DNA of 64,000 nucleotides from Kutzneria kofuensis (GTDB taxonomy: Bacteria; Actinomycetota; Actinomycetes; Mycobacteriales; Pseudonocardiaceae), in the NCBI RefSeq assembly GCF_014203355.1, contig NZ_JACHIR010000001.1, positions 806,001-870,000 on the forward strand, written 5' to 3'. How positions within the stretch are numbered: the stretch's first letter is position 1; every line of letters starts with the position of its first letter. A program made the translations under genes and the position numbers. The notes beneath the pieces are model-generated. The model had not been told where the DNA came from. It made no database searches and saw only the letters and a program-made list of their open reading frames with translations. Shown here one piece after another: positions 1-64,000 of this stretch.

Positions 1-1
1 T

Positions 2-85
2 TCCTGCATGGCTAAGACCGCCCTGCTGGTGATGTTCCCTCAGCAGGCCGACGTCCTCACCGTCGCCGAGTGGACCGGGGCGTGA
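2..85 (+). CDS. 3' end of an unidentified upstream gene (partial)
   Basis: The frame is open from the left edge of the window and ends at TGA 83-85. The last 25 codons could also be read as a tiny ORF from ATG at 8, but a longer gene entering from the left is more likely. The stop overlaps the GTG start of the following kinase gene in a GTGA arrangement, so the two are probably one operon. The visible residues are too few to name a family. Confidence 0.45.
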   Translation, partial: SCMAKTALLVMFPQQADVLTVAEWTGA

Positions 86-531
86 CCAAGGTTCTCGTCA
101 CCGGCATGTCCGGCACCGGCAAGTCCTCCGCGCTGCGGGCCCTCGCGGCGCGGGGACACCGGACCGTCGACACCGACTCCTCCCGCTGGAGCCGCTGGGA
201 GGGCACCGACTGGATCTGGCGCGAGGAAGCCGTGTCCGCCCTGCTCCAGGTCGAGGGCCCCGTGTTCGTCTCCGGCTGCAAGTCCAACCAGGGCCGCTTC
301 TATCCCCTCTTCGACCACATCGTGCTGCTCAGCGCCCCCGCGCACGTCCTGCTGGCCCGCATCGCCGCCCGCACCGACAACCCCTACGGCAAGTCCCCCG
401 CCGAACGGGCCGAGATCCTCGCCAACCTGGCCGCAGTCGAACCCCTGCTCCGCGCCACCTGCACCCTGGAGATCGACACCACCGCGCCCCTGGCCGACGT
501 CGTGCGCCAGCTGGAGAACCTCGTCGGCTGA
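82..531 (+). CDS. Small P-loop nucleotide kinase-like ATPase
   Basis: This is a 149-residue protein with a Walker A loop GMSGTGKS at residues 8-15 right after the first beta strand, and the alternating alpha/beta pattern of adenylate/shikimate-kinase-like small kinases. The substrate cannot be read from the sequence. I chose GTG at 82 because it overlaps the stop of the upstream frame (GTGA); a GTG at 70 is also in frame but leaves the P-loop unusually deep. A perfect hairpin lies 53 bases downstream. It could equally be an AAA-type ATPase of unknown role. Confidence 0.75.
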   Translation: MTKVLVTGMSGTGKSSALRALAARGHRTVDTDSSRWSRWEGTDWIWREEAVSALLQVEGPVFVSGCKSNQGRFYPLFDHIVLLSAPAHVLLARIAARTDNPYGKSPAERAEILANLAAVEPLLRATCTLEIDTTAPLADVVRQLENLVG

Positions 532-583
532 GGCTCTGGAAGGGTTCGACGCCGTCAAGCTCGACCCGATCGTCCCCTGAGGA

Positions 584-613
584 CGGTGGAGGGCAGCGGA
601 CCGCCCTCCACCG
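584..613. terminator. Bidirectional hairpin terminator
   Basis: An 11-bp perfect stem (584-594 with 603-613) and an 8-base loop lie between the plus-strand kinase and the convergent minus-strand esterase. There is no clear U-tract, as is common in high-GC actinomycetes. Confidence 0.65.
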
Positions 614-621
614 CAAGGGAA

Positions 622-1413
622 TCAGCCGGTGATCGCGGTCAGCGCGCTGTAGTAGCCGCGGTGCCCGTTGGCGGTCGGGTGGTAGGACTCGTTGAGCTTG
701 TCCCACTGCAGGCTGGTCAGCCACACCGAGTTGCCGGAGCAGATCTCGTGGCCGGTGAACACGGCGGGAGCGTCGACGAACCGGAAGCCGGCGTTGGCCG
801 CTGCGGTCTGGATGAGGCCGTCGAGCACGTCGGCGGCGTTGTTCAGGGCGGTCCGCTTGGTGTCGCTGAGCCCGAAGAGGCAGTTGCCGCCGATCTTGTA
901 CATCCGCGGGTAGCCCATCACCACGACCTGCGCCGACGGCGCCTTCGCCCGAATCCCGCTGTACAGGCCGGCGAGCGAGCCCGGCAGCACGGAGCGGCCG
1001 GTGTCGATCGCGGTGGTGACGGCGTTGGTGCACGTGGAATCCGGCAGGTTGAGAATGCACGTTTCCAGCACGCTGACGAAGCCGACGTCGTTGCCGCCGA
1101 CCTGCACGGTGACGAGCGAGGTGTCCGGCGTCAGGCCGGCCGCCGCCTGATTGACGACGTCGGCGACCTCCGCGCCGGAGCAGGACTCCTCGACGTACGT
1201 GGTGGACGGGTGCGCGGCGGCCCACAACCTGCTGTACGCCAGCGGCCCGCGTCGACACGCGTCGTTGGGGTCGTCGTAGGTGTAGGTGCCGACACCGACG
1301 GCGTACGAGTCGCCGAGGGCGACGTATCTGCCGGGAGCCGTGGGGGCGGCGGCGGCTGTGGCGGGCAACAGGATCGCGATCGCAGGGACGAGCAGCAGTG
1401 CCAGACGGCGCAT
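622..1413 (-). CDS. Secreted SGNH/GDSL-family esterase or lipase
   Basis: 263 residues. The N-terminus is a typical Sec signal peptide (MRR, a hydrophobic core, then an alanine-rich cleavage region near residue 23). Block I is GDS at 34-36 (nucleophile Ser36), block III is GGND at 106-109 and the catalytic His is in YHPTANG near 245, so the hydrolase is intact. Seven cysteines across the mature protein suggest disulfides, as in the secreted streptomycete SEST-like esterases. The reading frame stays open upstream, but the signal peptide fixes the start at ATG 1413. The enzyme should act outside the cell on acyl esters; the substrate is unknown. Confidence 0.88.
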   Translation of the reverse strand: MRRLALLLVPAIAILLPATAAAAPTAPGRYVALGDSYAVGVGTYTYDDPNDACRRGPLAYSRLWAAAHPSTTYVEESCSGAEVADVVNQAAAGLTPDTSLVTVQVGGNDVGFVSVLETCILNLPDSTCTNAVTTAIDTGRSVLPGSLAGLYSGIRAKAPSAQVVVMGYPRMYKIGGNCLFGLSDTKRTALNNAADVLDGLIQTAAANAGFRFVDAPAVFTGHEICSGNSVWLTSLQWDKLNESYHPTANGHRGYYSALTAITG

Positions 1414-1508
1414 TGATGTCTCCGTTGTCGAAGGCATAGCGGACGATGCTGACGCGATCACTACGAGTAGCAGTTCGAACGTGACTCCGGTAGGCCCGCC
1501 GGTATCGT

Positions 1509-2417
1509 TCACCCGCCGGTCAGCGCGCCGTCGGGCAGGACCGCGTGCACACCCCACGTCGTGTTGGCCACCTGGGTGATCCGCAGGTCCACCACCGGGC
1601 TGGCCAGCGCAAGGGCCGTCGCCCGGTCGACGCCGTACCGCGCCTCCATCCAGTCCAGCATGGCCGACAGCGCCTGCGCCGACGCCTCGTTCAGGTCGGC
1701 GTCGAAGCCGAAGGTCACCCGGCCGGCCGGTGTGATCGCGTGCGCCGTCCGGATCGGGGGCTCCGACACGAGATCCAGCACCAGCCGCGTGGTCATGCCG
1801 CACTCGACCGCCGTCCCGCACACCTCGCCGTCGCCCTGCGCCCCGTGGCCGTCGCCCAGGCACAGCAACGCCTCTGGCACTGTGATCGGCAGGTACAGCG
1901 TCGAGCCCGCGACCAGCTCACGGCAGTCGATGTTGCCGCCGCAGGGCCGGGGCGGGGTCGTCGAGTGCTCTCCCGGCTCGTCCGGCGGCAGCCCGATCAC
2001 GCCGAGGAACGGCGCCAGCCGCACCCCGAACCCGAGGTTGTTGACCGCATTACCGTCCGCGATGTCCCAGTGCAGCCACGCCATGTCGCCCGGAAACACT
2101 TTGAGCCGCCGGTTGAGCGGGGTGTCGCGCCCCACCGACACCGTGTAGCCCCAGTTGTCCGGCTGGAGCGACTCCAGGCGGACCGCCAGCATCATCCCCG
2201 GCTCCGCCCCGCGCACCGCGATCGGCCCCGTCAGGCAGTGTCCCCGAGCGTCGGGAATCAGCTTCGGGCCGTGCACATCGTCGCCCAGGTGCCCGGATGC
2301 GTTGAGGCTGCGCACAATCAGCGTGTCGCCCGGATCCACCGTCAGCACCGGCGGCCGGTCGCGGTCGAAGACGTCGGTGACGGTGTCGGCGCTCGGATCA
2401 AGTCGATGTTCGGCCAC
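1509..2417 (-). CDS. Acetamidase/formamidase family protein
   Basis: 302 residues. The sequence follows the FmdA/AmdA family, metal-dependent amidases that hydrolyse formamide or acetamide to ammonia and the acid. Family-like stretches are seen: the N-terminal VDPGDTLIVRSLNASG, GPIAVRGAEPGMMLAVRLE, a glycine/proline-rich CGGNIDCRELVAGSTLYLPI, and LGDGHGAQGDGEVCGTAVE. Length is close to the usual ~300-400. It is a cytoplasmic enzyme read in the same direction as the esterase and the glycosyltransferase, but with 80-100-base gaps, so co-transcription is uncertain. The real amide substrate is not shown. Confidence 0.88.
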   Translation of the reverse strand: MAEHRLDPSADTVTDVFDRDRPPVLTVDPGDTLIVRSLNASGHLGDDVHGPKLIPDARGHCLTGPIAVRGAEPGMMLAVRLESLQPDNWGYTVSVGRDTPLNRRLKVFPGDMAWLHWDIADGNAVNNLGFGVRLAPFLGVIGLPPDEPGEHSTTPPRPCGGNIDCRELVAGSTLYLPITVPEALLCLGDGHGAQGDGEVCGTAVECGMTTRLVLDLVSEPPIRTAHAITPAGRVTFGFDADLNEASAQALSAMLDWMEARYGVDRATALALASPVVDLRITQVANTTWGVHAVLPDGALTGG

Positions 2418-2504
2418 CAGGCCATCCTGCCTCGTTCGGGCGGCACGGTCAGGTGGAATATTCGTCGCCCCAGGGTGCCTGGAGCCCGAACCGTCGCGGT
2501 GCCC

Positions 2505-3638
2505 CTAGATCACTGACCGGCACACCATGACCGGGTCCGCCACGTCGGCGACGGTCTTCGCGGCATCGCCGGCAGCGGCCCTGAAGGTTGGATCGCCAAG
2601 CACCCGTGCCACCGCGTCCCGGATGGCATCCACTGCCGGCGGCCGGACGACGACAGCGCTCCCCTGCCGGGCGGCGCGGTTCGCCAGCTCCCACTGGTCG
2701 CCGCCGCCCGGCACGGCGACGACCGGCACGCCGGCGAGCAAAGCCTTGGCCAGCAAGCCATGCCCGGCGCCACACACCACAACGGACGCCTGGCGCAGCA
2801 GGTCGTCCTGACCGCCGGCGCCGGCACGGGCCCAGGCGGGCAGGTCGTTGGGCGGTTGGAACGCGGAGACAGCGGCCCGCACACCCAGCCCGTCAAGCGC
2901 GGCAAGGGTTGTGGACAACATGTCGGCAGCGCCGCCCGTCGCGGTGGACGGCGCGATCATCACCAGCGGTTCGGCGCCGGGCGGCGGCGTGAGGCCGACT
3001 GGTATCGGATCCCACAGCAGCGGCCCGACCACGTGGGCCTCCCTGGGCCAGTCCGGGCGAGGAACCTCCAGCGCCGGCAATGTGGCGATCAATCGCGCGG
3101 CCGGGCCGGGATCCGTTGCCGGCAAACCGATTCCGGCGCGGGCGGTGGCGCGTTGTCGGTGGCCCTGTCGCAGGGAGCGGGCCGTGGCGAGACGGAGCAC
3201 GGCGTCGCGCAGGCGACCGCGAACGCCGACGCCGGGGGCGAGACCCGTGCCGATCGGCGGCAGGCCGCGCGACGGCAGATAGAGCGGGTGCGGTGACAAC
3301 TCGACCCACGGCAGCCCGGACAGCTCGGCGGCCATGCCGCCGCAGGTCGCCAACACGTCCGACACGACGAGGTCGGGGCGGATCTCCTTGAGGGTCGGCA
3401 CGAGCTGGCGGGCCAACTCCGCCGCACGCTCGTACAGCCAACGCCCGATGTCGGCCTCGTGCCGCAGTGCCAGCCATTCGAGCGGCGGCACCTCGACCCC
3501 GGCCGCCACCGCGGCGTCGCGCCAGCCGTCGGCGCTGAGCAGCACCGGCTCGTCGCCGGCCGCCGCGAACCGCAGGCACAGCGCGACCGCGGGGAAGACG
3601 TGACCGGCATCCGGCCCCGCAACGACGGCCACTCGCAC
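2505..3638 (-). CDS. GT1-type glycosyltransferase (MGT/EryCIII-like)
   Basis: 377 residues. The N-terminal acceptor domain starts with VAGPDAGHVFPAVALCLRFA and the C-terminal nucleotide-sugar domain carries a GT1 signature around residues 288-325 (CGAGHGLLAKALLAGVPVV, then VPGGGDQWELANR), where the HG and the DQ/E residues contact the sugar donor. Such enzymes glycosylate small lipophilic acceptors, often antibiotics, either biosynthetically or for inactivation. No biosynthetic cluster surrounds it, so a detoxification role is possible but is inference. It is transcribed away from the GNAT gene. Confidence 0.85.
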   Translation of the reverse strand: MRVAVVAGPDAGHVFPAVALCLRFAAAGDEPVLLSADGWRDAAVAAGVEVPPLEWLALRHEADIGRWLYERAAELARQLVPTLKEIRPDLVVSDVLATCGGMAAELSGLPWVELSPHPLYLPSRGLPPIGTGLAPGVGVRGRLRDAVLRLATARSLRQGHRQRATARAGIGLPATDPGPAARLIATLPALEVPRPDWPREAHVVGPLLWDPIPVGLTPPPGAEPLVMIAPSTATGGAADMLSTTLAALDGLGVRAAVSAFQPPNDLPAWARAGAGGQDDLLRQASVVVCGAGHGLLAKALLAGVPVVAVPGGGDQWELANRAARQGSAVVVRPPAVDAIRDAVARVLGDPTFRAAAGDAAKTVADVADPVMVCRSVI

Positions 3639-3706
3639 GTGCAGCAGACTCCCACACGAAAACCGGTTGCCGCGCGGCCACTCCGGTCACGAGACTGCCA
3701 GCCACC

Positions 3707-4552
3707 ATGACAATTCGGACACCACTGTTCTGCGGCACCGCCCTGGCCGAGCGCATCGAACGCGTCGAGGCGCACTTCATGGCCAAGGCCGCCGAGGCGG
3801 CCCGCGTCCGCCGCGGCGACCAGGTCGGCTTCGCCCGTGAGATCGCCGGCGGCATCGCCACCTACGCCGAGCCCGACTCCCCGTTCAACAAGGTCGCCGG
3901 CCTCGGCTTCGCCGGCACGCCGACCGCCGACGAACTGACCCAGGTCGAGAAGGCCTTCCACGAGCTCGACGCCCCCGTCCAGGTCGAACTGTCGAACCTG
4001 GCCGCCCCGGCCGTCGGTGAACTGCTCACCGACCACGGCTACCGGCTGGCCGGCTACGAGAACGTGCTCGGCATGGCCCTGGACGACCTGCCCGCGTTCG
4101 AGCCGCCGCCCGGCATCGAGATCCGGCCCTGCCGCGACGACGAGTCCCAGCTGGTGGTGGACATCCTGGTCGAGTCGGTCCGCACCCCCGACACCGAGGG
4201 CGCCGCCGCGGCCGAGGACTTCCCGGCCGACGCCCTGGCCAACGCCCTCCGCGACATGGACGCCGCCGGCACCCGGCGCTACCTCGCTCTGATCGACGGC
4301 GTCCCGGTCGGCTCCGGCGCCTTGCGCATCGCCGAGGGCATCGCCTACTTCGCCGGCACCGCCACCACCGTCCAACACCGCCGGCGCGGCGTGCAGACCG
4401 CCCTGATCGCCACCCGCCTGGCCGAGGCCAAAGCCGCCGGCTGCGACATCGCCACCGTCACCACCGGCCCCGGCACCAAGTCCCAGCAGAACGTCCAACG
4501 CCGTGGCTTCGACCTGCTCTACACCCGCGCGCTGCTGCTAAAGACCCCCTGA
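3707..4552 (+). CDS. GNAT family N-acetyltransferase (two-domain)
   Basis: 281 residues, about twice a single GNAT fold. The C-terminal half has the acetyl-CoA loop VQHRRRGVQTALI (about residues 223-235), followed by the helix and the NVQRRGF segment typical of motif B; the N-terminal half looks like a degenerate GNAT domain. It should transfer an acyl group from acyl-CoA to an amine, substrate unknown. It is divergent from the glycosyltransferase with 68 bases between starts. Its last 15 bases overlap the 3' end of the convergent DUF4419 gene. Confidence 0.82.
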   Translation: MTIRTPLFCGTALAERIERVEAHFMAKAAEAARVRRGDQVGFAREIAGGIATYAEPDSPFNKVAGLGFAGTPTADELTQVEKAFHELDAPVQVELSNLAAPAVGELLTDHGYRLAGYENVLGMALDDLPAFEPPPGIEIRPCRDDESQLVVDILVESVRTPDTEGAAAAEDFPADALANALRDMDAAGTRRYLALIDGVPVGSGALRIAEGIAYFAGTATTVQHRRRGVQTALIATRLAEAKAAGCDIATVTTGPGTKSQQNVQRRGFDLLYTRALLLKTP

Positions 4553-6037
4553 GTCCAGGTCGGCCAGCCGCCCGATCTCCAACCGAGCGGGGTCCTCGCC
4601 GTCGAGGATGACGTCCAGCACCATCGCCAGCGAAGTGCCCAGCACCGGCACCTCGCTGCGGCGCCCGGCCAGCTGCCACCGGTTGGGCCGCTCGTCCTCG
4701 GTGTCCGGCTCGAACCGGCACAACACCCAGTGGAAGTCCTCGTCGCCGACCGCCACTGCGACGGTCCGTCCGTCGGCGAGTTCGACCACGCCCTCTAGTC
4801 GTCGCTGGTCCGGCTTGCCGAACGCCTTGCGCTGGTCCGCCGCCGGCACGATCCGCGCCGCGCCGTCGAGCAGGCTCGCCGAGCCGATCCGCCGGTAGAG
4901 CTCCATCACCTCGGCGGACGCGGCCCAGTGAATAACCTCGACGGGCTCGGTGGCCTCGTGATCGCGGATGATCCGATCGAGCACAGACGTGATCTGGGCT
5001 GTCGCCTCGGTGAGATGCCAGCCGGCGATCGGCCGCAGCGCCCCGTTGTCGTCCTGGGCGACGCCGACCAGGCCCGCGTGCAGTGCCACCGACCAGTTCC
5101 GCCCGGTGAACCGGTCGTTGATCCACACCAACGCCCGGGACAGTGTGGCCGGCACCTGGTCACTCCGGATCGCCGGGCACTCGACGCCGCCCCGTGCGGT
5201 GACACGGACGTCACTCGGTTCGCCGATCGGCAGCGCCAGTAGCGGATTCGGATTGTCGGCGACGCCGCCGTCCTTCAGATACGGATAGAACCGCGCGGCC
5301 CAGCCGGTGATCACTTCGCCGCCGTAGGCGTCGGACGGGTTGTAGATGCGCTGCCAGAAGGCGGTGTCGGCCCGACCGCTCGCGGCCCGGACGAACTCGT
5401 CCGCGATCGGCACGAGCGACCGGCGCCACTGCTCCAGGCCGAACTCCGGCAGCCGGTCCACCCTCGACCGGATCTTGCGCCAGTCCTCGACGGTCCCGGT
5501 CAGCGTGATCGACGGGATGCCGCAGATGCACAGCAGCCAGTACGAGAAGTACGGCGAGTAGCCGTCGAGCATCACCACCCTTCCTGCGGTCCGCTCCACC
5601 TTCGTGCTGGTGGTGAAGTCGCATTCGAACAGATCGGCGCCTACCGCCCTGCTCGCGATCTGCTTGCCGAACTGCTCGACAATGTCGTGCCACGAGTCCG
5701 CGTCGGCCGGCGCCGGCCCGTAGACCTCCACGGTCAACGCCTCTCGGCCGGCGTGCCCGACCAGCTTGGACCGCAGCTCCTCCGCGTTGAGGCGGATGTG
5801 CTGGGCCACGCCCTGGGCGATGGTCAGCCACACCGCGTCCGGCGACAGCACCAGCGGCCGGTGGTCGACGAAGGCCCGGGCGACCGCGCCCAGCAACGGA
5901 TGCACCCCGTCCGGCTCGATCAACGGCGTGTCCGGGTCACCGCCCAGCGCCAGCACGTCGCCGTAGACCTCGGCTAGCGGCCGCGTGGGTAGGGGCGCGG
6001 CCGCGGGGGTCACGTCGTCGACGCGGAAAGTCGTCAC
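4538..6037 (-). CDS. DUF4419 family protein
   Basis: 499 residues. Family hallmarks are visible: HPLLGAVARAFVDHRPLVLSP then DAVWLTIAQGVAQHIRLN in the first 90 residues, and later a WLLCICGIPSITLTGT segment followed by GTVEDW. DUF4419 proteins are found in fungi and scattered bacteria and have no established function. The protein has no signal peptide and no membrane span. The 3' end overlaps the GNAT gene by 15 bases tail to tail. I see no partner that would hint at a role. Confidence 0.8.
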   Translation of the reverse strand: MTTFRVDDVTPAAAPLPTRPLAEVYGDVLALGGDPDTPLIEPDGVHPLLGAVARAFVDHRPLVLSPDAVWLTIAQGVAQHIRLNAEELRSKLVGHAGREALTVEVYGPAPADADSWHDIVEQFGKQIASRAVGADLFECDFTTSTKVERTAGRVVMLDGYSPYFSYWLLCICGIPSITLTGTVEDWRKIRSRVDRLPEFGLEQWRRSLVPIADEFVRAASGRADTAFWQRIYNPSDAYGGEVITGWAARFYPYLKDGGVADNPNPLLALPIGEPSDVRVTARGGVECPAIRSDQVPATLSRALVWINDRFTGRNWSVALHAGLVGVAQDDNGALRPIAGWHLTEATAQITSVLDRIIRDHEATEPVEVIHWAASAEVMELYRRIGSASLLDGAARIVPAADQRKAFGKPDQRRLEGVVELADGRTVAVAVGDEDFHWVLCRFEPDTEDERPNRWQLAGRRSEVPVLGTSLAMVLDVILDGEDPARLEIGRLADLDSGGL

Positions 6038-6119
6038 GAGAAGACCTTAGGGTCGTGTCGATTCCGGTGGCGGCCGTTCGACGCACTGGTGAAGACACCG
6101 GAGCACGAGAGGAACCTCC

Positions 6120-6869
6120 ATGGGCTACGCGGACGTGAACGGCCTGCACATGTACTACGAGCGGCACGGCGAGGCCGGCACGCCGCTGGTGCTGCTGCAC
6201 GGCGGGATGCTGACGATCGACCTGAACTTCGCGAACCTGATCCCCACGCTGGCCCGCGACCACCAGGTGATCGGCGTGGAGCTGCAGGGCCACGGCCGCA
6301 CCGCCGACATCGACCGGGCGATCACCCCGGCCGCGCTGGCGGGCGACGTGGTGGCGCTGCTGGACCACCTCGGCATCGAGCGGGCACACGTGCTCGGGCA
6401 CAGCATGGGCGGCGCCGTCGCGCTGGAGCTGGCCGTCAGCCACCCGGACCGGGTGCGCTCGGTGGTCCCGATCTCGGCGAGCGTCCGGCCGGACGGCATG
6501 CACGAGGACCTGCTGGACCCGTCCAGGCACGCCACCTCCACCCGGCTGCCGACGCAGCAGGACTTCACCGACTTCCGGGAGGCCTACCAGCGGCTGTCCC
6601 CGCACCCGGAGCACTTCGACGAGTTCCTGGCCACGATGTCCGCCTCCGCCGCTGACCTGAAGGGCTGGAGCGACGAGCAGCTGGCCGGCATCACCGCACC
6701 GACCCTGCTGGTGATGGGCGACCACGACTTCGTCACCATCGAGCACGGCGCGCTGATGAAGCGGCTGATCCCCGGCTCGCACCTGGCGGTGCTGCCGAAC
6801 ACCACGCACATGACCGTGACCCTGCGGTCCGAGCTGCTGCTGCCGGTGCTGGCCGACTTCCTGGACTAG
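6120..6869 (+). CDS. Alpha/beta hydrolase
   Basis: 249 residues, cytoplasmic. The oxyanion-hole LLHGG is at 25-29, the nucleophile elbow GHSMGG has Ser95, an acidic residue lies in MGDHDF (Asp201 or Asp203) and the catalytic His is 230 (TTHMT). All catalytic elements are present. The ATG at 6120 follows an AGAGGA ribosome site. The TAG stop (6867-6869) lies inside the 6-bp target duplication of the IS481 element, so the insertion left the protein unchanged. Substrate unknown; the fold covers esterases, lactonases, peroxidases and C-C hydrolases. Confidence 0.88.
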   Translation: MGYADVNGLHMYYERHGEAGTPLVLLHGGMLTIDLNFANLIPTLARDHQVIGVELQGHGRTADIDRAITPAALAGDVVALLDHLGIERAHVLGHSMGGAVALELAVSHPDRVRSVVPISASVRPDGMHEDLLDPSRHATSTRLPTQQDFTDFREAYQRLSPHPEHFDEFLATMSASAADLKGWSDEQLAGITAPTLLVMGDHDFVTIEHGALMKRLIPGSHLAVLPNTTHMTVTLRSELLLPVLADFLD

Positions 6870-6870
6870 A
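6865..6870. repeat. Left target-site duplication of the IS481 element
   Basis: ACTAGA directly abuts the left end of the insertion sequence and is repeated at 7976-7981. It fits the NCTAGN target described for IS481 of Bordetella. Confidence 0.9.
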
Positions 6871-7857
6871 TGTATTGACCGGAGAGGTTGGTCAACCTGC
6901 TGATCGGTGGGTGGCCTCCGATGGCGGTGTGGATGCGGTGATGGTTGTACTGGTGTAGCCATGCCGGCAAGGCTTTGCGTCGGGCCTGCTCGCCGGGGTA
7001 GTGGCGGGCGAAGGCCCATTCCTGGGCGAGCGTGCGGTTGAAGCGTTCGACCTTGCCGTTGGTCTGCGGCCGGTAAGGACGCGTGTGTTTGGGGCGGATG
7101 CCCAGCTCGGCGCAGGCCTCGCGCCAGAGTTTGCCGCGGTAGCAGGAGCCGTTGTCGGTCAGCACCCGTACTGGTCGGACTCCGCGTGCGGCGAACCAGG
7201 CGACCGCTCGTCGTAGGACAGCGGCCGCGGTGGCGGCGGTCTCGTCGTTGTGGATCTCGGCGTAGGCCACGCGGCTGTGGTCGTCGAGCACGACGTGCAC
7301 GAACCCGTGGCCGAGTTTGGGGTTGTAGTGGGCGTTGCGGGCGGTGCCGGGGGTGGCGGATCGGTTGTGTTTGCCTTGGACCCGGCCGACGAACCGCCAG
7401 CCGCCGCCGTCGGGGATGTTGCCCAGTTTCTTGACGTCGGCGTGCAGCAGGTCACCGGGCGCGGGGTGCTCGTAGCGGCGGATCGGTTCCCCGGTGCGGC
7501 GGTCCAGCGTGGAGAGGCGGTTGATCCGACACCGCCGCAGGATCTGGTGGGCGGTCGAGGGGCGATGCCGACCATGCGGGCGATCGCGACTGGGCCGAGC
7601 CGGTGGCGCCACCGCAGGTGCACGACCGTGCGTACGACCGGTGCCGGGGTTCGTCGGGGGCTGTGGTGGGGCCGGCTGGAGCGGTCGTTCATGCCGGCGT
7701 GGCCCGCGGTCAGGTATCGGTCGGCCCAGCGTTTGGCGGTGGGCCAGGAGACCGCGAACCGCTCGGCGGCGCGGGCGATCGGCCAGCCCTGCTCGACGAT
7801 GAGTTGGGCCAGGCGTAGCCGGGCGCGCGGGGTCAGCGCTGCGTTAGCGTGGGACAC
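6866..7857 (-). pseudogene. IS481-family transposase, disrupted by a one-base frameshift
   Basis: The N-terminal part, from GTG 7857 with a GGAGG ribosome site, contains the helix-turn-helix region (LTPRARLRLAQLIVEQGWP, then WPTAKRWADRY). The frame is lost at a run of four Gs (7559-7562 on the plus strand). The other frame continues with the DDE domain: HADVKKLG for the first Asp, TDNGSCYRG for the second and NGKVERFNRTL for the Glu. One extra base in the G run would restore a normal ~330-residue protein. The final TAG (6866-6868) lies outside the element, in the target duplication. It may be a true mutation, a homopolymer sequencing error or, less likely, programmed frameshifting. Confidence 0.9.
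6871..6892 (+). repeat. Left terminal inverted repeat of the IS481 element
   Basis: Starts TGTATTGACCGG and matches the right end (7954-7975, inverted) at 20 of 22 positions. Confidence 0.88.
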
Positions 7858-7953
7858 GAAGACCTCCCGGTCGTGGTCGGATGCCGTCAGACAGCTCCAC
7901 ACCACCCGGGAGGTCTTCCCGGATCAAGATCAGTCAGATCGTGTCGTCACACA

Positions 7954-7975
7954 ACCAACGTCCCCGGTCAATACA
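7954..7975 (-). repeat. Right terminal inverted repeat of the IS481 element
   Basis: On the minus strand it starts TGTATTGACCGG and matches the left end at 20 of 22 positions. Confidence 0.88.
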
Positions 7976-7981
7976 ACTAGA
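7976..7981. repeat. Right target-site duplication of the IS481 element
   Basis: ACTAGA, identical to 6865-6870. It contains the stop codon (7977-7979, minus strand) of the S4-domain gene. Confidence 0.9.
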
Positions 7982-8342
7982 ACTGGCCGAACCGGAACTT
8001 GTCCAGCACGCGCCGCTCCCGCTTGGTGGGCCGGCCGGCGCCCCGCTCACGGCGGGCGACCGGGATGGCGGCCTCCGGCGGGGGCGCGGGCGTGCGGTCG
8101 ATGAAGCAGGTCGCGGCGTCCGCGGCGCCAACCCGCTTCTGGATCACCCGCACCACCTCGACGACCCGGGTGCGGTCGCCGACCCGGGCGCGTACCTCGT
8201 CGCCCGGCGACACCACGGTCGCCGGCTTCGCCGGCTTGTCGTTCACGCGCACGTGTCCGCCCCGGCAGGCCGCGGCGGCGTCCGGACGGGTCTTGGTCAG
8301 CCGGACCGCCCACAGCCAGCGGTCCACTCGGGTGGACTCCAC
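7977..8342 (-). CDS. S4-domain RNA-binding protein, Hsp15-like
   Basis: 121 residues. The S4 fold is seen at the N-terminus (RVDRWLWAVRLTKTRPDAAA, then GHVRVNDKPAKPATVVSPGD), followed by a basic C-terminal tail (RRERGAGRPTKRERR). This arrangement matches the Hsp15/HslR group, which binds 50S subunits carrying stalled nascent chains; in actinomycetes the role is inferred. Its stop codon is supplied by the right copy of the IS481 target duplication, so the ORF is intact. Confidence 0.88.
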   Translation of the reverse strand: MESTRVDRWLWAVRLTKTRPDAAAACRGGHVRVNDKPAKPATVVSPGDEVRARVGDRTRVVEVVRVIQKRVGAADAATCFIDRTPAPPPEAAIPVARRERGAGRPTKRERRVLDKFRFGQF

Positions 8343-8374
8343 CTCCCCACTATGTCATCGGTCCCCAACGGATT

Positions 8375-9004
8375 TCAGCCGTAGGTCGGGTGCTGCGGCC
8401 AGCCGGGCGGCGAGTCCTCCCAGTCCTGCTGGCGGCCGTACGGCACGAGGTCGAGGATGCTGTTGGTGAACACCAGTCGGTCCACACCCCGCTGGGTGGT
8501 GTTGTACGTGCGGTAGATGCGGTCCCCGTCGCGCAGGAACACGGTCAGCATGAAGCCGACCTCCGCGTCGGTGTCCGCCGCGAACGTGGTGCCGTGCGAC
8601 GACGCGAACGGCACCGTCCAGCCCATCTTCTCCCAGTACGCCGCCATCTGCGTCAGCGGCATGTTCGACACCGTCACCCAGCTGACGTCGTTGTCCGCGA
8701 GCAGGCCGACGGCCGGCGACGGCACGTTGTTCGTGAACCACGTGCAGCCGGGACAGTAGGCGTCCGGCCCGTTGTCCATGAACTGGTAGACCGCCAGCTG
8801 CGGCTTGCCGTCGAACAGGTCGAGCAGCGACCTCTTGCCCGCCGGCGTGTCGAACTCGTAGGTGTCCGGGAACTCGACCATCGGCAGCCGGCGCCGGCGT
8901 GCCGCGATGGCGTCAAGGGCCCTGGTCGCTTCCTTCTCCGCGGCGAGCAGTTCGGCCCGGGCCTGCCGCCACTCCTCGATGGGGACGATCGGTGGTTTCT
9001 CCAT
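8375..9004 (-). CDS. DUF899 family thioredoxin-like protein
   Basis: 209 residues. The sequence has the DUF899 pattern: EEWRQARAELLAAEKEATRA, the strand-helix LAVYQFMDNGPDAYCPGCTW with a CPGC pair at 84-87, and a C-terminal LDLVPYGRQ segment. The CxxC suggests a redox-active thioredoxin-like fold, but no function is established for the family. It has no export signal. It lies downstream of an eroded region and is transcribed towards the S4 gene, with a 32-base gap. Confidence 0.85.
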   Translation of the reverse strand: MEKPPIVPIEEWRQARAELLAAEKEATRALDAIAARRRRLPMVEFPDTYEFDTPAGKRSLLDLFDGKPQLAVYQFMDNGPDAYCPGCTWFTNNVPSPAVGLLADNDVSWVTVSNMPLTQMAAYWEKMGWTVPFASSHGTTFAADTDAEVGFMLTVFLRDGDRIYRTYNTTQRGVDRLVFTNSILDLVPYGRQQDWEDSPPGWPQHPTYG

Positions 9005-9146
9005 GCGCCCGATTCAACACCAGCGACCGGACATTTTCCGGCGATCCGCAACCCACTGATCATCTTCGCCGCGGGACCGGGGCGGTCGAGCAGGAAAGTC
9101 CTTGCCGCACAACCGCTTCAGAAGTACCAGCGATCCGCAACCGGGG

Positions 9147-9420
9147 TCAGCCGTCCCATCGGCCGGTGAGGTATCGGGCGACCAGGGCGGCGTGCGACAA
9201 CGGGGTGGCCAGGTTCGCGACGTCGCCGTTCGTGGTGTAGTCCACCAGCACCAACGGCCGTTCGGCCCCGAGTTCGCGCAGCTCGGCCAGCACGTCCTGC
9301 ACGCGGTTGTCCAGCACCCAGCGATACGCCGGCAGGTAGATCCGCCGCCGCGTGGCCTCGTAGTCCAGCAGCCCACTGCCCCCGCAGGCCGTCGCGATGC
9401 CCGAGCACCGGCCCGAACTT
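9147..9420 (-). pseudogene. 3' remnant of a DUF6939-like gene
   Basis: The last ~80 residues read as a plausible protein end (LLDYEATRRRIYLPAYRWVL, then LVLVDYTTNGDVANLATPLS) and resemble what I recall of DUF6939. Just upstream the sequence LGHRDGLRG continues in another frame; removing one G from a run of five near 9384 would join them. Beyond about 9420 the match ends abruptly against another truncated gene. Both the missing 5' part and the frameshift mark it as dead. The family assignment is from memory and is the weak point. Confidence 0.55.
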
Positions 9421-9443
9421 GCGAACCGTCCTCTTCGATCCGC

Positions 9444-9674
9444 AATCCGAAGGACAGCCTGCGGCACCAGCGGGACCGGGAGATCGGACAGTTCGGGGAC
9501 CGGGTGGGACAGTCGTTCGTGGTGGTCGGCGGGGCGCTGGCGATGTTTCTCGCGATGTTCCGCCTGGACCACTTCTGGATCGCCAACACGATCTACCTGG
9601 CCTTCACGCTGTCGGCGGTGCTGGGCTCGGTGGCGCGGATCGTGGGCTACCGGCGGGGGTTCCCGGCGTGGTGA
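9444..9674 (+). pseudogene. 5'-truncated small membrane protein gene
   Basis: The readable part starts with a charged segment (LRHQRDREIGQFGDRVGQ) and then two membrane segments (SFVVVGGALAMFLAMF and IYLAFTLSAVLGSVARIVG). This is the usual two-span protein encoded just ahead of small XRE regulators. No good start codon precedes the charged segment; only an internal GTG at 9503 is available, so the beginning is probably lost at the junction with the DUF6939 remnant. The stop TGA (9672-9674) overlaps the GTG start of the regulator. Confidence 0.6.
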
Positions 9675-9895
9675 AGCCGACGAGGGTGACGAATTCGATC
9701 CGGGCGCTGCGCTTCGCCAGGGGCGAGATGACGCAGGCGGAACTGGCCGACCGGATCGGCGTCACGAGGCAGACGGTGATCGCGATCGAGCAGGGCAGGT
9801 ACTCGCCGTCGCTGGAGATGGCGTTCCAGATCGCCCGCGTGTTCGAGGTCCCGCTCGACAACGTTTTCCAGTACCCGGAAGGAGATTCCTCATGA
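9671..9895 (+). CDS. Small XRE/Cro-like helix-turn-helix regulator
   Basis: 74 residues, nearly all HTH: MTQAELADRIGVTRQTVIAI at about 20-39, then the C-terminal helices LEMAFQIARVFEVPLDNVFQ. This is the compact YozG/HTH_3-type regulator usually paired with a small membrane protein that it may sense through or regulate. GTG 9671 overlaps the membrane gene stop (GTGA), and its own stop overlaps the ATG of a dead oxidoreductase (ATGA). It appears intact although both neighbours are broken. Confidence 0.82.
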   Translation: MKPTRVTNSIRALRFARGEMTQAELADRIGVTRQTVIAIEQGRYSPSLEMAFQIARVFEVPLDNVFQYPEGDSS

Positions 9896-10640
9896 GAGCC
9901 GTCATCCGTGACCCTTATGGCCCACTGGATGTGCTGCGATGACACGACATCGAGCACCCGGAGCCGGGCCCCGGCTAGGTGCTGATCCGCGTGCGGGCAG
10001 CCAGCGTCGACCCGAGCATCTGGCATCTCACCACCGGCGAGCCGTACCTGATCCGCCTGATGGGGTTCGGCTTGCGTAGACCGAAAAGACCGGTGCCGGG
10101 CCTCGATCTCGGCGGCATCGTCGAGGCAATCGGGCCCGGCGTCACAAACTTCCGGCCTGGCGACGAAGTTTTCGGCACGGCCGATGGCTCCTTCGCTGAG
10201 TATGTCAGCGTCAAGGCAACCCGGGTCGTTCGCAAGCCCGACAACGTGACCTTCGACCAGGCAGCGGCCGTCCCCGCGTCGGCATGCACTAGAGCGCATG
10301 TCGTCGGTGTCTGCAGCACCGCCAAGATCGAGCTGGTCCACGTCCTCGGCGCCGACGACGTCATCGACTACAAGCGCGAAGCCATCACCGGTCGCTACGA
10401 CGTCATCATCGACACCGCCGGCGACCGGCCGCTTTCCCAGCTGCGCCACCACCTCACGCCTCGGGGCACCCTGATCATCGTCGGCGGCGAGGGCGGCGGC
10501 TGACGGGCCTGATGGCCACCGCCGAACGCACCGAGGACCTCCTCGAACTCCGCCGGCTCATCGAGGGCGGCACCGTCACGCCCGTGCTCGACCGCACCTT
10601 CCCGCTCGAGGAGGCCGTCGCCGCCATCACCTACGTGCGG
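9892..10640 (+). pseudogene. Decayed zinc-independent quinone oxidoreductase (MDR family)
   Basis: The reading starts well at ATG 9892, but TGA (9940-9942) and TAG (9976-9978) interrupt it. It then continues with clear MDR sequence: VEAIGPGVTNFRPGDEVFGT and DGSFAEYVSVKA. After AAAVPASA near 10290 the whole NADPH-binding stretch, including the usual GASGGVG motif, is missing, and sequence resumes at GVCSTAKIELVHVLGADDVI. A further loss near 10503 shifts the frame into MATAERTEDLLELRRLIEGG, the normal C-terminal part. At least four independent lesions make this a certain pseudogene. Confidence 0.88.
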
Positions 10641-10830
10641 GAAGGAGTGGGTCGCCCGCACCGACCACGGCCCGATCGCCGTGGCGGATCCGGACGGCAA
10701 CGTGGAGAACCTGGCCCGGCCGTGGCGGCGTACCGCCCGCGCCGGCATCTACGAGCCACACCTCATCCGCAACGACCCCAGGAGCGAGCGAGGAGCGCGC
10801 CGGCTTCTGGTGGCGGAAGTCACCGGTTGA
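10641..10830 (+). pseudogene. 3' fragment of an unidentified gene fused to the oxidoreductase remnant
   Basis: In a different frame from the oxidoreductase tail, a coding-like stretch reads WVARTDHGPIAVADPDGNVE, then NLARPWRRTARAGIYEPHLI, and ends at TGA 10828-10830. The switch occurs within a few bases of 10640, which suggests a deletion junction. I do not recognise the family. Confidence 0.35.
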
Positions 10831-10874
10831 TGGCAAGGCAGGCGGCAGCGCCGACCTCATCCGAGAATGGCGCC

Positions 10875-11267
10875 ATGAGCAGCCCGCTGGCGGCGGCGAT
10901 CGCCCACATCGAGACCGTGTTCGGCGGCTACCCGCAGCGGCCGGTGCTGGCGGGCTGCCCGCACTGCCGTGGCGACGTCCGGGTGGAGGACCACGACCTG
11001 TTCTCGTTGACGATCAGGCTCGGCAACACCGTCGGCACCGAGGACGACGTGAAGGCGCTGCTGCCGATGTTGCTCACCAGCCTCATCACCACTGGCGACC
11101 TCGACCCGGGCATCGTTCTCGGCAAGGTCTCGCCGAGCTGGCCGGCGGAGGAGCGCGAGGCCGTCGACCGGTTCCTCGACGCCGTGTGGCAGCAACTCCC
11201 GATCGGGGCGTTCTACGACGCGGAGACGTTCCTGGCAGCCGTGCCGAATCCGGAGCGGTTCAACTGA
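10875..11267 (+). CDS. Hypothetical protein with a CPHC motif
   Basis: 130 residues. The only recognisable element is AGCPHCRGDVRVEDHDLFSL, with Cys28 and Cys31 that could bind zinc. The rest is a helical, acidic protein. The start is ATG 10875, inside a longer frame that runs through the pseudogene upstream. It reads as a normal, intact gene of the kind common as conserved hypotheticals in actinomycetes. No function is inferred. Confidence 0.7.
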   Translation: MSSPLAAAIAHIETVFGGYPQRPVLAGCPHCRGDVRVEDHDLFSLTIRLGNTVGTEDDVKALLPMLLTSLITTGDLDPGIVLGKVSPSWPAEEREAVDRFLDAVWQQLPIGAFYDAETFLAAVPNPERFN

Positions 11268-11631
11268 CCCCGGTCCACCGAGCGGCACGGTTCCCGTGGT
11301 CGCCGGCGTGACCGTCGCGACGCCGACCGTGACCACGAACCCGGTCGACCGATCGCCGACCGGACCCCGGTCGGCCGGTCTTGGGCAACCGTCGAAGGTC
11401 TGGTCTTTTCGGTTAATCCTGAACACCGTTAACACGTAGCTCGACCCGCACTGCGCGTGACCAGCCGTGCTAGCCTGCCGGCAAAACCGCAGGTCAGGTA
11501 TCACGTTGGGTGAGCGGACGGGTACCGGGCGTGTGCAGATGCACATAAGTTTCGGGTGCCGCGTCCCGAACGAGTGTTAGGACTGTCTAAGAGCACAAGA
11601 CCAACTCGCCCTGCCCGAGGAGGACGGAGCC
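11268..11631 (+). other. 364-base intergenic region upstream of the histidine kinase
   Basis: No gene is seen. It contains AT-richer sequence around 11405-11440, including a GTTAAC palindrome, and a TAGCCT (11471-11476) that would suit a -10 box but lacks a convincing -35. It most likely holds the kinase promoter. Confidence 0.35.
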
Positions 11632-12954
11632 GTGCCGAACCGGCCGCGCCATGCCGTGAACGGTCCCGACATGCCCGAGGTCGGTGTGCCGACCCAGCGC
11701 GACAACGATGACAGGATCTGGACCGGCGAGCCGATGAGCGGCGAGCAGGCAGCCGACATCGTCAGCACCGTCATGCACCGCCGAGGGCCGGTCGCGGAGC
11801 TCCGCGACAAGGGCAACCGCTTCCTGCGACGCCACTCGGGGCCGCTCAGTGACCTCGGCGCCATCGCGCTGGCGCTGCTGGACGTCCTGCTGGTGTTCCC
11901 GAAGGACGCCGAGCTGTACTCGCACATCCTGTCCGGCGTGGCCTGCCTCGCGCTGGTGCTGCGCCGCCGCTACCCGTTCCTCGTGCTCCTGGCCACCGTG
12001 CCCGGCTACCTCGCCGGCTGGTCCCAGCTGGCCGGCATGATCGCGCTGTACTCGCTGGCCAAGAAGCGGGCCTGGAACTGGCAGACGATGGCCGGCGCGG
12101 TGCTGATGATGCTGTGCCGGTTCGTGGTGTGGCCGATCGACGACTTCCTCGGCCAGGACTGGCAGCACCAGCTGCTCAACCTGCTGTGGTCCGTCGTGGA
12201 CGCCGGCATGCCGCTCGCGCTGGGGCTGCTCGTCACCACCCGCAAGGAGCTGGTCCGCCGGGTCACCGAGCTGGCCGCGACCCGCGAGCGCAAGCAGCAG
12301 CTGCAGGCCCAGGCCATCCGCGCCGAGGAGCGCACGCGGCTGGCGCGGGAGATGCACGACGTCGTGTCGCACCAGGTCACGCTCATCGCCATGCAGGCGG
12401 GTGCGCTGAAGATGACCGTGACGGACCCCGACTCGCGGGAGATCGCCAACACGATCCGGCGGCTGTCCACCAAGACGCTGGAGGAGCTGCGCCAGCTCGT
12501 CGGCGTGCTGCGCACCACCAGCGACGAGGACGACGGCCGCCCGGACCTGACCGACCTGCGCCGCCTGGTCTCCGACTGCGGCCTCGCGGTCACGCTCAAC
12601 GTGGACGGCGACATCGAGACCATTCCGCGGCCGGTGTCCGCCGCCGCGTACCGGACCGTGCAAGAAGCACTGACCAATGTGGGAAAGCACGCCCCGTCGG
12701 CCGCCGTGTCCGTGCTCGTCCAGGTGGGCGAGGACGAACTGGAGGTGCGGGTGCGCAACGGACGGCCCCGAGGACAGCGGACCCCTGCCCTGCCCTCTGG
12801 CGGCCATGGCCTGGTCGGACTCACCGAGCGGGCCGAGCTGCTGGGAGGCAGCTGTCATGCCGAGCCGAGTCGGGACGGTGGGTTCGTGGTGACCTCACGG
12901 TTCCCGCTCGCCCTGCCCGGTGTGCCGGCGCCGCAGGCTCCCCAGCACGCGTAG
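11632..12954 (+). CDS. Membrane sensor histidine kinase, NarL/DesK-type (HisKA_3)
   Basis: 440 residues. Hydrophobic segments lie between about 72 and 201 (4-5 membrane spans), followed by a coiled linker and the dimerisation box REMHDVVSHQ with phospho-acceptor His242. The ATPase domain has the N-box ALTNVGKHAP and the G-box GGHGLVGLTERAELLGG. GTG 11632 is preceded by a good GAGGAGG site; an ATG further in would remove part of the N-terminal extension. No response regulator is adjacent, which is unusual for this family, whose partner LuxR-type regulator normally follows directly. A hairpin terminator comes after the gene. Confidence 0.9.
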   Translation: MPNRPRHAVNGPDMPEVGVPTQRDNDDRIWTGEPMSGEQAADIVSTVMHRRGPVAELRDKGNRFLRRHSGPLSDLGAIALALLDVLLVFPKDAELYSHILSGVACLALVLRRRYPFLVLLATVPGYLAGWSQLAGMIALYSLAKKRAWNWQTMAGAVLMMLCRFVVWPIDDFLGQDWQHQLLNLLWSVVDAGMPLALGLLVTTRKELVRRVTELAATRERKQQLQAQAIRAEERTRLAREMHDVVSHQVTLIAMQAGALKMTVTDPDSREIANTIRRLSTKTLEELRQLVGVLRTTSDEDDGRPDLTDLRRLVSDCGLAVTLNVDGDIETIPRPVSAAAYRTVQEALTNVGKHAPSAAVSVLVQVGEDELEVRVRNGRPRGQRTPALPSGGHGLVGLTERAELLGGSCHAEPSRDGGFVVTSRFPLALPGVPAPQAPQHA

Positions 12955-13017
12955 AGGAGGGACGGACCGGAGGGGAGCCGGGCGCGGGCCTTCCCTCCTC
13001 CGACCCTCCGCGCAGCG

Positions 13018-13062
13018 AAGGCCGCCTTGCTCTCGGAAACGGGAGCAGGGCGGCCTTTGTTG
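13018..13062 (+). terminator. Intrinsic terminator of the histidine kinase gene
   Basis: 15-bp stem (13018-13032 with 13043-13057, one G-U pair), 10-base loop, then TGTTG on the plus strand. Confidence 0.75.
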
Positions 13063-13148
13063 TCAGGCGAAGAGGACCCCGCCTCCGCACCGAGTGCGAG
13101 GCCCAGCAGGGGCCGAGCCCCGCACGGAACGCGCGGAAAAAGCACAGA

Positions 13149-13187
13149 AAAGGCCGCCTTGCCCCGGTGGTCTGGGGCAAAGCGGCC
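13149..13187 (-). terminator. Intrinsic terminator of rbpA
   Basis: A 6+7-bp stem with one mismatch (13152-13165 with 13174-13187). On the minus strand it is followed by a U-rich tail starting TTTTCTGTG, so it ends rbpA transcription. Confidence 0.7.
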
Positions 13188-13219
13188 GTTGTCGTATGTC
13201 GAATCCGCGTGCGCGGGGC

Positions 13220-13567
13220 CTAGAACTCGCCCTCACGCTGGGCCCGCAGCTTGGCCAGCGCCTCGGCCAGGATCGCCTCGCCGTCCGCGTCGGAGCGCCG
13301 CTCCTTCACGTACGCCAGATGCGTCTTGTACGGCTCGTTGCGCGGTGGCGCCGGCGGGGCCTGCTGGTCCCGACCCGCGGGAAGCCCGCAGCGCGGACAA
13401 TCCCACGACTCCGGCTCCTCGGCCTCGAGGGCGAAGGACGGACGCGACTCGTGGCCATTGGCGCACCAGTACGACACCCGATGCCGGGGCGCGGACTCGC
13501 CGCGCTCCGACTCGCCCATCGGGCCCGATCCGACTCGGGTACCGCGGATCGCGTTACCGCCAGTCAT
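13220..13567 (-). CDS. rbpA: RNA polymerase-binding protein RbpA
   Basis: 115 residues. The N-terminal tail (GGNAIRGTRVGSGPMGESER) is followed by the zinc-ribbon-like core YWCANGHESRPSFALEAEEP with WDCPRCGLPAG, and the basic/sigma-interaction end YKTHLAYVKERRSDADGEAI. RbpA binds the RNA polymerase beta subunit and group 1/2 sigma factors and stabilises the open complex; it is specific to actinobacteria. It lies just upstream of secG on the same strand, with separate terminator and spacing, so it is probably its own transcript. Confidence 0.95.
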   Translation of the reverse strand: MTGGNAIRGTRVGSGPMGESERGESAPRHRVSYWCANGHESRPSFALEAEEPESWDCPRCGLPAGRDQQAPPAPPRNEPYKTHLAYVKERRSDADGEAILAEALAKLRAQREGEF

Positions 13568-13625
13568 CGACCCTCACACTCCCACAGGACGTGGTTGAAC
13601 AACCCCAGTGACGGATGGCGGCGAA

Positions 13626-13862
13626 TCAGCCGCCGAGCTTGGCCAGCAGCCCGATGCCGATGATGCTGATCACCCAGATCGCGGCGACGAACAGGGTGAT
13701 CCGGTCCAGGTTCTTCTCCACGACGCTGGACCCGGACAGGCTCGACTGCATGCCGCCGCCGAACAGCGAGGACAGACCGCCGCCACGGCCGCGGTGCAGC
13801 AGCACCAGCAGGATCAGCAGCAGGCTGGCGACGATCAACAGGATCTGCAGGAACAGGTTCAT
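13626..13862 (-). CDS. secG: Preprotein translocase subunit SecG
   Basis: 78 residues with two membrane spans: MNLFLQILLIVASLLLILLV at the start and an ITLFVAAIWVISIIGIGLLA segment near the end, separated by a glycine-rich cytoplasmic loop (RGRGGGLSSLFGGGMQSSLS). SecG assists SecYE during protein export. The ATG at 13862 has a GAGGGTGAG ribosome site. It is the last gene of the gap-pgk-tpiA unit, a standard actinobacterial order. Confidence 0.95.
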   Translation of the reverse strand: MNLFLQILLIVASLLLILLVLLHRGRGGGLSSLFGGGMQSSLSGSSVVEKNLDRITLFVAAIWVISIIGIGLLAKLGG

Positions 13863-14005
13863 CTCACCCTCGCTGTAAGGCGTATAGACGCTACAGGTTA
13901 CCTGTTCCGGCCCCGGCTTCGGAGCACGGTCCGGAAAGGAACGGTCACGGAACGCGGATCGGGGCCCCGCCGGCAAGTGACAGGGCCCCGACCTGCGGCA
14001 ACGAT

Positions 14006-14791
14006 CTACGGCAGCGGACCGCCGGCCGCCAGCGCGCACAGCTTGGCGAACTCGTCGCCGTCGAGGCTGGCGCCGCCGACGAGGCCGCCGTCGATGTCGG
14101 GCTGCTTCACCAGGTCGGCGATGCTGCCGGACTTCACCGAGCCGCCGTAGAGCACGCGGACGGTGTCGGCGACCTCCTGGCCGTACTTGTCGGCCAGGGT
14201 GGACCGGATCGACGCGCACACCTCCTGCGCGTCGGACGGGGTGGCCACCTTGCCGGTGCCGATCGCCCACACCGGCTCGTAGGCGATCACCACCTTCGCC
14301 GCCTGCTCGGCCTTGAGGCCCTTCAGGCCGGCGATCAGCTGGGTGTTGCAGTGCGCCAGGTGGCCGTTGACCTCCCGGACCTCCAGCTTCTCGCCGACGC
14401 ACAGGATCGGCGTGAGGCCGTGCTTGAGCGCGGCCTTGACCTTGCGGTTGACCAGCTCGTCGTCCTCGTGGTGGTACTCCCGGCGCTCGGAGTGCCCGAC
14501 CACCACGTAGGTGCAGCCCAGCTTGGCCAGCTGCGCCCCGGACACGTCGCCGGTGTAGGCCCCGGAGTCGTGCGGGGACAGGTCCTGCGCGCCGTACTTG
14601 ATCAGCAGCTTGTCCCCGTCGACCAGGGTCTGGACGCTGCGGATCGAGATGAACGGCGGCAGCACGGCCACCTCGACCTTGGCGAAGTACTTCTCCGGCA
14701 GCGAGAAGGCGATCTTCTGGGTGAGCGCGATGGCCTCGAGGTGGTTGAGGTTCATCTTCCAGTTGCCGGCGATCAGCGGAAGGCGTGCCAT
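14006..14791 (-). CDS. tpiA: Triosephosphate isomerase
   Basis: 261 residues, full length. Active-site residues are all visible: Lys12 in GNWKMN, His100 in [11 protein letters not shown] and Glu172 in [11 protein letters not shown]; the phosphate-binding LYGGSVKSG is near the end. It interconverts dihydroxyacetone phosphate and glyceraldehyde 3-phosphate in glycolysis. The gene starts 2 bases after the pgk stop, so the two are translationally coupled. Confidence 0.97.
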
Positions 14792-14793
14792 GG

Positions 14794-15999
14794 TCAGTCC
14801 TCCAACACCTTCACGCCGGGCAGCTCCTTGCCCTCCAGGTACTCCAGCGACGCGCCGCCGCCGGTGGAGATGTGCGAGAAGCCGTCCTCGGGCAGACCGA
14901 GCTGGCGCACGGCCGCGGCCGAGTCGCCGCCGCCGACCACGGTGAACGCGTCGGAGTCGACCAGCGCCTGGGCGACGGCACGGGTGCCGCCGGCGAACGC
15001 GGCGAACTCGAACACGCCCATCGGGCCGTTCCAGAACACCGTCTTCGCGTCGGCCAGCTTGCTCGCGAACAGCTCGCGGGTGGCCGGGCCGATGTCCAGG
15101 CCCTCCCGGTCGGCCGGGATGGCGTCGGTGGCCACGACCTCGTACGGCGCGTCCTCGGCGAAGTGCGTGGCGGCCAGCACGTCGACCGGCAGCACGAGCT
15201 CGACGCCGCGCATCTCGGCCTCGGCCAGGAAGCCCCTGACCTGGTCGAGCTGGTCTTCCTGCAGCAGCGACTTGCCGACCTCGTGGCCCTGGGCCTTGAG
15301 GAAGGTGTACGCCATGCCGCCGCCGACCAGCAGCCGGTCGACCTTGGTCAGCAGGTTGGCGATGACGCCGAGCTTGTCGGACACCTTCGCGCCGCCGAGC
15401 ACGACCACGTACGGGCGGGCCGTGTCCTCGGTGAGCTTGCGCAGCACCTCGACCTCGGCCAGCACCAGGCCGCCGGCGAAGTGCGGCAGCTTGGCGGCCA
15501 CGTCGTAGACGGAGGCCTGCTTGCGGTGCACGACACCGAAGCCGTCCGAGACGAAGGCGGCCTTGTCGCCGACCAGCGACACCAGGTCGTTGGCGAGCGC
15601 CTCGCGCTCGGCGGCGTCCTTGCTGGTCTCGCGCGGGTCGAAGCGGATGTTCTCCAGCAGCGCCAGGCCGCCGTCGGTGAGCGCGCCCACCACGGTCCGG
15701 GCCGACTCGCCGACGACGTCGGCGGCGAGCGCGACCTCGGCGCCCAGCAGCTCGCCCAGCCGGGCGGCGGCGGGGGCGAGCGAGAACTTCGGGTCCGGCT
15801 CGCCCTTGGGGCGACCCAGGTGGGCGGTGACGACGACCCGCGCGCCGGCCTCGGTGAGGCGCTTGGCGGTGGGCAGGAACGCCCGGATGCGGCCGTCGTC
15901 AGTGATCTTGTCGCCGTCCAGCGGGACGTTGAGGTCGGCACGCACCAGGACGTGCCGACCCTGGACGCCCTCGGCGAGCAAATCGTCGAGAGTCTTCAC
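14794..15999 (-). CDS. pgk: Phosphoglycerate kinase
   Basis: 401 residues. The N-terminal [13 protein letters not shown] and HLGRPKG segments bind 3-phosphoglycerate, and the C-terminal NGPMGVFE and [10 protein letters not shown] segments bind nucleotide. It makes ATP from 1,3-bisphosphoglycerate. The frame is open further upstream, but GTG 15999 with an AGAGGG site gives the family start ([11 protein letters not shown]). It lies 14 bases after the gap stop in the gap-pgk-tpiA operon. Confidence 0.96.
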
Positions 16000-16013
16000 T
16001 TGCGGTTGCCCTC

Positions 16014-17045
<1,032 letters not shown>

Positions 17046-17090
17046 TCAAATGCCGGAGCCCAGTAGATGCGGCGACGCTGCCTGCCGGCA

Positions 17091-17120
17091 ACACTAGCGT
17101 TACGAAGTAGCGCTGGTCAC
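17091..17120 (-). promoter_or_regulatory. Likely promoter of gap-pgk-tpiA
   Basis: On the minus strand GTGACC (17120-17115) and TAGTGT (17096-17091) are 18 bases apart, as expected for a housekeeping sigma site; transcription would start about 65 bases before the gap GTG. Read by eye only. Confidence 0.4.
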
Positions 17121-17246
17121 AGTGGTATGGCAGCTTTCTTGATCGAGCCAGCAGACACTGCTCCGTTCGGGCTAGAAACGATGGTGAATTGGTCCAGACC
17201 AAGCCACCCGTCGAATGCCGCATGCGCGCCATACCCGCGCCGCAGA

Positions 17247-17269
17247 GCCACATGCGGAGCGCATGTGGC
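17247..17269 (-). terminator. Hairpin terminator after the cyclase-like gene
   Basis: A perfect 10-bp stem (17247-17256 with 17260-17269) with a GAG loop, 13 bases past the stop codon at 17283. No U-tract. Confidence 0.6.
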
Positions 17270-17282
17270 GCAGGGGTGGGGG

Positions 17283-18044
17283 TCAGGCGCGGTCGCGGCC
17301 GAAGTGGATCCCACCCTTGATGGTGTGCGCCTGGACCGTGTTGGTGCTGGTGCCGTTGATGGTGTTCGTCACGGTCCCGAAGGCTGTGGGCTCGCTCTCC
17401 TCGACCGGTGCAGATGCCGCCGGACCGTCCTCGGCGATCATCGTGGCGAGGGTGCGGGCGTCGAAGCCGGGCACGGTGACCCAGGCCCGCCGGGCGAACT
17501 CCTTGTTGGTCACGGCCAGCTCCGCGAAGTCCGAGCCGCGCGCGATCTTCGTGTAGTCCGAGCCGAAGACCGTCTGGTACACGGCGTCGGACACGATCAT
17601 GGCGGTGCTCATCGAGCCGTCCGGACGGTCGGCGATGCAGCGGCGGGCCAGCAGCTTGAACGCGGGCGCCTCCAGCAGCCGGCTGCGGGAGATGTTGGCC
17701 GGGTGGAAGCCCTGCACGTCCGGCAGCGGCCCGACCTCGACGGCCAGCCGCAGCCGAAGCTCCAGCTTGTTCCACTTGTTGTGCTCGGCGACGATGCCGT
17801 CCAGCGCGCGGCCGAGGTCCACGACGCGGCCCAGCAGCGCGCTCGGGAAGGCGTAGAGCCAGCCGTCGCCGGTGTACTGCGCGTCGACCGCGTCCTGCCG
17901 CGACAGGCCCACCGCGTCCATGCCCGTCGACAGCAACTTCTCGAGCACGGTCGGCACCTGCGGCAGCAGATGCGGCGCGGTGCGGGCGGAGTCGATCACG
18001 TCGACCCCGAGCAGGGTCCGGATTTCGGGGACGGTGTTGTCCAC
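17283..18044 (-). CDS. Class III nucleotide-cyclase-like protein with a NTVQAHTIKGGIHFG tail
   Basis: 253 residues from GTG 18044 (GGAGG site, 4-base spacer). The first ~165 residues look like a divergent class III adenylate/guanylate cyclase homology domain: LLGVDVIDSA carries an Asp pair (15, 18) where the first metal ligand sits, YTGDGWLYAFPS has the GDG (59-61), HPANISRSR (115-122) resembles the N-x-x-x-R element, and MIVSDAVYQTVF matches the family's end. Then comes a linker and a tail (about 223-249) of a type seen on actinobacterial conflict or signalling proteins. It lies 22 bases after a Crp/Fnr gene in the same direction. Activity is not proven; it may be a degenerate domain. Confidence 0.65.
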   Translation of the reverse strand: MDNTVPEIRTLLGVDVIDSARTAPHLLPQVPTVLEKLLSTGMDAVGLSRQDAVDAQYTGDGWLYAFPSALLGRVVDLGRALDGIVAEHNKWNKLELRLRLAVEVGPLPDVQGFHPANISRSRLLEAPAFKLLARRCIADRPDGSMSTAMIVSDAVYQTVFGSDYTKIARGSDFAELAVTNKEFARRAWVTVPGFDARTLATMIAEDGPAASAPVEESEPTAFGTVTNTINGTSTNTVQAHTIKGGIHFGRDRA

Positions 18045-18066
18045 GGGTCCTCCAGTCGGCGGGTGC

Positions 18067-18807
18067 TCAACACGCACGAGTGGAGTCTGGTTGCGCAAAG
18101 TTGTCGGGTCTCCCGGAAAAGCGGGAGACATCGCCGCGACCGGGCCGCCACTCCGGATCGGCCAGGCACCGCTCCAGCAACGGCGGATCCGGCAACACGT
18201 AACTGCGCCGTCCCGTCTCCAGCAGCTTGTCGCTGCGCAACTGCTTGAGCACGTGGTCGACGGTCTTGGCCGACGCCGTCACGAACTGCGCGATCTCCAG
18301 CTGGGTCAGGCCCTTCACCCGCAGCCCACCGCCGTCGACCGGCTCGCCGGACGACTGCGCCCAGCTCAGCAGCTGCTTGGCCACCCGCACCGACACCTCG
18401 AACGAGGCGTGCAGCCGCTGCCGCTGGTCGGCCTGGAACAGCCGCTTGCTCAGCACGTCCGTGACGTACGCCGACAGCGGCGGGTGATCACGCAGCAGGG
18501 TGCGAAAGGTGTGCGCGTCCACGTGCAGCGCGATGCCCGGCGTCCGGGCGATCACGTCCGCGCTGCGCGGCCGGTCGCCCATCACCCCCATCTCCCCCAT
18601 CAGCTCGCCCGCGCCGTAGAAGCCGAGAATGGAGTCGGCGCCGTTGGGGCCGTGCAGCACGACCTTGACCTTGCCGGTCTCGATCAGCAGCACCTCGTCG
18701 CTCGGCGCGCCTTCCGCGATCAGCACCTCGCCCCGCCGGAACGGTCTGGGGCGGCCGGAGTTTCGCAGCAGGGTGCGGACCTGATCGGCTAACCGGTCCT
18801 CGGTCAT
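18067..18807 (-). CDS. Crp/Fnr-family transcriptional regulator with cyclic-nucleotide-binding domain
   Basis: 246 residues. The cNMP-binding domain spans about 20-140; its phosphate-binding cassette reads GELMGEMGVMGDRPRSADV, with Glu72 and Arg81-Ser82 at the positions that hold cyclic nucleotide in Crp, so ligand binding is plausible. The HTH is at about 168-195 (LTQLEIAQFVTASAKTVDHV). A ~45-residue C-terminal extension follows. It is the first gene of a two-gene unit with the cyclase-like protein, which suggests that the second protein makes or mimics the ligand. This is not the Crp (Rv3676-type) global regulator by context. Confidence 0.88.
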   Translation of the reverse strand: MTEDRLADQVRTLLRNSGRPRPFRRGEVLIAEGAPSDEVLLIETGKVKVVLHGPNGADSILGFYGAGELMGEMGVMGDRPRSADVIARTPGIALHVDAHTFRTLLRDHPPLSAYVTDVLSKRLFQADQRQRLHASFEVSVRVAKQLLSWAQSSGEPVDGGGLRVKGLTQLEIAQFVTASAKTVDHVLKQLRSDKLLETGRRSYVLPDPPLLERCLADPEWRPGRGDVSRFSGRPDNFAQPDSTRAC

Positions 18808-18889
18808 GTCACGTTCCCCTCAGCGACGAGCGCAGCCATGGTCGCGGCAGCGCCGCCCGGGCAGCAAGGTCTGGATCGGGTGGCGCGCC

Positions 18890-19262
18890 TCAGCGCCCGG
18901 TATGAGCGGTTTGCGCGCGCTGGATTGTCGCCACGGCCTCGTGCACGCCGACCACCGCCGTGTCGAGCACCAGGTGATCACGCTGCCGCGGCTCGTACTC
19001 GCGAATCTGGATCTCCTCCCACGAGGGCAACGGCAGATCCGGGATGTCCACCTCCCGCGTCGCCACCCGGCGCCGGTGCGCCGTCTTCGCCGGAGACCCA
19101 CTTGCGGGGTCGAGCATCGACCCGGTGCAGACCAACTCCACCTCCAGCAGCCCGACGCCGCACTCCTCGGCGACGGCCAGTCACCCGCCGCGGGTCACCC
19201 TCAGCGGGTTCACGCACTCGACGATCACGTCCGACCCGAGCCGAAGCTGTTCCGCCGCAAGG
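18890..19262 (-). pseudogene. 3' remnant of an AAA-type small-molecule kinase
   Basis: The readable part runs from AEQLRLGSDVIVECVNPLRV through ELVCTG, REVDIPDLPLPSWEEIQIRE and HLVLDTAVV to the stop at 18890. These are the C-terminal blocks of the P-loop kinase group that includes chloramphenicol-phosphotransferase-like proteins. The P-loop half is missing, and a TGA interrupts the frame after NPLRVTRGG, where relatives have Trp. It sits directly behind whiA. Both defects indicate a dead gene. Confidence 0.7.
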
Positions 19263-19271
19263 GAAGGCTTA

Positions 19272-20267
19272 TCAGACGTCGGCCTCCTCGACCTCCAACA
19301 TCTCCGGAGTCACCGCGGATTCCGTGTCGGGCAGCCCCAGCTCGTGCGCGCGCTTGTCGGCCATGGCCAGCAGCCGCCGGATCCGGCCGGCGACGGCGTC
19401 CTTGGTCATCGGCGGCTCGGACAGCTGGCCCAGCTCCTCCAGCGACGCCTGCCGGTTGCTCAGCCGCAGCCGGCCCGCGGTGACCAGGTGGTCCGGCGCC
19501 GACGGGCCGAGGATGTCCAGCGCCCGCTCCACGCGGGCGGCGGCGGCCACCGCGGCGCGGGCGGACCGGCGCAGGTTGGCGTCGTCGAAGTTGGCGAGCC
19601 GGTTGGCGGTGGCGCGGACCTCGCGGCGCATCCGCCGCTCCTCCCACGCCATCACGGAATCGTGAGCGCCCAGCCGGGTCAGCAGCGCGCCGATCGCGTC
19701 ACCGTCGCGGACGACGACCCGGTCCGCGCCGCGCACCTCGCGGGACTTGGCCTGGATGCCCATCCGCCGGGCGGCGCCGACCAGCGCCAGCGCGGCCTCC
19801 GGCCCCGGGCAGGTGACTTCGAGCGCGCTGGAACGGCCGGGCTCGGTCAGCGAGCCGTGCGCCAGGAACGCGCCGCGCCAGGCCGCCTCGGAGTCGCAGG
19901 TGCCGCCGGACACCACCGGCGCGGGCAGCCCCCGCACCGGGCGGCCGCGCGGGTCCAGCAGGCCGGTCTGCCGGGCCAGCCCCTCGCCGTCCTTGACCAC
20001 GCGGACCACCCAGCGGGTGCCCTTGCGCAGCCCACCGGAGGTCAGCACGTGCACGTCGGAGTGGTGCCCGAACAGGTCGTGGATCTCTTTGCGCAGCCGG
20101 CGCGCGGCCGAGCCGGTGTCCAGCTCGGCCTCGACCACCACCCGGCCGGCGACGATGTGCAGGCCACCGGCGAACCGCAGCAGGGAGGAGACCTCGGCCC
20201 GGCGGCAACAGGTCTTGGCCACGGCCAGCCGGCTCAGCTCGTCCTTGACCGCGCCGGTCATCGCCAC
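19272..20267 (-). CDS. whiA: WhiA, sporulation/cell-division transcription regulator
   Basis: 331 residues, usual length. The N-terminal LAGLIDADG-like domain opens with AVKDELSRL, and a C-terminal HTH lies around [20 protein letters not shown] with [15 protein letters not shown]. WhiA works with WhiB to switch on division genes during sporulation in streptomycetes. It is 22 bases after yvcK and forms the end of the uvrC-rapZ-yvcK-whiA unit. In related genomes gap usually follows; here the Crp-cyclase pair intervenes. Confidence 0.96.
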
Positions 20268-20289
20268 TGGTGGTCTCCTCCGCCTCTAC

Positions 20290-21288
20290 TCACACTCGGT
20301 CGTGCAGTCCGTGCAGCTGCAGCGCGTCCCGCAGGCTCAGCGCCAGCGCCGCCGGATCGTGCCGGTCGGCGGCGCCCCCGGCCGTCACGGTGGACAGGTG
20401 CGCCGTCGCCCCCAGGGAGGCCGCGGCAGTGCGCAGCCGCTCCGGGGTCGGCACCGAGTCCACGTCGGCGACCACGGCGTCCACCCGCAGTCTCGGTGCG
20501 TGTTGGCAGAGTACGTCCAAGTGGCGTTCGGGGGAGAAACCGGCGGTCTCACCTGGTTGGGGGACCAGGTTGAGCACGACGACCTTGCATGCGGCGGTGT
20601 CCACCAGCGCCTCGTGCAGCTCCGGCACGAGCAGGTGCGGCAGCACGCTGGTGAACCAAGATCCAGGTCCGAGCAGTACGACGTCCGCGTCGAGCACCGC
20701 CTGGACGGCCTGCGGGCACGCCGTCGGCTGGCCGTTGCGGTCGGCCCGCAGCCGGATCCGCTGCACCTGACCGGGTGTGGTGGCGACCGCCACCTGTCCC
20801 CTGATCCGGCGAACCGCGGTGACGTCCTCGTCCAACCCGGTCACGTCCGCCTCGATGTCCAGCGGGACGTTGCACATCGGTAACACCCGGCCGCGCAGGC
20901 CCATCAGCCGCGCCACCTCGTCCAGCACCGCCACCGGGTCGCCGAGCGTCTCCAGCAGGCCGGCGATCAGCAGGTTGCCGACGGCGTGGCCGGCCAGCGC
21001 CCCGTTGCCGCCGAAGCGGTGCTGGAACACCTCGGCCCACATCCGGCCGCCGTCGTCCTCGGCGGCCAGCGCGGCCAGGGCCTTGCGCAGGTCGCCGGGC
21101 GGCAGCAGGCCGAGCTCCCGGCGCAGGCGGCCGGAGGAGCCGCCGTCGTCGGCGACCGTGACCACGGCCGTCACGTCCGGCGTGAGCAAGCGAAGGGCGC
21201 GCAGGGTCGCCTGCAGGCCATGGCCCCCGCCGAGGGCAACGGCTCGGAGGGGCTTGTCGCGCGCGCCGTCGGGCTGCACGGGGATCAC
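20290..21288 (-). CDS. yvcK: YvcK/CofD-like gluconeogenesis factor
   Basis: 332 residues. The nucleotide-sugar-binding start ALGGGHGLQATLRALR is followed by VVTVADDGGSSGRLRRELG and later LLGPGSWFTSVLPHLLVPEL, all diagnostic of YvcK. These proteins bind UDP-GlcNAc and influence cell-wall precursor and carbon metabolism. The gene overlaps rapZ by 4 bases and is followed by whiA, a conserved trio in Gram-positive bacteria. Confidence 0.95.
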   Translation of the reverse strand: MIPVQPDGARDKPLRAVALGGGHGLQATLRALRLLTPDVTAVVTVADDGGSSGRLRRELGLLPPGDLRKALAALAAEDDGGRMWAEVFQHRFGGNGALAGHAVGNLLIAGLLETLGDPVAVLDEVARLMGLRGRVLPMCNVPLDIEADVTGLDEDVTAVRRIRGQVAVATTPGQVQRIRLRADRNGQPTACPQAVQAVLDADVVLLGPGSWFTSVLPHLLVPELHEALVDTAACKVVVLNLVPQPGETAGFSPERHLDVLCQHAPRLRVDAVVADVDSVPTPERLRTAAASLGATAHLSTVTAGGAADRHDPAALALSLRDALQLHGLHDRV

Positions 21289-22169
21289 TCGCGACCCAGG
21301 TCCCGATGCACGACCTTCACGGTCATACCGTCCTCCGTCGACAGCAGTCCTGAAAGTTCTTCGGAAATCGCCACGCTTCGGTGCTTACCACCGGTGCAGC
21401 CCACAGCCAAGGTCAGGTAGCGCTTGCCCTCCCGACGGTAACCCGCGCCGATCAGCTTCAGCAGCTCGTGGTACCGGTCCAGGAACTCCTCCGCGCCCTC
21501 CTGGCTGAGCACGTAGTTGCGCACGTCCGCGTCCAGGCCGGTCTGCTCGCGCAGCTCCGGGATCCAGAACGGGTTGGGCAGGAAGCGCACGTCCATCACC
21601 AGGTCGGCGTCCATCGGCAGGCCGTACTTGTAGCCGAAGGACAGCACGGTGACCCGGGTGCGGGCGCTGGCCTCGGAGCCGAACGTGTCCTCGATCTTGG
21701 CCCGCAGCTGGTGCACGGACAGCGCGCTGGTGTCCAGCACCAGGTCCGCCGCCTCGCGCAGCGGCGTGAGCAGCAGGCGCTCGGCGGCGATGCCGTCGGC
21801 CAGCCGGCCGTCGCCCTGCAGCGGGTGGCCGCGGCGGACCGACTCGAAGCGGCGCACCAGCACGTCGTCGGTGGCTTCCAGGAACAGCACGCGCGGCTTG
21901 TAGCCGCGGGCGTCGAGGTCCTTGATGATGGCGGCGAGGTCGTCGGTGAAGGCGCGACTGCGCACGTCCATCACGACCGCGACCCGGGTGATCGCGCCGC
22001 GGGCCTGCGCGCCCAGCTCGACCATGGTGGCGATCAGCTCCGGCGGCAGGTTGTCCACGACGAACCAGCCCAGGTCCTCCAGGCACTTCGCGGCGGTGCT
22101 GCGGCCGGCGCCGGACAGCCCCGTCACGACGGCGACCTCGATGCCCGACTTGTTGGCGGGTGCGTTCAC
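21285..22169 (-). CDS. rapZ: RNase adapter RapZ-like P-loop protein
   Basis: 294 residues. Walker A-like GLSGAGRS near residue 19, then [14 protein letters not shown], Walker B-like [20 protein letters not shown] and the C-terminal [15 protein letters not shown]. RapZ senses GlcN6P and guides RNase E in enterobacteria; in actinobacteria, which lack that sRNA circuit, the role is unresolved but nucleotide-sugar sensing is likely. Overlaps uvrC and yvcK by 4 bases each. Confidence 0.95.
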
Positions 22170-24112
22170 GACTTTTCCCTTTCCTTCCCAGCACTCGCCA
22201 GAGTGGCGTGCACGGCTTCCGCGGTGCGCCGGCCCACGCCGGGCACCCCGCTGATCTCATCCACGGTGGCCTCACGCAGCTTGCGCACCGACCCGAAGTG
22301 CTTGAGCAGCGCCGCCTTGCGGGTCTGGCCGAGGCCGGGGACCTGGTCCAGCTCCGAGGTGGTCATGCGCTGCCCGCGCTTCTGGCGGTGGTAGGTGATG
22401 GCGAAGCGGTGAGCCTCGTCCCGCACGCGCTGCAACAGGTACAGCGCCTCGCTGGTGCGCGGCAGGATCACCGGATCGGGTTCGCCCGGCACCCACACCT
22501 CCTCCAGCCGCTTGGCCAGGCCGATCACGGCAACGTCGGTGACGCCGAGCTCGGCCAGCACGTCCGCGGCCACCGCCACCTGTGGCGCGCCGCCGTCCAC
22601 CACCAACAGGTTCGGCGGGTACGCGAACTTGCGCGGCCGCCCCGTCTCCGGGTCGATGCCTGGGCGGTCCGGGTCCACCGGGCCGGCGGCCTCCTGCTGG
22701 TAGCGGGCGAAGCGGCGGCGGACCACCTCGGCGATCGAGCCGACGTCGCCGCCCTCCTTGCCCTCCCGGATCGCGAACCGCCGGTACTCCGACTTGCGGG
22801 CCAGGCCGTCCTCGAAGACGACGAGCGAAGCCACCACGTCCGTGCCCTGCACGTGGCTGACGTCGGTGCACTCGATGCGCAGCGGGGCCGTGTCCAGGCC
22901 GAGCGCGTCCTGCAGCTCCTGCAGCGCCGCCGACCGGGCCGTCAGGTCGCCGGCGCGGCGCAGCTTGTGCTGGGCGAACGCCTCCGCCGCGTTGCGCTGC
23001 ACGGTCTCCATCAGCGCCCGCTTGTCGCCGCGCTGCGGAATGCGCAGCTGCACGCGGGATCCGCGCAGGCCCGACAGCCAGTCCTGCACCGCCTCCGCGT
23101 CGTCCGGCAGCTCCGGCACCAGCACCTCACGTGGCACCGCACTCCCGGTCTGCTCAGCGTCTTCCGCCATCTCCGCCTGGTCGCCGTAGAACTGGCTGAG
23201 GAACTGGTCCACCAGCCCAGCGGTGTCCGTCTCCTCGACCTTGTCGATCACCCAGCCGCGCTGGCCGCGGACCCGGCCGCCGCGCACGTGGAACACCTGC
23301 ACGGACGCCTCGAGTTCGTCCTGCGCGAAGGCCACCACGTCCGCGTCCGTGCCGTCGCCGAGCACGACCGCCTGTTTCTCCAACGCCATCTTCGCCGCGT
23401 TCAGGTCGTCGCGCAGCCTGGCGGCCTTCTCGAACTCCAACTCCTCCGAGGCGGCGAGCATCTCCCGCTCGAGCCGCTTGATCAGGGCGTCGGTCCTGCC
23501 GGCGAGGAAGTCGCAGAAGTCCTCGACGATGTCCCGGTGCTCGTCCGCCGACACCCGGCCCACGCACGGGGCCGAGCACTTGTCGATGTAGCCGAGCAGG
23601 CAGGGCCGCCCGATCTGGCCGTGCCGCTTGAAGACGCCGTTCGAGCACGTTCGCGCCGGGAACACCCGCAGCAGCAGGTCCAGGGTCTCCCGGATGGCCC
23701 ACGCGTGCGAGTACGGGCCGAAGTAGCGCACGCCCTTGCGCCGCGGGCCGCGATACACGTGCAGGCGCGGGAATTCCTCGTTCAGCGTCACCGCGAGCAC
23801 CGGGTACGACTTGTCGTCGCGGTACCGGACGTTGAACCGGGGGTCGAACTCCTTGATCCAGGAGTACTCCAGCTGGAGCGCCTCGACCTCGGTCTTCACC
23901 ACCGTCCACTCGACGCTGGCCGCCGTGGTCACCATCTGCCGGGTGCGCGGGTGCAGTGTCGCCACGTCCGCGAAGTACGACGACAGGCGGCTGCGGAGGC
24001 TCTTGGCCTTGCCGACGTAGATCACCCGGCGGTGCTGGTCGCGGAACTTGTACACGCCAGGGTTGTCGGGGATCGTGCCTGGTGCTGGGCGATAGGTCGA
24101 CGGGTCGGCCAC
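22166..24112 (-). CDS. uvrC: Excinuclease ABC subunit C
   Basis: 648 residues, full length. The GIY-YIG nuclease domain is at the start ([20 protein letters not shown]), a cysteine-rich [20 protein letters not shown] is near 155-190, the UVR motif lies near 210-240, the RNase H-like second nuclease domain carries [11 protein letters not shown], and HhH motifs close the protein ([18 protein letters not shown]). UvrC makes both incisions in nucleotide excision repair. It starts a 4-gene overlapping unit with rapZ, yvcK and whiA. Confidence 0.97.
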
Positions 24113-24180
24113 CCGTCAAGCCTACGGCCGTGGTCTGACAGTTCCCGCACGCGGTCGGCGACCGCGTGCGGGAGCGGGCG

Positions 24181-24654
24181 TCAGGCCAGGACGACGGCGG
24201 CGCCGCTGACCTTCACGTTGACGGCGGTGAGGCCCTCGGTGGCCGGGCCCTTGGTGACGGCGCCGGTGGCCGCGGTGAACGTGCTGCCGTGGCCGGGGCA
24301 GGTGATGACCCCGCCCTGCGGCGCGGCGACGGTGATGCCCTGGTGCGGGCAGGCCGCGTTGAAGGCCTTCACCTCGCCGGCGGTCGGCTGGACCAGCACC
24401 AGCTTGTTGCCGGTGCCGCCCGGCTCGTCGACGACAACGCCGCCGCCGACCGGGACCTGCGCCAGCTTCGCCACCTCGGTGCCGGGGGCGGCCTGCGGCT
24501 TGGGCGAGTCGGTGGTGGTGTTCGTGCCTCCCGACCCGCTGGGGGACGCGCTGCCGCACGCCGTCGTGACCGCACCGCCGGCGACGAGCGCTGCGGCCAG
24601 GCCACACAGCACCTGGCGGCGGTTCGGGTTGGCGATGACCTCGGGCGTCTTCAA
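24181..24654 (-). CDS. Rieske (2Fe-2S) lipoprotein, probably Tat-exported
   Basis: 157 residues when started at TTG 24654, which has a GGAGG site six bases upstream; the longer frame to 24744 has no such support and would bury the signal. The N-terminus has twin arginines (NRRQVL, residues 11-16), a hydrophobic stretch and a lipobox TTAC with Cys33. The Rieske cluster ligands are Cys102 and His104 (CPHQG) and Cys119 and His122 (CPGHG), 14 residues between pairs. It should be a membrane-anchored electron carrier on the outer face. No partner oxidase is adjacent; it sits upstream of uvrC. Confidence 0.85.
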   Translation of the reverse strand: MKTPEVIANPNRRQVLCGLAAALVAGGAVTTACGSASPSGSGGTNTTTDSPKPQAAPGTEVAKLAQVPVGGGVVVDEPGGTGNKLVLVQPTAGEVKAFNAACPHQGITVAAPQGGVITCPGHGSTFTAATGAVTKGPATEGLTAVNVKVSGAAVVLA

Positions 24655-24804
24655 AACAAGCCTCCGTGCGACGTGGTGGGGAGGCCACAGTCCACCAGAC
24701 GCACGTGAGAGCCAGACCAGGATTTGCTCAGAAAGTCCCGACAATCAGGTGGCGCCTACCCGCGCCCCGAACGCGGGTAGGCGCCTATTCCCCGCGACAG
24801 GGCT

Positions 24805-25305
24805 CTAGTTGGCCGAGCCGGCGATGGTGCGCGCCACCGCGAGCACGGCGGTGAACGGCGGCAGCCAGTGCCGGCTGAACGAGGGGGCGTTGGCCCAGCG
24901 CACCCGCCCGTAGGGGGTCATGGTCGGCGGCAGCACGAGGCTGCTGGGCGAGCGCACGAACCGGATCTCCGACGGGGTGCGCAGCTGCACCGGCAGCAGG
25001 GCGACGAGCTCGGCCAGGAACACCCAGTTCTCCTGCGGGCCGGGGATCACCAGCGTCGGCCCGGCCAGCATCCGGGCGCGCAGCTCGGCGAGCACGGCCG
25101 AGCCGATGCGGGCCGGCATCACCAGGCCGGTGGTGGTCGGCCCGAGCGGCAGCAGCACGCCCTGCTCGGTGACGGTGACCTTCCAGCCGAGCATCCGGTA
25201 GTTGGCGACGACCTCACCAAGGGTGCGGCCGAAGCTGCTCTCGGGCGGCTGCGGCGGTTGCACGACGGCCTGCGGGGCTCGTGGCGGCTGGGTCGAGGTA
25301 CGCAT
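24805..25305 (-). CDS. Hypothetical protein, possible primase/polymerase-like domain remnant
   Basis: 166 residues from ATG 25305 (GGAGGAC site). After a proline-rich N-terminus (QPPRAPQAVVQPPQPPES) come strand-helix blocks VTVTEQGVLLPLGPTTTGLV, GPTLVIPGPQENWVFLAELV and LPPTMTPYGRVRWA. The pattern recalls actinobacterial bifunctional primase/polymerase-like proteins, which also often sit head to head with an XRE regulator as here, but the resemblance is faint and no catalytic acidic triad is evident. Function unknown. Confidence 0.7.
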   Translation of the reverse strand: MRTSTQPPRAPQAVVQPPQPPESSFGRTLGEVVANYRMLGWKVTVTEQGVLLPLGPTTTGLVMPARIGSAVLAELRARMLAGPTLVIPGPQENWVFLAELVALLPVQLRTPSEIRFVRSPSSLVLPPTMTPYGRVRWANAPSFSRHWLPPFTAVLAVARTIAGSAN

Positions 25306-25478
25306 TGGCGGACGTCCTCCCGGGTCGGGCGGTCGCTGCGGCGGTGGCCGGCGGGTTCCTCGCCGGGCGCCCTGGTGTGCCAGCAGCGTGCGCCGACCCG
25401 CGGGGGCACCGCCAAACCGCACCCGGATGGGTCTTATCCGGCTGCTGCATCACCGGTCCGGATGAAGGGTCGGCGGTT

Positions 25479-25488
25479 TCATGCATGA
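25479..25488. promoter_or_regulatory. Perfect 10-bp palindrome upstream of the XRE gene
   Basis: TCATGCATGA lies six bases before the predicted -35 box, between two divergent genes; it could be an operator for the regulator. No second copy was noticed. Confidence 0.3.
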
Positions 25489-25494
25489 GGTGAA

Positions 25495-25522
25495 TAGACA
25501 GGCTCTCACCAGCGATTACACT
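25495..25522 (+). promoter_or_regulatory. Likely promoter of the XRE-regulator gene
   Basis: TAGACA (25495-25500) and TACACT (25517-25522) with a 16-base spacer; transcription would begin near 25529, about 26 bases before the start codon. Confidence 0.45.
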
Positions 25523-25554
25523 GTGAACACGCTCAGTGACGGGGGCGAGGTGCC

Positions 25555-27102
25555 ATGGAACCGGTCGGGTTACGGCAAGCCAGCACCGGACGAACATGTC
25601 CGTGTGGCGCCCGCATCGCGGCCGACAACTCGGACCGCCTGTGCACCGCGTGCCGTCGCGGCGCGCGAGCCGACGTGTTCGGCCCGCCTCCGCTGCCGGA
25701 CGGCTTCTGGGACCACCCGGTGCTCGCCGAGGCCTTCGCCGACCAGGACATGGGCGCGCTGATCGGCGGGTATCGCCACCACCCGCAACACCCGCACCGG
25801 ATCACGCAGGACCGGATGGCGGGCTGGCTGGGCATCAGCCAGGCACAACTGTCCCGGTACGAGAACGGGGAGAACCCGATCGACCGGATCGACAAGCTGC
25901 GCGCGTTCGCGGAGGTGCTCCGGGTGCCGCCGGAACGCCTCTGGTTCGACCGCACGGGTCCTCCCCGACCCCGTGACCCCGAGGGCTCCACGGCCCAGGA
26001 CGTCTTCACGCCGTCCTGGGACGCGCTGAGCACTGCCCGGTCCGTCGAAGAGGTGACGAGGAGCGACTTGACTCTCAGCAGAAGGGCGGCGCTGACCGCA
26101 GGCGCCGCGGTAGCGGTAGGACCCTCTCTCGTCGAACCGATGCAGCACTGGCTGACGCCGCTGCAGCCGCTGGCCAAGTGGGCTGCGGGCGGCGCCATCA
26201 GCGCCGACGAGCTCGCGGCGATGCGCACGGTTGTCGACGGACTGCGCGGCTGGTCGGGCGGCGGCGGTGTCGCCCGCAAGGCGGTGCTCGGGCAGCTCAA
26301 CGAGCTGGCCGAGCGGCTGCGCAGGGCGCCGGACTCGCCGACCACCCAGCAGGCGTTCCAGCTGGGCGCCGAGCTGGCCAAGATGGCGGCCAGCATGTCG
26401 TTCGACACCGGCCTGCACGACTCGGCCCAGCGCTACTACGTGCTCGCGGTGCGGATGGCCAAGGCCAGCCGCAACGAGCCGTTCGGCGCGCTGTGCCTGG
26501 CGTCGATGGCCCGGCAGATGTTCGACCTCGGACGCCCCGAGGACGGGCTGGAGCTGGTGCAGCTCGGCCAGTACGGCACGCGTCGCACGGCGACGCCCGC
26601 GCTGCGGGCGCTGCTGCACACCCGTGAGGCGTGGGCGTACGCGCTGCTGGGCCGGGTCAACGAGTTCCACCGGGCGGTCGGCCACGCGCAGGAGTGCTTC
26701 GGCGCGCGGGACCGGTCGGCCGAGCCGACCTGGATGGCGTCGTTCGACGAGGCCGAGATGGAGGGGGTGATCGGCGCCCGGCTGCGCGACCTGGCCCGGC
26801 ACGACCCCACCCAGGCCCCGCTGGCCGAGCGGCACATCCGCCGGGCGCTGGCGCTGCGTGACCCGTCCCGGGTGCGCAGCCGGGTGTTCGACGTGATCGG
26901 CCTGGCCCGCACCCGGCTGGCCACCGGCGAGCCGGAGGCGGCGTGCGAGCTGATCCAGTCCGTGCTGCCGGTGGTGGTGCGGCTGCGGTCCGGCCGGGTC
27001 CGGCGCAAGCTCCAGGACTTCGTGACGGAGTCGGCGCACTACCGCCAGATCAACGCCGTCCGCGAGGTCCAGGACGCCATCCGCGCCGTCAGGACAGCCT
27101 GA
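25555..27102 (+). CDS. XRE-family regulator with zinc-ribbon, HTH and TPR-like helical C-terminus
   Basis: 515 residues. A four-cysteine cluster (Cys15, 17, 30, 33) looks like a small zinc ribbon. The HTH lies at about 83-107 (ITQDRMAGWLGISQAQLSRY). Residues 174-190 read LSRRAALTAGAAVAVG, which mimics a Tat signal in the middle of the protein, a recurring oddity of large actinobacterial XRE proteins. The remaining ~300 residues are helical repeats (for example EAWAYALLGRVNEFHRAVGH) like TPRs. Such proteins probably regulate in response to a bound ligand or peptide. Divergent from the hypothetical gene; ended by a long hairpin. Confidence 0.85.
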   Translation: MEPVGLRQASTGRTCPCGARIAADNSDRLCTACRRGARADVFGPPPLPDGFWDHPVLAEAFADQDMGALIGGYRHHPQHPHRITQDRMAGWLGISQAQLSRYENGENPIDRIDKLRAFAEVLRVPPERLWFDRTGPPRPRDPEGSTAQDVFTPSWDALSTARSVEEVTRSDLTLSRRAALTAGAAVAVGPSLVEPMQHWLTPLQPLAKWAAGGAISADELAAMRTVVDGLRGWSGGGGVARKAVLGQLNELAERLRRAPDSPTTQQAFQLGAELAKMAASMSFDTGLHDSAQRYYVLAVRMAKASRNEPFGALCLASMARQMFDLGRPEDGLELVQLGQYGTRRTATPALRALLHTREAWAYALLGRVNEFHRAVGHAQECFGARDRSAEPTWMASFDEAEMEGVIGARLRDLARHDPTQAPLAERHIRRALALRDPSRVRSRVFDVIGLARTRLATGEPEAACELIQSVLPVVVRLRSGRVRRKLQDFVTESAHYRQINAVREVQDAIRAVRTA

Positions 27103-27116
27103 CAGAGCCGACGCTA

Positions 27117-27161
27117 GGAACGGACCATTCCTCGACTCGGAGTTGAGGAATGGTCCGTTCC
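27117..27161. terminator. Long bidirectional terminator hairpin
   Basis: A perfect 17-bp stem (27117-27133 with 27145-27161) and an 11-base loop between convergent transcription units. Confidence 0.75.
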
Positions 27162-27167
27162 GAACGA

Positions 27168-29414
<2,247 letters not shown>

Positions 29415-29418
<4 letters not shown>

Positions 29419-30032
29419 CGGACCTCCTCGTGGTGCGCCGCGAGCGCGGCCAGATGCGGCGTGGCCAGCCGCTCGACGTACTTCGCCAGCACGTCGACCT
29501 CGATGTTCACCCGGTCGCCCGGCTGTCGGCGGCCCATCGTGGTGAGTTCCAGCGTGGTCGGGATGAGCGCCACCGAGAAGCTGTCGTCGGTGACGTCGAC
29601 GACGGTCAGCGAGATGCCGTCGACCGTGACCGAGCCCTTCTGCACCAGGTAACGGGACAGGGAGGCGGGCACCGCGAACCGGGTCAGCCCGCCGTCGTTG
29701 TGCTCCAGCAGCAGGCCGACGCCGTCCACGTGGCCCTGCACGATGTGGCCGCCGAGGCGCTGGCCCGCGGCCATCGCGCGCTCCAGGTTGACCACGTCGC
29801 CCTCGTGGATCTTGTCCAGGCTGGACCGCTGCAGCGTCTCGTCGACGACGTCCACGGTGAACGTGCCGTCGCCGGTCTCGACGACCGTGAGGCACACGCC
29901 GTTGACCGCGATCGAGTCGCCGTGCTTGGCGTCGGAGGTCACGAGCGGCCCCCTGACGGTCAGCCGCGCCGCGTTCGGCAGCTGCTCGACGGCGACGATC
30001 TCGCCCAGTTCCTCGACGATCCCGGTGAACAC
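29415..30032 (-). CDS. ribE: Riboflavin synthase, alpha chain
   Basis: 205 residues made of two internally repeated lumazine-binding barrels. Each half has a related core: [15 protein letters not shown] in the first and [14 protein letters not shown] in the second; [10 protein letters not shown] marks the linker region. It dismutates two lumazines to riboflavin. It starts 12 bases after ribD and overlaps ribBA. Confidence 0.97.
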
Positions 30033-30044
30033 GGGAATCCCCCT

Positions 30045-31055
30045 CTACTCGGTCTTGACCGGCACTGCGGAGATCCGCACGTCGGGTCCGCTCATGGTGA
30101 CGTCTTCGATGCCGAAAGGCAGCGCCTGGGTGATGGTGTTCACGCCGGCGTCCAGCAGCGCGGCCGGGCCCGCCCCCAGCAGCACGGGCGCTATGTAAAC
30201 GAGGGCGCGGTCCACGCGGTGCGCCCGCAGGAAGGCGCCGGCCAGCATCGGGCCACCCTCCAGCAACACGTCCACCACACCCCGCTCGGCCAGTGCGGCC
30301 AGCACCTCGTTCGGGTCGTGGCTCCGCACGTGCAGCGTCTCCGCCGCGTCGTCCAACACGCGGGCGGCCGGGTCTATTTCGGTCTTGCCGACGACCACGC
30401 GCAGCGGCTGCCTCGCCGCGAGGGTGCCGTCGTCCTCGCGGGCGGTCAGCTGTGGGTCGTCGGTGCGGATGGTGCCGGTGCCGGCGACGATCGCGTCCAC
30501 CTTGCGGCGGATGTCGTGCACCTCGGCCCGGGACATCGGGGAGCTGATCCAGCGGCTCGTGCCGTCGGCCGCCGCGACGCGGCCGTCCAGGCTTGCCGCG
30601 TACTTCCATGTGACGTGCGGACGGCCAGTGCGGGCGTAGTGCAGCCAGGCCCGCAGCGGCCCACGCTCCACGTCCTCTGCGAGCAGGCCGCCCTCCACCT
30701 TGACGCCGGCGGCGCGCAGCACGTCAGCGCCGCCCGCCGCTCGGGGGTTGGGGTCCGCCACCGCGTAGAACACGCTGCTGATGCCGGCCGCGAGCAGTGC
30801 CTGCGTGCACGGCGGCGTGCGGCCGTAATGCGAGCACGGCTCCAGCGTCACGTAGGCCGTGCCGCCCTTGGCCCGCTCCCCCGCCGCGCGCAGCGCCATG
30901 ACCTCCGCGTGCGGGCCGCCCGGCGGCTGCGTCGCGCCGATGCCGACGATCTCGCCGTCCGCGGCCACGATCGCCGCGCCCACCGGCGGGTTCGGGCTCG
31001 TGATGCCCCTCGCCCGCTCGCTGGCCTCGATCGCCGCCCGCATCGCCGCCGTCAT
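30045..31055 (-). CDS. ribD: Bifunctional pyrimidine deaminase / reductase
   Basis: 336 residues. The deaminase domain has zinc ligands His49 (PHAEVMAL) and Cys74/Cys83 ([12 protein letters not shown]); the reductase domain begins around 150 ([20 protein letters not shown]) and contains VVGKTEIDP and [13 protein letters not shown]. It carries out the second and third steps of riboflavin synthesis. Its start overlaps the rpe stop by 4 bases, so rpe-ribD-ribE-ribBA-ribH form one unit. No FMN riboswitch fits in this overlap. Confidence 0.97.
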
Positions 31056-31711
31056 CGCGCGGCCTTGGCCCTCAGGTTGCGAACGGCTTCCGCGGGGTCC
31101 TTCGCGCCGTACACCGCCGAGCCCGCGACGAAGCAGTCCACGCCCGCCTCCGCCGCCTGCTCGATCGTGTCCTCGTTGATGCCGCCGTCGATCTCCACCA
31201 GCAGCGTCAGGTGGCCCGTGTCGACCAGGCGGCGGGCCGTGCGGACCTTGCCCAGAACCTCCGGCATGAACGACTGGCCGCCGAACCCCGGCTCCACCGA
31301 CATCACCAGCAGCGTGTCGTAGTGCTTCAGCAGGTCCACGTAGGGCTCCAGCGGCGTGCCCGGCTTGACCGACAGGCCCGCCTTCGCCCCGGCCGCCCGC
31401 AGGTCCCGCGCGATCGCCACCGGGTCCTTCGCCGCCTCCACGTGCACCGTCACGTTGTAGGCGCCCGCCTCGGCGTACCCCACCGCCCAGCGGTCCGGGT
31501 CGTCGATCATCAGGTGGCAGTCCAGCGGGATGTCCGTCGCCTTGCGGATCGCCTGCACCACCGGCAGGCCCAGGGTCAGGTTCGGCACGAAGTGCGCGTC
31601 CATCACGTCCACGTGCAGCCAGTCCGCGCCGGCCACGACGTTGGCCTCCTCGCCCAGCCGGGCGAAGTCGGCGGACAGGATGCTCGGGGCGATCAGCGGC
31701 GACTGTGGCAC
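31052..31711 (-). CDS. rpe: Ribulose-phosphate 3-epimerase
   Basis: 219 residues. Metal and catalytic elements are intact: [61 protein letters not shown] and [15 protein letters not shown]. It interconverts ribulose-5-P and xylulose-5-P and so supplies ribulose-5-P, the RibB substrate, to the downstream rib genes, a sensible pairing that is conserved in actinobacteria. Confidence 0.97.
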
Positions 31712-31792
31712 GCCCCGAGTCTAGTTGTCAGTCCCGCATGGATTCGGCTCCGCGCCGCTCACCCCGCTAGGCCGTAGGTCACACCCTGCCCC

Positions 31793-33220
31793 TCACAATC
31801 GACGCAGCACCTGGCAGAACATGGCGTCGGTGCCGTGGCGGTGCGGCCAGAGCTGCACGTGCGGACCGTCGCCGAGGTGGGGAACGCCGGGGAACAGGTC
31901 CCTGGTGTCGACCGCCTCGGCCAGGCCCTTGCGGACGATGTCGGAGGTGACGCCGATGGACTCCCGCAGGTGCGGCGAGCAGACGACGTAGGCGACGACG
32001 CCGCCGGGTCGGACCAGCTTCAGCGCGGCGGTGAGGAGCTCGCGCTGGAGCTTGGTGAGGTCGGCGACGTCGTCGGGGCGACGGCGCCAGCGGGCTTCGG
32101 GCCGGCGGCGGAGAGCGCCGAGGCCGGTGCACGGGGCGTCGACCAGGACCCGGTCGAAGCCGCCCTCGGGCAACCCTGAGTCCCGCCCGTCGGCGACGTG
32201 CACGGTGATGTCGAGGCCGGTGGTGGACTTGCGGACGAGGTCGGCGCGATGCGGGGCCTTCTCGACGGCGTCGACGGTGGCGCCGGACAGGCGGGCCAGC
32301 GCCGCGAGCAAGGCGGCCTTGCCACCGGGACCGGCACACAGGTCCAGCCATCGCTCGTCGCGGCCGGCCAGCTCGGCGCGGGTCAGGGCGAGGGCGCAGA
32401 GCTGGCTGCCCTCGTCCTGCACGGCGGCGAGCCGCTCGCGAACGGGCTCCAGGTCGCCGGGGTCGCCGGCGCCGGGCTCCAGGTGCACGCCGTACGGCGA
32501 GTACGGCGCGACGTCGCCGCCGACGATGGCGGCGAGTTCCTCGCTGCTGATCTCCCCGGGCCGGGCGGCGAGATGCACGGCCGGGCGGGCGTCGTCGGCC
32601 CGCAGTGCGGCGTCCAGCTCGTCGCCCTTGTCCCCCAAGGCGTCGGCAAACGCTTGCGCGATCCACTTGGGATGGGCGTTGGTGAACGCCAGGCGGCCGA
32701 CGGGGTCCTCGGGGGCGAGCTGCTTGACCCACGCCTGCTCGTCCTGCTCGCCCACGCGGCGCAGCACGGCGTTGACGAAGCCGGCCGGTCCGGAACCGTG
32801 CACGGCCCGCACGAGGTCCACAGTGGACGCCACTGCGGCGTGCGCGGGAATCCTGGTGCGCAGCAACTGGTAGGCGCCGAGCCGCATGGCGTCCAGAAAC
32901 GGTCCGTCTATTTCGGACAGTGGCCGGTCCGAGCAGGCGGCGATGATCTCGTCCAGCAGCCCCTGCGCCCGCGCTGCGCCGTAGGCGAGCTCGGTGGCCA
33001 GCGCGGCGTCCCGGCCGCCGATCCGCCGCTCCCGCAACAGCTTCGGCAGCACGAGGTTGGCGTACGCGTCGCGCTCGCGGATCGCCTTGAGGGTGTCCCA
33101 CGCGGCGATGCGCGCCGGGTCGTCCTCCGGCGGGCGGCGCGGGCCCTGCCGCCGGGCGGGTGGATGCTGGCGCTGCGGCCGGGACGGACGCCGGCTCGGT
33201 CCGCCGCTTCGCTCGCTCAC
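31793..33220 (-). CDS. rsmB: 16S rRNA (cytosine-C5) methyltransferase RsmB/Sun
   Basis: 475 residues. A basic N-terminal extension precedes the NusB-like RNA-binding domain ([20 protein letters not shown], then [17 protein letters not shown]). The SAM domain has [16 protein letters not shown], the motif IV Cys in [19 protein letters not shown] and the catalytic Cys in YVVCSPH. GTG 33220 overlaps the fmt stop (GTGA). Order def-fmt-rsmB is conserved. Confidence 0.95.
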
Positions 33221-34146
33221 GCCAACCGCTCCCCTGCCTCGATCCTCGTGCCGCGCGCCCAGTCGGTCGCGGCCATCCGCTTCTTGCCCGGCGCCTGCAC
33301 CTCGCCCAGCTGCACGGCGACGGTCGACGTGCCGACCAGCACCCGCTTGCGCTCGACCCGGATCTCCCCGGGGGCCAGGTCGTCCACATCGGACAGACGG
33401 ACCGGCCCCAGCTTGAGCCGCTCGTCCCGGAACACCGCCCAGGCCCCGGGTTCCGGCGTCACCGCCCGGGCCAGCCGGTCCACCGCGAGCGCCGGAGCGG
33501 TGAAGTCCAGATGCGCGTCGTCCACGGTGATCTTGCCCGCGTAGCTGACGCCGTCGGCCGCCGGCTGCTCGCGTGCCTCCAGCGTGCCGTCCTCGATCCC
33601 GTCCAGGGTTCGGACCAGCAGGTCCGCGCCGACGATGGCCAGCCGGTCCAGCAGCTCGCCGGCCGTCTCGTGCTCGCCGATGCGCTCCGTGACCACGCCG
33701 AACACCGGGCCGGCGTCCAACTCCTTGACGATGCGGAACGTGCTCGCGCCGGTGATCTCGTCGCCGGCCCGCACCGACGCCTGCACCGGGGCCGCGCCGC
33801 GCCAGGCCGGCAGCAGCGAGAAGTGCAAGTTCACCCAGCCGTGTCGCGGCACGTCCAGCGTGCGCTGCGGCAGCAACGCCCCGTACGCGACCACCGGGCA
33901 GCAGTCGGGGTCGATCTCGCGCAGCCGGTCCAGGAACTCCGGCGCGCCCGCCTTCTCCGGCGTCAGCACCTCGATGCCGTGCTCGTCGGCCAGTGCCCCG
34001 ACGGGTGACCGCACCAGGTGCCGGCCGCGCCCGGCCGGGGCGTCCGGCCTGGTCACGACCGCCGCCACCTCGTGCCGTTCGGACGCGATCAGGGCCCGCA
34101 GCGACGGCAGCGCCACCTCGGGCGTGCCGGCGAAGACCAGCCGCAT
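33217..34146 (-). CDS. fmt: Methionyl-tRNA formyltransferase
   Basis: 309 residues. The N-terminal Rossmann domain begins [18 protein letters not shown]; the formyl-transfer site is [19 protein letters not shown] with the Asn-His pair, then [10 protein letters not shown]-terminal tRNA-binding domain follows. It formylates initiator Met-tRNA. Start and def stop share one base (TGATG). Confidence 0.97.
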
Positions 34147-34694
34147 CAGTTGCCACCGCCGAACAGGCTGTGCGGGCTCTGCTTGATCGTGGGGACCGCG
34201 CCGGCGAACCACTCGGCCTCGCGGATGGCCTTCATGGCCTCCTTGCGGGTCTGCGCGTCCAGGCGGTCCAGGAACAGCACGCCGTCCAGGTGGTCCGTCT
34301 CGTGCTGGATGCAGCGGGCCAGCAGTTCGCTGCCCTCCACCTCGACCGGCTCGCCGTGCATGTTCCAGCCCTTGGCCACCACATGCAGGTGCCGCTTGCA
34401 GTCCCAGGACAGGCCGGGGATGGACAGGCAGCCCTCCGGGCCGTCCTGCATCTCCTCGCCGACCACGTCGAAGGTCGGGTTGACCAGGTGCCCCGCGAAG
34501 CCGTCGCAGTGGTAGGTGAACACTCGCAGGCCCACGCCCAGCTGCGGCGCGGCCAGGCCGGCGCCGCCCTTGTCCTCCATGGTCTCCCACAGGTCGGCGA
34601 CCAGGCCGCGGAGTTCCTTGTCGAAGTCGGTGACCTCGGCGGCGCGGGTGCGCAGCACCGGGTCCCCGAACAGGCGGATGGGCTGGACGGTCAC
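34146..34694 (-). CDS. def: Peptide deformylase
   Basis: 182 residues. All three motifs are present: [20 protein letters not shown] (metal Cys) and [12 protein letters not shown] (HExxH-type metal site and catalytic Glu). It removes the formyl group from new proteins, reversing the product of Fmt encoded next. Start ATG 34694 is read from a short leader containing TAGACT, a possible -10 box. Confidence 0.96.
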
Positions 34695-34739
34695 TGGTCT
34701 CCCTGGGCTGGACGGGCCTTGCCGGTCCAGTCTAGGAGA

Positions 34740-34892
34740 TCAGTACTCTGCGTGGTCGGCCCCCAGGAACAGCACGGTCGCCATGGCGACGACGAAGTGC
34801 CCGGTGAACCTGGCCGCCGTGATTAGCGCCGACAGCAGCTGAGCCGGCCAGCGGACGGCGATGGTGTTGTGGGTGGCGGTCAGCGTGGTCAT
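34740..34892 (-). CDS. Small single-span membrane protein
   Basis: 50 residues from ATG 34892 with a GAGGAG site. One hydrophobic helix runs about 15-44 (LLSALITAARFTGHFVVAMA, then TVLFLGA), ending in a short acidic tail. It lies between priA and def on the same strand. No family recognised; too short for the usual gene finders, but the ribosome site and hydrophobic pattern support it. Confidence 0.55.
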   Translation of the reverse strand: MTTLTATHNTIAVRWPAQLLSALITAARFTGHFVVAMATVLFLGADHAEY

Positions 34893-34971
34893 CGTGGCTC
34901 CTCGGGTCGATCGTGACTCAAGGTTCGCTCGGTGAACCGTCATCCCGCGTCGGCACGGAGTCCCATCCGCG

Positions 34972-34993
34972 GACTCATCCCCGAGGATGAGTC
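34972..34993 (-). terminator. Hairpin at the end of priA
   Basis: A 9-bp perfect stem (34972-34980 with 34985-34993), CCGA loop, overlapping the priA stop codon. No U-tract. Confidence 0.5.
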
Positions 34994-36983
34994 ACAGCAG
35001 CTCAAGCGGGTCCATGCGGACCCGGACGGGATCGGGGTCCTTGCGGGCGGTGCGCACGCGCACGGCGGCGGCGACGGCCTCGGCCAGGGCGCGGCCCTCG
35101 GCACGGGAGGCGCGGACGAGGGCGCGTTCCTTGTCCTCGCCCAGCGGCACGGGGCCGAGGATCTCGCCGGTGGCGGGCAGCCGCAGCTCGTCCAGCACGG
35201 CGGCGACGGCGTCGGGGACGCCGTCGATGGTGGCCATCCGCACGGCGGGCGGGAAGCCGAGCTCGGTCCGTCCGGAGAGCTCCAGGTTGGCGTGCCAGAC
35301 GGGGTCCCACCGGACAAGCGCCTGCACGGTCGGCAGGCTCGACTCCGCCGTGACGACGACCCGGCCGCCCTGTGCGCCGGAGACGACCATGCCGGCGGCG
35401 GTCATCCACAGCCGCAGCGCCTCCTCCGTCGCCCGGAGGTCGGCGCGCCCGAGGATGGCCCAACCGTCGAGGAGCAGCGCGGCACCGTAACCGCCGACGG
35501 CGTGCGGCTCGGCACCGGGAGTGGCGACGACGAGGGCAGGGGCGTCGGGCACCTCGGCCAGCACCTCGCCGGCGCCGGAGGTCCGTACGACGATGCCGGG
35601 GAAGGCACGGCCGAGCTCCTCGGCAGTGCGCTTGGAGCCGACGACAACGGCGCGCAGTCGGCGTGAACCGCAGGCCGTGCAGCGGAACATGACCTCCACG
35701 GCCCCGCACCAGCGGCACTCGGCCGGGCGCGGCGCACCGTTGTCGCTGCCGCCGGGAAGGGACAGCGGCCCGGCGCACTTGCGGCACTGGGCCCGCACGC
35801 GGCAGTTGGCACACGCGAGCGCCGGCACGTAGCCACGGCGCGGCACCTGCACGAGCACCGGCCGCCCGGCCTTCAGGGCGTCGCGGGCGGCGTCGAAGGC
35901 GATGGCCGGCAGCCGCGCCGTGCGGGCGGCCTCGTCCCGGGCCAGCTGCGTGTCGGTCTCGCCGATGGCCGTCACGCGGGGTGCAACGGCACGGAGCTGT
36001 TCGCGCGAGGCGACGATCTCCGGCGCCCAACCGGTGTCCACGAGCAGCTGTGCCTCGGCGGTCCGCGCGAAGGCAGCGACGAGCAGCGACGCCCCGGCCA
36101 TGTGTGCCCGCTGCACCAGGACGTCCCGCACATGCGGATACGGCGCCAGCTGCTCGGCGTGGCCGCTGTCGCCGTCGTCCCACACCACGAACAGCCCCGG
36201 GTCGGCGACGGGGGCAAAGGTAGCGGCCTTGGTACCGACGACGACGCGCACAGTCCCCCGCAGCACCGACAGCCACCGCTTGTAGCGCTCCCCCGGCCCG
36301 AGGTCGGCCGACAGTGCGACGACGCCGTCCATCAGCTTCTGACACGCCGCGAACACCCGATTCACGTCGCGGTAGTCCGGCACCACGATGACCACGCCCT
36401 TGCCGGCGGCCGCGACCGTGGCGGCGACCTCGGCCAGCCGCGCGGGCCAGTCCTCGCCGGGCAGCGCCTGCCAGACGGCGTTCGCCGAGCGGCCGCCGGC
36501 CAGGGCGTCGAGATAGGCGGGGCCGCGGGTGTAGCGCTGCCAGCCGTCAGCCGCTGGACGTTGCGGCGGCGGCACCGGGTCGTCGGCCGGGCGGGCCTCC
36601 GCGCGGGCGTGTCGCGGCGGGATCGCCAGCCGCAGCACATTGGCCAGCGACCCGACGTACCGGTCGGCAACCGCGCGGGCCAGGCCGTGGATCTCCGGTG
36701 TCAGCACCACTTCCGGCGACACGACCCGCTCGATGTACTTGATCTTGTCGGCGACCTCGGTGTGCTCGACCCGCTCCAGCAGGAAGCCGTCGGTCAGCTT
36801 GCCCCGGAACCGCACCCGCACCCGCACGCCCGGCTTTGCGTCGGCGTCACACTCGGCGGGGATGCGGTAGTCGAAGGGGAAGTCCAGGTGGTACGGCAGC
36901 GGCACGTCCACGCTGACGCGTGCGACGGCGGCGGAGGCGGCGGGACGCCGCTCACCGCGCCGGACGTTCCCGCTGGTGGCCAC
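34992..36983 (-). CDS. priA: Primosomal protein N' (PriA), helicase-defective type
   Basis: 663 residues. The 3'-DNA-binding domain opens with VDVPLPYHLDFPFDYRIPAE. Eight zinc-binding cysteines are kept (CANCRVRAQCRKC, then CRWCGAVEVMFRCTACG). Where other PriA proteins have a Walker A GSGKTE, this one reads WQALPGEDWPARLAEVAATV, and the DEEH box appears as WDDGDSG. Both changes agree with the known actinobacterial PriA that lacks ATPase motifs, so it probably loads the replisome without unwinding. In relatives metK precedes it; here 11 kb intervenes. Confidence 0.93.
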   Translation of the reverse strand: MATSGNVRRGERRPAASAAVARVSVDVPLPYHLDFPFDYRIPAECDADAKPGVRVRVRFRGKLTDGFLLERVEHTEVADKIKYIERVVSPEVVLTPEIHGLARAVADRYVGSLANVLRLAIPPRHARAEARPADDPVPPPQRPAADGWQRYTRGPAYLDALAGGRSANAVWQALPGEDWPARLAEVAATVAAAGKGVVIVVPDYRDVNRVFAACQKLMDGVVALSADLGPGERYKRWLSVLRGTVRVVVGTKAATFAPVADPGLFVVWDDGDSGHAEQLAPYPHVRDVLVQRAHMAGASLLVAAFARTAEAQLLVDTGWAPEIVASREQLRAVAPRVTAIGETDTQLARDEAARTARLPAIAFDAARDALKAGRPVLVQVPRRGYVPALACANCRVRAQCRKCAGPLSLPGGSDNGAPRPAECRWCGAVEVMFRCTACGSRRLRAVVVGSKRTAEELGRAFPGIVVRTSGAGEVLAEVPDAPALVVATPGAEPHAVGGYGAALLLDGWAILGRADLRATEEALRLWMTAAGMVVSGAQGGRVVVTAESSLPTVQALVRWDPVWHANLELSGRTELGFPPAVRMATIDGVPDAVAAVLDELRLPATGEILGPVPLGEDKERALVRASRAEGRALAEAVAAAVRVRTARKDPDPVRVRMDPLELL

Positions 36984-37021
36984 GCTGTGAGGTCTACCAG
37001 AGCAGCCCCGCTTGGTGCCGT

Positions 37022-37064
37022 GAAGGGGGCATTCCTGGCGTCGGACGCCAGGAATGCCCCCTTC
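37022..37064. terminator. 20-bp perfect hairpin downstream of the G1 peptidase gene
   Basis: Arms 37022-37041 and 37045-37064 with a CGG loop form an exceptionally long, perfect stem between the peptidase stop (37139) and the priA start. It should end minus-strand transcription and isolate priA. Confidence 0.75.
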
Positions 37065-37138
37065 CGGGCTCTGTCCGAAATCGACATTCGGTGTGCCGTG
37101 CTTGTGCCGCGCGTTCCGCGCGGGACTCGCCGGGGTCG

Positions 37139-37870
37139 TTACACGTGCTTCCAGGTGCAGGTGAAGGTGTTGCCGCCGGACAGGCCCGAGACGGCGTCCT
37201 TGGTGGTGCCGCCGCTGGCCTGGGTGATGGGGTCGTAGTTCTGGCTGCCGATGGCCTTGCCGTTGGCGGTGGCGTTGGTGAACGTCACACTGCCGAAGTC
37301 GGCCAGCGGCAGCGTGCCATTGCTGTCGGACGGCGCCTCGGCGATGATCTCGGCGCTGGCCAGCTTGGCAGCGGAGTAGGTCTTGTTGACGGTGTGGCTC
37401 CAGCCACGCGTGTCGTCGGAGATCTTCAACGTGAACTTGCCGCCGGTGGTCTCGGTCACCGAGGCGGTGAAGTGGTCGCCGGGGCGGACGGTGTCGCTGA
37501 AGTTGACCGGGTAGGCCGGGTACATCTCGTACCAGGCGTAGTACTCGGCCTGGCCGTTGATGTAGTCGACCTCGGTGCCGAGCTGTTCCACGGAGTTGCT
37601 GCCGTCGCCGTCGATGCCGACCCAGAAGCTGGAGTACGCGTCCTGGGAGGTGGCCTTCACCGACGGCTGCACCCAGCTGGCGGACACGCTGGTGAACTTG
37701 CCGCCGGTCACTGCATAGCCAGCCCAGTTGCCGCTGGTGCTGTGGGACAGGCCGTGGTTGAGCGGCTTATGGATGTGTGGCGCCGGTGCGGCGGTGGCGG
37801 CCGGAGTGGCCAGGCCGATCACGGCCAGCGGTGCGAGCACGGCGATGGCGATACGCAGGCGCGTCTTCAC
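37139..37870 (-). CDS. Secreted G1-family (eqolisin-like) glutamic endopeptidase
   Basis: 243 residues. A signal peptide (about 1-29, cleavage in TPAATAAPA) is followed by the family core: NWAGYAVTGGKFTSVSASWV, VGIDGDGSNSVEQLGTEVDY with a candidate catalytic Gln96, WYEMYPAYP and SAEIIAEAPSDSNGTLPLAD with candidate catalytic Glu174 or Glu178, then FGSVTFTNATANG. G1 enzymes are acid proteases best known from fungi but present in actinomycetes. GTG 37870 has a GAGGAG site and a good promoter sits 43-71 bases upstream. Monocistronic. Confidence 0.85.
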   Translation of the reverse strand: MKTRLRIAIAVLAPLAVIGLATPAATAAPAPHIHKPLNHGLSHSTSGNWAGYAVTGGKFTSVSASWVQPSVKATSQDAYSSFWVGIDGDGSNSVEQLGTEVDYINGQAEYYAWYEMYPAYPVNFSDTVRPGDHFTASVTETTGGKFTLKISDDTRGWSHTVNKTYSAAKLASAEIIAEAPSDSNGTLPLADFGSVTFTNATANGKAIGSQNYDPITQASGGTTKDAVSGLSGGNTFTCTWKHV

Positions 37871-37912
37871 GACAGGGTCTCCTCGTGCAGGGGTAAGAAG
37901 CACTGCACGGCC

Positions 37913-37941
37913 ACGCTAGGTTCGCGAAACCCCGTGGTGAA
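37913..37941 (-). promoter_or_regulatory. Likely promoter of the G1 peptidase gene
   Basis: On the minus strand TTCACC (37941-37936) and TAGCGT (37918-37913) are exactly 17 bases apart; transcription would start near 37906. Confidence 0.5.
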
Positions 37942-37971
37942 GCGGGAAACCCCTTGGCACGAACCCTAGAT

Positions 37972-39318
37972 TCAGTCAGACCACCGCAAAGCGAACCAAA
38001 GTTCCATGCGCCGCTGCACGTCGGACAGGTCGATGTCCAGTTCCCGTGCCACCACACCGATCCGGTGCCGCACGCTGTTGCGGTGGACGCCGAGCTCGGT
38101 GGCGGTGCGGTCCCAGTTGCCGTTGCACGCCAACCAGGTCCGCACCGTGTCCACAAGTTCGGGTCGAGTTGCCAACGGCGCCAACAACTCCGCGGCGAAT
38201 CGGGCGGCGGCGCCCGGATCCACCAAAGCCGACACACCGTCGGCGCCGGTCACGGGCCGGCCGATGGCGACGGCACGGTCCAGCATCCGCCCGGCTTCCC
38301 GGTCGGCGGACGGCAGATCGGCCACGCCCACCGGGGAACTCACCGCTAGCAGCCAGCCGGCCTCTTGCGCCGCAACAACATCCGGCGAAGTCGTGACGAC
38401 GGCACGCAATCGGCCTCCGTCGACGTCCACCAAGCCGGTGCCGAGGTCGAGGTCCCTGTCGCCACGGGACTTCCGCCGGCCGCGCACCACCCGGTAGCCG
38501 TCGTACGGATCGTCACCAACCAACATCTTCGTGACCGAACGACCGTCGGCCCGCTCGGCCAAAGCCAGCAGCGCCAACGCAACCGCGATGACGGCCCGGT
38601 CCGTGGCGGAGAACGGCCGTTCGGCGCCGACGACCAGAACCTGGTCGGGCTCGACCGGATACCCGACGACGTGCCACGATCCGAGCTCGGTCGACGCGCT
38701 CCGCGGGCCACTGCCGGCCCGAAGCCGTGCCGCCAGCGCCAGAATCTCCGTATCGACGCTTTCGACGCCGACCCGCGCGAGGACACCGTCAGTCCCCAGC
38801 AGCACACACCACCAGTCGGCGAGCTCTGCCAGCGCGGAGACGACTGCGCGCAAGGGATTCGGCCGCAACGCCGCGCGTGTCAACGCCGCCTGCGCCTCGG
38901 ACAGCCACCGCAGCTCCGCGTGCTCCGCCTCGGCCAGCGCCACCCCCACGGCCTGGCTCACGGCGAGGAACGGTGTCGACGGCGGCAGTGCCAGCAACGG
39001 CAACCCGTGCCGTGCGCACGCGTCAACCAGATCGGCCGGTACATCGTCGTAGACAGGCGTGATGCCGAAGCCCAGCGCCTGCACGCCGGCGGCGACCAGA
39101 CCGCGCACGTACCCGTCGACATCCTCGGGGAAGTTGACGCCGGCGGTCAGCAGCAGCTCGCCGCCGAGCAGGTACGGCACGGGATCCCGCAGCTCGCTGA
39201 CGTGCGCCCACCTGATCGGGCGATCCAGCTGGTCCGAGCCGGTGAGCACGACCAGCCCCAGTTCCGGCCGGCGCACCAGCGTGCCGAGGGGGACTGTGGA
39301 CGTTCGGCCCAAGGACAT
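37972..39318 (-). CDS. PucR-family transcriptional regulator
   Basis: 448 residues. The N-terminal PucR domain begins VPLGTLVRRPELGLVVLTG and includes RPIRWAHVSELRDPVPYLLG; the C-terminal HTH (HTH_30) is CNGNWDRTATELGVHRNSVR followed by RIGVVARELDIDLSDVQRR. PucR proteins activate purine or amino-acid catabolic genes. It is transcribed away from the symporter-ureohydrolase-ThDP-ALDH operon with only 79 bases between the starts, so it is the probable regulator of that operon. Confidence 0.92.
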   Translation of the reverse strand: MSLGRTSTVPLGTLVRRPELGLVVLTGSDQLDRPIRWAHVSELRDPVPYLLGGELLLTAGVNFPEDVDGYVRGLVAAGVQALGFGITPVYDDVPADLVDACARHGLPLLALPPSTPFLAVSQAVGVALAEAEHAELRWLSEAQAALTRAALRPNPLRAVVSALAELADWWCVLLGTDGVLARVGVESVDTEILALAARLRAGSGPRSASTELGSWHVVGYPVEPDQVLVVGAERPFSATDRAVIAVALALLALAERADGRSVTKMLVGDDPYDGYRVVRGRRKSRGDRDLDLGTGLVDVDGGRLRAVVTTSPDVVAAQEAGWLLAVSSPVGVADLPSADREAGRMLDRAVAIGRPVTGADGVSALVDPGAAARFAAELLAPLATRPELVDTVRTWLACNGNWDRTATELGVHRNSVRHRIGVVARELDIDLSDVQRRMELWFALRWSD

Positions 39319-39397
39319 GGCCCGAGATTGTGCACTTCGTCCACAGCGGCCGCACGCCGTCGCTTCCTAGGGTGACCTGAACGACAGGAGGACCCCG

Positions 39398-40804
39398 ATG
39401 GCTCTCGATTACGTGGTGATCGCGGCGTACGTGCTGGGCATGGTCGGCGTCGGCTGGTGGGGCATGCGCCGCGCCACCACCCGCAGCGACTACCTGGTCG
39501 CCGGCCGCCGCCTGGGCTGGGCGATGTACTCCGGCACGATGTCCGCCGTGGTACTGGGCGGTGCCTCGACCATCGGTGGGATCGCGCTCGGCTACCGGTT
39601 CGGCGTCTCCGGCGCGTGGCTGGTGTTCACCATCGGCCTCGGCATCCTGGCGCTGTCGGCGTTCTTCGCCCGCCGGATCGTGCGGCTGCGCGTCTACACC
39701 GTCCCCGAGATGCTGGACCTGCGCTACGGCGGGTCGACGAGCATGGTGTCCGGGGTGGTGATGTGGGGCTACACGCTGATGCTGTCGGTGACGTCCACCA
39801 TCGCCTACGCCACGGTGTTCGAGGTGCTGTTCGGGCTGCCGAAGGCGGCCGGCGTGGTCATCGGCGGCGTGATCGTGGTGCTGTACTCGGCGCTGGGCGG
39901 CATGTGGTCGATCACCCTGACCGACATCGTGCAGTTCATCGTGAAGACGGTCGGCATCCTGCTGGTGCTGCTGCCGACGGCGCTGGTGGCGGTCGGCGGC
40001 TTCGGCGGCCTGCAGGCGAAGCTGCCGGCGAGCTACTTCGACGTCGGCTCGATCGGCACCGGCCGGATCGTCACCTACCTGCTGATCTACGTGTTCGGCC
40101 TGCTCATCGGGCAGGACATCTGGCAGCGCGTGTTCACGGCACGCACCCCGCGGGTGGCGACCGCCGGCGGCCTCACCTCCGGCCTGTATTGCGTCGTCTA
40201 CGCCGTCGCCGGCGCGCTGATCGGCAGTGCCGCCCGCGTGCTATACCCGACGCTGGCCAACCCGGACGACGCGTTCGCCACGATCGTCACCGGCCTGCTC
40301 CCGGCCGGCCTGCGCGGGCTCGTCCTCGCCGCCGCGCTGGCGGCGATGATGTCGACCGCCTCCGGCGCGTTGATCGCGTGCTCGACCGTCGCCCAGAACG
40401 ACATCCTGCCGAAACGGCTCCTCGGGGGCGACGGGGTGCGGGCGAACCGCGTCGCCACCCTCGCGCTCGGGGTCGTGGTGATCTTGATTGCGATCATCGT
40501 CGACGACGTGGTAGCGGCCCTGACCGTGGCCTACAACCTGCTGGTCGGAGGCCTTCTGGTGGCCATCATCGGGGGCTTGCTCTGGAAGCGCGGAACCCGG
40601 GTCGGCGCGATGGCGTCCATGATCGCCGGCGCCGTCACCGTCGTCGCGTGCATGCTGGCTTTCGGCCTGCTCGCCGACGAGCCCATCTACTACGGCCTGC
40701 TCGCCAGCCTCGCCGTGTACGTGGTGGTCAGCCTGGCCACCCCGCGCACGGCCGACTCCGTGCTGCACAGCTGGGAACAACGACTCGCTGGAGCGACCGC
40801 ATGA
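39398..40804 (+). CDS. Sodium:solute symporter (SSS family)
   Basis: 468 residues with about 13 membrane helices. The family features are seen: [20 protein letters not shown] in helix 2, [17 protein letters not shown] (the SSS GG-W/TD signature) and the conserved [19 protein letters not shown] stretch in helix 9. A GGAGGACCCCG ribosome site precedes ATG 39398. As first gene of the operon it likely imports the catabolic substrate, for example a guanidino compound or 2-keto acid; the substrate is inference. Confidence 0.9.
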
Positions 40805-41745
40805 CCCCGATCGGCCCGACCGACTCCTCCGTCGTCCCGCGCTTCGCGGGCTTCGCCACCTTCGCCCGGCTGCCCCGGATCGACCAGGTGAGCAGCGCGG
40901 ACGTCGCCGTGGTCGGCATCCCGTTCGACGCCGGCGTCTCCTACCGGCCGGGCGCGCGGTTCGGGCCTGCGGCGGTGCGCGAGGCGAGTCGGCTGCTGCG
41001 GCCGTACCACCCGGCCCTGGACGTGTCGCCGTTCGAGCGGGCGCAGGTGGTGGACGCCGGCGACATCGCGGCCAACCCGATGGACATCTCGCAGGCGATC
41101 GGGGTGATCGAGCGGGGGGCCGGTGAGTTGCTGGACGGCGGGGCGAAGCTGGTCAGCATCGGCGGCGACCACACGATCGCGCTGCCGCTGCTGCGAGCGC
41201 TGTCGCGACGGCACGGACCAGTGGCGCTGCTGCATTTCGACGCGCACCTGGACACGTGGGACTCCTACTTCGGCGCGTCCTACACGCACGGCACGCCGTT
41301 TCGCCGGGCCGTCGAGGAGGGCCTGCTGGACACGTCCGCGCTGAGCCACGTCGGCATCCGCGGCCCGCTGTACGACCGCGGCGACCTGACCGGCGACAAG
41401 GAGCTCGGCTTCGGCATCGTGACCTCGGCCGACGTGCTGCGGCGCGGCGTGGACGAGGTGATCGGCGGGCTGCGGGACCGTATCGGGGACCGCCCGCTGT
41501 ACGTGTCGGTCGACATCGACGTGCTGGACCCGGCGCACGCGCCCGGCACGGGAACGCCGGAGGCGGGCGGCCTGACCAGCCGCGAGCTGCTGGAGATCCT
41601 GCGCGGCCTGGCCGGCGCCAACCTGGTGTCGGCCGACGTGGTCGAGGTCGCCCCGGCCTACGACCACGCGGAGATCACCTCGATCGCCGCCTCGCACGTG
41701 GCGTACGACCTGGTCTCGCTGCTGGCGATGGGGGTGTCGGCGTGA
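40801..41745 (+). CDS. Ureohydrolase: agmatinase or guanidinobutyrase
   Basis: 314 residues. All manganese ligands of the arginase/agmatinase family are present: [15 protein letters not shown] and [19 protein letters not shown]. The last motif is of the agmatinase/guanidinobutyrase type rather than arginase. Such enzymes release urea from agmatine or 4-guanidinobutyrate. ATG 40801 overlaps the symporter stop by 4 bases. The adjoining ThDP and aldehyde dehydrogenase genes favour 4-guanidinobutyrate as substrate. Confidence 0.88.
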
Positions 41746-43358
41746 CGCGCATCGGGGCGGATCTGGTCGTCGAGACGCTGAAGGCGCTCGGCGCGGACAC
41801 GGTGTTCGGCGAGCCGGGGCAGCACGCGCTCGGCCTGTTCGACGCGTTGCGCCGCTCCGACCTGCGCTATGTCGGCAACCGCACGGAACCGTCGGCCGCG
41901 TTCGCGGCCGACGGCCACGCGCGGCTGACCGGACGGGTGACGCCGCTCGTCGTGTCAACAGGTCCTGGCGCATTGCTCACATTGGCCGGGTTGCATGAGG
42001 CAGTCTCGTCTTCGTCGCCGGTGCTGGGCATCAGCAGCCAGATCCCGTCCGACGGGCTGGGCGGCCGGCGGCGCGGCTACCTGCACGAACTTCCCGACCA
42101 GCAGGCGAGTTTCCGCGATGTGGTGAAGTCCGTGCACGTAGTGCGGACCGCGGCGCAGATCCCGGCCGCGCTGGCCGAGGCGTGGCGAAGCGCTTCAACC
42201 GCGCCGACCGGCCCCGTATGGGTGGAGATTCCACAGGACGTGCTGGCCGGTCCGACCGTGCAGCCACCGGTGCTTTCGGTCGACGCCGAGCCGAGAATCT
42301 TGCGGGCGCAAGCAGAACTGGTCGCGGAGGCGGTGAAGCTGCTCGACGCTGCCAAGCGGCCGATGATCCTCGCCGGCGGCGGCGTGGTGCGCGCCGGCGC
42401 CCAGGAAGCGTTGCTGGCGTTGGCCGAACGCCTCGGCGCGCCCGTGGCCAGCACGTTCGGCGGTCGCGGCGCGTTCCCGTGGGAGCACCCGCTGTCCCTG
42501 CGGTCGTGGCTGGAGGACCGGCACACCACGGAGTTCCTGGCCTCGGCCGACGTGCTGCTGGTGGTCGGCTCCGGGCTCGGTGAGCTGTCCACGAACTACG
42601 GCACGTTCCGGCCGGGCGGACGGGTCATCCAGGTGGAGGCCGACGCGGCGCGGCTGGCGGCGAACTATCCAGCATTGGGGATCCACGCCGACGCCGGGGA
42701 ATTTCTGTCCGAAGTTGTCAAACACATTGCCGTGCGGGACCGTCCGGCGCCGGACACCGCCGGCCTGCTGGCGCGCGTCGGGGCGCGGCTGGACGGTCAG
42801 GACCTGGCGTTGGAGCGCGACACTCTGGCCGCCATAAGGGAAGCGCTACCCGACGACTCGCCCAGTTTCTGGGACATGACCATTCTCGGCTATTGGGCCT
42901 GGTCAGCGTGGGACCCACGATCGGGCGGAATGCACACGGCGCAGGGTTCCGGCGGCCTCGGCTGGGCGTTCCCGGCGGCCGTCGGGGCGGCCGCGGCGCT
43001 GCGGGGGAATCGGCCGGTGCTGGCCGTTTCCGGCGACGGCGGAGCCATGTACGGGCTCGCCGAGCTGGCCACCGCGGCCCAGCACAAGCTGCGCGTCACG
43101 TGGTTGATCGTGGATGATGGAGGGTATGGGATTCTCCGCGAGTACATGGACACCCCGTACGGCACCGAGCTGACCCGCCCGGACTTCGTGGCGCTGGCCA
43201 GGTCGTTCGGCGTGTCGGCGACCCTGAGCAGTCCGGCCGGGCTGGCGTCCGACATGATCAATTCGTTGGCGGCCGACGGCCCGAGCGTCGTCGTGCTGCC
43301 GGCGGTGTTCAAGATGTTCGCGCCGACCCACCAGGAGGTGCAATGGCGCACAACGTGA
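41742..43358 (+). CDS. Thiamine-diphosphate enzyme, candidate 2-ketoarginine decarboxylase (AruI-like)
   Basis: 538 residues in the acetolactate synthase/decarboxylase superfamily. The PYR domain has the catalytic Glu in [16 protein letters not shown], the middle domain begins about 190, and the PP domain has the ThDP/Mg motif [20 protein letters not shown] followed by [15 protein letters not shown] 41742 overlaps the ureohydrolase stop (GTGA). A biosynthetic acetolactate synthase would be next to ilvN and ilvC, which are absent; the context instead fits AruI of the arginine transaminase pathway. Exact substrate unproven. Confidence 0.8.
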
Positions 43359-44758
43359 TCAACGGCGAGCGACTGTCCGGTATGGACGGTCTCACGGCCG
43401 ACGTCGTCGACCCCGCCACGGGCGAGGTCAACGGCAGTGCTCCCATCTCCGGACCGTCCGATGTGGACAAGGCGGTGCGGGCCGCCGCGGCGGCGTTGCG
43501 CGCCTGGCGGCGCAGCACGCCGCGCGACCGCGCGCACGCGCTGCTCGGGCTGGCCGCCGCCGTCGAGGACAACGCGAAGCGGCTGGCCGACGCCGAGTGC
43601 GCGGAGACCGGCAAGCAGTGGCACGTGGTGCTGGACGAGGAGATTCCGGCGAGCGTGGACGCCCTGCGGTTCTTCGCCGGCGCCGCGCGCAACCTGGAGG
43701 GCCGGTCCGCCGGGGAGTACGCCAGCGGGCTGACCTCGACGATCCGGCGGGAGCCGGTCGGCGTGTGCGCGCAGATCACGCCATGGAACTACCCGCTGCT
43801 GATGGCCGTGTGGAAGATCGCGCCGGCGGTGGCCGCCGGCAACACGACCGTGGTGAAGCCGGCCGAGACGACGCCGTCGAGCACGGTGCTGCTGGCCGAG
43901 CTGGCCGGCGAGTACCTGCCGGCCGGCGTGGTGAACGTGATCTGCGGCGACCGGGAGACCGGCCGGCTGCTGGTCGAGCACCCGGTGCCGGCGCTGGTGT
44001 CGATCACCGGTTCGACCCGGGCCGGCATGCAGGTCGCCGCCAGCGCGGCGGCGACGCTGAAGCGGACCCACCTTGAGCTGGGCGGGAACGCTCCCGTGAT
44101 CGTGTTCGACGATGTCGACGTCACCGACACCGCGGAGAAGATCGTGGCCGCGGCGTTCTACAACGCCGGGCAGGACTGCACCGCCGCCAGTCGTGTTCTC
44201 GTCCATGCCGACGTGCACGACGAGCTGGTGGAGGCCCTCACCAAGGTCGCCTCGGCCCAGCGGACCGGTCGCGGGCCTCGCGAGGCGGCGGACTTCGGGC
44301 CGCTGAACAGCCAGGCGCAGCTGGACCGGGTGACGGGGCTGGTGTCGAGGCTGCCGGCTGCGGCCGTGGTGCACTGCGGCGGGCACCGGGTCGGTGACCG
44401 GGGGTTCTTCTTCGCCCCGACCGTGATCTCCGGGGTGCGCCAGGACGACGAGATCGTGCAGGAGGAGGTGTTCGCCCCGGTCATCACCGTGCAGTCGTTC
44501 GGCACCGAGGAGGAGGCCGTCGAGCTGGCCAACGGCGTGCCCTACGGCCTGGCGTCGTCGGTGTGGAGCGAGAGCCACCGACGGGTGCTGCGGGTGAGCT
44601 CGGCGCTGGACTTCGGGTGCGTGTGGGTGAACACGCACGGGGCGCTGGTGTCCGAGATGCCGCATGGAGGGTTCAAGCAGTCCGGGTACGGCAAGGATCT
44701 CTCCGGCTACGGCTTCGAGGACTACACGCGGGTGAAGCATGTGATGAGCGCGGTTTGA
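43343..44758 (+). CDS. Aldehyde dehydrogenase, probable guanidinobutyraldehyde/aminobutyraldehyde type
   Basis: 471 residues. The NAD-binding and catalytic motifs are complete: ITPWNYPLLMAVWKIAPAVA, VKPAETTPSSTV, ITGSTRAG, the active-site Glu in LELGGNAPV and the nucleophile Cys in YNAGQDCTAASR, then EEVFAPVI. The GQDCTA form is typical of aminobutyraldehyde/betaine aldehyde dehydrogenases. It overlaps the ThDP gene by 16 bases and has a GGAGG site inside it. In the proposed pathway it oxidises 4-guanidinobutyraldehyde to 4-guanidinobutyrate. Confidence 0.88.
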   Translation: MAHNVINGERLSGMDGLTADVVDPATGEVNGSAPISGPSDVDKAVRAAAAALRAWRRSTPRDRAHALLGLAAAVEDNAKRLADAECAETGKQWHVVLDEEIPASVDALRFFAGAARNLEGRSAGEYASGLTSTIRREPVGVCAQITPWNYPLLMAVWKIAPAVAAGNTTVVKPAETTPSSTVLLAELAGEYLPAGVVNVICGDRETGRLLVEHPVPALVSITGSTRAGMQVAASAAATLKRTHLELGGNAPVIVFDDVDVTDTAEKIVAAAFYNAGQDCTAASRVLVHADVHDELVEALTKVASAQRTGRGPREAADFGPLNSQAQLDRVTGLVSRLPAAAVVHCGGHRVGDRGFFFAPTVISGVRQDDEIVQEEVFAPVITVQSFGTEEEAVELANGVPYGLASSVWSESHRRVLRVSSALDFGCVWVNTHGALVSEMPHGGFKQSGYGKDLSGYGFEDYTRVKHVMSAV

Positions 44759-44787
44759 CGTCGCGGTTTTTGGGTGCGGGTCGCGTG

Positions 44788-44897
44788 GATTTGGTGTGGA
44801 GCCTCTGGACGATGGCACTCAGGGCTGTTTAGGGGCAGGCAGAGCCTGCCCTGAGTCGCTGCCAATTGTATGCCATCGCCCACCTCCACACAAAATC
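44788..44897 (+). repeat. Left 110-bp hairpin repeat flanking the HNH gene
   Basis: The unit is near-identical, in inverted orientation, to 46361-46470 (2 differences in 110). It is also self-complementary: its ends GATTTGGTGTGGAG and CTCCACACAAAATC pair with one mismatch, then GGACGATGGCA pairs with TGCCATCG.CC, and the centre holds CTCAGGG/CCCTGAG and GGCAGGC/GCCTGCC palindromes. Flanking GCGTG and CACGC extend the stem by 5 pairs. It begins 30 bases after the aldehyde dehydrogenase stop and could also end that transcript. The rest of the gap to the HNH gene (44898-45071) is C-rich with no gene. Confidence 0.9.
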
Positions 44898-45020
44898 CAC
44901 GCTTCGCTCATTGATCACCCGCCCCGCTTCCCCATCCGCTTCCCCGCCCCGGCTTCCCCCCATCCGCTCCCCGGTCGCCAGAACACACAGCGCCCGAAGT
45001 CAGCGATTATGCATGAAACA

Positions 45021-45065
45021 ATCACCCATTAGTGATTCGAGTTCGATCTTCACCGAGCGTATTCT
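45021..45065 (+). promoter_or_regulatory. Possible promoter and operator of the HNH gene
   Basis: TATTCT (45060-45065) is a fair -10 box, with TTCGAG 18 bases before it as a weak -35; the transcript would start at or near the ATG (45072). An ATCAC/GTGAT inverted repeat (45021-45025, 45032-45036) touches the -35. Confidence 0.35.
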
Positions 45066-45071
45066 AGAGGC

Positions 45072-46217
45072 ATGAAAGAACTCACCCTCGACATCGAGAA
45101 CAAGGAGCCCTGCGGGGCCCTGTTCGACCTGTTGGCGAGGGTGGACATTCCAGGCCTCTCCGATCAGGAGAAGGTCACCGCCTACATTCTGGCCGGCAAG
45201 ATCGCCGCATTCGGCCACGCCATCCAGCTCGAAGTCCTCCACCACGTCGACGACCTCACCGAACTGGCCATGGCCGGCCACGAACCCGAGCGGGCGTTGG
45301 GACAACGCAAGGAATTCAGCCGGGTGGTCGAGACACTGCCCCGCCTGTTCGCCCAGCTGCGGCGCGGCGAGATCGACCAACGACGACTGGAAGTCGTCGA
45401 CGAGCGGGTCGGCCATCTGCCCGATCAGGCTCTGATCACCCAGGTCGAGGACTCCCTGGTCGAGGTAGCGCCGGGATTGAACCGCAGCCAACTCGCCCGC
45501 CAGACCACGAAACTGGTCGCCCTGGCCGACCCCGACGGCCACGACCAGCGCTGCCACAAGGCCAAGTTGGAACGCCGAGTCGAATTCACACCGCTACCCG
45601 ATGGGATGGCCCAACTCAAGGCCATCCTGCCCGCCGTTGACGCCCGCATGGCCTACGACCTGCTCAACGCCGACGTCACCGACCTGCCCAAAGACGACCG
45701 GACCACCGACCAGAAGCGGGCCGACGCCTTCCTCGACCGCTTCCTGGCCAACACGAAGGACCGGCAGGTCCAGGTCCACGTCACCATCCCCATCGAGACC
45801 CTCATCGGCCTGACCAAAGAGCCCGGCCTGCTGGACGGCTACGGCCCCATCCCCGCCGAACTCGCCTGCGAACTGGCCATGCAGGGCCCCTGGCGCGGCA
45901 TCCTGCTCGACCAGTACCGCCACGCCATCGCCATGAGCACCGCCAAGTACCGGCCCACCGCCCCCATGCGGGAGATGGTCAAGGTCCATGACGGCGGCCT
46001 CTGCACCGCCCCCGGCTGCACCAGCCCCATCCGCGAACTCGACCACGTCATCCCCTGGCCCAAAGGCAAAACGAAAGCCACCCAACTCAAGGGCCTGTGC
46101 TCCTGGCACCACCACCGCAAACACGACAACTACACGGTGACCCTGGATTCCGACGGCACCACCACCTGGACCACACCCCAGGGCCGGGTCCATACCACCC
46201 GACCCCACCAATACTGA
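45072..46217 (+). CDS. DUF222 domain HNH endonuclease (REP13E12-type)
   Basis: 381 residues. The N-terminal ~270 residues form the helical DUF222 region (for example RALGQRKEFSRVVETLPRLF, then RRGEIDQRRLEVVDERVGHL). The C-terminal HNH domain has zinc cysteines 311, 316 and 343 (CTAPGC and GLCSWHHHRKHD) and the catalytic His325 in LDHVIPW. At the middle position, where the family usually has Asn (ENLQ.LC), this protein has Gln338 (TQLKGLC). The family is abundant in actinobacteria, often in repeated copies, with no proven function. It is the only gene between two inverted hairpin repeats. Confidence 0.9.
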   Translation: MKELTLDIENKEPCGALFDLLARVDIPGLSDQEKVTAYILAGKIAAFGHAIQLEVLHHVDDLTELAMAGHEPERALGQRKEFSRVVETLPRLFAQLRRGEIDQRRLEVVDERVGHLPDQALITQVEDSLVEVAPGLNRSQLARQTTKLVALADPDGHDQRCHKAKLERRVEFTPLPDGMAQLKAILPAVDARMAYDLLNADVTDLPKDDRTTDQKRADAFLDRFLANTKDRQVQVHVTIPIETLIGLTKEPGLLDGYGPIPAELACELAMQGPWRGILLDQYRHAIAMSTAKYRPTAPMREMVKVHDGGLCTAPGCTSPIRELDHVIPWPKGKTKATQLKGLCSWHHHRKHDNYTVTLDSDGTTTWTTPQGRVHTTRPHQY

Positions 46218-46360
46218 CCCGCCCCCGCCCCCATTCTTTGACAACTCCACAGCGAACGAAACCCGCCCGCCGACTCATCGAACACCACGCCCCCAATCCG
46301 ATGGCGCCCCTTCGCCACCCAACAACCGCCACCCCACCACCCTCACCCCATACTTGGGCC

Positions 46361-46470
46361 GATTTTGTGTGGAGGTGGACGATGGCATACAATTGACAGC
46401 GACTCAGGGCAGGCTCTGCCTGCCCCTAAACAGCCCTGAGTGCCATCGTCCAGAGGCTCCACACCAAATC
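46361..46470 (-). repeat. Right 110-bp hairpin repeat flanking the HNH gene
   Basis: Inverted copy of 44788-44897. In this copy the inner GGACGATGGCA/TGCCATCGTCC stem is perfect, and the outer extension is TGGGCC/GGCCCA instead of the left copy's GCGTG/CACGC, that is, different bases but still paired. Confidence 0.9.
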
Positions 46471-46670
46471 GGCCCACCCACGCCGCTGAATTCGCATCCA
46501 CCCAACACCGCTAACGCCGCCAGCACCACCAACCACACACCACCCCAAACACCGCTATACCAAGCCACCCGACACACGAAAACCACCACCCAACCGCCTA
46601 ATACGCCGACACCTCCATCAAAACCGACCGAGACCCACCCGGACAAACAAATCCCAACCCCTAGCAAACC

Positions 46671-46691
46671 GTACGTCCGTACTGCTACCGT
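46671..46691 (+). promoter_or_regulatory. Palindrome and -10 box before the methyltransferase gene
   Basis: GTACGTCCGTAC (46671-46682, 5-2-5 inverted repeat) ends three bases before TACCGT (46686-46691), which lies six bases before the ATG. This suggests a leaderless transcript under control of a repressor of the TetR or similar type. Confidence 0.35.
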
Positions 46692-46697
46692 CGTCGC

Positions 46698-47453
46698 ATG
46701 ACGGACGCCACCACGCGCTTCGGCGGGTTCGCCGAGGAGTACGACCGGGTTCGCCCTCGGCCCCCGGCCGAACTCGTCCCGCTCATCAGCCAGTGGGCCG
46801 GCACCTCGACCCCTGACGTGGTCGACCTCGGCGCGGGCACCGGGCTTTCCACGGCCCTCTGGCCGTCCGCCATCGGCGTCGAACCCGATCCCGGCATGCG
46901 CGCCGTCGCCGCCGCCCGGGGCCTGCGGGTCATCGACGGCACCGCCGAGGCGACCACCCTCCCCGACAACTGCGCCGACGTCGTCACCGCCGGCCAGGCC
47001 CTGCACTGGTTCGACCCCGAGCGCACGTTCCCCGAGATCGCGCGCATCCTCCGACCCGGCGGCGTGTTCGCCGCCTTCGACTGCGACTGGCCTCCGGCCG
47101 TCGACGCCGAATGCTTCGCCACCTACCTGGAGGTCGAGGCCAACTACCGCGTCCTGGAGGTCCGGCACCACGTCCGCCCCGCCTACGCCGAGAAGACCGA
47201 CCACGTCGCCCGCCTCCGCGACAGCGGCCTGTTCCGGCACGTCGCCGAGATCGCCCTGCACGCCCGCGACACCGGCGACGCCGACCGCTTCGTCGACATC
47301 CTCCGCAGCCAGGGCGGCGTCGTCGCGCTGCTGGAACGCGGCATCACCGAGGACGAGATCGGTCTGACCCGCCTGCGCCAGGTCGCCCGGCGACGCATCC
47401 CCGAGCCCCGCACCTGGTGGTGGACCTACCGCGTCCGGCTAGCGGTCGTCTGA
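46698..47453 (+). CDS. Class I SAM-dependent methyltransferase
   Basis: 251 residues, methyltransferase type 11-like. SAM motif I is VVDLGAGTG at 41-49, the acidic loop is GVEPDPGMR, motif II DVVTAGQALHWFDPERT and motif III ILRPGGVFAAFD. There is no membrane span, and the substrate is unknown. The ATG seems to be at the transcript start (see promoter). The last 15 bases overlap the 3' end of the convergent second methyltransferase. Confidence 0.85.
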   Translation: MTDATTRFGGFAEEYDRVRPRPPAELVPLISQWAGTSTPDVVDLGAGTGLSTALWPSAIGVEPDPGMRAVAAARGLRVIDGTAEATTLPDNCADVVTAGQALHWFDPERTFPEIARILRPGGVFAAFDCDWPPAVDAECFATYLEVEANYRVLEVRHHVRPAYAEKTDHVARLRDSGLFRHVAEIALHARDTGDADRFVDILRSQGGVVALLERGITEDEIGLTRLRQVARRRIPEPRTWWWTYRVRLAVV

Positions 47454-48127
47454 CCGGTACACGCGGTACGAGATGACCCGCTCATGCTCCACGGGCTGGT
47501 CGGGCTCGAAGCCGGAGCGGGCCAGCACCTGCTCGGCGACGGCCTGCAGGGGCGACAGGTCCTGGCCCGGGAGCCAGGCGTACGGGTGCGAAGCGGCGTC
47601 GAAGACGACCTGCCGAGGGGTGTCGAGCTGGGGGAAGCTGACCTCGACGACCTCACCGGAGCCGAGAACCGAGTCGACGTCCTCGTAGCCGGAGGGGCCG
47701 TGGACGTGGTGGGCACCTTCCAACCCCAAGCGGCGGCCCTCGTCGAAGACGGCGTCACGCAGCGGTGCCAGTTCGGAGGCGAACATGCGGCCGCCGAGGG
47801 TCACGGCGACGGCGCCGCCGGGGCGGACGACTCGACGGGCCTCGGTCAGGGCCACGCGCCAGTCCGAGACGTGGTGCAGGACCCGGGCCAGGTGCACGCC
47901 GCCCAACGAGCCGGAAGCGAACGGCAGGGCGCAGGCGTCGCCGAGGACAAAGGGCGCCGAAGGGGCGTCGGGGCCGCGGAGGTCGACGGCGTCGAGCAGG
48001 ATCAGGGTGCCGCCGAGCTGCGCGGCGACGGAGCCGACGCCGCAGCCGACGTCCAGGACGACCCCGGGCAGGAACGAGCGAAGCCGCCCGTAGAGATCAC
48101 GGGCGGCTTCCTCGGGAACGGGCAGGC

Positions 48128-48131
<4 letters not shown>
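47439..48131 (-). CDS. Class I SAM-dependent methyltransferase downstream of metK
   Basis: 230 residues. Motif I is VLDVGCGVG at 25-33, motif [15 protein letters not shown] and motif [20 protein letters not shown] 48131 overlaps the metK stop (GTGA), so it is translated together with the SAM synthetase that makes its cofactor. The frame stays open into metK, but the coupled start is better. Substrate unknown. It is not the related methyltransferase at 46698; the two share only the fold. Confidence 0.82.
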
Positions 48132-49330
<1,199 letters not shown>

Positions 49331-49422
49331 GACACTCCTCACAGATGTTTCTCGGCGGCCTTCGGGCCCCTCGCCACGCTCTCTATCGCGTCAACCGTAC
49401 CGGGCGTGACGTCGAAGCCCGC

Positions 49423-50643
49423 TCAAGTCCTGAGCAAGGGCCCGATCGCATCCCACACTGTGGCCGCCAGCCGGGACTTGGAGCCGTGCGGGATGGGATG
49501 TTCGTCACCGCCCGCGGTCAGCAGCCACCCGGCGTTGTCCTCGACCTCGAACGCGAGGCCGTCGCCGACGGCGTTGACGACCAGCAGGTCGCAGCCCTTG
49601 CGGGCGAGCTTGGCCCGGCCGTGGTGCAGCACGTCACCGGTCTCGTCGCCGGTCTCGGCGGCGAAGCCGACCACGACCTGTCCGGTGGGACGGGCCTTGA
49701 CGAGCTCGACCAGGATGTCCGGGTTGACCGCGAGCCGGATCGGCTCGGGCTCCCGGTCACCCTTCTTGATCTTCGACGAGGACAGCGCGAGCGGCCGGAA
49801 GTCGGCGACGGCCGCGGCCATCACCACCACGTCGGCCTCGCGGCTCTCGGCGTGCATGGCGTCCCGCAGCTCGATCGCGGACCCGACGCGGACCACCCGT
49901 ACGCCGGCGGGGTCGGCCAGGTCGGCGGTGTGCCCGGCGACCAGCGTGACCTCGGCGCCGCGCTGGGCGGCGACCCGGGCCAGCGCGTAGCCCTGCTTGC
50001 CGGACGAGCGGTTGCCCAGGTAGCGGACGGGGTCGAGCGCCTCGCGGGTGCCGCCGGCGGACACCACCACGCGGCGGCCCTCCAGGTCCCGGGGCAGCGC
50101 CGACGGGGCGGCCAGCAGCAGCCGGGCCAGCTCGACGATCTCGGCCGGCTCGGGGAGTCGGCCCTTGCCGGTGTCCTTGCCGGTCAGCCGGCCGCTGGCC
50201 GGCTCGGCCACGACCACGCCGCGGGAGCGCAGCGTGGCGACGTTGGCCTGGGTGGCCGGGTGCTCCCACATCTCGGTGTGCATCGCCGGCACCATGAGCA
50301 CGGGGCAGCGCGCGGTCAGCAGCGTGCCGGTGAGCAGGTCGTCGGCCATGCCGTGGGCGGCCCGGGCCAGCAGGTCCGCGGTGGCGGGGGCGACGACGAC
50401 CAGGTCGGCGGTCTGCCCGATCTTGACGTGCGGCACCGCCGGGACGTCGGTGAACACCCCGGTGGCGACCGGCTGCCCGGACAGCGCCTCGAAGGTGGCC
50501 GCGCCGACGAAGTTCAGCGCGGCCTCGGTGGGCACCACGCGCACCCGGTGACCGGACTCGGTCAGGCGGCGCAGCACCTCGCAGGCCTTGTAGGCGGCGA
50601 TGCCGCCGCCCACGCCCAGTACGACGTTCGGAACGTCGCTCAT
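49423..50643 (-). CDS. coaBC: Bifunctional phosphopantothenoylcysteine decarboxylase/synthase
   Basis: 406 residues. The N-terminal flavodoxin-like CoaC domain has [28 protein letters not shown] with the catalytic His and [13 protein letters not shown]; the CoaB domain begins about 190 with [20 protein letters not shown] and later [20 protein letters not shown]. It performs two steps of coenzyme A synthesis. ATG 50643 overlaps the rpoZ stop. Confidence 0.96.
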
Positions 50644-50927
50644 TCGCCTTCGGTGTGCTCGAGCATGCCGGAGTGGATCTCGCGCAGCGCGATCGACAGC
50701 GGCTTCTCGCGCGGGCCCGGCTCGACCAGCGGGCCGACGTACTCGAGCAGGCCCTCGCCGAGCTGGGCGTAGTAGTCGTTGATCTGCCGCGCGCGCTTGG
50801 CCGCGTAGATCACCAGCGCGTACTTCGAGCTGACCTGCTCCAGCAGGTCGTCGATCGGCGGGTTGGTGATGCCTTCCGGCGTGCTGACGGGCTCGCCGAC
50901 AGCGGCAAGGTGGCTCGGGATGGTCAC
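50640..50927 (-). CDS. rpoZ: RNA polymerase omega subunit
   Basis: 95 residues. Core: [20 protein letters not shown], then [20 protein letters not shown] and a C-terminal [14 protein letters not shown]. Omega aids assembly of the beta' subunit. GTG 50927 has an AGGAG site eight bases upstream. It lies 20 bases after gmk in the mihF-gmk-rpoZ-coaBC unit. Confidence 0.95.
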
Positions 50928-50947
50928 AGACAACGCTCCTGAAGTAG

Positions 50948-51562
50948 TCACGGCTCGCTGGACACACGCTCGGTGGGCGAGCCGACCACCAAGGTTAGCA
51001 ACTCGCGTGCGACGGTACGAACATCGGAGTTCACCAGCACGGCGTCGAACTCCTCGGCGGCGGCCAGTTCCTGCTCGGCCACCTTGAGCCGGTGCGCGAC
51101 GACCGCCGGATCCTCGGTGCCGCGGCCGGTCAGCCGGGTCACGAGAACCTCCCACGTCGGCGGCATCAGCATCACCAGCTGCGCCTCGGGCATGGCGCGC
51201 CGCACCTGGCGCGCGCCCTGGAGCTCGATCTCGAGGATCGCTGGAGTTCCCCGCTCCAGCGCGGCCTCGACGGGCCGGCGCGGCGTGCCGTAGCAGTTGC
51301 CCGCGTACTCGGCGTGCTCGAGCAGCTCCCCGGCGGCCACCATGCGGTCGAACTCGGCGCGGTCGACGAAGTGGTAGTGCTGGCCGTCGACCTCGCCCGG
51401 GCGCGGCGCGCGGGTGGTCACCGAGACGCTGTAGTACACGTCCTCACCGAGCCCGCGCAGCTCGGAGAGCACGCTGGACTTGCCGACCCCGGAGGGGCCG
51501 GACAACACGGTGAGGCGGGGCCGGGCACTGGTGCCCGACCCCTTCTCGGCCGTCTTGCTCAC
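50948..51562 (-). CDS. gmk: Guanylate kinase
   Basis: 204 residues. P-loop [13 protein letters not shown] near 21-32, the GMP-binding [20 protein letters not shown] and the [14 protein letters not shown] helix. It converts GMP to GDP. GTG 51562 overlaps the mihF stop (GTGA). Confidence 0.97.
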
Positions 51563-51876
51563 TCGCCGCCGAACTCGGTCAGCAGGGCCTTGCGCTGACG
51601 GTCGCCGAGACCACGCAGCCGGCGGCTGGTCGCGATCTCCAGCCGCTCCATGATCTGCGCGGCCCGGACCTTGCCGACGCCGGGCAGGGACTCCAGGAGT
51701 GCGGAGACCTTCATCTTGCCGAGGACCTCGTCGGTGTCGGCGGCGGTCAGCACGTCCTTCAGGTTCGTGCCGCCACGCTTGAGGCGCTCCTTGAGCTCGG
51801 CCCGGGCGCGACGAGCGGCAGCCGCCTTCTCCAGCGCTGCGGCCCGCTGCTCCTCGGTCAGCTGGGGAAGGGCCAC
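51559..51876 (-). CDS. mihF: Mycobacterial-type integration host factor
   Basis: 105 residues. The start [20 protein letters not shown] is typical, as are KLKDVL-like [20 protein letters not shown] and the DNA-binding helix-hairpin [20 protein letters not shown]. mIHF is the actinobacterial nucleoid protein that bends DNA and supports phage L5 integration. GTG 51876 is preceded by GGAGGAG. It is first in its operon with a clear promoter upstream. Confidence 0.95.
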
Positions 51877-51922
51877 GATCTCCTCCGTGGTGTGGGTGTT
51901 CTTCAGTGGGATCGGTGTCGCG

Positions 51923-51952
51923 ACCGTACCGATCGAGCCTCGCCCGGTACAA
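51923..51952 (-). promoter_or_regulatory. Likely promoter of mihF-gmk-rpoZ-coaBC
   Basis: On the minus strand TTGTAC (51952-51947) and TACGGT (51928-51923) are separated by 18 bases; transcription would begin near 51915, about 40 bases before the mihF start. Confidence 0.5.
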
Positions 51953-52077
51953 CGTGGGTCCCCGTGGTGACAACGCACAACCAATGCGGTGACACTCCCC
52001 CACCCGGTCGGGTGCATCTCGACCAAAGCGGCCGTCACGACGTGGTGGAAGTAGTACCAAGGACCCCCGACAGCCTG

Positions 52078-52095
52078 ATCACCGCCACCGGTGAT
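52078..52095 (-). terminator. Possible hairpin terminator after pyrF
   Basis: ATCACC and GGTGAT form a 6-bp stem with a 6-base loop, about 50 bases past the pyrF stop. A wider CCCCGC/GCGGGG pair lies between. Weak evidence. Confidence 0.35.
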
Positions 52096-52143
52096 GTGCC
52101 CCGCGAGCCCCGTGTGCTATGCACGACCAGCGGGGTTTCAAGA

Positions 52144-53003
52144 TCAACTCACGGATTTCCCTGCCGTGCCTGCGGATTCGCCCAGCTCGCGGACGGATTC
52201 CCTGGTCGCGACGGCGGCGGCGCGCAGCGCCGCCACATCCGGCCCGTGCCGCAGCACGTCGCGGGACGAACTGGGCAGAACCTGGCCGGAAATCCCGCCG
52301 AAAAGTCGCCGCAGGTCGGCGACGGTGCCGCCCTGCGCGCCCAGCCCCGGCGCCAGCACCGGACCGTTCAGGCGGGACAGGTCCAGGCCCGTTTCACCCA
52401 CCGTGGCACCGATAACGACACCCACATGGCCCAGTGGTCGGGCCCCGTCATTGCGCTCGGCGGCCGCATCCACGATCGACTGCGCGAGGGAAACGCCCCC
52501 ATCGGTGCGCGCCCTTTGCACGGACGGGCCTTCCTTGTTGGAAGTCAAGGCGAGAACGAAAATTCCGCGACCGGTTTTCGCACTCAGCTCCAAAGCCGGA
52601 TCCAGAGAACCGAATCCCAGATACGGCGAGAGCGTCACCGCGTCGCCGGCCAGCGGCGAGTCGTCGGACAGGAACGCCGACGCGTAGGCGGCCATCGTGG
52701 AGCCGATGTCGCCCCGCTTGGCGTCCACGATCACCAGCGCGCCGGCGGCCCGCGCCTCGGCGATGGTCCGCTCCAGCACGGCCACGCCCCGCGAGCCGAA
52801 CGCCTCGAAGAAGGCCGCCTGCGGCTTCACCAGCGCCACCTCGGCGGCGAACGCCTCCACGCAGGTCAGCGCGAAGCGCTCCAGGCCGGTGACGTCCACC
52901 GGCAGGCCCCAGTCGGCCAGCAGGCCCGGGTGCGGGTCGATGCCGGCCACCAGCGGCCCGGCGGCGGCCACCTTGGCCGCCAGCCGGGCCCCGAAGGACT
53001 CGC

Positions 53004-53007
<4 letters not shown>
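52144..53007 (-). CDS. pyrF: Orotidine 5'-phosphate decarboxylase, class 2
   Basis: 287 residues, the longer (type 2) form. [17 protein letters not shown] opens the barrel, and the catalytic [15 protein letters not shown] is near 94-108, with [13 protein letters not shown] and [13 protein letters not shown] following. It makes UMP from OMP, the last step of the pathway. ATG 53007 overlaps the carB stop by 4 bases; it ends the pyr operon. Confidence 0.96.
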
Positions 53008-57441
<4,434 letters not shown>

Positions 57442-57445
<4 letters not shown>

Positions 57446-57951
57446 TGCGCGCCACCTCCAACGCCTGCCATGGACCGCAGCGCGGTCACCCACTCCTGGT
57501 AGTGCTCCTTCTCGTCGGCGCGAAACCCGCTGTCCAGCAGCTGGTTCTCCACCTGCCACCGGACGATGAGCAGGCCGTCGCCGAACATCACCTTGCCGGC
57601 CAGCCCCTGGCCGACCCGCGCGTCCCGGACCGCGTCGCGGGGGATCCAGACCGGGCTCGCGCCCACCCGGTCGATGAGCAAACCCTTGTCGTGCAGGTGA
57701 AGCGTCGCCTCCGAGCGGAAGCCGACGTCGCCGACCGCGACCCGGTCCTGCCAGCTTTCGTCCGTCGTCGTGCTGACGTAGACGCCGCTGGCCTCGGGCA
57801 GCAGCTCGGCGCCGAGCTCGGCCGGCGCGGACGGCAGCGCGGGCAGCGTCTCCGCCTGCCGGCGGGCCCTGTTCCGCCAGCCCCACCACATCGCGGCGGC
57901 GCACAGCACGAAGAACGCCAGCACGACGAGCACCAACACCAGGCGCGTCAT
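57442..57951 (-). CDS. Conserved single-span membrane protein within the pyr operon
   Basis: 169 residues. One N-terminal helix ([20 protein letters not shown]), a basic stop-transfer RNRARRQ, then a soluble PH-like beta-rich domain ([20 protein letters not shown], then [20 protein letters not shown]). A gene at the same position between pyrC and carA exists in mycobacteria (Rv1382). Its conserved coupling (4-base overlaps both sides) suggests a link to pyrimidine synthesis or simply operon tradition; function unknown. Confidence 0.85.
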
Positions 57952-59252
57952 GACTGGACCTTCCCCTCGGACACGGTGACCCGCCCGCGCAGCATCGTGG
58001 TGCGGACCACTCCCGGCAACTCCATGCCCTCGAACGGGGTGTTGCCGGCGATGCTGGCCAGTTCCGCGCCGCGCACCGTCCACCGGGCGGTGGGGTCGAC
58101 CAGCACCAGCGTCGCCGGTTCGCCCACGGCCAGCGGCCGGCCCTGGTCGGGCAGGCCGGCGATCTCCGCCGGCTTCTCGCTCATCACGCGGGCCACGCCG
58201 CGCCAGTCCAGCAACCCCGGCCGCACCAGCGTTTCGACCACGATGGACAGCGCCGTCTGCAGGCCGAGCATGCCCGGCCGGGCGGCCGACCACTCGCAGT
58301 CCTTGTCCTGCGGGGCATGCGGCGCGTGGTCCGTGGCGACGCAGTCGACGACACCCTCGGCCAGCGCCTCACGCAGCACCTGCACGTCGGATTCCGTGCG
58401 CAGCGGCGGGTTCACCTTGTTCACCGGGTCGTACGTGGCCAGCCGCTCGTCGGTCAGCAGCAGGTGGTGCGGCGTCACCTCGGCGGACACCTTGGTGCCG
58501 CGCTCCTTCGCCCACCGCAGCACGTCGACCGTGCCGGCGGTGGAGACGTGGCAGACGTGCAGCCGCGCCCCGGTCTGCTTGGCCAGCAGGCAGTCCCGGG
58601 CGACGATCGACTCCTCGGCCGCCGCCGGCCAGCCGGCCAGGCCCAGCCGGGCCGCCCGCTCGCCCTCGTGCGCCTGGGCGTTGACGGTCAGCCGCGGCTC
58701 CTCCGCGTGCTGCGCGATCACACCGTCCAGCGCCTTGGTGTACTCCAGCGCCCGGCGCATGATCAGCGGGTCGGCGACGCAGTGGCCGTCGTCGGAGAAC
58801 ACGCGGACGTCGGCCTGACTGCGGGCCATCGTGCCGAGCTCGGCGAGCTTCTCGCCCTTCAGCCCGACGGTGACCGCGCCGACCGGATGCACGTCGACCA
58901 GGCCGACCTCGCGGCCCCGCCGCCAGACGTGCTCGACGATCACGGCGTTGTCGGCGACCGGGTCGGTGTTGGCCATGGCGAACACGGCGGTGTAGCCGCC
59001 CAGCGCCGCCGCGGCCGAGCCGGTGGCGATCGTCTCGGTGTCCTCGCGGCCCGGCTCCCGCAGGTGCGTGTGCAGGTCGACGAAGCCGGGCAGCGCGACC
59101 TGGCCGTCCGCGTCGATGACCTCGACGTCGGTGATCTCCTGGGTGCTGGCGGCGTCCAGCCACGGGCCGATCTCGGCGATCACGCCGTCGCGCACCAGGA
59201 TGTCGACCGGGTCGCCCTCGCCGTAGAGCCGGACTCCCTTGATCAGCATCAT
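57948..59252 (-). CDS. pyrC: Dihydroorotase, class I
   Basis: 434 residues. Zinc site [17 protein letters not shown] near 60-76, substrate-binding [10 protein letters not shown], and later [24 protein letters not shown] and [16 protein letters not shown]. It cyclises carbamoyl-aspartate. The start is ATG 59252, overlapping the pyrB stop; a second ATG directly follows. Confidence 0.96.
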
Positions 59253-60181
59253 GCGGCTTCTTCCTCCCCCGCGAGCAGGTGGTACAGCACGGCCATCCGG
59301 ACGTGCACCCCGTTGCGGACTTGCTCGGTGATGGCGGCGCGCGGCGAGTCCGCGACGGCCGCCGAGATCTCCATGCCGCGCAGCATGGGCCCGGGATGCA
59401 GCACGACGGCGTGCTCGGGCAGCAGCGACAGGCGTCGCTCGTTGAGGCCGTAGGCGATCGAGTACTCCCGCGCGGACGGGAAGAAACCGCCGTGCATGCG
59501 TTCGGCCTGCACGCGCAGCATCATCACGGCGTCCAGCGCCGGCAGCTCGGCGTCCAGCTCGTGCGACACGGCCACCGGCCAGTTGTCCACGCCGGCCGGC
59601 AGCAGCGTCGGCGGCGCGACCAGCACGACCTCGGCGCCGAGCGCCGTCAGCAGGTGCACGTTGGACCGCGCGACCCGGCTGTGCAGCACGTCGCCGACGA
59701 TCGCGATCCGCTTGCCGGCGATCTGCCCGAGCCGCTCCCGCAGCGTGGCCGCGTCCAGCAGGGCCTGCGTGGGGTGCTCGTGCATGCCGTCGCCGGCGTT
59801 GACCACGGCGGTGCCGGTGCCTTCCAGCCAGCCGGCCAGCCGGTGGGCCGCGCCGGAGGCCGGGTGCCGGACGATCACCAGGTCGGCGCCGGCGGCGGAC
59901 AGCGTGAGGGCGGTGTCGCGCAGCGACTCGCCCTTGCCGACCGAGGAGCCGCCGGCCGACACGTTGATCACGTCGGCGCTCATCCACTTGCCCGCGACCT
60001 CGAAGGAGACGCGGGTGCGGGTGGAGTTCTCGTAGAACATCGTGACCACGGTCCGGCCGCGCAGCGTCGGCAGCTTGCGGACCTCGCGGCCGAGCAGCGT
60101 GCGCTTGAGCGTGTCCGCGGTGTCCAGCACCGCGGTGGCCTGCGCCGGGTCCAGGCCGTCGGTGGAGAGCAGGTGTTTCAC
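59249..60181 (-). CDS. pyrB: Aspartate carbamoyltransferase, catalytic chain
   Basis: 310 residues. Carbamoyl-phosphate loop [15 protein letters not shown] near 50-65, then [12 protein letters not shown], and aspartate-binding MLRVQAERM and LHPGPMLRG. No pyrI regulatory gene follows, as usual in actinobacteria. It starts inside the pyrR stop region (4-base overlap). Confidence 0.97.
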
Positions 60182-60777
60182 TGGTGGTCTTCCCGTCGCA
60201 GGTACACGCCGTCGCGCCCGTCCACCTCGGTGAAGCAGACGTGCACCTCCTCGGTGCGCGAGGTCGGCACGTTCTTGCCCACGTAGTCGGCGCGGATCGG
60301 CAGCTCGCGGTGGCCGCGGTCGACCAGGACCGCCAGCTGCACCGCGGAAGGGCGGCCGGCGTCGCGCAGGGCGTCGAGCGCGGCGCGGATCGTGCGGCCG
60401 GAGAACAGCACGTCGTCGACCAGCACGACCAGGCAGTTGTCGATGCCGCCCTCGGGCAGTGTGGTCGACTCCAGCGGCCGGTTCGGCCGGTGCCGCAGGT
60501 CGTCGCGGTAGAGGGTGACGTCGAGCGCGCCGACGGGCACGCGGACGTCGCTGAACTCGGCGATCAGCTCGGCCAGCCGGCGCGCCAGCGGCGCTCCCCG
60601 GCTGGGGATGCCCAGCAGGACCACGGGTTGATTGGCCCGAGAATCCGACTCAGCGCTGCCGAGGGACGTCTTCTCGATGATCTGATGGGCCATTCGGGCG
60701 ATGGTGCGCGCGACATCGCCGGCCGAGAGGAGCTCGCGCTCGGCCGGGTCCGTCGCGCCACGAACACGCGGCGCCAC
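60178..60777 (-). CDS. pyrR: PyrR, pyrimidine operon RNA-binding regulator / uracil phosphoribosyltransferase
   Basis: 199 residues. PRPP-binding motif [20 protein letters not shown] near 112-131, and basic surface segments ([19 protein letters not shown]) used for RNA binding. PyrR binds pyr mRNA when UMP is high. GTG 60777 has an AGGAGG site seven bases upstream, right next to a PyrR-type hairpin. A ~20-residue N-terminal extension is unlike the Bacillus protein. Confidence 0.96.
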
Positions 60778-60784
60778 GGGTGGA

Positions 60785-60810
60785 CCTCCTTCCCCGCCTC
60801 ACCGGACGGG
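60785..60810 (-). promoter_or_regulatory. PyrR-binding RNA hairpin beside the pyrR ribosome-binding site
   Basis: On the minus strand CCCG (60810-60807), the loop TCCGGTGAGG (60806-60797) and CGGG (60796-60793) form a stem-loop; the loop fits the PyrR consensus UCCNGNGAGG. The AGGAGG ribosome site (60790-60785) begins two bases after the stem, with no terminator between. Binding should therefore block translation, as reported for Mycobacterium smegmatis. Confidence 0.75.
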
Positions 60811-60958
60811 TCCTTAAAGGACGTCGGGTCGCCCGGCGTATGCCGAGCTCAGGGGCCACGGTACCAGCCACGCTCTGTAGCCCTTCCGGGTGGTTGACCC
60901 CCCTCCCCCGCATGCCGCAGCGAAGTCAGCTTGACCTGGTGACGACAGCGAGCGACCA

Positions 60959-60971
60959 TTACTCTGCGTAT
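60959..60971 (+). promoter_or_regulatory. Candidate BldD-like operator upstream of bldD
   Basis: TTACTCTGCGTAT matches five of six fixed positions of the BldD box TNACN5GTNA. A TTGACC (60931-60936) could be a -35, but no good -10 follows. Autoregulation is known for Streptomyces bldD. Confidence 0.35.
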
Positions 60972-61035
60972 TGATCTCAGGCTCCCCGCGGCGATGGCTA
61001 CCGGCCGACGGGGCGAATGAACGGAGAACCGCCAC

Positions 61036-61524
61036 ATGGGCGATTACGCCAAGGCGCTGGGGGCCAAGCTCCGCGCCATCCGCCAGCAGCAGGGATTGTC
61101 ACTGCATGGCGTCGAGCAGAAGTCCGGCGGTCGCTGGAAGGCGGTCGTCGTCGGCTCCTACGAGCGCGGCGACCGGGCGGTCACCGTGCAGAAGCTGGCC
61201 GAGCTGGCGGACTTCTACGGCGTGCCCGTGGCCGAGCTGCTGCCGGAGGGCCGCGTGCCGTCGGGGGCCGAGCCGGCCACGAAGATCGTCATCAATCTGG
61301 AGCGGCTGCAGCAGCTGCCGGCGGAGAAGGTCGGACCGCTGGCCCGCTACGCCGCCACCATCCAGAGCCAGCGCGGCGACTACAACGGCAAGGTGCTCTC
61401 CATCCGCACCGAGGACCTGCGGTCGCTGGCCATCATCTACGACATGACCCCCGGCGAGCTGACCGAGCAGCTCATCGACTGGGGCGTCCTGCCGCCCGAG
61501 GCCCGACCCTCGAAGGAAGACTGA
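61036..61524 (+). CDS. bldD: BldD, c-di-GMP-responsive developmental regulator
   Basis: 162 residues. The N-terminal HTH domain (YAKALGAKLRAIRQQQGLSL, then KAVVVGSYERGDRAVTVQKL) matches Streptomyces BldD closely. The C-terminal domain has the full c-di-GMP signature RxD-x8-RxxD: Arg113/Asp115 and Arg124/Asp127. BldD bound to tetrameric c-di-GMP represses sporulation genes in vegetative growth. It is divergent from pyrR and followed by two hairpins. Confidence 0.96.
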   Translation: MGDYAKALGAKLRAIRQQQGLSLHGVEQKSGGRWKAVVVGSYERGDRAVTVQKLAELADFYGVPVAELLPEGRVPSGAEPATKIVINLERLQQLPAEKVGPLARYAATIQSQRGDYNGKVLSIRTEDLRSLAIIYDMTPGELTEQLIDWGVLPPEARPSKED

Positions 61525-61604
61525 GTTCTCGCCGCGCGGGACTGTGTTTTCGCCGCGCGTGCCGCGCGGGGCGGGTTCGCTCCTGAGCCGGTCTCTTCCC
61601 TTGT

Positions 61605-61641
61605 CTCAGCTCGATCGGTGAACGGACTCGATCGAGCTGAG
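61605..61641. terminator. 13-bp hairpin after bldD
   Basis: Perfect arms 61605-61617 and 61629-61641 with an 11-base loop. No U-tract. Confidence 0.6.
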
Positions 61642-61691
61642 CCTGCGGACCAGAGGCCGGCGCGAACCCGCGAATAGCCTGGGGACAAACG

Positions 61692-61733
61692 CGAAGGCCG
61701 CCCCACCGGACGATCCCGGTGGGGCGGCCTTCG
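61692..61733. terminator. 18-bp terminator hairpin between bldD and nusB
   Basis: Perfect GC-rich arms 61692-61709 and 61716-61733, six-base loop, 14 bases past the nusB stop on the minus strand. It ends both convergent units. Confidence 0.75.
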
Positions 61734-61747
61734 AAGTTGATCCGGCC

Positions 61748-62167
61748 TTAGAGAGCGGCCCGCAGGTGCACCGCGATGCGGGCGATGCTGTCCAGCACGC
61801 CGTTGACGAAGCGCGGCGAGTCGTCGGTGGACAGCTGCTTGGCCAGCTCGACGGCCTCGCTGATGGCCACCGCGTCGTCCACGTCGGCCGCCCACAGCAG
61901 CTCGTACACGCCCAGCCGGAGCACGGCGCGGTCCACCGCCGGCATCCGGGCCAGGGTCCAGCCCTCGGCGTGCTCGGAGATCAGCTCGTCGATCCGCGCC
62001 CGGTTCGCCGTGATGCCCTCGACCAGGGCGATCGTGTAGTCGTTGACCGGGGGCACGTCGGGCGAGCCGACCCGCTCCGCGAGCAGCGTCACGGCGTCCG
62101 CGCCGCGCAGGTCCGCCTCGTACAGGACGTCGACCGCGCGTTTGCGGTATTTGCTGCGGGCACCCAT
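61748..62167 (-). CDS. nusB: Transcription antitermination factor NusB
   Basis: 139 residues. SKYRKRAVDVLYEADLRG starts the RNA-binding helix bundle, and VLRLGVYELLWAADVDDAVA with AVELAKQLSTDDSPRFVNGV is diagnostic. It binds boxA RNA with NusE to support rRNA transcription. Its ATG shares a base with the efp stop (TGATG). Confidence 0.97.
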   Translation of the reverse strand: MGARSKYRKRAVDVLYEADLRGADAVTLLAERVGSPDVPPVNDYTIALVEGITANRARIDELISEHAEGWTLARMPAVDRAVLRLGVYELLWAADVDDAVAISEAVELAKQLSTDDSPRFVNGVLDSIARIAVHLRAAL

Positions 62168-62730
62168 CAGGCGTTGACTCGTCCGAGGTAGCGACCGTCG
62201 CGGGTGTCCACCTTGACCTTCTCGCCGGTCGTCACGAACAGCGGCACCTGGATCTCGGCGCCGGTCTCCAGGGTGGCCGGCTTGGTGCCGCCGGTGGAGC
62301 GGTCGCCCTGCAGGCCCGGGTCGGTGTGCTGGATGACCAGCTCGACCGAGGTCGGCAGCTCCACGAAGAGCGCGACGCCCTCGTGCACGGCGACCACGGC
62401 CTCCTGGTTCTCCAGCATGAAGTTGGCCGCGTCGCCGACGGTCTCGGCCGGGATGTTCATCTGGTCGTACGTGTCGCCGTCCATGAACACGAAGTCCGAG
62501 CCGTCGCGGTACAGGTAGGTCATGCCGCGCTTGTCGACCGTGGCCGTGTCGACCTTGGTGCCGGCGTTGAAGGTCTTGTCCACCACCTTGCCGGTGAGCA
62601 CGTGCTTGAGGGTGGTGCGCACGAACGCGCCGCCCTTTCCGGGCTTGACGTGCTGGAACGCCACGACGGTCCAAAGCTGGCCCTCGAGGTTGAGCACCAG
62701 GCCGTTCTTGAGGTCGTTGGTGGTGGCCAC
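62167..62730 (-). CDS. efp: Elongation factor P
   Basis: 187 residues, exact family length, from GTG 62730 with AGGAG nine bases upstream; the longer in-frame start at 62754 is not needed. Domain I has the tip loop [10 protein letters not shown] with Lys32, and the last domain carries the signature around [23 protein letters not shown] relieves ribosome stalling at polyproline. The tip reads PGKGG rather than the PGKGP usual for actinobacteria. It forms a unit with the M24 peptidase upstream and nusB downstream. Confidence 0.96.
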
Positions 62731-62796
62731 GGTGGTGGTCTCTCCTGTAGTCACGGACGGGCCGCAGTCGCGGACCGCTGGGTTTCGGGTCGTGCG

Positions 62797-63864
62797 TCAG
62801 ACGACCACGAGTTCCTTCGTGGTCAGGGTGAGCAGCTCGGGCGCACCCTCGCGCACGATGAGAGTGTCCTCGATGCGGACCCCGCCCTGCCCGGGCACGT
62901 AGACGCCGGGCTCGACGGTGACCGCCATGCCGGCGGCAAGTGTACCGGTACCGGCCTTGTTCAGTGCCGGAGCCTCGTGGATCTCCAGGCCGACGCCGTG
63001 TCCGACACCGTGCGGGAACTGCTCCGCCCGGCCGGCCGCGGCGATCACCGAGCGGGCCGCGTCGTCCACGCCGGCCAGCGGCGTGCCGGGCCGCAGCGCC
63101 GCGCGGCCGGCCGCCTGCGCCGCCGCCACCAGCTCGTACATCTCGGTCTGCCAGTCGGCGGCCCGGCCCAGCACCACCGTGCGGGTCATGTCCGAGTGGT
63201 AGCCGTCGACCAGCGCGCCGAAGTCCATCTTCACCAGGTCACCGGCCTTGAGCGCGGCGTCGGTCGGCTCGTGGTGCGGGATGGCCGAGTGCTCCCCCGC
63301 CGCCACGATCGTGGCGAACGCCGGCCCGGTCGCGCCCTGGTCGCGCAGGCCGTCGTCCAGCGCCCGCGCCACCTCGCGCTCGGTGCGGCCGGGGCGCAGG
63401 CCGCCGTGCTCGATCAACGCCGCCAGCGCCCGGTCCGCCGCCGCGCACGCCATCCGCAGCGCCTCGATCTCCGTCTCGTCCTTGATCACCCGCAGCTCCG
63501 CGACCAGGCCCGGGGCCCGGACCAGCTCCGCCCGCGCGGCCTCGGACAGGTCGGCCAGGCCGTCCACGGTGACGTGGTCGCTCTCGAAACCGATCCGTCC
63601 CGTCGCCCGAGCGGCCAGCGCCAGACCGCAGTCCCGCTCGATGACCCGCTCCAGGTCCGGCACCTGGCTTGCCGACGACGTGTCGTACCGGCCGTCCGTG
63701 CAGAACACGGCGTCGTCGCGGGTGACGAGCAGCGCCGCGTTCGAGCCGGTGAAGCCGGTGAGGTAGCGCACGTTGAGCAGATTCGTCACCAGCAGCGTGT
63801 CCAGCTCGCGCTCGGCGAGCAGCCGGCGCAGCGCCGCCCGCCTCCTGCCGTGCATCTCAGCCAT
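62797..63864 (-). CDS. pepQ: M24-family Xaa-Pro peptidase (PepQ/PepP type)
   Basis: 355 residues. A creatinase-like N-terminal domain (LLVTNLLNVRYLTGFTGSNA) precedes the pita-bread domain with all five metal ligands: DFGALVDGYHSDMTR (two Asp), FPHGVGHGVGLEIHE (His), VTVEPGVY (Glu) and GVRIEDT (Glu). It cleaves X-Pro dipeptides or N-terminal X-Pro bonds. I chose ATG 63864, which keeps the usual MAEMHGRRRAALRRLL start; the frame is open further. It precedes efp, as in other actinobacteria. Confidence 0.93.
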   Translation of the reverse strand: MAEMHGRRRAALRRLLAERELDTLLVTNLLNVRYLTGFTGSNAALLVTRDDAVFCTDGRYDTSSASQVPDLERVIERDCGLALAARATGRIGFESDHVTVDGLADLSEAARAELVRAPGLVAELRVIKDETEIEALRMACAAADRALAALIEHGGLRPGRTEREVARALDDGLRDQGATGPAFATIVAAGEHSAIPHHEPTDAALKAGDLVKMDFGALVDGYHSDMTRTVVLGRAADWQTEMYELVAAAQAAGRAALRPGTPLAGVDDAARSVIAAAGRAEQFPHGVGHGVGLEIHEAPALNKAGTGTLAAGMAVTVEPGVYVPGQGGVRIEDTLIVREGAPELLTLTTKELVVV

Positions 63865-63873
63865 GCCGAGCAG

Positions 63874-63951
63874 ACTATTGCCAGCACGCCCCCGCAGACA
63901 ATTGGCCATAATTGCCCGATACATCGTTGTCGTCGGCTTGGCGGCAATAGT
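63874..63951. promoter_or_regulatory. Divergent promoter region with a 9-bp inverted repeat
   Basis: ACTATTGCC (63874-63882) and GGCAATAGT (63943-63951) are exact inverted copies near the two divergent starts. On the minus strand CAATAG could serve as a -10 with TTGTCT 15 bases upstream. It may be coincidental symmetry of two -10 regions or a shared operator. Confidence 0.35.
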
Positions 63952-63960
63952 TTGGTCGGC

Positions 63961-64000
63961 ATGACGCCGTTGATCGACCTGCTCACCGACGCCGCAGACA
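63961..64000 (+). CDS. 5' end of an unidentified gene (partial)
   Basis: ATG 63961 opens a frame reading MTPLIDLLTDAAD to the window edge. It is divergent from the peptidase gene and nine bases after the inverted repeat, so it would need a leaderless transcript or a later start. Too short to identify. Confidence 0.4.
   Translation, partial: MTPLIDLLTDAAD

Follow-up and report, generated by a model that had tools for sequence, protein, structure and literature searches.

Inverted bulged hairpins bracket a DUF222-HNH nuclease gene in a probable multi-copy mobile element of Kutzneria

The window analysed here is a stretch of 64,000 nucleotides from the 10.4 Mb genome of Kutzneria kofuensis, in which a single intact DUF222-HNH gene lies between two inverted arms of 110 nt each that are 98% complementary (Table 1). 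A preliminary description had reported two nearly identical inverted units around one intact HNH gene, which is borne out, and with the left unit as query BLAST recovers the right 110-nt copy at an E value of 9.0e-49. The encoded protein belongs to DUF222 (PF02720; E 9.7e-22, 78.1 bits against a cut-off of 24.4 in Pfam) and carries a C-terminal HNH stretch which matches phrog_333 (E 6.1e-7) and retains the conserved C, DH and H columns. No Pfam family besides DUF222 is found in the protein at E 0.001, and Pfam and phrogs together reveal only the DUF222 and HNH families in the window element, with no HUH, Y1, RuvC or DDE transposase domain. Among PDB sequences the HNH part, and only this part, is matched best by IscB (E 0.006), a protein which has RuvC; this match says little about mechanism.

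Table 1. Features of the element, in positions of the 64,000-nt window
Feature	Position	Strand	Basis
Left hairpin (core 44788-44897 plus end-specific outer stem), about 124 nt	44781-44904	+	Repeat search, folding, model R1, covarying stems
5-nt bulge CCTCT, 5' side, between stems 1 and 2 of the left hairpin	44802-44806	+	Read from sequences and folds
DUF222-HNH gene (381 aa); no other gene is evident in the element	45072-46217	+	ORF, Pfam, phrogs
HNH nuclease motif region: C311, C316, D324-H325, H346, H351	46002-46124	+	Conserved columns, phrogs match
Right hairpin (core 46361-46470), an inverted copy that differs from the left one in its outer stem	46354-46477	-	Repeat search, folding, model R1
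Inserted DNA left of the hairpin, approximate ends, missing at empty sites	44762-44780	.	Empty-site comparison
Inserted DNA right of the hairpin, C/A-rich tail, approximate ends, missing at empty sites	46479-46655	.	Empty-site comparison

The 110-nt unit had been described as the folded structure in its own right, and folding does exceed that of shuffled sequences (z -6.2 for the left hairpin as DNA and z -8.2 for the right hairpin as RNA), but the true hairpin is slightly larger and extends past the core into an outer stem of its own, 8-9 nt long, at each end. On the left GCGTGGAT pairs with ATCCACGC and on the right GGGCCGAT pairs with ATCGGCCC; left and right differ in these outermost 8-9 nt, yet pairing is kept within each end. 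The layout of each hairpin is a long outer stem of 18 pairs with one mismatch, then the 5-nt bulge on the 5' side, a 10-pair second stem and, innermost, a hairpin at the centre. Model R1, whose training set included the window left hairpin and the right hairpin of a sister copy, scores the left hairpin at 129.9 bits and the right at 129.8 bits. Chance or artefact as the source of the hairpin pair was rejected on the BLAST copies and on the folding against shuffles. Read by eye, the 5' bulge is CCTCT in most Kutzneria copies, CCCTC in most copies of a further Kutzneria genome (G004), and CCCTT, CCCCTT and ACCCC, respectively, in G013, G063 and G035, which represent three further genera of the family.

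Among 111 Kutzneria hairpins 2873 of 2923 pair cells are standard (98.3%), with swaps such as GC to CG or TA, the structure having been predicted from the same alignment on which it was scored. A divergent set of 17 hairpins has 95.7% of its cells paired and double changes at 13 pairs, and its covariation score is reached by none of 500 shuffles, with slid controls at 40-46%. A set of 16 sequences with G004 hairpins gives 94.4% paired cells and 18 double-change pairs, again with no shuffle out of 500 as high. Helix 3 is paired in 73.5% of cells in the set of 17 and, in the set of 16, where it is the central hairpin, in 83.0%, and the number of further pair types is not above that of shuffles (80/500 and 120/500, respectively). 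Comparison between copies shows base pairing to be maintained through compensatory change, which places the hairpins under structural constraint.

BLAST of the left unit against its own genome yields 73 matches that resolve into 17 pairs in opposite orientation. The element measures 1.55-1.79 kb in 14 of the 17, and the other three are longer (2.7-3.8 kb) and interrupted, with broken or partial right copies. Seventeen of the 19 PF02720 genes of the genome sit inside hairpin pairs, and at the two that do not (L197 and L198) no hairpin is found with R2, a covariance model that includes G004 sequences. The copies fall into two subfamilies of 6 and 11 members which are 67-73% identical to each other. 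The closest pairs in this genome are only 97-98% identical, so that no fresh transposition has been caught. An in-frame TGA interrupts two of the 17 element genes, and the L038 protein is missing its normal C-terminus. The elements L043 and L044, located 14 kb apart on C2 of this genome, are 98% identical and have an in-frame TGA in both genes. Roughly 1.3 kb of identical sequence (100% over 1286-1370 nt), probably a second, recently active repeat, is found next to or within the right end of each of the elements L032, L039 and L045.

The mobility that the preliminary description had proposed can be judged from empty sites. In all five other Kutzneria genomes that have both flanks of the window site side by side (G001, G002, G004, G005 and G006; a sixth, G003, gave the right flank only) the site is empty and the aldehyde dehydrogenase gene directly adjoins the region upstream of the methyltransferase gene, the intervening 1.9 kb being present only in the genome of the window, and the element has therefore inserted. 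A second site holds an element in G005 but none in K. kofuensis, where 54 nt lie between the flanks. Unlike a DDE insertion sequence, the element has no transposase domain and shows no target-site duplication at these two insertion sites, which were aligned by eye to empty ones across diverged species. The inserted DNA exceeds the hairpins, with a G/T-rich left tail and a C/A-rich right tail. In the first 50 nt of the tails of 40 paired elements the keto fraction on the left averages 0.75-0.81 and the C+A fraction on the right 0.72-0.82, against a background keto fraction of 0.496 (sd 0.080); as coding sequence dominates this background, some of the skew may be that of spacers. The tails differ among the copies of K. 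kofuensis and are not conserved. A 22-nt period is clear around gene-less hairpins of G035 and not in the Kutzneria tails, and an origin of the latter as decayed tandem arrays is not claimed.

Of 60 genomes searched by BLAST, that of K. kofuensis among them, five contain the unit; all five are Kutzneria, and the unit is not found by BLAST in the Kutzneria genomes G003 and G004. Of the 60 DUF222 loci fetched from Kutzneria, 25 have the gene spanned by an inverted pair of 25 nt or more; as the pair at L137 (39 nt) fails to fold into a hairpin, 24 loci remain, all of which encode proteins close to that of the window. Five more close relatives in this set of loci (L109, L123, L125, L146 and L147) have the upstream hairpin only, as judged by BLAST. 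Applied to 36 loci of relatives, a set that partly overlaps the 60, R2 finds both hairpins at 21, the upstream one alone at 10, the downstream one alone at one and neither at four (L185, L186, L151 and L152). Among the ten upstream-only loci L177 stops at a contig end, and at L184 BLAST detects a further partial copy some way off. The L151 and L152 proteins of K. sp. CA-103260, 66% and 65% identical to that of the window, are its nearest relatives found in another species, and the hairpin is undetected on either side of their genes. The more distant DUF222 clades among the 60 fetched loci have no such hairpin pair, and many DUF222-HNH genes are without one.

Where the hairpin does occur in Kutzneria it is tied to these genes, since 140 of the 143 R2 hairpins listed have a DUF222 gene within 2.5 kb, a zone that makes up 0.7-2.5% of each Kutzneria genome, and the three solitary ones among the matches listed include one near a contig end. 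R1, which was built from window-clade hairpins, detects the hairpin upstream of nine of ten fetched G004 genes, which belong to more distant clades (L138 is missed), and for G004 every one of the 22 matches listed precedes a DUF222 gene on its own strand. At L131-L137 of G004, degenerate tandem repeats of 21 nt (GCGAGTCCCG...) and 22 nt (GTGTCGGACGTT...) adjoin the conserved hairpin, some 1 kb upstream of the gene; such arrays are present at seven of seven DUF222-HNH genes examined, from two clades. The L119 and L124 proteins of G006 are alike save for a block at about 275-320, between DUF222 and HNH, which looks exchanged. A phage or plasmid origin was rejected, as no relative could be confirmed on viral contigs and the DUF222-like proteins of three plasmid records are only 27-31% identical.

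Beyond Kutzneria the hairpin occurs by DUF222 genes in the three further genera, in an arrangement that is single, an inverted pair or, in G035, mostly solitary. In G013, which R1 matches at E of about 2e-6, an inverted pair is present at four of four loci by BLAST and both copies are found by R2 at three of four; the hairpins of G035 and G063 were found with R2. Forty-one of the 45 hairpins of G063 have a downstream DUF222 gene on the same strand, some of these being fragments, and of the remaining four one lies by a short DUF222 fragment (E 1.3e-4, below the cut-off) and another by a similar fragment with no Pfam match. In G035 seven of 21 hairpins stand beside a DUF222 gene, six of them downstream and inverted and one upstream, and one gene has both, which is the single inverted pair in this genome; the other 14 have no DUF222 gene in the 3.1-4.2 kb fetched. 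The gene-less hairpins of G035 (L279, L283, L289, L291, L301, L303, L305, L307 and L309-L314) display a 22-nt repeat period on both flanks in mirror orientation. The association of the unit with DUF222 genes, which had been left for checking, holds in Kutzneria and differs in G035; with the empty sites, both conditions that the preliminary description had named as refuting turned out in its favour for the Kutzneria matches open to checking. The copies in G035 bear on the reading in which two MITE-like hairpins form a composite that another transposase mobilises, with the DUF222-HNH gene carried along as a passenger: the gene-less copies of G035 are of the kind it would produce, but the tight association in Kutzneria and G063 and the want of any transposase-like gene in the window element make it hardly credible.

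Whole-genome scans with R2, which covered 147-150 first-look candidates per genome, gave no hairpin in five genomes without DUF222, in G003 or in ten genomes with DUF222; as the same scans missed G013, which was found by locus scans, the zero counts in other genomes carry little weight. In the survey loci R1 and R2 have no match below E 0.03 other than in G013, G004 and G063, with weak matches at E 0.03-0.9 (G012, G014, G083 and L240) left out of the counts. A survey of loci outside the hairpin clade, which are not independent as several copies come from one genome and some are duplicates, found palindromes above 30 shuffles upstream at 26 of 78 and downstream at 6 of 78 (2.5 expected), and an energy scan gave z < -3 upstream at 21 of 100, downstream at 6 of 97 and inside the gene at 4 of 101. 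In other genera, further DUF222-HNH clades (L199, L213/L267 and L215/L263-L266) are preceded by unrelated strong palindromes with 21-31 nt stems, and at L266 there is one on either side of the gene.

The position of the hairpin upstream of a same-strand gene, seen by eye at the 41 G063 loci with a gene and in all listed G004 matches, raises the possibility that it is transcribed and serves as an RNA partner of the HNH protein, like the omegaRNA (HEARO RNA) upstream of IscB, with the second copy as a second RNA gene or an end. The IscB matches of the HNH part agree with this, and HEARO RNA is likewise placed in the 5' UTR in the relevant passage of the cited source (PMC9755519). The likeness to HEARO/IscB is thus that of a structured element upstream of an HNH protein gene, and differs in that no RuvC is found, nor any other Pfam domain beside DUF222, and in that many copies have a far-end hairpin too. 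Rfam, HEARO (RF02033) included, gives no match at E 1 in window positions 44700-46600 and none at E 0.1 in six related loci, and a known RNA family was rejected for the stretches tested. Stems 1 and 2 of the 17 hairpins contain eight A-C against one G-U, the wrong way round for RNA from the gene strand, although helix 4 is opposite, with no A-C and five G-U. Inverted far-end copies with end-specific outer stems also fit DNA ends better, and an RNA partner is on balance unlikely, if still to be reckoned with.

In G005 the hairpins are far more conserved than the silent positions of the genes they enclose. Among 15 elements of this genome left hairpins differ from one another by 0.4% and right hairpins by 1.8%, against 24.6% at four-fold sites of the same genes, and recent duplication was rejected as the source of the near-identical hairpins on account of this divergence of about 25%. 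The difference is less marked in other groups: in the two subfamilies of K. kofuensis left hairpins differ by 3.1% and 1.4% against 14.2% and 17.7% at four-fold sites, and in G006 by 11.4% against 32.5%; over four groups the four-fold divergence of copies within a genome is 14-33%. The values for G001 were unreliable and not used: codon position 2 diverges there as much as position 1, and L179 goes out of frame towards its end. Divergence by codon position in G005 (0.035, 0.023 and 0.193) implies that the protein is under purifying selection as well. This selection, together with a site (S1) that by eye looks like a gap between convergent genes, could be accommodated if the host maintained the hairpins as insulating terminators or as regulatory structures belonging to one of its gene families. 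Such a role is very improbable in view of presence and absence that vary between species, covariation that preserves a complex bulged shape, and the gene-less hairpins of G035.

Between two and four species have an element at each of four shared sites, with G006 at S3 matching on the left side only, and the elements there are not orthologous between species. Identity between element proteins (51-72%) is lower than between the flanking proteins (70-92%) in ten of ten comparisons, two of which gave no flank match on one side. At the L034 site the spacers are unequal in other species. In the portion of the tree listed both subfamilies of K. kofuensis and the copies of G005 and G006 cluster by genome rather than by site, and the two G002 copies fall apart from each other. 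It follows that elements have been replaced at old sites or that the same sites have been hit again, and random transposition alone would not predict such sharing by non-orthologous elements. Left and right hairpins are moreover about equally alike between elements and within one, and L037 combines a left hairpin of one type with a right hairpin of another, 28% apart. All of this could result from homing, in which the HNH protein cuts slightly different resident hairpins and these are overwritten with the incoming element during repair, so that the hairpins are homogenised. Empty sites, however, show new insertion too, and in the sequences viewed the variable sequence starts immediately outside the hairpins, a pattern more like selection on the hairpin than like conversion tracts. 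Homing or replacement as the full account is accordingly rated as improbable.

IS200/IS605 has a Y1 transposase, and the element differs from it in that no Y1 HUH transposase TnpA is found and in that its end hairpins are inverted copies of each other. Shared with it are subterminal folded ends and small size (in part PMC8266576, in the passages available). REP/RAYT, described in the cited passages as inverted hairpin doublets (PMC3116915) with a stem bulge that in E. coli REP is required for activity (PMC8266576), resembles the element in that a nuclease gene is flanked by bulged hairpins in inverted doublets, with gene-less copies in one genome. Unlike REP/RAYT, the element encodes a DUF222 and HNH protein in which no HUH domain is found, has a hairpin of about 120 nt as against 20-50, and keeps nearly all of the listed Kutzneria hairpins with the gene. 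No GTAG stands directly before the stem in the 17 left ends of K. kofuensis, where most copies read GGGTCGCGTGG. REP13E12 of mycobacteria is DUF222-HNH according to the passages available of PMC10589994, which cites Gordon 1999, and gene conversion among REP13E12 copies is reported for M. tuberculosis in those of PMC13061034; its likeness to the element rests on membership of the same Pfam family and on multiple copies. The passages available of the REP13E12/DUF222 literature mention repeats in passing, describe no hairpin ends and give no function for DUF222. A literature search for Kutzneria with HNH endonuclease returned no paper, and one joining HNH, hairpin and insertion sequence, with all six terms required at once, returned none.

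The anatomy of the undescribed mobile system that had been suggested at the outset, with REP/RAYT logic and an HNH enzyme, thus stands in the 17 pairs, the empty sites, the association and the covariation, and the action of the protein on the hairpin is the part to be read conditionally. Comparison between genomes identifies a real multi-copy mobile DNA element of soil actinobacteria, inserted and tied to the DUF222-HNH family. Hairpins that are tied to one gene family, variable in sequence and fixed in shape form the pattern of a selfish element whose only protein recognises its folded end, and the presence of hairpin copies at both ends points to a nuclease that recognises DNA in this folded form. 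The preferred reading, to which we assign a probability of roughly 0.6, is that the protein acts on the hairpin as DNA and spreads an autonomous selfish element of a hairpin-plus-nuclease type; it has been weighted slightly lower because of the close relatives without hairpins. Binding, cutting, strand and route of copying are what we infer within it. It is proposed that the unit comprises the left hairpin, the DUF222-HNH gene and the inverted right hairpin, and that the protein, probably through its DUF222 part, would recognise the conserved bulged hairpin in folded DNA that is single-stranded at replication or extruded as a cruciform. The HNH part would then nick the DNA at or near the bulge, and the element may be copied to a new intergenic place by host replication or repair.

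More tentatively, and short of an even chance, DUF222-HNH proteins, which are abundant orphans in actinobacteria, may include a new mobilising class, in which an HNH nuclease reads a bulged DNA hairpin at either end of its own gene, which it moves or copies, having arrived at the logic of REP/RAYT independently and without HUH, with one covarying hairpin family in at least four genera. DUF222 genes, often in many copies, are found in 39 of 60 sampled genomes of the family and in 100 of 121 of the order, and a conserved structured partner offers a direct and testable substrate for their proteins. If the HNH nuclease acts on hairpin DNA, this would be a new chemistry for hairpin-ended mobile elements, and if it acts on RNA, the hairpin would be a new kind of nuclease RNA.
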